Below the pieces are notes generated by a model. It made no database searches. It was not told the DNA's origin and saw only the letters and a program-made list of their open reading frames with translations. This document shows, one piece after another, positions 1-27,351 of a DNA stretch of 27,351 bases (position 1 is the stretch's first letter; each line of letters begins with the position of its first letter). Both the position numbers and the translations under genes were made by a program. This stretch comes from a virus, in the IMG/VR virus record IMGVR_UViG_3300004461_001290, positions 1-27,351 of that record; one strand, written 5' to 3'.

Positions 1-3000
1 TTATCGTATTCTAATGGAATACCAGTTGTTAAATCACTTGGGAATATTTTATATACTCCTCTGTCAATAACCCTTACACTTATAATCTCACCAACTGGTC
101 TGCCTTCATTTAGATGTAATAGTGAGTCTGCTGTTACAACACTAATAACTTCAAACTTAGCAACTCTTTCTGGGAAGCCTTTTCCTGAACCTATTTTTGC
201 TGTGCATGTAGCCGGGGTTGCTGTTGAATTAGGATCTAAATCTATAACTCTAACTTTAGGCGGATTTTCCATTGAATAACCGCTACCTCTATTTGATAAG
301 TTAACTGAAGTTATTTGTCCATCTTGATTTAGATTCACGCCACTAACTGTAGCACCTGAACCTGGAGTCGATCCATCCCCAATATAAATTTTTACATTTG
401 CCGCTGAACTGTAACCTGCACCTTGTATACCTACGCATACTTCTGTAATACCACCATGTGGACTAGGAACTGGAGTTCCGCCTACCGCTCTAAGTCTGTC
501 GCCTACTGAATAGCCATCTCCACCTGATGTTTGTTGTTTGCTTACGTTAAAGAATGTTTTTCCTTCTGTTGAAGAAACACTTCCAAAACTTGCTGAAACA
601 TTTGTTCCGTCTTCTAAGAATCTTGTGTATGTCGAAGTAACACTTCCAATACTGGTATTATTTGCACCTTGCACTACACCTACTGATGGAGGTACAACTA
701 TTGCATCATTTGTTCTTGATTCGCCTGATGCAAAACTTCTAACTACATGGAAGTCTAATACTTCTTTATATGCTCCGCCTCTACATCCATCTTTAAATGT
801 TAGTGGTGCGTTAGTACAACTTGTAATTCTAATTGCTGGTTCTTTGTCTTTTGCACTCTTAGTTGCTTTATATCCATTACCTGCTTGACATAATATAGCA
901 TTCATTGTTGCATCTACGCCACCACCTGGTATAGTAATTCTTGTTCCATTAATGATTAATTCATCACCTGGAGTAAGATTACCTAGATCGCTTGTTGGTA
1001 AACAACATTGTGGTGTAGGATATGACAATGGCATGTAGATTGGTTTTGCTGGTCTTAGTATCCCGTCTATTCTTTTCTTAGGAATAAATTTCAATACTGG
1101 ATTAGTATTAAAATCAGCATCATCTGAATTAAATGCTCTGCCGTCTACTTCTACTGGCGGCGCCATTTGATCTACGCCTGGAGCAAAACCTGTTCCTGGA
1201 ATATAACCTGGTGTACCTGGATACTGAACTAAACTAACAATATTGCCTGCACCTATGCCTGACATACTATCTAACTTGTTAGTATCAAATTTGCTTGTAA
1301 ATCTTTGTGTACTAGGATTCCATAGCAAGTCTAGGTTGCCTTGCATACTAGAATAATAGTCATAACTTCTACCTCTAATAGGTCTTGGTGCTATTTCTAT
1401 TGGTGCTGGTACCGGAGCACTTAGAGGAATAATTATTCCACCTGAGACTCTTTGGAAACTTGTATTAACATACCTATCTGCACCTAATGGTGTATTGTCT
1501 GGAGTTGAAGGTTGCCATGTTTGTTTAACTTTCTTTCTATAAACACTTGGCAAGTAATTAAATCCGCTTCCTGAAGGATTACCAAATCCTCCAAAGTTAT
1601 GCTGGAATGTATACTTGTTCGAAATATGGTACTTGGATATTCCGCCGGCATGTGTTACTTTAGTTTGTGGTGCACCTGCAGGTTGAACAAATGGACTTTG
1701 ATATCCTGTTCCGCCTTTAGTACCAGGGTTACCTGAACCGTAATTTACTTGTCCGTTGTTTGCTGGCAAGTTTGCACCACCCGGTGTTACACCGCTTGTT
1801 GATGCTAAACCTGTGTCAGTATCGCTTGGATATTCTATATAGTATCTGTAAACATTACTGTCCTTATCAACATCTAATCTTACAAACTCTCCCATTGTAG
1901 GATCAAAGTCAAACTCTAATACACCACAATACTTAACTTTACCTGAGCCCCCGGCTTGGAAATCTGTTAAATTGCCAGTTGCAGTTGATCGTCCAGTTGG
2001 GCCACCTGGCTTACCATATGGGTTACCTGCGGCACCTGCCTGATACGAACTTGCATAAGCACTAGAACCTGTTCCGCCTGCTCTTGAACCGTAACTATTA
2101 TATCCGCCTCTGCCGGGCTGTGTTGTTCCAACTGATGCACCAATTGAAGGTGCTAGTAATTCTTGCTTCTCTACATTTGTTGCTTTTCTTATTGTTGAGA
2201 AAGAAGCAGTAGTTGATAGCAATCTACCGCCTGTTGTTGTTTTTGTTGTTGTTTGATAGAAGTCAAATTTGTCTGCCGCACTATACATATCAAATACAAC
2301 TTTAACTCTGCCTTTACATTTAAATCTGTAATGCCATGTATCGTTTACATGCCCTGTATTTGTCGACTGCTGATTCTTTTCTCTCTTTATAAACGAACAT
2401 GGTATTGGAGTTGAAACTATTACGTTTGCATTACCTGGTACTGTTGGAACCGTAGTGTTACCTGCAGGAACTGATACATTTGAATTTGATGTTGGTGGTA
2501 CCGGATCTACATAAACTGGAGGTAAATCTGTTCCACAAGGTGTTTTAGCAGTATGTGTAACCATTGCAGAAGGATTAATAACAACTGCACCTGTATTAGT
2601 ACCTGGTCCTTGTGCTACTGTTGATGTTGCTGGAGGAGGTGTACTTCCTGTACTTCCTGCAGGTCCACTTCCTGTTGGTGTTAGTAAATTAGGTATCTTA
2701 ACAAATGTGTTAATATTTGGCCCTTGTGTTGCAGTGGAGCCCATATTTATTAAGAAGTTTTCAGGTATAAAATGTTTTTGTCCGTTAAGATCTACTTCTC
2801 TTGATCCTCCTGCAAACGTATTTTGAATTCCGTTTAAGAAGTACCCAGGGTGTATTTGGACTTTAGTACCTTTGGAAATACCTGTTTTCCAAGTGCTTGT
2901 TTGATTGTCTACCTTACGAGCACTATTATTACCTGTTGCATCTACTTGTTTTACAAACTGTGCTCTTGTTCTTACCCAATTTTGTTTGAGTTTGTTAGTT

Positions 3001-6000
3001 TTAAAGTTCTGTTGTCTACCAAAGTAATTTCCTATACCGTTTATATATGCTTTACCATATTGTCCAAAGTCTACTAATGCATCTTGGCCTTTAAGAGCAT
3101 CTGCATAGTTTACAATGTTAAGTTCATTAGATCCAATGTATGCTTTAGGGTTAGTAATAATGTTTGGAATAACTGATGTTGGTACTCCTCCAATTACTGG
3201 TATAGTGACTGCAGGACTAAACTTATTAGGCGTTGTATTTTTCCAACCAGTTGTTAATGCTGTTCCAATATTGTAAGGAATTTTTCCAATAACTGGTGGC
3301 ATTACATGACTTTTAATTTTGCCTGCGTCTACATGAATTGTTTTATTAAGATTTCTTCCTATATTTAAACCATTTTGGAATGCGGCTGGGTTAGCCATCA
3401 TGTTATGTTGTACATTAGTTAAGTATGGTAACTTACCAATAACTTGTTTTGGGTTTATATTAAATCCTGGTATTGCTAAATTATTAAGCATTGGTATAGA
3501 TATAGCAAAACTTCCTTCATGTACCATAAAGCCACGTTTAATTTCTTGTTGGAAATTAAAGTCTTGCACCATTGCATCAATACTGTTTGTATTATTAAAC
3601 TTAATAGCATTATTATTTAAGTGAACTACATCATGATCTAATGTTGTAAGAACTGGATTGTTATCTGCATTTTGAGATATTGACTGTGTATCATATGGAA
3701 ACACGCCACTTGTAATAATAGTATTTGCATCTGGAATGCTCTTAACTTTATAAACAACATTATAGTATCTCGGATCTATATTATGAACAGCAATTTTCTT
3801 ACCTGCATATCCGCTAGTGATACCGTGTGCTGTTGATGTAATTTTTATTTCTGGTAATAAAACATTTCCTGTGGTAGTGGATGATGTTGCAATATGCTTT
3901 CTAGTAATAACAAAACTATTATGATTAACTGCTTCTGTTGTGTAGTAACCACTATATTCTTTTGCATTAAGTTTTACAACTTCGTTAGAACCAATATCAA
4001 TATTACTACCACATGTTATTCTTGTTTTACCAAAATAAGTATATGACAAACTTGCCGCTGTATTTTCATTATTTGAAAGTGTAGTATTTGCCGCCATGTC
4101 TTTAACTGCTTGAATACTTGTTCCAGTTTGATTTGTTTCTTTAATTTTAAATGATGTTGCTGTAAGATCACTAATAATAAATGCATTTGCATGTAAAGAA
4201 CAATTTGCACTACCTTCTGCATGTCCAAAGGAAACTGTTTCGCCATCTTCTAATGTAAATGGTATTGTGTTAATTAATATAACGTTGGCACCCGGCACTT
4301 GTGATGTTAATGCTTCTGCTGTTGCAAAGCCACTGGCCGCTGGTGATATACTTGTAATCGGTAATACTGCTGTTGTGTTTGGTCCAATAGCACTAATTGT
4401 TTTCTCTATCATTACTGGCGGATACAAGTTCTTTAATCTAACTTGTTTGTTTTCTATTAATTCTTCGTTTGTCCAAACAACAAATTTATCGCTAAGTTCA
4501 CCGTCTTTAATAATTAGATGGTAGTCTAAGTAACGGCCTGTGTCTGAACCTTGAATAAAGTTAGTATCTATATAATTAAATAAACTATCTCCATTTTTGT
4601 ATAGATATGTTGTAACATCTCCTTGCTCTTGTTCTACAAAACTAACTGTTGTGTTTGCAACTTCTTTAACTTTGTAAACATTGAAGTCTCTGTTTTCTGC
4701 TATACCAACGTGTATAGTTTCATTTATGTCAGGCTGGAAACGTTGTCCTTCGCCAAACAATCCGCTGATGTCTGGAACACTAAATGTTTGATAATCTACT
4801 GATCTTTCGTCTACATAACCTGCATTAGGTATATCTAAATACTTAGAATCAGTTACACCAGTGTAGTCAACTTTTCCTGTTGTTGGCCATAAGTTACTTT
4901 CTCTTACGCCAATTGGCTTTCTTAAGAATCTAGTTTGATCATCAATATCAATCAATATAGTTTCGTCGCCTTTTATGTCTGGAGTAATTTCAAATGTTTG
5001 TATGCTCTTAGTTCTAATTGCAATCTTATCTTGTGTAGTAGTTTTAATACTAACCTTAGCACCTGCTATATCAGTTTTTAATGCACTTGTAAACTCGATA
5101 GTTCCTGACTCTACTAGTAAAATTGTAGCACCGCTTTTAAGCGAGCCACCTTGCAATTCATTAACATTATGTATTGTTAATTGTGTTGTAGTAGATGTGA
5201 ACTGTCTTTTATAATTTGTATTAAGTAATTTATTTCCATTAACAAAAACATCTAAATGTGGGTATGACAAATCAAACAGTTCAATATTTTCTGTTGCTAA
5301 TGCTATAGGTAATGCAATATTTACATCGCCTGTGAAAACTGTATCGGTACTTACTGCACCTGTAGAATCATTAGGGTCAACACGTTGTATATCTGCTGGC
5401 ACTGATGATGCACTAACAACAAAACTTATTTCGTTTCTTGAGCCTGCATCATATGTATAATGTGTTGTAGGTGTTAATGTTGTTGAATCTATTTTAACAA
5501 CTATATCATTTATTGTTGTTGCACCTGTTCCTAATGTTGCTTCGTTATCTACTGTTGCTACACTATGTCTTTGTCTTGTAGTGTAGTCTCCTTTAGTGAT
5601 GTTAATGTTTGCCCAACTGCCGTCGCTATCATTAAGATTAAATTCTTTACCTGTTAGTACAAGTTTGTATCTATTAACAATACTGCCGCCGGATACTTCT
5701 TCACTCTTAACAGTTGTTGCTGTGACATTTGGTAAACTAGCATGAGCAGTAATTGTTGATGCAACTGCTACAATATTCGATGCTGTTGAGAAGTTAAAAC
5801 TAATTGCATTTGCAGGACTTGTAAAGTTATCTGTAATAGTAACAGAACCTAAAAGTCCTGTAACATTTGGACTACTTAACCTGCTACTTTCTGCTGTTGG
5901 CGTTCTAAATGTTAATGAACTATCTGATAAAACCACATTACCTGCCACCACTGTAGCCGTCACAGGCTCCGTGTAACCTTTACCTTGATTTGTTATAGTA

Positions 6001-9000
6001 AATGTACTAAGTGACCCGTTACCTGCTACTACGGCGGTTGCTGTTGCTTGTGAGCCGCCTTGTGCAAGTGTAAGTACAGTTGGTGTACTTATTTCTAAAG
6101 TAGGTGCAGTAAAATACTTGTGTTGTGGTGATAGCACATCAATTCTATCTATAGCACCTGTTGTATCTTCTGGGAATGCCAAAGTAATTAACTGTGGATT
6201 TTGCTTAACGTCAACTTTATCTATCTTAAGTTCTATAGGTTGATCGTTTTCTAAATCTCCAAACTCACCTGTTTTAATTGCCCATTCAGAGTATAAATTA
6301 ATGTTGCCCTGAACAATGCTATTACTTTTAGCAAGTTTTACAATACTGTTTGCTGTTCCTTTGCCTTGCAAGAAACCTGTATAGAATTCGAATTGTGTAT
6401 CATCATCTATATCTAAATTATTTAAGTAGTCTCTTTCTTGATATCCAAATACCTTTCTTGAAGTATCGTATATTTGTTTCTCTACTGGTATGAATCCTAG
6501 TTCATAATATCTGCCCATTGTTTGAGCCATGTTATCTAAGTTAGGTTTTAATTCATCACCTTGTATAATATAACCTTCTGATAAAAGTTTACCCTGCCAG
6601 TTTGCAGTTTTCTTACCTTTGACTTTTAATCTATTTTGCTTTTGTCCTATAACAGGATCAAAAATTGTATCGTTAAATTCTGTTTTGTTATCTAATATAA
6701 GTATGTGTTCCATTTGTTGTGTAAACAACATGCAACCATAAATTTGAGTACCTTCTGGTGCCTCAATCTGTATTTTATTATCTGTTCTTAATATTGCACA
6801 ATCTTGTGGAGTAATTGCTTTGCCAAACTGATCTAGCAATGCAAATTGATTTCTATCTACTCTGTTTATTTTTGAAATAAACTCTTTGTCTTTTTCAAAA
6901 ACAATTTTTGTCGCAAGTGGCGATAATTCTAAAACATTATTTGTTTCCCATCCGCCTGCAACAAAAAATAAGAATTGCTTACATGCATATATCCAACCAC
7001 GTTCTTCGTTTATACTTGAATCGTAATTGCTAAAATTAAAACCTTGCTGTTCTTGATAATTTCCTAAGTCTATTAAAAATTGAAAAACTTCTTGATAACT
7101 TGTAAATTCTGTGTTATAATTAACTCGTTTAACTTCGCCTGTGGTATCTAAGAACCCTGTTGCTTTTACTCCACCTTCTTGTGGTAAACTAGCCAGCGAA
7201 GTCCATAACGTAGACATAAAGGAATCTGCACTTGGAACTAATGTAGGTGCTTGATAGAATCTATCTAAGTATTTTACAATTACTCCTGTGGAGTAACTTA
7301 CATTTGGTGCCCAGTCAGTAAAGTTAGCAGGAGTACCTGCAACTTCTTCTTGTGTTGTTCTTTTAGTAGTATCAGGTGCTAATGTATTAAAGTAACCAAA
7401 GTTTTTATCGTAACCTTTTACTTTATAGCCATCTACTGTTTTTTCTATAATTACACCACTATAAAAGTTTCTACTCTTATAAGGTGAATTATGTATAAGT
7501 AGATCTATATTTTCTGCTGGAATAATCAAACTGCCTGATGTCCCTGTAGGACTAAATTGGTCTGTTCTTAATATTAATGTATCTTTATCTGTATAACCTG
7601 CAAGCCTATGTCCTAGTTTAACATTTACAGTTTGAAGTTTATTAACAAAGTCTGTTGTAATATTCAAGCCTTGGAACTTTAACCAACTGTAAATAAATTG
7701 TGTATAACCTATATTTGTTTGCAAATCATCTGCGTCTTCAATGCTAACACCATGAACTTTAAAATCTGCATTTGATTTAAAGTCAAAGTATGCTCTTGTA
7801 TCTTTATCTACAAGTTTAAATGATTCTGCTTTTGGTATTACAACATCTAATGGTTGTGCAAATACACTAGCAAACTTTCCTGGCTTTTGTAAAAGCATTG
7901 CTTCTGCAACTGCAAAAGGATAATCCTCAGAATACTTCCATGCATTTTCTACAGGAGCACCGTCGCCTAGTTGCCACGGGTTGTTAATTAATGTTGTATC
8001 TTTGTCAACTGATTCTGTTAGTGTGCTTGTTATTGCACTTGATGTTCCTGTTGGTATAGTTACAGTTGCATCTGTATTATTAGTAATATCAGTTGAGCCT
8101 AAATAATATTTTCCTTTGTAAGTTAAATCTGAGCCTTCATTAACAACTCCGCCTATAACAAATGGGAAGTTATCGTTTGCAACATAGTGCCAAACTTTTG
8201 TTGAAGGACTGTCTACTGTATATGCATAACGTAAGTTGTATACATTTGTTACATAGCCATCGGTATCTGCTAATGCAGTATTGGCTTGGTAGTCTTCTAC
8301 AAAGTGACCTGTGTGTGCACCGCCTGGGCCTGATACTCTTGTGCCTGTTTTAAGTTCAAAAATACTGTTAATAGCAACAACGTTACTTGAAACATTACTT
8401 GCATCACTATATCCGTATGGCCCGTAAATTGGTAACCCATCGAATGCCCAACCTACTTTTGGCGAAGCCGCTGTTGTGCTCCAAGCATCTAGGCCAGCAC
8501 TTGCTGGTGTAATTTGGTAAACTCCTTCTGTGAGGGTTTCGTTATTTTTTACTGCATTGTAATTCCAAACACCCTCAGATTTCCAACTACCTTTAGCAGG
8601 ATTTACAATTGGTACGCCTGTGACTGTAACACCAATAAAGTTGCTTGGTATGTTTTCAGTCGCTTTAGATATTGTGTTATAAGTTACAAGTACAGGTATT
8701 GAATAAGTGTTATCTAAACTGCCACTTGTTATATAAGTGTTGTTGCTGTCATAACTACTTGTTAATTGATCAGTAAGCACAATGCTATTTGTAATTGCAT
8801 TTGTATTTGATGTTCTAGCATTATTATATGTGGACACTAATGTTGACGAACCTGTTGCAACAATCTCACCTGGTGATTTTAATACACCGCTACTGTTAAT
8901 TGGATAGTAATTACTTAATCCGGATCTTGCATAAGGATTATTTGTTGTGTATCTATCGTCAGTTACATTTTCACTATTGCCTAACCTAATAATACCTAAC

Positions 9001-12000
9001 TCTAAATCACTCCACATAACAGTATTGCTAAGAGCGTATGTTGTTCCGTATTGTGTTTCCCACCAGGTTGGCTTATCATAGAATCCAAGCATTTCCCATG
9101 GATGAGTGTGAGGTCTTACTGTATCGTAATAATATTCGTACCAGCCTCTCCAATGTCCTGGAAGATCAGTTGTTCCTTTATAATTCCATGTCCATTTATC
9201 TGTTTCATTATAAAATTCATTTACAACATGGTCTGCTTTATTACTGCCTGTCCAATTTGTAAAACTGTTACGCAACGTGTCATTGTACTCACTGACTTTA
9301 ACACTTGTTCTAAATGCACCTGGTCTAATGTTATGAACACTAAGTTTTGCATGTTGATCTGCATCACGTAATGATTTGAGTGCGGAATTGTATAACCTTA
9401 TTTCAAATTCTAATAATACGTCATCTCTTTTATCTCCGTTAAGAGTAGTTCTACTTCCGTCATGGCCTATAAGTGTTTTGATTGGTGTTTGGAAACTGTT
9501 ATCAGTTTCTATCTTAGGATGGAATAAAGGATATAATCCCATTGTACTTGGTGTCGGTGGACACTCAGCACTATCTCTATCCTTATCATAAAACTTTGCA
9601 ATAATATTATCATCTAGCAAAAAGTCAGCAAGTGCTGTTGCAGTAAATGTAATTTTAATTGGGTTTGTATTATCTATAGTATAATCTTCATCCACAAGTA
9701 GTAAATTATTCTTAGTGCTACTTCTGGTATGATATATTAGCAAACTGTTTTCTAATGTGTTTAGATCAGCATAATTTGTTAATGTATACTCTGTTCTAGC
9801 AACATCATTTATAATAATAGTTTCTTTTGTAAAGTTATCACCAAAAGGTAAAACATATGAAGTATCAAATACTCCTTTACCTACACTGAATGATTTTAAA
9901 TTTCTTAAAACTGTTTCTAAAGCAGATTCCATAAACAGGCCTGCTTTGTTTAAATCAAAGTTGTTATTATACTTGTCAATTTCTTTGATTAAACGTTTCT
10001 TATATTTGGTATATTCTCTGCCTACAAATCTAAATGAATCCACTAAGTTGTGTGGCTGGTCATCTAATAAAAACGCACCATGGATTAAATCATCATTTGT
10101 TTTTACAATTAAATCTGCTTTTGAAATATCTTGTGCAATGCTGTTAAAATTATTTTTGCCTAATGCAGAGCCAGTAAAATCGTCTTGCATTTCTAAATAC
10201 TTTTTGAAGTGAGGTAAGTATTCAGGTTCTGCAATATTTGTAATAGTAGTATTAAGAGGATTTGATTTCCAACTTAAAGGAATTTCATATCTACTGTTGT
10301 TAATAAAGTTAATACCATCTGTAGTATTTGCTTCTATCTCAACTATGTCTCCTTTCTTAAGACTAAATGTTGTAAATTGTAATGCTCTATTATTATATGT
10401 GTATGCTGTTTGAATAGCATTGTTTACTCGTACAATTACATCTCTACCGCTAGGAGCACTTGTTTTTATAACAGGTACACATCCTATATTATAAATTGTT
10501 CTTTTGTCATCAAAGTCAGTTGTAGTAATTGTGTATTTTGTTTTTACATTCTGTCTTGAAGGAGCAGTAGCACTTTTAAAGTTACTGCTATATTTGTTTG
10601 TTCCGTTTTTAAAGTAATAGTCACCTTTAATAACTGTTACTGTTGAACTACCAAATGACGTATAAGTGTACTGGTCGTTCTTTAAAAAGTCTGTAAAAGT
10701 TATTTCACTTACAGTTTTATAAGTGCTGTATGAAAGAGGAAAACCTAATTCAGTATCGTTAGCACCTGCACCTACTTTATAACCAAATATTTTTCCACCT
10801 TTAAAACTTGCTTGAGGATATGTACCTGCATTATCTAATGCAACTTTGTTATCGTCATAAAGATTAAATAATGGATCTTGGTTTACTCTTGCTTTACGTT
10901 GGACTTCTTCAAGGTCTCCGCCTTTTAAAATTAATTCTTTACCTAATTGGTTAAAGCCTTTATCAATACTGTAAACATCATTTTCTGCTATTGTAACCGA
11001 ACTTGTTAATGTAATAGAACTGCCTACGCCTGCTACTGTCCAAATTTTAATTCTATCTATTGCACTCTCATTTGGAAATACAATAGTATCTCCATTTACA
11101 AGTAACCTAGTGTCTACTGTTACGTTGCTTTGTCCTATAATAGCATTCTTATTAAAACTTGTACTTGATACAGTTACTTTACCTTTGTATGTTCCGCCAT
11201 GATTAAAAAGTTCTAAATCTTTACTGAACTCTAAAATTGGTCGTTGTGCTCTATATTTTTTAGCAGGTAAACTATCGCCTGCATCTAAGAAGTTGTCTTC
11301 ATGGAACCAATGGTTAACTCTGCTCCATGCTGTTCCTGAATCTGCGCCATGCTCTATTAGAATATAATCTTTTTTAGTTAAATCAGATCCGCCGTATGCT
11401 GTTGATGTGCTTTGTTCGTAATCAACTAGTCTTATAGATGTGCCTACACCTTGTACTACATATTTTCTATCTATTACAACTGCATCTCCTGGAATAATAT
11501 TTACTCCAGTGAACTTAACAATCATTCCGCTTCTAAATGCTTTGCCACCTGTAGGTGTATATGTTTTCTTACCTATGATATCTTTATCAATTGCAATAGC
11601 ATCTGAAATACCTGTAGGCTGAATTGTAATTTCTGTTGGGCCTGTTAAACTCCAAAAGTATTCTTGGTAGTTTAAAAACTTATCAATATTGATAGGTGGT
11701 AAAAATGTTTGGTAGTTACTTGCAAATAGATGGTTATGATCTCTAACTGGTGCACCATAGTTCTTTAAAGTGTCAACAAACTCATCATAAAATATAACAC
11801 TATCACTATTACCTGATACTGTATCAATTGTGTTTATTACTGGACTCAATGCATACTGTTGTCTATCTGCATTGTACTCCCTAATAAAAGAACCTGCTAA
11901 CCCTGACTCTTCTCCAGTCTGGTTACCTATATATCCTGCAAGTGGTATAGTGTTTGCTTTACTAAATAACTGCTCAACTGTGCCTTCAAAGAAGTTCTTC

Positions 12001-12050
12001 AATGCAGGCGTCTGCAGAATTGCTGGTAAAGTTTCTATAATTTTAGCCAT
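1..12050 (-). CDS. Giant virion/baseplate-tail structural protein with YHYH-type domain, C-terminus beyond window
   Basis: The frame is open from ATG at 12050 to the left edge without a stop (at least 4016 codons, over 400 kDa). It starts 3 bases after the gp6 stop, the place of gp7 in T4; T4 gp7 is about 1030 residues, so this is at most a positional analogue. The N-terminus begins MAKIIETLPAILQTPALKNF. Near residues 980-997 an aromatic segment reads PHTHPWEMLGFYDKPTWW, which I recall from large structural proteins encoded near gp6 in marine T4-like phages. Residues about 1170-1301 look like a YHYH domain: GWAFDGLPIYGPYG at 1200, a GHFVEDY stretch, then WHYV...FPFVIGG at 1287-1301. Around 2030 and 3870-3936 are GxGY motifs (GKGYTEP, GAGYSSA, GSGYSME). 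Residues about 3310-3460 are rich in Gly, Ser, Pro and Tyr. Likely role: baseplate periphery or fibre scaffold. That it is structural is well supported by position and composition; the exact role is inferred. Confidence 0.85.
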   Translation of the reverse strand, partial: MAKIIETLPAILQTPALKNFFEGTVEQLFSKANTIPLAGYIGNQTGEESGLAGSFIREYNADRQQYALSPVINTIDTVSGNSDSVIFYDEFVDTLKNYGAPVRDHNHLFASNYQTFLPPINIDKFLNYQEYFWSLTGPTEITIQPTGISDAIAIDKDIIGKKTYTPTGGKAFRSGMIVKFTGVNIIPGDAVVIDRKYVVQGVGTSIRLVDYEQSTSTAYGGSDLTKKDYILIEHGADSGTAWSRVNHWFHEDNFLDAGDSLPAKKYRAQRPILEFSKDLELFNHGGTYKGKVTVSSTSFNKNAIIGQSNVTVDTRLLVNGDTIVFPNESAIDRIKIWTVAGVGSSITLTSSVTIAENDVYSIDKGFNQLGKELILKGGDLEEVQRKARVNQDPLFNLYDDNKVALDNAGTYPQASFKGGKIFGYKVGAGANDTELGFPLSYSTYKTVSEITFTDFLKNDQYTYTSFGSSTVTVIKGDYYFKNGTNKYSSNFKSATAPSRQNVKTKYTITTTDFDDKRTIYNIGCVPVIKTSAPSGRDVIVRVNNAIQTAYTYNNRALQFTTFSLKKGDIVEIEANTTDGINFINNSRYEIPLSWKSNPLNTTITNIAEPEYLPHFKKYLEMQDDFTGSALGKNNFNSIAQDISKADLIVKTNDDLIHGAFLLDDQPHNLVDSFRFVGREYTKYKKRLIKEIDKYNNNFDLNKAGLFMESALETVLRNLKSFSVGKGVFDTSYVLPFGDNFTKETIIINDVARTEYTLTNYADLNTLENSLLIYHTRSSTKNNLLLVDEDYTIDNTNPIKITFTATALADFLLDDNIIAKFYDKDRDSAECPPTPSTMGLYPLFHPKIETDNSFQTPIKTLIGHDGSRTTLNGDKRDDVLLEFEIRLYNSALKSLRDADQHAKLSVHNIRPGAFRTSVKVSEYNDTLRNSFTNWTGSNKADHVVNEFYNETDKWTWNYKGTTDLPGHWRGWYEYYYDTVRPHTHPWEMLGFYDKPTWWETQYGTTYALSNTVMWSDLELGIIRLGNSENVTDDRYTTNNPYARSGLSNYYPINSSGVLKSPGEIVATGSSTLVSTYNNARTSNTNAITNSIVLTDQLTSSYDSNNTYITSGSLDNTYSIPVLVTYNTISKATENIPSNFIGVTVTGVPIVNPAKGSWKSEGVWNYNAVKNNETLTEGVYQITPASAGLDAWSTTAASPKVGWAFDGLPIYGPYGYSDASNVSSNVVAINSIFELKTGTRVSGPGGAHTGHFVEDYQANTALADTDGYVTNVYNLRYAYTVDSPSTKVWHYVANDNFPFVIGGVVNEGSDLTYKGKYYLGSTDITNNTDATVTIPTGTSSAITSTLTESVDKDTTLINNPWQLGDGAPVENAWKYSEDYPFAVAEAMLLQKPGKFASVFAQPLDVVIPKAESFKLVDKDTRAYFDFKSNADFKVHGVSIEDADDLQTNIGYTQFIYSWLKFQGLNITTDFVNKLQTVNVKLGHRLAGYTDKDTLILRTDQFSPTGTSGSLIIPAENIDLLIHNSPYKSRNFYSGVIIEKTVDGYKVKGYDKNFGYFNTLAPDTTKRTTQEEVAGTPANFTDWAPNVSYSTGVIVKYLDRFYQAPTLVPSADSFMSTLWTSLASLPQEGGVKATGFLDTTGEVKRVNYNTEFTSYQEVFQFLIDLGNYQEQQGFNFSNYDSSINEERGWIYACKQFLFFVAGGWETNNVLELSPLATKIVFEKDKEFISKINRVDRNQFALLDQFGKAITPQDCAILRTDNKIQIEAPEGTQIYGCMLFTQQMEHILILDNKTEFNDTIFDPVIGQKQNRLKVKGKKTANWQGKLLSEGYIIQGDELKPNLDNMAQTMGRYYELGFIPVEKQIYDTSRKVFGYQERDYLNNLDIDDDTQFEFYTGFLQGKGTANSIVKLAKSNSIVQGNINLYSEWAIKTGEFGDLENDQPIELKIDKVDVKQNPQLITLAFPEDTTGAIDRIDVLSPQHKYFTAPTLEISTPTVLTLAQGGSQATATAVVAGNGSLSTFTITNQGKGYTEPVTATVVAGNVVLSDSSLTFRTPTAESSRLSSPNVTGLLGSVTITDNFTSPANAISFNFSTASNIVAVASTITAHASLPNVTATTVKSEEVSGGSIVNRYKLVLTGKEFNLNDSDGSWANINITKGDYTTRQRHSVATVDNEATLGTGATTINDIVVKIDSTTLTPTTHYTYDAGSRNEISFVVSASSVPADIQRVDPNDSTGAVSTDTVFTGDVNIALPIALATENIELFDLSYPHLDVFVNGNKLLNTNYKRQFTSTTTQLTIHNVNELQGGSLKSGATILLVESGTIEFTSALKTDIAGAKVSIKTTTQDKIAIRTKSIQTFEITPDIKGDETILIDIDDQTRFLRKPIGVRESNLWPTTGKVDYTGVTDSKYLDIPNAGYVDERSVDYQTFSVPDISGLFGEGQRFQPDINETIHVGIAENRDFNVYKVKEVANTTVSFVEQEQGDVTTYLYKNGDSLFNYIDTNFIQGSDTGRYLDYHLIIKDGELSDKFVVWTNEELIENKQVRLKNLYPPVMIEKTISAIGPNTTAVLPITSISPAASGFATAEALTSQVPGANVILINTIPFTLEDGETVSFGHAEGSANCSLHANAFIISDLTATSFKIKETNQTGTSIQAVKDMAANTTLSNNENTAASLSYTYFGKTRITCGSNIDIGSNEVVKLNAKEYSGYYTTEAVNHNSFVITRKHIATSSTTTGNVLLPEIKITSTAHGITSGYAGKKIAVHNIDPRYYNVVYKVKSIPDANTIITSGVFPYDTQSISQNADNNPVLTTLDHDVVHLNNNAIKFNNTNSIDAMVQDFNFQQEIKRGFMVHEGSFAISIPMLNNLAIPGFNINPKQVIGKLPYLTNVQHNMMANPAAFQNGLNIGRNLNKTIHVDAGKIKSHVMPPVIGKIPYNIGTALTTGWKNTTPNKFSPAVTIPVIGGVPTSVIPNIITNPKAYIGSNELNIVNYADALKGQDALVDFGQYGKAYINGIGNYFGRQQNFKTNKLKQNWVRTRAQFVKQVDATGNNSARKVDNQTSTWKTGISKGTKVQIHPGYFLNGIQNTFAGGSREVDLNGQKHFIPENFLINMGSTATQGPNINTFVKIPNLLTPTGSGPAGSTGSTPPPATSTVAQGPGTNTGAVVINPSAMVTHTAKTPCGTDLPPVYVDPVPPTSNSNVSVPAGNTTVPTVPGNANVIVSTPIPCSFIKREKNQQSTNTGHVNDTWHYRFKCKGRVKVVFDMYSAADKFDFYQTTTKTTTGGRLLSTTASFSTIRKATNVEKQELLAPSIGASVGTTQPGRGGYNSYGSRAGGTGSSAYASSYQAGAAGNPYGKPGGPTGRSTATGNLTDFQAGGSGKVKYCGVLEFDFDPTMGEFVRLDVDKDSNVYRYYIEYPSDTDTGLASTSGVTPGGANLPANNGQVNYGSGNPGTKGGTGYQSPFVQPAGAPQTKVTHAGGISKYHISNKYTFQHNFGGFGNPSGSGFNYLPSVYRKKVKQTWQPSTPDNTPLGADRYVNTSFQRVSGGIIIPLSAPVPAPIEIAPRPIRGRSYDYYSSMQGNLDLLWNPSTQRFTSKFDTNKLDSMSGIGAGNIVSLVQYPGTPGYIPGTGFAPGVDQMAPPVEVDGRAFNSDDADFNTNPVLKFIPKKRIDGILRPAKPIYMPLSYPTPQCCLPTSDLGNLTPGDELIINGTRITIPGGGVDATMNAILCQAGNGYKATKSAKDKEPAIRITSCTNAPLTFKDGCRGGAYKEVLDFHVVRSFASGESRTNDAIVVPPSVGVVQGANNTSIGSVTSTYTRFLEDGTNVSASFGSVSSTEGKTFFNVSKQQTSGGDGYSVGDRLRAVGGTPVPSPHGGITEVCVGIQGAGYSSAANVKIYIGDGSTPGSGATVSGVNLNQDGQITSVNLSNRGSGYSMENPPKVRVIDLDPNSTATPATCTAKIGSGKGFPERVAKFEVISVVTADSLLHLNEGRPVGEIISVRVIDRGVYKIFPSDLTTGIPLEYD

Positions 12051-12053
12051 TTA

Positions 12054-15000
12054 TTATCTGTCCGCTCTTAATACTTGTTGGTTAATTTTATCTACTATTT
12101 CTATATCGTTTACTGAAGCCGTGCTTAAGAATAACTGATATGGTTCTGCTTTGACTTGGAATAAATCTCCAAATGCCCCGGAAGTATTTTTTGGAAGTAT
12201 AACAATACTGCCTATGTTACTGCCTAATCTTTGATGCACAAAACTTGATAATTCTGTAAAGTAAAAAGTCTCACCGTAGTCCCAATTCTTAACATCAAAG
12301 TATGTGTTAAATGCACTAATAATTTTTGACTTAATCTCATTATCACTCATTGTTGTTCCTGGTAGTTTAACTACTTTAAACTTTGCTTGGTTTGTTGCAT
12401 CTGCATCTGTTCCAAATAACAATTTAAATTCTGCACTCTTATAAACAATAGCATCACTGGCATTCTTAAACTCATCTAATTTCTTAAACTCTGTACCTAA
12501 TTCTGCACTTGTTGGTGGTAACGGATATGTTGTTCCCGGAACATTTTTATATTTTTTAATTTCAGTGCTGTATGACTCTGTTAAAACAAGCATTTCGACT
12601 ATGTTACTAATACTAGGATCAATTCTTACATCGTTAGGTGCAACATGTTTCCATTTTAAAACAACTTCGTCATCGCCTTGAAGTGCTGTATTTTGTCCTG
12701 ATGCTCTACCATTTCTCACAAAATAATCTTTTGATTCGTATGCGGCAATAACATTTGTATTTGTACTACTTTTAACTAGTTCATATACTTTTTCATTTGC
12801 TGTATCGTATAATATTATTCCTGAGAATAAGCCTGATACATTATTAAAACTATCTATGTATGTTGCATCTTTAAGTATAATTACTTTTTGCTCTGATATT
12901 TTAACTGGATCTGAATAACTTGTAGGTCCTACAGTATCTGAGCCTATATCAACTTTTATAACTGTTTCTTTTCTTAAATCTACAATAGCACCTGTTAGTG
13001 GCCTATCATAAGTATATCCATCGAAGTCTTTGTAGTATTCAAAGAATATTAAATCACCTGCACTAACAAAATCTTCAAACTGTAATGGTTCATTAGGAAC
13101 CTTATCACCGTCTGAGTCTACTGGCGATACTATAACTTTTCTAGCATCGGTATATCCATCATCATATTTTACAACGTCTGTTATTTCCCAAACTATATCT
13201 TTATCAAGTTTTCTTCTGTCTTGCTTGTATATAACATCAAATTTATCTTGGCTAATAGTACCAGTTCTATCTGTTACAAAAGTATGTCTCATAACTGTTG
13301 GCTTTAAATTACCATCCCAGTTAGTTACAGAAAGTGTTCCTTGGCCTGCGGCAATCTGTGTTGCATTTGCAGTATTTTTTATTCTACCCTGAACTGTGCC
13401 TGATGCTTTGTCTAATGTTGTTCCATTGGATTGTGCAATAAATACTTTTTCAGTTCCGTCTGTCATTTGGTCTCTGTATAAAACATTACCACCTGCATTA
13501 TAAATGTTACTGTTAAACGTTGCAGTAGTAAATGATATGTTTACATTGTTTGGCCAAAAGTTTAAAATGCCTGAACTATTGTTAAGTGTTGCTTTTTGGT
13601 AATTTGAATTTACTGTAAAAATTCCTGATTGCAACTTATCGTATGGTGCTGTTTGAATTGAGACTGCCTGTGCATCGACAAATAAATTACCTGTTGTTGC
13701 ATCGTCATTGCCACTTCTATAAATTCCTAAATTTGTTCTCCACTGTATTTCTACGTCATGGTATTTTGTATCTCTAGTTCTAAGAGGTATTTGAGGATTA
13801 CCATTTAACGGATCATAATACTGTCCTGTTTCGCTACTGATGTAAACATTGCCTTTACCATCTTGATAATCAGGATGCATACTCCAAGTAAATGTTTCTT
13901 TACCGCCTGGCTTAAAGTTTACTTTAGTTAAAATAATTTGATCTTTGCCTGCTGAGTTTGTTGTATCAGTTACTTTAATATTTGTAATATTATAAAACTT
14001 AAGATCCTTTTTACTTTGGATAATATATTTCTGTCCTCTGATTGTAACAGTATAACTGTAGTCTGCGCCAACGCCTGGATTATATACAAATTGTAATAAC
14101 CAACTAGCATCTAATCCTGTTTCTGATGTATCTTGATTGTATTGTGCATTCCAGGTTGCTGTTTTATTTAAATTGTTGTTAGTAACTACATACCAGTTAT
14201 CTAGTTCAGCATCATATCCTAAACCAAATGTTCTTCTGTTTTCTAATTCGTTTACAACTGCTGTTATTTCTGTTGGAGTAAATGTTCTTCTAATTGTTGA
14301 TACAAATTCATCTGCTCTCCAGCCATGTTGTATTCTTGCACTAAGTTTAATAGGACCAACTGATGTTGATACTCCACTTGACAAGCCGCCATTATTGTCT
14401 ATGCTAACAATTCTAACCCACTTGTACTGCGATACATCTGCTGGGTTTACAAACTTAAGATAGTTATTTGGTGCAAACATCTTAAATGCATTGTTATTAG
14501 TTAATAAGATGCTGTCTATTGTAGTTTTATCTTCTAGGAAGTAACCTGTTACACTATCGCTTACTACTGTAGGCAATGTCATCCATCTAATGTTTGCTCC
14601 GGTTAGTTCCCATTTTGTTTCGTCTTCGGTCTTCCATGACTTTCTAAATTTGTCATAACCAAAGTTTATAAGTTCTTGTTCTTTAAGCATTGCAGGTATC
14701 TGAACTGCTGTTGCTTCTAAAGGTGTAATACTATTACTAAGTTGTAATGTCTTACCTAAATTCTTAATTTCTGAGTACAATGCTCCGTCATTAGCAAATG
14801 TATCTACATTTTGATATGTTCCAGTTGGGTCATTAATATCAATGTATCTGCTATGACCTGCATGTGTTTTATTAATTGCTTTTAGTTTTGTAATGTTTGC
14901 ACTTTGACTAAATGGAAATACATTATAGTCTTGGGCACTTACCATTCTATTTTGAGTATAATATGTTTGTGGTGCTCTTTCTTTAATTGCTTCTAAGTCT

Positions 15001-16235
15001 TCTGCTCCTACACTATTGCCTACTGGATCTTTCAATGAGAATGTAATTGATAATGTATGGCTCTCACCTGTTTGTGCAACGTAAGGTATACTAACAGTTT
15101 GTAGCCTTGCATCGTCTGGGTAAATGGTATATGATTCTGCATCACTAACTCTATAATAAAATCTAAAGTTACCAAAAGGTATGTTACCAAAGTTACTGTC
15201 TGGGAATCTTATTCTTATTCCGTCATTGTCTAAGTTTTCAATTGAGTAAAGATTTCTTTGATCAAATGCAAGATTATTATAATATAATGTTTGCCCAACA
15301 GTATTTGGAATCTTTTTCCATTCGTTAATTACAACACCAGTGCTGTCAACTTCTTGCAAGAAACAATCTGTTTCATTAATGCCTGCAACTTCTATATCTA
15401 CTGATCTGTTTTCAACTGGTGTATCAAAGTTAAAATTAGCAACTTTAAAATCACCTTGCTTAAACATTAAGAAAAAGCCTGTTGAATTACTGCTAACACC
15501 TAATCCATCATTTTGATAAATTAAGTTAAAATTGTTTGTAGGATTTGGATGTCTTTCAAAATAAACATCATTATCTAAAAAGTCTGGATTAATTACTTCA
15601 AAGTTTCTATTAACACCAGATGTGCTTAAACCAAAGTCAAATGCTAATGTATTTGATATAGGTGTATTAATTTCGTAAAGTTCTGTATTAATGCCTGCTA
15701 CTTTGCCTGCCTTTGCAGGTTGTGAAAATCTATTGTAGGAAGCCATTGCAGAATTTAATATTGTTATAAACTGCTCGTATGCTTCTGGATTATTTGCATC
15801 ATCCCAGAAAACGTTTACATTATTAATGTCATTGCCTAAACTATCTTGTATTGGCTCAGTTGTTGATACTGCATCAACTTTCATTAATCCACTTGCTGGT
15901 AAGTTACGTTTAGGATTGTATCCTAACATTCTTGCAAGTTTAAATACTGAGTCTCTTCGCTCAGCAGTTTCTAAAAAGTTTTCTCTGGTATTAACATCCA
16001 TTCTGAATGCAAGTGACTGAGAAAGAAATGATAGCATTTCTATAATTGCTATGAATTCTGAACTTTCTATATAATCGTTAAATGTCTCTGGAAAATTTGT
16101 TCTAATGTATTCTATAAGGGACGCTCTGACAGTATCAAAATCGTAGGCTTGAAAATCTACTTCGCTAAATGCCTTGTATGCTATTTTCCAATCTTCTGCG
16201 GCAAATAGATTATTTTGTCTTGATATAAGTGCCAT
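12054..16235 (-). CDS. gp6: Baseplate wedge protein gp6, enlarged
   Basis: Encodes 1393 residues. gp6 forms the inner ring of wedges that holds the contractile-tail baseplate together. Residues 1-110 show the typical start, with FPETFNDYIESSEFIAIIEM near 48-67 and ENFLETAERRDSVFKLARML near 85-104 followed by GYNP. A second conserved block (IKERAPQTYYTQNRMVSAQDYNVFPF) lies at 417-442. The last 100 residues carry the gp6-type ending (NWDYGETFYFTEL, GSIVILP, FGDLFQV, VNDIEIV). T4 gp6 is about 660 residues, so roughly 700 residues appear to be inserted between the second block and the C-terminal part. The start lies 1 base after the gp25 stop and the end has two tandem TAA stops just before the giant gene, so the three are probably cotranscribed. 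Identity is confident; the role of the extra middle region is unknown. Confidence 0.92.
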   Translation of the reverse strand: MALISRQNNLFAAEDWKIAYKAFSEVDFQAYDFDTVRASLIEYIRTNFPETFNDYIESSEFIAIIEMLSFLSQSLAFRMDVNTRENFLETAERRDSVFKLARMLGYNPKRNLPASGLMKVDAVSTTEPIQDSLGNDINNVNVFWDDANNPEAYEQFITILNSAMASYNRFSQPAKAGKVAGINTELYEINTPISNTLAFDFGLSTSGVNRNFEVINPDFLDNDVYFERHPNPTNNFNLIYQNDGLGVSSNSTGFFLMFKQGDFKVANFNFDTPVENRSVDIEVAGINETDCFLQEVDSTGVVINEWKKIPNTVGQTLYYNNLAFDQRNLYSIENLDNDGIRIRFPDSNFGNIPFGNFRFYYRVSDAESYTIYPDDARLQTVSIPYVAQTGESHTLSITFSLKDPVGNSVGAEDLEAIKERAPQTYYTQNRMVSAQDYNVFPFSQSANITKLKAINKTHAGHSRYIDINDPTGTYQNVDTFANDGALYSEIKNLGKTLQLSNSITPLEATAVQIPAMLKEQELINFGYDKFRKSWKTEDETKWELTGANIRWMTLPTVVSDSVTGYFLEDKTTIDSILLTNNNAFKMFAPNNYLKFVNPADVSQYKWVRIVSIDNNGGLSSGVSTSVGPIKLSARIQHGWRADEFVSTIRRTFTPTEITAVVNELENRRTFGLGYDAELDNWYVVTNNNLNKTATWNAQYNQDTSETGLDASWLLQFVYNPGVGADYSYTVTIRGQKYIIQSKKDLKFYNITNIKVTDTTNSAGKDQIILTKVNFKPGGKETFTWSMHPDYQDGKGNVYISSETGQYYDPLNGNPQIPLRTRDTKYHDVEIQWRTNLGIYRSGNDDATTGNLFVDAQAVSIQTAPYDKLQSGIFTVNSNYQKATLNNSSGILNFWPNNVNISFTTATFNSNIYNAGGNVLYRDQMTDGTEKVFIAQSNGTTLDKASGTVQGRIKNTANATQIAAGQGTLSVTNWDGNLKPTVMRHTFVTDRTGTISQDKFDVIYKQDRRKLDKDIVWEITDVVKYDDGYTDARKVIVSPVDSDGDKVPNEPLQFEDFVSAGDLIFFEYYKDFDGYTYDRPLTGAIVDLRKETVIKVDIGSDTVGPTSYSDPVKISEQKVIILKDATYIDSFNNVSGLFSGIILYDTANEKVYELVKSSTNTNVIAAYESKDYFVRNGRASGQNTALQGDDEVVLKWKHVAPNDVRIDPSISNIVEMLVLTESYSTEIKKYKNVPGTTYPLPPTSAELGTEFKKLDEFKNASDAIVYKSAEFKLLFGTDADATNQAKFKVVKLPGTTMSDNEIKSKIISAFNTYFDVKNWDYGETFYFTELSSFVHQRLGSNIGSIVILPKNTSGAFGDLFQVKAEPYQLFLSTASVNDIEIVDKINQQVLRADR

Positions 16236-16236
16236 A

Positions 16237-16605
16237 TTATACTAACTCCTCGTTTATAAATTCTAAGTAAAGTGTGTCTGAAGTTCGTAGCACATTAAAT
16301 GAAATATCAACTTCACACCTTACAGTATGATCTTCTACTAACATTCTAATGTCATCAAGTCTAACTCTGCTATCAGTTTCTATAATTCTTTCTATATCTT
16401 CTCTAACATCACTTTCTGTCATGGCATCCATTGGATTCATAATTATATCATGTATCATACTTCCGAAGTTAGGCCTCATGAATCGCTCACCACGTCTTGT
16501 GTAAAAATGGTTAAGTAAGTCTCTCTTAATTAACTCCTCATCACTCAAGGTAAACGGCGCCTTATTCTTATCGACTGTATTGAATCCTCTAAATATTGTT
16601 GCCAT
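16237..16605 (-). CDS. gp25: Baseplate wedge protein gp25
   Basis: Encodes 122 residues, close to T4 gp25 (132). gp25 is a small wedge protein that links the gp6 ring to the sheath and shares its fold with the GpW/gp25 family of contractile injection systems. The start MATIFRGFNT matches the family start I recall. It is chosen over an in-frame ATG 21 bases upstream (16626), which would add MILINTS and place the late-promoter motif inside the gene. The conserved core ELIKRDLLNHFYTRRGERFM followed by RPNFGS lies at residues 24-49. No clear Shine-Dalgarno sequence precedes either start, and the late-promoter motif ends only 5 bases before the chosen ATG. First gene of the leftward gp25-gp6-giant operon. 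Confidence 0.93.
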   Translation of the reverse strand: MATIFRGFNTVDKNKAPFTLSDEELIKRDLLNHFYTRRGERFMRPNFGSMIHDIIMNPMDAMTESDVREDIERIIETDSRVRLDDIRMLVEDHTVRCEVDISFNVLRTSDTLYLEFINEELV

Positions 16606-16610
16606 ACTAG

Positions 16611-16618
16611 TATTTATC
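16611..16618 (-). promoter_or_regulatory. T4-type late promoter motif for gp25-gp6-giant gene
   Basis: The minus strand reads GATAAATA followed by CTAGT and the gp25 ATG. It differs from the T4 late consensus TATAAATA at one base and the same octamer occurs before the gp48/54-like gene. A late promoter is needed here because the genes immediately upstream are on the opposite strand. The 5-base gap to the ATG would put the transcription start at or near the start codon. Confidence 0.6.
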
Positions 16619-16663
16619 AAAATCATTAAAAGAAGTTTTAATAAAGATGTATGCCAGAATTAC

Positions 16664-16691
16664 TTGCTTTAAACAGCAAAAATAGTAAATA
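16664..16691 (+). promoter_or_regulatory. Possible promoter of the plus-strand lipase cassette
   Basis: TTGCTT (16664-16669), a 16-base spacer and TAAATA (16686-16691) resemble a weak sigma70 promoter 30 bases before the first cassette gene. The same stretch contains AGTAAATA, two mismatches from the GATAAATA late motif used nearby, so it could instead be a degenerate late promoter. It is the only plausible control signal seen in the 16606-16721 divergent gap. Confidence 0.3.
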
Positions 16692-16721
16692 TTATTTTTA
16701 ATTAACAACATTGGGGATACA

Positions 16722-16976
16722 ATGTACAACATTCAAAAAGAGTTCGATAAAATTTGGTCAAGAGCCAGAGATGCTAATAAAACAGCAGGTATGGAACGAT
16801 TTCGTAAGATCGAAGAAGCAAAAGGTTCCAAATTTAAAACATATGGCATTTACGATGTAAAGTCACATAAGTATGTAACCTTTGATAGTATTAACTTTGC
16901 TGGAAACTATAGGTATGATAAGAATACAAAGCCTAGAGAACTTGCAGATATGGAGTCGCTTATCAGCAATGCCTAA
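16722..16976 (+). CDS. Small hypothetical protein, first gene of inverted cassette
   Basis: Encodes 84 residues that I do not recognise. The start ATG is preceded by TTGGGGATACA, a usable Shine-Dalgarno sequence (GGGGA) about 5 bases away. The protein is charged and soluble: an N-terminal helix-like half rich in Lys, Arg and Glu (IQKEFDKIWSRARDANKTAG), then a probably beta-rich half with several Tyr residues (YGIYDVKSHKYVTF, GNYRYDK). There is no signal peptide or membrane segment. Its last 8 bases overlap the start of the lipase gene, so the two are probably translated together. Function unknown. Confidence 0.75.
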   Translation: MYNIQKEFDKIWSRARDANKTAGMERFRKIEEAKGSKFKTYGIYDVKSHKYVTFDSINFAGNYRYDKNTKPRELADMESLISNA

Positions 16977-17604
16977 TGTAATTTACATACACGGTGCTAA
17001 TGCTGATTCGGATTCATTTAATTATTACAAACTAAAACTACCAGAGCATGAATCTATTGCTCCAAACTACGATATGTCAGAAGATCCTTTTGATCTTGTG
17101 ATGTCTTTTCAGCGACAAAAAGAAAAAGCATTCGGAAACGAACCTGTAATTATTGTTGGTCATAGTTTTGGAGGAATACTAGGCTCTTGGTATGCAAGTG
17201 TAAATCCAGGCATAGTATCACACTTGATTACTATTGCTACACCATGGGAGGGTACTCCTGTTGCAAGAATATTTGGTTACTTTTGGCGCAATGCTGATGT
17301 TTTTAAAAACAACATGCCAGGTGCTGTTGTTTTAAGTATGTTGCAAGAAAAAACGTTCGAGGGTCCACATACTAATATTATTTGTACTCGAGGAGCAAAT
17401 CCAGTTGCAGGTATAGGTGGTAAAGCAAACGACGGTATGATATCGTGTGATAGTCAGGGTGCTACGCCAGTAGGATTCAAAAACACTCAAACACACCATA
17501 TAGAAGCAGGACACAGCGGTGTTCTGTTAAATAATAATGTAACAGAATTGTTACAAATGATAATGATAGGTGAGACAGATGAAAGATTGGTCGACACTGA
17601 ATGA
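16969..17604 (+). CDS. Alpha/beta-hydrolase, lipase/esterase-like
   Basis: Encodes 211 residues from the ATG at 16969. An upstream in-frame ATG at 16882 would overlap most of the preceding gene and add 29 residues before the first core strand. From the chosen start the protein opens directly on a core strand and oxyanion-type loop, VIYIHGANADS (residues 4-14). The nucleophile elbow is VGHSFGG with Ser66. HLITIATPWEGT (85-96) matches the TPxxGT element of lipases. A candidate acid is Asp155 in AND-GM and a candidate base is His182 in EAGHSGVLL, giving a complete Ser-Asp-His triad in the order expected for bacterial lipases/PGAP1-like hydrolases. No signal peptide or membrane helix is seen. The substrate is unknown: a host lipid, a cell-surface ester or a thioester are all possible. 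It lies between gp5 and gp25 but on the opposite strand to them. Confidence 0.88.
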   Translation: MPNVIYIHGANADSDSFNYYKLKLPEHESIAPNYDMSEDPFDLVMSFQRQKEKAFGNEPVIIVGHSFGGILGSWYASVNPGIVSHLITIATPWEGTPVARIFGYFWRNADVFKNNMPGAVVLSMLQEKTFEGPHTNIICTRGANPVAGIGGKANDGMISCDSQGATPVGFKNTQTHHIEAGHSGVLLNNNVTELLQMIMIGETDERLVDTE

Positions 17605-17776
17605 CACTCTAGAAGAAATACTTCGACGAGAGTTAATAGAACAAAAACAGCAAAATGATTCTTTGATGGCTCGTATAGAACTGTTAGAAGGTCTTGTCAA
17701 AGACGAACAAGAACAAAAGTATAATGCTTATAAAAGAATCGGTGAGTTAATTAAAGAAACTAACCAACCCGGTTAA
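17579..17776 (+). CDS. Small coiled-coil protein of unknown function
   Basis: Encodes 65 residues from ATG 17579, preceded at good spacing by AGGTGAG (17568-17574). A GTG at 17570 is in frame but lies inside that Shine-Dalgarno sequence. Nearly the whole protein is predicted helical by eye, with leucine/isoleucine heptad-like spacing and many Glu, Lys and Gln (LEEILRRELIEQKQQNDSLM, then IELLEGLV). No membrane segment or signal peptide. It overlaps the end of the lipase gene by 26 bases and the end of the convergent gp5 gene by 17 bases. Function unknown; oligomerisation with or regulation of the lipase is only a possibility. Confidence 0.7.
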   Translation: MKDWSTLNDTLEEILRRELIEQKQQNDSLMARIELLEGLVKDEQEQKYNAYKRIGELIKETNQPG

Positions 17777-20228
17777 ATTTAATTTTTTTTGCCATTGCGC
17801 CCCAACTAAGACCTTCATCGAAACTAGGTAGTGTAATACTGTCAGGTGTTTGAAACAACTCACCATACATTTGGCCTCTTTCAATATAATCACGTCTAGT
17901 AACAGGACGCCTACTATATCCTACAGTTCCTTTATTAAAGTCTAACATACTATTTGGGACTTTTGAATATTCAGCCGCCTTAACAAGTTGCAATGCTCTG
18001 CTGTTTTTAAAGTTGTCGACACCTACATGATCTGCAAGTAATGTTAAAGATGCCAATTGATTATCTGACAGTTGGCTCTTACCAACATATTCACTTACAA
18101 TGTTACCTGTTTTTCTTAGATCTGATGCAGTCATAAGATTGTTTGCTACGGCGCCTACTCCACCTCTAGTGTCTATAACGAAACTTCCATCCTTAGCAGT
18201 ATAAATTTTACTTAATCCATCTCTCGAAACATCAATCCCTAATTTACTTAATAAAGGACCTGTGTCAGAGCCTGACTTTTCTGCGGCTTGCAATAATGCT
18301 ATACCTTTAGATAAGTCTGCCATTGATGTATCGTTTGTACCAACTCTTTCTCCTGAGGCGTTTACTGCCACAGTTTTAGTTATTGCTTCTATATCGCTAA
18401 TCTTTCTACCTGAAGCAATAATTTTATAGTTGCCCGGAGTCTTAGTAGGAGCCTGTAAAGGCTTAACACCTGCTGTTATAGCCGATACTGCTGTTGCCAT
18501 AGCACCTGTTTCTTCTAATTTTTTATTAAATGCAGGAGTAAAGTTTGAAGTTACATTTTTTGATGGTTCGTTGTATAACGGATTGTTATTGTCATCGTAC
18601 CCTGTGGATGGTTGGTATCCTGCAGGTGAATTACTATCTGCTGGAGTTTCTCCTTTTGGTCCCAATACACCATTTGAATTAGGTGCCATTGCATCTGCTA
18701 TGCTTTCGTCAGGAACAATACTTGCTTGATTTTCGTTTTCTGGGTCTGCAGGAGTATGCCCTGCAAATGGTTCTGCTGTTATTAAATTAGTAACAATAGA
18801 TTTCATGTTGTATTTTATTCTTTTGCCATCGCCTGGTAATAATGTATCACCTTCACTATCATACTCAGGTTGCTTGTTCATGTAGTCTTCATATTCGGTT
18901 GGCAAAATGTTTTCTAGTAATGAAGCATCATTTACACCTGGCTCTGCTGGACTTGAACCTCCGCTGTTCATAAGCACTTGCTCACCTTTCTCAACAATTT
19001 GGGCACCTTCCATTGTTACATCACCGCCGGCTTTAATACTGTATTTGCCAACGGACTTACTTTTAAATTCGTTTCCTGATAATAATTCTATATCGCCATT
19101 GGCCGCTTCTTGTTTAATACTACCTGATGCATGTGTGGAAACGTCTCCTGCAATAGATCTGTTTATAATACTTGCACCTGCAATATTTTTAATTTCACCT
19201 TCTGCATCTAAATGTATGCTTCCGCCTGATCCGTTGCCTGCCCCTTTATACTCGCTACCTAATGTATCCATGGCCGCTTTAAGATTAATATCTTTGCCTG
19301 CTTCCAAGTTAATATTATAGTCTGCTCTTATATTAAAATTTTGTTTTGCTCTCATATTAATAGAGCCTTCGCCAAATACATGGATGTCCCCTAAGGAGTT
19401 CATCTCAATCCATGCTCTACCACTTTTGTTTATTAAATAAATTACGCCTTCATTATCATCTAATAATACCTGGTTGCCTTCTGCACTTCTGATCCTAATT
19501 TGCCTTGAGTCTAAATTATCATCCATTACAAATTGATGACCGCCAAGTCTAATATCAAAGTCTTTCTCTGAACCTGTTATTGCACTCTTACGAGGACCGG
19601 GTGTCAGTATACCAAATACCTCACTTGGAGATTCTCTTCTTGAGCCACTGCTACCAGCACCTCTAGTTGCATCATTAATTAAACCTTGTTTTACTATTGC
19701 TTCAGAAAGTGTATGCTGTACAGGTCTAAATGTATCATTATGTCTTACGTCTTGAGTTCTTTTATTCTTTTCTACTGTGGGTAACAGTTTTGTAGGATCT
19801 TGATAATTTTTTCCTGCAGGTAATCCTGGTACCATGTTTGCAAACATGTCTGGGTATAAACAACTTATAACAAATGGAAACTTTGTGTTGCCGTCACCAA
19901 ATGCAACTAAAACCATATTACCGATGTCCGGTACTTGTCCCCACCAACCATATGATGTCATAGACTGGTCTGGATTTTCAATTTCTTTTCCTACTGATCT
20001 AGGATTGGTGCTACCTGCAAAAGGACTAGTCCATACAGCATCAAAGTATCCGGACTTGCCGGAATCATCAATAGTAAGTGCCGCGATAAAAACTTGCACT
20101 CTGCCTGTTCTACTAACATCAATATTGTTAATAATTTCTGCAACATAGATTCCGTTAAGGTACGCCTTTTGATTCCTTTCCTTCATGTTAGGATTCTTGT
20201 TGCTAGATTTATGTATATTATATGCCAT
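17760..20228 (-). CDS. gp5: Baseplate central spike/hub protein gp5-like, with lysozyme-like C-terminal half domain
   Basis: Encodes 822 residues. gp5 forms the trimeric spike under the tail tube that punctures the host envelope. Residues about 23-127 are an OB-fold domain of the gp5/VgrG type (YLNGIYVAEI, GRVQVFIA, WWGQVPDIGNMVLVAFGDG). Residues about 228-420 carry repeating short strands (GGHQFVMDD, GNQVLLDD, NINLEAGKDINLKA, GDIELLSG) typical of the gp5/VgrG beta-helix. About 430-600 is Pro/Asn/Ser-rich, low-complexity linker. Residues 720-791 resemble the second half of a GH24 phage lysozyme (LSDNQLASLTLLADHVG, FKNSRAL, then RRDYIERGQMYGELF), but the catalytic Glu region and TIGxGH motif typical of GH24 are not visible. 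T4 gp5 is 575 residues with an active lysozyme between OB and helix; here the lysozyme-like part is at the C-terminus. Start is 2 bases after the hub gene's stop. Confidence 0.88.
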   Translation of the reverse strand: MAYNIHKSSNKNPNMKERNQKAYLNGIYVAEIINNIDVSRTGRVQVFIAALTIDDSGKSGYFDAVWTSPFAGSTNPRSVGKEIENPDQSMTSYGWWGQVPDIGNMVLVAFGDGNTKFPFVISCLYPDMFANMVPGLPAGKNYQDPTKLLPTVEKNKRTQDVRHNDTFRPVQHTLSEAIVKQGLINDATRGAGSSGSRRESPSEVFGILTPGPRKSAITGSEKDFDIRLGGHQFVMDDNLDSRQIRIRSAEGNQVLLDDNEGVIYLINKSGRAWIEMNSLGDIHVFGEGSINMRAKQNFNIRADYNINLEAGKDINLKAAMDTLGSEYKGAGNGSGGSIHLDAEGEIKNIAGASIINRSIAGDVSTHASGSIKQEAANGDIELLSGNEFKSKSVGKYSIKAGGDVTMEGAQIVEKGEQVLMNSGGSSPAEPGVNDASLLENILPTEYEDYMNKQPEYDSEGDTLLPGDGKRIKYNMKSIVTNLITAEPFAGHTPADPENENQASIVPDESIADAMAPNSNGVLGPKGETPADSNSPAGYQPSTGYDDNNNPLYNEPSKNVTSNFTPAFNKKLEETGAMATAVSAITAGVKPLQAPTKTPGNYKIIASGRKISDIEAITKTVAVNASGERVGTNDTSMADLSKGIALLQAAEKSGSDTGPLLSKLGIDVSRDGLSKIYTAKDGSFVIDTRGGVGAVANNLMTASDLRKTGNIVSEYVGKSQLSDNQLASLTLLADHVGVDNFKNSRALQLVKAAEYSKVPNSMLDFNKGTVGYSRRPVTRRDYIERGQMYGELFQTPDSITLPSFDEGLSWGAMAKKIKFNRVG
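17761..17790 (+). terminator. Weak candidate terminator after the plus-strand cassette
   Basis: A short inverted repeat TAACC/GGTTA (17761-17765 and 17771-17775, 5-base loop) is followed 7 bases later by eight T residues (17783-17790). The stem is short and separated from the T run, and all of it lies within the convergent overlap with gp5, so this is tentative. Confidence 0.25.
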
Positions 20229-20230
20229 TA

Positions 20231-22747
20231 TTAATTAGACCCGTAATTTTTTTTGTGCTGATCAACTGCATCAGATTTTTTATCTAGTTTACTTGTTTGG
20301 TATGATGTAAGTTTTACCATATTTAAATCTTGTTTAAACTCTCCATTTTCAAACTTACTTATTGCTTTAATTAACATATATACACCAGATATGAAATATG
20401 CTGTTCCGTCTGCTGACCAGTATCCTTCGTTCATATCTTCGTCATCTACATTAAAGTCAAACAGTCTAGGTGACTGCATATCAAATAATATTACGTTATC
20501 TTGTTTTTGGAATACTACATACTCTTCATTTGATTCGTCTTTTTGACTGCCCATATCTTCTACTACAAGATTTGGTGTCTGCATAGGAGGACCTAAATAC
20601 CATGGGTCTCCTTTTACAAGCATGTCTAAATTTACTAAGAACGCTGGTTCCAATTTTTGTTGCATATAGTAACCCATTAAGTTCTGTCTTGTAGTTCCGT
20701 CAAAAGTTGCTTCACCTAATTCGTTTACAATATGCACTTGTTGGTAGGGTGGCTGAACAGAGTCTGTTGGGTCTTTTCCTTCTTTTAATTTTGCTGTTTT
20801 AGTTGTTCCGGGAACAAGCAAACTATAATTACGTTCTTTATTTTCGTAACTATCTCCTATACCTCTTGCTTTGGCTTTTGCTTTGCCCCAAAGTGTTTCT
20901 GAGTTTATTGCTCCTGCAATATCTCCTACTAAGTCTGCTGAGTAAACATACCCACTTGCTCTAGGATTATACTGAGAACCATCTGATAACTTTTGATTAT
21001 CACTAAATGTTTTGTTTTTTGAGGCCGCTTCTGCTTGGACAATTTGGTTAAGTAGGTTTCTATCTTCTAACACACTTTTAATCTTTAGTGCAGAAACACT
21101 AGATTTATTTTCTATAGCATCTTTAATTTCTTGATTGTTTAAGCCTAATGCTTGGCCTAGGCCTCGTATATCGTCATCCGATGCTTTCCTAAATAATTTA
21201 TCTACTTTAGCCTTATCTCCTGCTTTTAAAACTTTTTCCGTTAAAGCACCGCCTGAAATGTTTTCGTTAAGTGGTGTCTTATCGGTCATTAATGGTGCCG
21301 CTGTAACACTTACATCACCTACTGTTCCCCCGGCGGGAGGCAATAAGAATGCTAAACCATTATCATATTGTATGTTACATTCGTATATTTGATCATTCCT
21401 GCCGCTAAACAAGTAATGATATGACTTGAATACAGATGATTGCAATTCATTTATTCTTGATTGTGTTTCTTCTGCTGTTAATTCGTTCTCTTCCGGGGAT
21501 GCTTGAACTCTCTCATCTACACTCTTAAATAAGAATGGCTTGTATGTAATCTTTTTTGCATGAACATTTCTAAAAGTATCAAAGTCTAAGTATTCTGTGT
21601 CAGCATTTACTTTAATCCATTTTGTATAAGCATCTTTCTTTTTTGTTGCATCTGCTTTTTCTGGATCTTCTGCTTGTATTGTTCTTGTGCATGATTCAAA
21701 AAATTCTACATTCATACTTAATAGTACACACATGTAGTCATATAATGTAATTCCTTTCTTTACATTAATAGTATCTTTATATACAGCAATCTCTATTGAA
21801 CTGTCTTCATCCTTTTGAAAGTTTCGTATTTCTTTTCTCATTTGTCTAGGAGTCATGTCTTCCATATTAGGATTAAACTGCCTATTAATAATTTGAGAAC
21901 TTTCAGAATTTGCGTTTGTTACAAGTTTTTCGTCTTTGAGTCCAGAGTCGCCGCCAACTAATCCAGTTAAGTCTATTTCAAACTCATCTACAATTTGATA
22001 TTTGTCGTTATTATTTTTATGGTAATCGTTTATGCCTTCAAACAGATTCTCTAAATGTTCAGTAATTGTTTTTCCGGAAGTAGTTAAGTTCTTTGGCATC
22101 CTATAAAAATTATCTTGGAATGGCACTATTGATGTTGGAACACATGATACATCATATGTTGATCCGGAACCATCGATGCTTAAACCAATTTGTGCTAAAT
22201 GCATTCTATATCTAAATGGTCCATGCGAGAAAGGCATGCCGCCATCATCAGCATCGTCTAATCCTTCATCGTATCCCTGAAACACTATTTCTAAAAATAA
22301 TGGTGTATCAGTTGCATACGTTGGAATGCCTAATTGCTTTCTTGCTAATAAAATTTGATCTATAAAATTTGCCGCACCTGGTTGAGTAATATTAAAATTA
22401 ATATTCCTTGTGATTAACCCTGAATCAAACTTGGCAATGTTTTCTATAGTTATGTTGTCTATATTATTTCCTGCTGTGACACCTGTCTGTGCAAGAACTA
22501 CAGTATCCGAAGGATCTGCAATATAGTAGTTATTTAAAAAGCCACCTGCTTGTTGGCCCTTCTTTGCCCCACGGGTACGACCTTGGCCTTTATTCTTTTG
22601 TGCCGCTCCGGGAATTGAACCAGTCTTTGGAGGTATCATGTATAACTTAGCACTATATGAATATGATGCGTACTCGTCTAAGACATTACCAGCAACTTCT
22701 CCAACAATAGGATCTAGTATTACTGGTGCTTTTTTCTTCTTTGCCAT
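20231..22747 (-). CDS. Large baseplate hub protein, gp27-like by position
   Basis: Encodes 838 residues. It sits between gp53 and gp5, and is probably the hub protein that joins tail tube to spike (role of T4 gp27, 391 residues), though I cannot show homology to gp27 directly. The N-terminus is strongly basic (MAKKKKAP, then GQGRTRGAKKGQQAGG at about 53-68). Residues about 95-220 contain a probable beta domain (INFNITQPGAANFIDQILLA, LFLEIVFQGYDEG, YRMHLAQIGLSIDGSG). The C-terminus has KGDPWYLG at 712-719 and ISGVYMLIKAISKFENGEFK at about 775-794, the pattern of an OB-like hub domain ending. A long hydrophilic helical region near 500-600 contains GQALGLNNQEIKDAI. It starts 2 bases after gp53 stops. 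The structural role is likely; the specific gp27 equivalence is an inference. Confidence 0.75.
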   Translation of the reverse strand: MAKKKKAPVILDPIVGEVAGNVLDEYASYSYSAKLYMIPPKTGSIPGAAQKNKGQGRTRGAKKGQQAGGFLNNYYIADPSDTVVLAQTGVTAGNNIDNITIENIAKFDSGLITRNINFNITQPGAANFIDQILLARKQLGIPTYATDTPLFLEIVFQGYDEGLDDADDGGMPFSHGPFRYRMHLAQIGLSIDGSGSTYDVSCVPTSIVPFQDNFYRMPKNLTTSGKTITEHLENLFEGINDYHKNNNDKYQIVDEFEIDLTGLVGGDSGLKDEKLVTNANSESSQIINRQFNPNMEDMTPRQMRKEIRNFQKDEDSSIEIAVYKDTINVKKGITLYDYMCVLLSMNVEFFESCTRTIQAEDPEKADATKKKDAYTKWIKVNADTEYLDFDTFRNVHAKKITYKPFLFKSVDERVQASPEENELTAEETQSRINELQSSVFKSYHYLFSGRNDQIYECNIQYDNGLAFLLPPAGGTVGDVSVTAAPLMTDKTPLNENISGGALTEKVLKAGDKAKVDKLFRKASDDDIRGLGQALGLNNQEIKDAIENKSSVSALKIKSVLEDRNLLNQIVQAEAASKNKTFSDNQKLSDGSQYNPRASGYVYSADLVGDIAGAINSETLWGKAKAKARGIGDSYENKERNYSLLVPGTTKTAKLKEGKDPTDSVQPPYQQVHIVNELGEATFDGTTRQNLMGYYMQQKLEPAFLVNLDMLVKGDPWYLGPPMQTPNLVVEDMGSQKDESNEEYVVFQKQDNVILFDMQSPRLFDFNVDDEDMNEGYWSADGTAYFISGVYMLIKAISKFENGEFKQDLNMVKLTSYQTSKLDKKSDAVDQHKKNYGSN

Positions 22748-22749
22748 TT

Positions 22750-23049
22750 TTAACCTATTATAGTTTCTAGTACACCCTTGTGAGGTAATCTGATTTGCAT
22801 TCCGCTTTTAAAATCTCTAATTGGATCTTCAATTGAATCCGGATTTCTTAAAGCAAATACCCACCACAATCTACTAGAACCATAACGGTCATGAGCCAAT
22901 AAGTCCGGTCGTTCATTATATCTTGCTTCTACAACATATATTTCATCATCTGCAGACTTTGGTATTTTAGGTAAAGTGTTTACGTCAAGGAAGCCGTCAA
23001 ACGTATCTGTATCTCGTAAAAAACTATCTCTTCTGTGAAAGTCAGCCAT
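22750..23049 (-). CDS. gp53: Baseplate wedge protein gp53
   Basis: Encodes 99 residues, against 196 in T4; short versions are usual in marine T4-like phages as I recall. gp53 clamps adjacent wedges around the hub and its core is LysM-like. The diagnostic stretch is ARYNERPDLLAHDRYGSSRL followed by WWVFALRNPD (residues 42-71), then a DPIRDFKSGMQIRLP ending (75-89). The ATG overlaps the stop of the upstream gp48/54-like gene by one base (TAATG), so translation is likely coupled. Confidence 0.9.
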   Translation of the reverse strand: MADFHRRDSFLRDTDTFDGFLDVNTLPKIPKSADDEIYVVEARYNERPDLLAHDRYGSSRLWWVFALRNPDSIEDPIRDFKSGMQIRLPHKGVLETIIG

Positions 23050-23879
23050 TATACAAATCCTTTATTATAGGCTTTACCAGTAGTAAACTCTCGTAAATCG
23101 AATCTCTTTCTGAGTTTGTGTGGTGCGTATTGAGGTTTAAGTGTTAATGATATCTCTGATTTTGTTGGAACATAAGTAACTTCTTCTTTGCCACCGCCAC
23201 CTACTGATGTAACTACAGGAATGTAATCTACATCTTGTTGTAAGTTAATAGAATATTGAGTTACAATAACTGGAACTTTATTAAATCCATGTTCTCCCAA
23301 ATATTCAAATAGCAATACGGGAGGGGGTGTTCCATACAATCCGTCTTTAACTGAGGCATCACCAAAGAAACTTTTTGTTGCTACTTTAACAAAATGCATA
23401 ACACCTAGTAGATATCTTGCTTCATCAATAGTATTTGCTGTAAATTGACTGATGATTGGATACTCTGGTGGTTGAGAATTAACATAGACATTCAATGGAT
23501 AGTTACTGCCTTGGAATTCTTGTGTTGAATAATTTACTGATGCACCATAAAATATGTTTGGAGTATATTGCCATACTAGGCCACCTGTTTGGTATAACGG
23601 TCTAAGCAAGTAATCAATATTTGCCATGTCACCTCTACGGTTCTCATTGGTACTTTCCATCTCTAAAGCACCCTGCCAAAACAAATCTCTACCACCAAAC
23701 TTAGGTCTTAGTCTTGCTCTCCAGTCAACTGACTTGGCTGTGCCACGTTGGCTACCCACTCTATCAAACATATCTTGCGAGTTAAGGCTTTTAGTTTGTT
23801 GCTGTCGCAAATCTTTAGATTGCAAACTGCTTGGTGCACTTGCTCTGCTGGCTAATGGTCCGTTTGTCTTGCCTATCAT
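23049..23879 (-). CDS. gp48: Baseplate tail-tube junction protein, gp48/gp54 family
   Basis: Encodes 276 residues. gp48 and gp54 sit on top of the hub and prime tail-tube and sheath assembly. The N-terminal 60 residues are Ser/Gln/Arg-rich and probably extended. The core includes WRARLRPKFGGRDLF (52-66), YLLRPLYQTGGLVWQYTP (90-107), FTANTIDEARYLL, and a C-terminal part with VLLFEYLGEHGFNKVPVIVT (about 188-207) and SEISLTLKPQYAPHKLRKRF (about 243-262), typical of tube-like proteins. Only one such gene is seen here while T4 has two, so the choice of gp48 over gp54 is tentative; the paralogue may lie outside the window. A strong AGGAG site and a late-promoter motif precede it, making it the first gene of the leftward gp48/54-gp53-hub-gp5 operon. 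Confidence 0.8.
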   Translation of the reverse strand: MIGKTNGPLASRASAPSSLQSKDLRQQQTKSLNSQDMFDRVGSQRGTAKSVDWRARLRPKFGGRDLFWQGALEMESTNENRRGDMANIDYLLRPLYQTGGLVWQYTPNIFYGASVNYSTQEFQGSNYPLNVYVNSQPPEYPIISQFTANTIDEARYLLGVMHFVKVATKSFFGDASVKDGLYGTPPPVLLFEYLGEHGFNKVPVIVTQYSINLQQDVDYIPVVTSVGGGGKEEVTYVPTKSEISLTLKPQYAPHKLRKRFDLREFTTGKAYNKGFV

Positions 23880-23885
23880 AAATAT

Positions 23886-23890
23886 CTCCT
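23886..23890 (-). promoter_or_regulatory. Shine-Dalgarno site of gp48/54-like gene
   Basis: AGGAG followed by ATATTT and the ATG at 23879. It is one of the clearest ribosome binding sites in the window and fixes this start. Confidence 0.75.
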
Positions 23891-23897
23891 ATAATAC

Positions 23898-23905
23898 TAT
23901 TTATC
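23898..23905 (-). promoter_or_regulatory. T4-type late promoter motif for the gp48/54-gp53-hub-gp5 operon
   Basis: The minus strand reads GATAAATAGT, 18 bases before the start codon, with the Shine-Dalgarno site between. It is the same octamer as before gp25 and one mismatch from the T4 late consensus. The spacing allows a normal short leader. Confidence 0.65.
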
Positions 23906-23940
23906 GTATTCATTAAAACATACTATAATTAAAGATTCTG

Positions 23941-23948
23941 GATAAATA
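23941..23948 (+). promoter_or_regulatory. Late-type motif upstream of gp55
   Basis: GATAAATAC on the plus strand, identical over nine bases to the motif before gp25, lies just upstream of the sigma70-type promoter and 57 bases before the gp55 ATG. It may be a second, late promoter for gp55-gp47-gp46; chance occurrence in AT-rich DNA is possible. Confidence 0.4.
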
Positions 23949-23952
23949 CTAC

Positions 23953-23980
23953 TTGACATATATATAATTCTGTGTATAAT
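23953..23980 (+). promoter_or_regulatory. Sigma70-type promoter for gp55-gp47-gp46
   Basis: TTGACA (23953-23958), a 16-base spacer and TATAAT (23975-23980) are both perfect consensus hexamers. Transcription would start near 23987, giving a leader of about 18 bases that includes GGAG (23996-23999) before the gp55 ATG. Perfect hexamers suggest direct recognition by host RNA polymerase. Confidence 0.8.
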
Positions 23981-24004
23981 GTTGTTAATATCATTGGAGA
24001 TCAA

Positions 24005-24868
24005 ATGGCTAAGAAAGTAAATTATTTAAACAACAAAGACATCTTAAAGCAGATACATAAAAGCAAACTAACATATTGTTACGTCAAAGACGAAAAATAC
24101 GAATGGCATGACATTATTTTAGAAGATGTTAAAAAAATTAATCGCAATAGTTTAAAACTTGCAAGAGAAAATCGTGCATCTATTATGCAGTCTCAGGCTT
24201 ACCAAGCCGCAATGCTATTGCATGATACAAAAGACTATAAGAATAAGCCTAAACAAAAAGAGTTTGCAGTAGATCCTAAAAGTATTGCTAAAGAAGATAT
24301 TGTGTTCAGAGTAATGACTATGGAGCATATTCCAGACGAGCCAGGTAGAAAAAGAAATCCTAAGAATGAGGCTGAGACAAAAGCAAAGGTAAACTTTCCT
24401 TCTTTCAAACATTATGCTTATGTAAATGACGAAGTAGTAGAAGTCGGAAGAAGTCATTGGCAAGGCAGTATGAGTAATGGTAACTTTTGTGTCGACCATG
24501 GACAGATTTCTAATGAACTTGGAACTATGTATTTAAAACTAGTTGAAAGGTATTCGCACAGAGCAAACTGGAGAGGTTATACTTATGTAGACGAAATGCG
24601 TGGACAAGCATTAGTGCAACTATCTCAAATTGGATTGCAGTTTAACGAAGCAAAATCGGATAACCCATTTGCATACTATACTGCCGCAGTGAATAACAGT
24701 TTTACAAGAGTATTAAACTTAGAGAAAAGAAACCAAACTATCAGAGATGATATATTAATTGAACAAGGACATTTACCTAGTTACGGCAGACAAATTAAAC
24801 ATGAAGAACAAATTCGTTTAATGCGAGAAGCGGCCGAAGAACAGGCAAATAACCCAATAGCAGAATAA
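24005..24868 (+). CDS. gp55: RNA polymerase sigma factor for late transcription, gp55-like
   Basis: Encodes 287 residues from ATG 24005, preceded by GGAG at a 5-base gap. The upstream in-frame ATG at 23972 lies within the promoter's -10 area and has no ribosome site, so it is rejected. gp55 binds host core polymerase in place of sigma70 and recognises the late-promoter -10-like element. The N-terminus (KVNYLNNKDILKQI) resembles the T4 start, and residues about 170-253 match sigma region 2 as in T4 gp55 (LVERYSHRANWRGYTYVDEM, NEAKSDNPFAYYTAAVNNSF, TRVLNLEKRNQTIRDDIL). Between these lie about 140 residues absent from T4 gp55 (185 residues total), including YCYVKDEKYEWHDI and VGRSHWQGS. The C-terminal tail is acidic and could serve clamp interaction, but that is a guess. 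First gene of the rightward operon. Confidence 0.87.
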   Translation: MAKKVNYLNNKDILKQIHKSKLTYCYVKDEKYEWHDIILEDVKKINRNSLKLARENRASIMQSQAYQAAMLLHDTKDYKNKPKQKEFAVDPKSIAKEDIVFRVMTMEHIPDEPGRKRNPKNEAETKAKVNFPSFKHYAYVNDEVVEVGRSHWQGSMSNGNFCVDHGQISNELGTMYLKLVERYSHRANWRGYTYVDEMRGQALVQLSQIGLQFNEAKSDNPFAYYTAAVNNSFTRVLNLEKRNQTIRDDILIEQGHLPSYGRQIKHEEQIRLMREAAEEQANNPIAE

Positions 24869-24872
24869 ATTT

Positions 24873-25889
24873 ATGGCCCAACTGTTTAAGACAGCGGCTT
24901 GCTTTACGGATATACATTACGGATTAAAGCAAAACAGCCGCTTACATTTAGATGACTGTCGAAGGTATATAGAATGGTTTATTGCAGAAGCAAAAGCCAG
25001 AGACGCAGAAACCTGTATATTTTTAGGCGACTGGATGCATCATAGATCAAGTGTTAATGTTGCAACAATGAATGCAACTATTAAAGACTTAAAATTACTC
25101 AACGATGCATTTGAAACTGTTTACTTTATAACTGGTAATCATGATCTCTATTACAGAGATAAACGTGATATGAACAGTATTGAGTATGCTCGTGACTTAT
25201 CTAACTTTGTTATGGTAGACGACATGTATGAAAAAGATAATGTCGCTATTGTGCCGTGGTTAGTAGGAGACGATTACAAAACTGTTTCTAAAATGAAGTG
25301 CAAGTATATGTTTGGTCACTTCGAATTACCTTACTTTAAAATGAATGCAATGGTAGAGATGCCAGACCATGGAGGCATAAATGATAAAATGCTCAGTGGT
25401 CCAGAATATGTATTCAGTGGGCACTTTCATAAAAGACAATACAAAAACAACATACATTATCTAGGTAATGCATTTCCCCATAACTATGCAGACGTTGGCG
25501 ATGACGAACGTGGTGCAATGTTTTTAGAATGGGGAGGCGAGCCACAATATGTAAACTGGACTAAAGGTCCTAAGTATAGAAAGTTTACATTAAAACAATT
25601 ACTAGATGATCATCAAAATTTATTAGACGAATACACCTATGCAAGAGTAATACTTGATGTAAGTATTAGTTACGAAGAAGCAAACTTTGTCAGAGAAAAA
25701 TTTGCAGAACAATATGGAGTAAGAGAATTACAACTTATTCCTGTAAAAGAAGAAGAAGAGTTTGAAGGCGGAGATATAACATTTGAAAGTGTTGATCAAA
25801 TTGTTGTTACACAATTAGACACTATCGAGAGTAATCTCGTTGACAAACAAACACTTATAGACATTTACCATAGCATAGAAATAGATTAA
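24873..25889 (+). CDS. gp47: Recombination endonuclease subunit gp47 (Mre11/SbcD-like)
   Basis: Encodes 338 residues, the same size class as T4 gp47 (339). It is the metallophosphoesterase subunit that, with gp46, resects DNA ends for recombination-dependent replication. All phosphoesterase motifs are visible: FTDIHYG (Asp13, His15), LGDWMHHR (Asp53), TGNHDLYY (Asn89-His90-Asp91), FGHFEL (His149) and SGHFHKRQ (His184, His186). The C-terminal quarter is acidic (KEEEEFEGGD), probably for contact with gp46. It starts 4 bases after the gp55 stop and its TAA overlaps the gp46 ATG by one base, so the three genes form an operon. Confidence 0.96.
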   Translation: MAQLFKTAACFTDIHYGLKQNSRLHLDDCRRYIEWFIAEAKARDAETCIFLGDWMHHRSSVNVATMNATIKDLKLLNDAFETVYFITGNHDLYYRDKRDMNSIEYARDLSNFVMVDDMYEKDNVAIVPWLVGDDYKTVSKMKCKYMFGHFELPYFKMNAMVEMPDHGGINDKMLSGPEYVFSGHFHKRQYKNNIHYLGNAFPHNYADVGDDERGAMFLEWGGEPQYVNWTKGPKYRKFTLKQLLDDHQNLLDEYTYARVILDVSISYEEANFVREKFAEQYGVRELQLIPVKEEEEFEGGDITFESVDQIVVTQLDTIESNLVDKQTLIDIYHSIEID

Positions 25890-27351
25890 TGTTAAAAATT
25901 AAAAACGTATCAGCAAAAAACTTTATGAGTGTTGGCAACAACACACAGGCAGTTAATTTTGATAATTGCCAACTAACACTTGTACTAGGTCACAACTTAG
26001 ACATGGGTGGTGATGGTAGTAGAAACGGTACAGGTAAGACTACTATTATTAATGCACTAAGTTATGCTCTTTATGGAGAAGCACTAACAAACATTAGACG
26101 TGATAACTTAATTAACAAGACCAACGGTAAAGGGATGATTACTACCGTTGAGTTTGAGATCGAAGGTAAGGCATATCGTATAGAAAGAGGAAGACGTCCT
26201 AATGTGTTGCGACTTTTTATAGATGGCACAGACACTTTAGATAACGAGCAACAAGGCGACAGTCGAGAAACACAAAAAGAAATAGAAAAAATTATTGGTT
26301 TCCCTCATAATATGTTTAAGCATTTAATTGCACTAAACACTTACACTGAACCATTTTTAAGCATGAGAGCAAATGATCAACGAGATATGATTGAGCAGTT
26401 GCTAGGTATTACTGAATTAAGTTTAAAGGCTGAAATATTAAAGGAACGACAAAAGTTTACAAAAGAATCTATTAAGGAAGAAGAAATTACTATAAATGCT
26501 ATTAATAATAGTAATGAACGAATAGAAAAAAATATTAAAGAAATAGAAAGTAGAAGTAGAGCATGGGAAAAGAATAAAGAAGATAAAATTATATCATTAG
26601 GTGAAGAAATAGTTGCATTAGAAACTATAGATATAGATTTAGAATGTGACAATCACAAGTTAGTTACATCATTAAAAGAACAAAGAACGAATTTACAGAC
26701 CTTACAGGCAGAGAATGATCGTACTGCTACTAGTTTAAAAAGAAGCAATACTAAACTTAAAGAACTAAAAGCCTCATTAGAAAGTGCTAAAGCCGGTGTA
26801 TGTCCTACTTGCGAACAAGAGACTGCACACTTAGACACACATGAAACATATACGGCAGATCTCGTCGAGAGTATAAGTAAAGAACAAAAATACTATGCAG
26901 AGTTAGAAGAGCGAATGGGTGGTGTTTTAGAAGCATTGGCTGAGTTTTCTGATATCCCAGAAAATCCCACATTGTTTTATACTACACTGGAAGAAGCATT
27001 ACAACACAAACACAATGTAGAAACCATGAGGTCTCAATTAGAGGAAAAAGCATTAGAAGAAAATCCGTATATTGAACAAATAGATTCCTTACAAACATCT
27101 GGTTTGCAAGAAGTTAGTTTTGATATAATGAATGAACTAACACATTTACAAGAACATCAAGACTTCTTACATAAACTGCTAACCAGCAAAGATAGTTTTA
27201 TTCGTAAACGTATTATTGATCAAAATATTGCATACTTAAATCACAGGTTAGCAGACTACTTAGACAAGTTAGGCTTACCACATGATGTTAAATTTGCAAG
27301 TGACTTAGGCGTAGAAATAACAGAGTACGGCAGAGACTTAGACTTTGATAA
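25889..27351 (+). CDS. gp46: Recombination endonuclease subunit gp46 (Rad50/SbcC-like), C-terminus beyond window
   Basis: 487 codons are present and the frame is still open at the right edge; T4 gp46 has about 560 residues, so the C-terminal ATPase lobe is missing. It is the SMC-type ATPase partner of gp47. The N-terminal lobe has the Walker A motif SRNGTGKTT (44-52), preceded by GHNLDMGGDG, an extended loop as in phage gp46 proteins. HLIALNTYTEPFL (145-157) is at the Q-loop position. Residues about 180-300 and 310 onward are long charged coiled coil, and the zinc hook CPTC at 305-308 marks the tip of the hairpin. Translation is coupled to gp47 through TAATG. Confidence 0.95.
   Translation, partial: MLKIKNVSAKNFMSVGNNTQAVNFDNCQLTLVLGHNLDMGGDGSRNGTGKTTIINALSYALYGEALTNIRRDNLINKTNGKGMITTVEFEIEGKAYRIERGRRPNVLRLFIDGTDTLDNEQQGDSRETQKEIEKIIGFPHNMFKHLIALNTYTEPFLSMRANDQRDMIEQLLGITELSLKAEILKERQKFTKESIKEEEITINAINNSNERIEKNIKEIESRSRAWEKNKEDKIISLGEEIVALETIDIDLECDNHKLVTSLKEQRTNLQTLQAENDRTATSLKRSNTKLKELKASLESAKAGVCPTCEQETAHLDTHETYTADLVESISKEQKYYAELEERMGGVLEALAEFSDIPENPTLFYTTLEEALQHKHNVETMRSQLEEKALEENPYIEQIDSLQTSGLQEVSFDIMNELTHLQEHQDFLHKLLTSKDSFIRKRIIDQNIAYLNHRLADYLDKLGLPHDVKFASDLGVEITEYGRDLDFD

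Follow-up and report, generated by a model that had tools for sequence, protein, structure and literature searches.

Analysis of a 27,351-base virus record, a 27-kb fragment that is referred to here at its full length as the window, revealed that the baseplate genes gp25 and gp5 enclose an inverted gene pocket, which is an old and fixed cargo site in PA5oct-like jumbo phages. The best explanation of the data, which we regard as probable, is that the pocket is fixed in position and swappable in content, and that the alpha/beta hydrolase encoded there would be a cytoplasmic esterase or lipase, produced early or midway through infection in most relatives and not a part of the tail.

The minus strand of the window carries a block of genes for a giant protein whose reading frame runs off the window edge, and for a gp6-like wedge, gp25, gp5, more baseplate proteins and a structural protein, and it is followed on the plus strand by a late sigma factor gene and SbcCD-type genes. 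The gp25 baseplate wedge gene (16,237 to 16,605, minus strand; Pfam GPW_gp25, E 9.5e-12) is divergent from the pocket, while the gene of the gp5 hub/tail lysozyme (17,760 to 20,228, minus strand; PHROG 13211, ‘baseplate hub subunit and tail lysozyme’, E 8e-36) is convergent with it and has a Pfam Phage_lysozyme domain at residues 699-767. The gp6-like long wedge protein (12,054 to 16,235, minus strand), encoded downstream of gp25, aligned to the PA5oct protein EST35_0129, annotated as ‘baseplate wedge’ and encoded at the same position, and was used as the backbone marker in the comparisons. Between gp25 and gp5, the initial annotation had described three overlapping plus-strand genes, and the open reading frames were indeed found at that place and on that strand: orfA (16,722 to 16,976; 84 amino acids), which belongs to a family without assigned function, the lipase/esterase-like alpha/beta serine hydrolase (16,969 to 17,604; 211 amino acids) and orfC (17,579 to 17,776; 65 amino acids). 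The overlaps are of 8 nt between orfA and the hydrolase, 26 nt between the hydrolase and orfC (35 nt with a GTG start of orfC) and 17 nt between orfC and the 3′ end of the convergent gp5. The start of the hydrolase is ATG 16,969; a longer version from TTG 16,882 was rejected, as the start equivalent to 16,969 is the sole one in the majority of its closest relatives. The most likely start of orfC is ATG 17,579, the methionine of which is invariant in 22 relatives, and conservation places that of gp25 most likely at 16,605 and not at 16,626, where the listed open reading frame (16,237 to 16,626) begins with seven codons that overlap a late promoter.

The gp25(-)/gp5(-) junction was compared in contigs anchored on gp25, a second search anchor adopted because the search based on the hydrolase is biased (there, all 45 contigs had the order gp25(-), hydrolase(+), orfC(+), gp5(-)). 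The set comprised the nearest 80 of approximately 550 relatives, and one contig ended before gp5. An inverted pocket was present in all 79 readable contigs and none was empty. Its contents were hydrolase plus orfC in 27 contigs, all three genes in 17, orfA plus orfC in 15, orfA only in 14, orfC only in five and orfA plus hydrolase in one. Thus, orfA was found in 47, the hydrolase in 45 and orfC in 64 of the 79, the hydrolase showing a presence/absence pattern between two conserved genes. The fewest changes required on the gp25+gp6 tree were two for orfA, five for the hydrolase and five for orfC. A profile of divergent hydrolases recovered 78 further loci, all with the hydrolase in the same pocket and 77 with orfA. 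The view that the three genes form a module moving as one unit was therefore not borne out, since each of them comes and goes separately; and as to whether the same three genes are universal and syntenic among relatives, a point raised in the initial annotation, the synteny proved universal and the gene set did not. No hydrolase was found elsewhere in 20 contigs or genomes with a hydrolase-less pocket, which include the complete PA5oct genome and are mostly fragments. Other cargo also occurs: the pocket of L119 (positions 2,743-5,284) encodes on the pocket strand a TonB-dependent receptor plug protein (665 amino acids) and a PNP-type phosphorylase (181 amino acids), and those of L100, L101, L103 and L120 hold hypothetical genes. 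One pocket-bearing relative is a contig of 339,794 bases, a size consistent with jumbo phages. In L051 (2,931-5,387), gp5 lies in two adjacent frames and is intact in the near-identical L050, a sequencing error or frameshift.

The hydrolase region has been exchanged in place between relatives. The contigs L031 and L191 shared 86% identity in the gp25/gp6 backbone and 74% in the hydrolase, while L031 and L015 shared 61% in the backbone and 94% in the hydrolase. At the DNA level, L031 and L015 were approximately 60-70% identical in gp6/gp25, 80-89% in the hydrolase and orfC, and 35-57% in gp5. The hydrolase and backbone trees conflict at other places too, and purely vertical inheritance was rejected because of these conflicts and the inverted identity ranks, although the hydrolase and backbone distances correlate overall (Mantel r 0.65). 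The initial proposal of a transferred module therefore stands if it means that relatives exchange genes at a single site; as a recent insertion it fails, because the same junction is occupied in the 79 contigs, in the 78 distant loci and in PA5oct. Recent acquisition from a bacterium, as an accessory insertion, would agree with the presence/absence pattern among relatives and with the finding that none of 50,697 phage records had a hydrolase homologue at E 0.01. Nevertheless, it was rejected as most improbable, given that the same site is occupied in deeply diverged lineages, that the GC and GC3 contents (0.379 and 0.241) resemble those of the neighbouring gp5 (0.383 and 0.249), and that a pattern-limited search gave no confirmed bacterial relative.

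The relationship to Pseudomonas phage PA5oct (Arenbergviridae, Wroclawvirus) is visible in the synteny of late sigma factor, gp53-like protein, gp5, gp25 and gp6, which is common to the window and PA5oct, and in gp5 itself, whose best matches among the 50,697 phage records came from PA5oct and phages closely related to it (36% identity across half of the protein). A portal-family search in eight longer records gave no match. Between gp5 and gp25, PA5oct has two small inverted genes, EST35_0132 and EST35_0131. The latter, nearer to gp25, matched the orfA family in a profile search (E 2e-13, small database) and is preceded by TTGACG-17-TATACT; in the phage collection, the PA5oct group was the sole group matched by orfA, at the same position and weakly (E 0.1). 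EST35_0132 does not match orfC, and the PA5oct genome has no hydrolase anywhere. The AlphaFold2 model of orfA (pLDDT 82) showed a helix, three strands and two helices, with no fold match in the PDB below E 0.18 and no match of the sequence in Pfam or PHROG. The orfC product is weakly heptad-like, with a hydrophobic fraction of 0.60 at a/d positions, and may possibly be a coiled coil. Morons, the cargo genes in the late operons of lambdoid phages, have their own promoter. The pocket resembles them as extra genes amid conserved late genes that are swapped among relatives and, in most relatives though not evidently in the window, have a sigma70-type promoter of their own. It differs from them in being inverted relative to its neighbours, in occupying a site that is ancient, fixed and filled in every contig sampled, in having no deviant composition in the window, and in that no terminator of its own was found between 16,500 and 17,900 of the window, where the convergent gp5 lies instead.

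The hydrolase matched Pfam Abhydrolase_1 (E 3e-9) and PGAP1 (E 6e-6), both exceeding the cut-off, and lipases in the PDB (E 4e-4 by sequence, E 6e-5 by profile). Its AlphaFold2 model (pLDDT 72), in which the protein begins at a beta strand, matched alpha/beta hydrolases in Foldseek (E 2e-7, probability 1.0, TMq approximately 0.58), with pLDDT values below 50 across residues 143-156, the stretch that includes Asp155, whose modelled geometry is therefore provisional. The protein thus combines a GxSxG elbow, Asp and His in the order of the alpha/beta hydrolase superfamily, and the corresponding fold by Pfam and Foldseek. The catalytic triad proposed initially is complete and its numbering is correct for the 211-residue protein: Ser66, the nucleophile in GHSFGG (codon 17,164 to 17,166, plus strand), Asp155, the acid in the NDG motif (17,431 to 17,433, plus strand), and His182, the base in the (G/S)H motif (17,512 to 17,514, plus strand), did not vary among 25 divergent hydrolases with identities as low as 27%. 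The alignment of these 25 showed 24 invariant columns, including H8-G9, H65-S66-G68, N154-D155-G156 and H182. In comparisons with four close relatives, dN/dS was approximately 0.10-0.13 for the hydrolase, 0.07-0.09 for orfA and 0.19-0.38 for orfC. Neither a signal peptide nor a membrane segment was evident in the hydrolase (maximum KD19 1.3). On the basis of the Pfam and PDB lipase matches, the fold, the invariant triad, the dN/dS values and this lack of a signal or membrane segment, the hydrolase is likely an active serine esterase or lipase, as far as sequence and model can tell. If it is active, acyl lipid is our guess at its substrate, a guess that is tenable and falls short of probable.

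Among known enzymes, the GHSxGG nucleophile elbow of bacterial lipase family I (Chromobacterium, Burkholderia, Pseudomonas; PDB 1cvl, 1tah, 9g8u) aligned with that of the window hydrolase. The alignment spans approximately residues 43-106, mainly the nucleophile region, and the NDG acid motif of the family aligned weakly. The family I lipases have about 285-320 amino acids as against 211, and the hydrolase has no hydrophobic leader corresponding to their N-terminal secretion signal. The marine megaphage Mar_Mega_1 likewise has a phospholipase-type gene (PMC9723777); its product is patatin-like, a family different from that of the window hydrolase, and the part of that report consulted mentions no link to a baseplate pocket. 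A literature search for ‘phage-encoded lipase’ found no paper.

The region between the divergent gp25 and orfA contains a T4-late-type promoter, GATAAATA (16,611 to 16,618, minus strand), located 5 nt before the gp25 ATG and conserved in nearly all relatives. Next to it, an inverted repeat, ATTAAAAGAAGTTTTAAT, occupies positions 16,625 to 16,642, and its half AGTTTTAAT is near-invariant in most relatives; this repeat (ATTAAAACTAGTTTTAAT) may be an operator or an upstream element of the late promoter. On the pocket strand, opposite the late-type promoter of gp25, most relatives have boxes of the type TTGAC(A/T)-16/17-TATAAT. Precisely 6 nt separate the -10 box from the start codon in all 33 representatives in which the hydrolase is the first pocket gene, a number that does not stand for 33 independent observations, the loci being related and the module mobile. 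Because a box ending at this distance would direct the initiation of transcription to the start codon itself, the hydrolase mRNA of these relatives is probably leaderless. No sigma70 promoter was found upstream of orfA in the window, where 12 of 60 shuffles were as good as the best box. The position at which most other lineages have the sigma70-type box is taken in the window by AGTAAATA (16,684 to 16,691, plus strand), which is present in four aligned members of the window lineage and absent from L006, and is a possible promoter candidate of this lineage. In 15 of the 45 distinct regions upstream of the pocket, the late-like motif [GT]ATAAGTA replaces the sigma70-type box. These make up about one in three of the distinct type-II pocket sequences, and early expression is therefore not universal. 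In L198-L212, [GT]ATAAGTA together with AGGAG/TGGAG occupies the place of the sigma70-type box, which suggests that the promoter class changed at the same site in this sublineage.

The meaning of the two promoter classes was calibrated on the 340-kb relative, the only one to serve for this purpose because sigma70 sites are rare, near expectation, in the shorter hydrolase-first contigs. It has 46 sigma70 sites, compared to four in one shuffle. The ten sigma70-promoter genes checked encode a clamp loader, a primase, a helicase, endonucleases and others, with no structural gene, while the ten late-motif genes include two for virion structural proteins and none of replication type, most being without assigned function. 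The same split between RpoD-like/early and ATAAATA/late promoters is seen in CBB, a related jumbo phage (PMC5259590). In the 340-kb contig (G020, L291-L307; also L276-L290), 20 of the 78 copies of the late motif [GT]ATAAATA have an ATG 5-7 nt downstream, compared to 1.7% for anagram controls, which predicts that late mRNAs without a leader may be common in this phage group. Upstream of the late sigma factor gene of the window (23,941-23,979), a late-type GATAAATAC occurs together with the window's only strong sigma70-type promoter; as GTG 23,972 overlaps the -10 box, the true start of this gene is probably further downstream.

The suggestion that the pocket has its own timing is thus supported by the sigma70-type promoter of most relatives and not by the window itself, where no sigma70 box upstream of orfA stands out from shuffled sequence. 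Under the preferred explanation, orfA, the hydrolase, orfC and sometimes other cargo would be gained, lost and exchanged in place between phages; the convergent and divergent orientation would set the pocket apart from the late baseplate transcripts, and the promoter of the host sigma70 type would have it transcribed, in most relatives, probably early or midway. From the early-type promoter of most relatives we infer that the hydrolase is made in the infected cell and not built into the tail, and its expression class, leaderless start and catalytic activity have the same inferred standing. It would act there as a cytoplasmic serine enzyme cleaving acyl esters, such as host lipids, lysolipids or acyl thioesters, and would not be a baseplate part.

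The sigma70-type promoter of the relatives speaks against a use in entry or lysis, as first suggested, and so does the PA5oct annotation, in which gp5, gp25 and gp6 carry the note ‘ESI-MS/MS’ and the two pocket genes have no mass-spectrometry note; a literature search on the timing of these two genes found nothing. A hydrolase that travels with the baseplate, either packaged or attached, and attacks envelope lipid during entry would suit the position within the baseplate block, the lipase-like triad and the late-like promoter variants of some lineages. The opposite strand, the absence of a tail-attachment segment as of any signal or membrane segment, and the many relatives that keep the same baseplate genes without a hydrolase, in addition to the promoter and annotation data, make this very unlikely. 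Quite unlikely as well is a late lysis esterase or lipase that weakens the envelope from inside: the pocket has no holin, spanin or signal segment, many relatives have no hydrolase, and sigma70-type promoters prevail among them, even though the motifs are lipase-like, a late-like box may be in use in the window lineage, which is devoid of a sigma70 box, and the lysozyme domain of gp5 presumably serves entry rather than lysis.

The variable other cargo, the patchy occurrence and in-place swapping that characterise arms-race genes, and the early-type promoter of the relatives would also agree with a counter-defence or anti-signalling hydrolase that destroys a host ester, lactone or other small molecule, the pocket being a site for swapping host-range or defence tools. 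This reading is unlikely, since orfA, the hydrolase and orfC gave only weak matches to known defence genes (E 0.0055 or worse), the hydrolase does not resemble known proteins of defence or anti-defence, and the strong purifying selection on it (dN/dS approximately 0.1) shows no sign of rapid change. A broader and rather doubtful speculation is that PA5oct-like jumbo phages keep a dedicated early cargo slot within the late baseplate operon. Its lipase-like enzyme, translated from a leaderless message as infection begins, would remodel host membrane lipid or remove a host ester signal, and lineages would exchange it as one unit in keeping with their hosts or the defences they face.

The preferred explanation, of a fixed pocket with swappable contents and a cytoplasmic hydrolase, predicts that early expression from a leaderless message is possible for a gene lodged within a late structural block. 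It also makes a conserved family of lipase-like phage proteins available for assay. For uncultured marine jumbo phages, the gp25-gp5 junction would be a predictable site for swappable, host-directed genes, and thus offers a simple handle for cataloguing their cargo.
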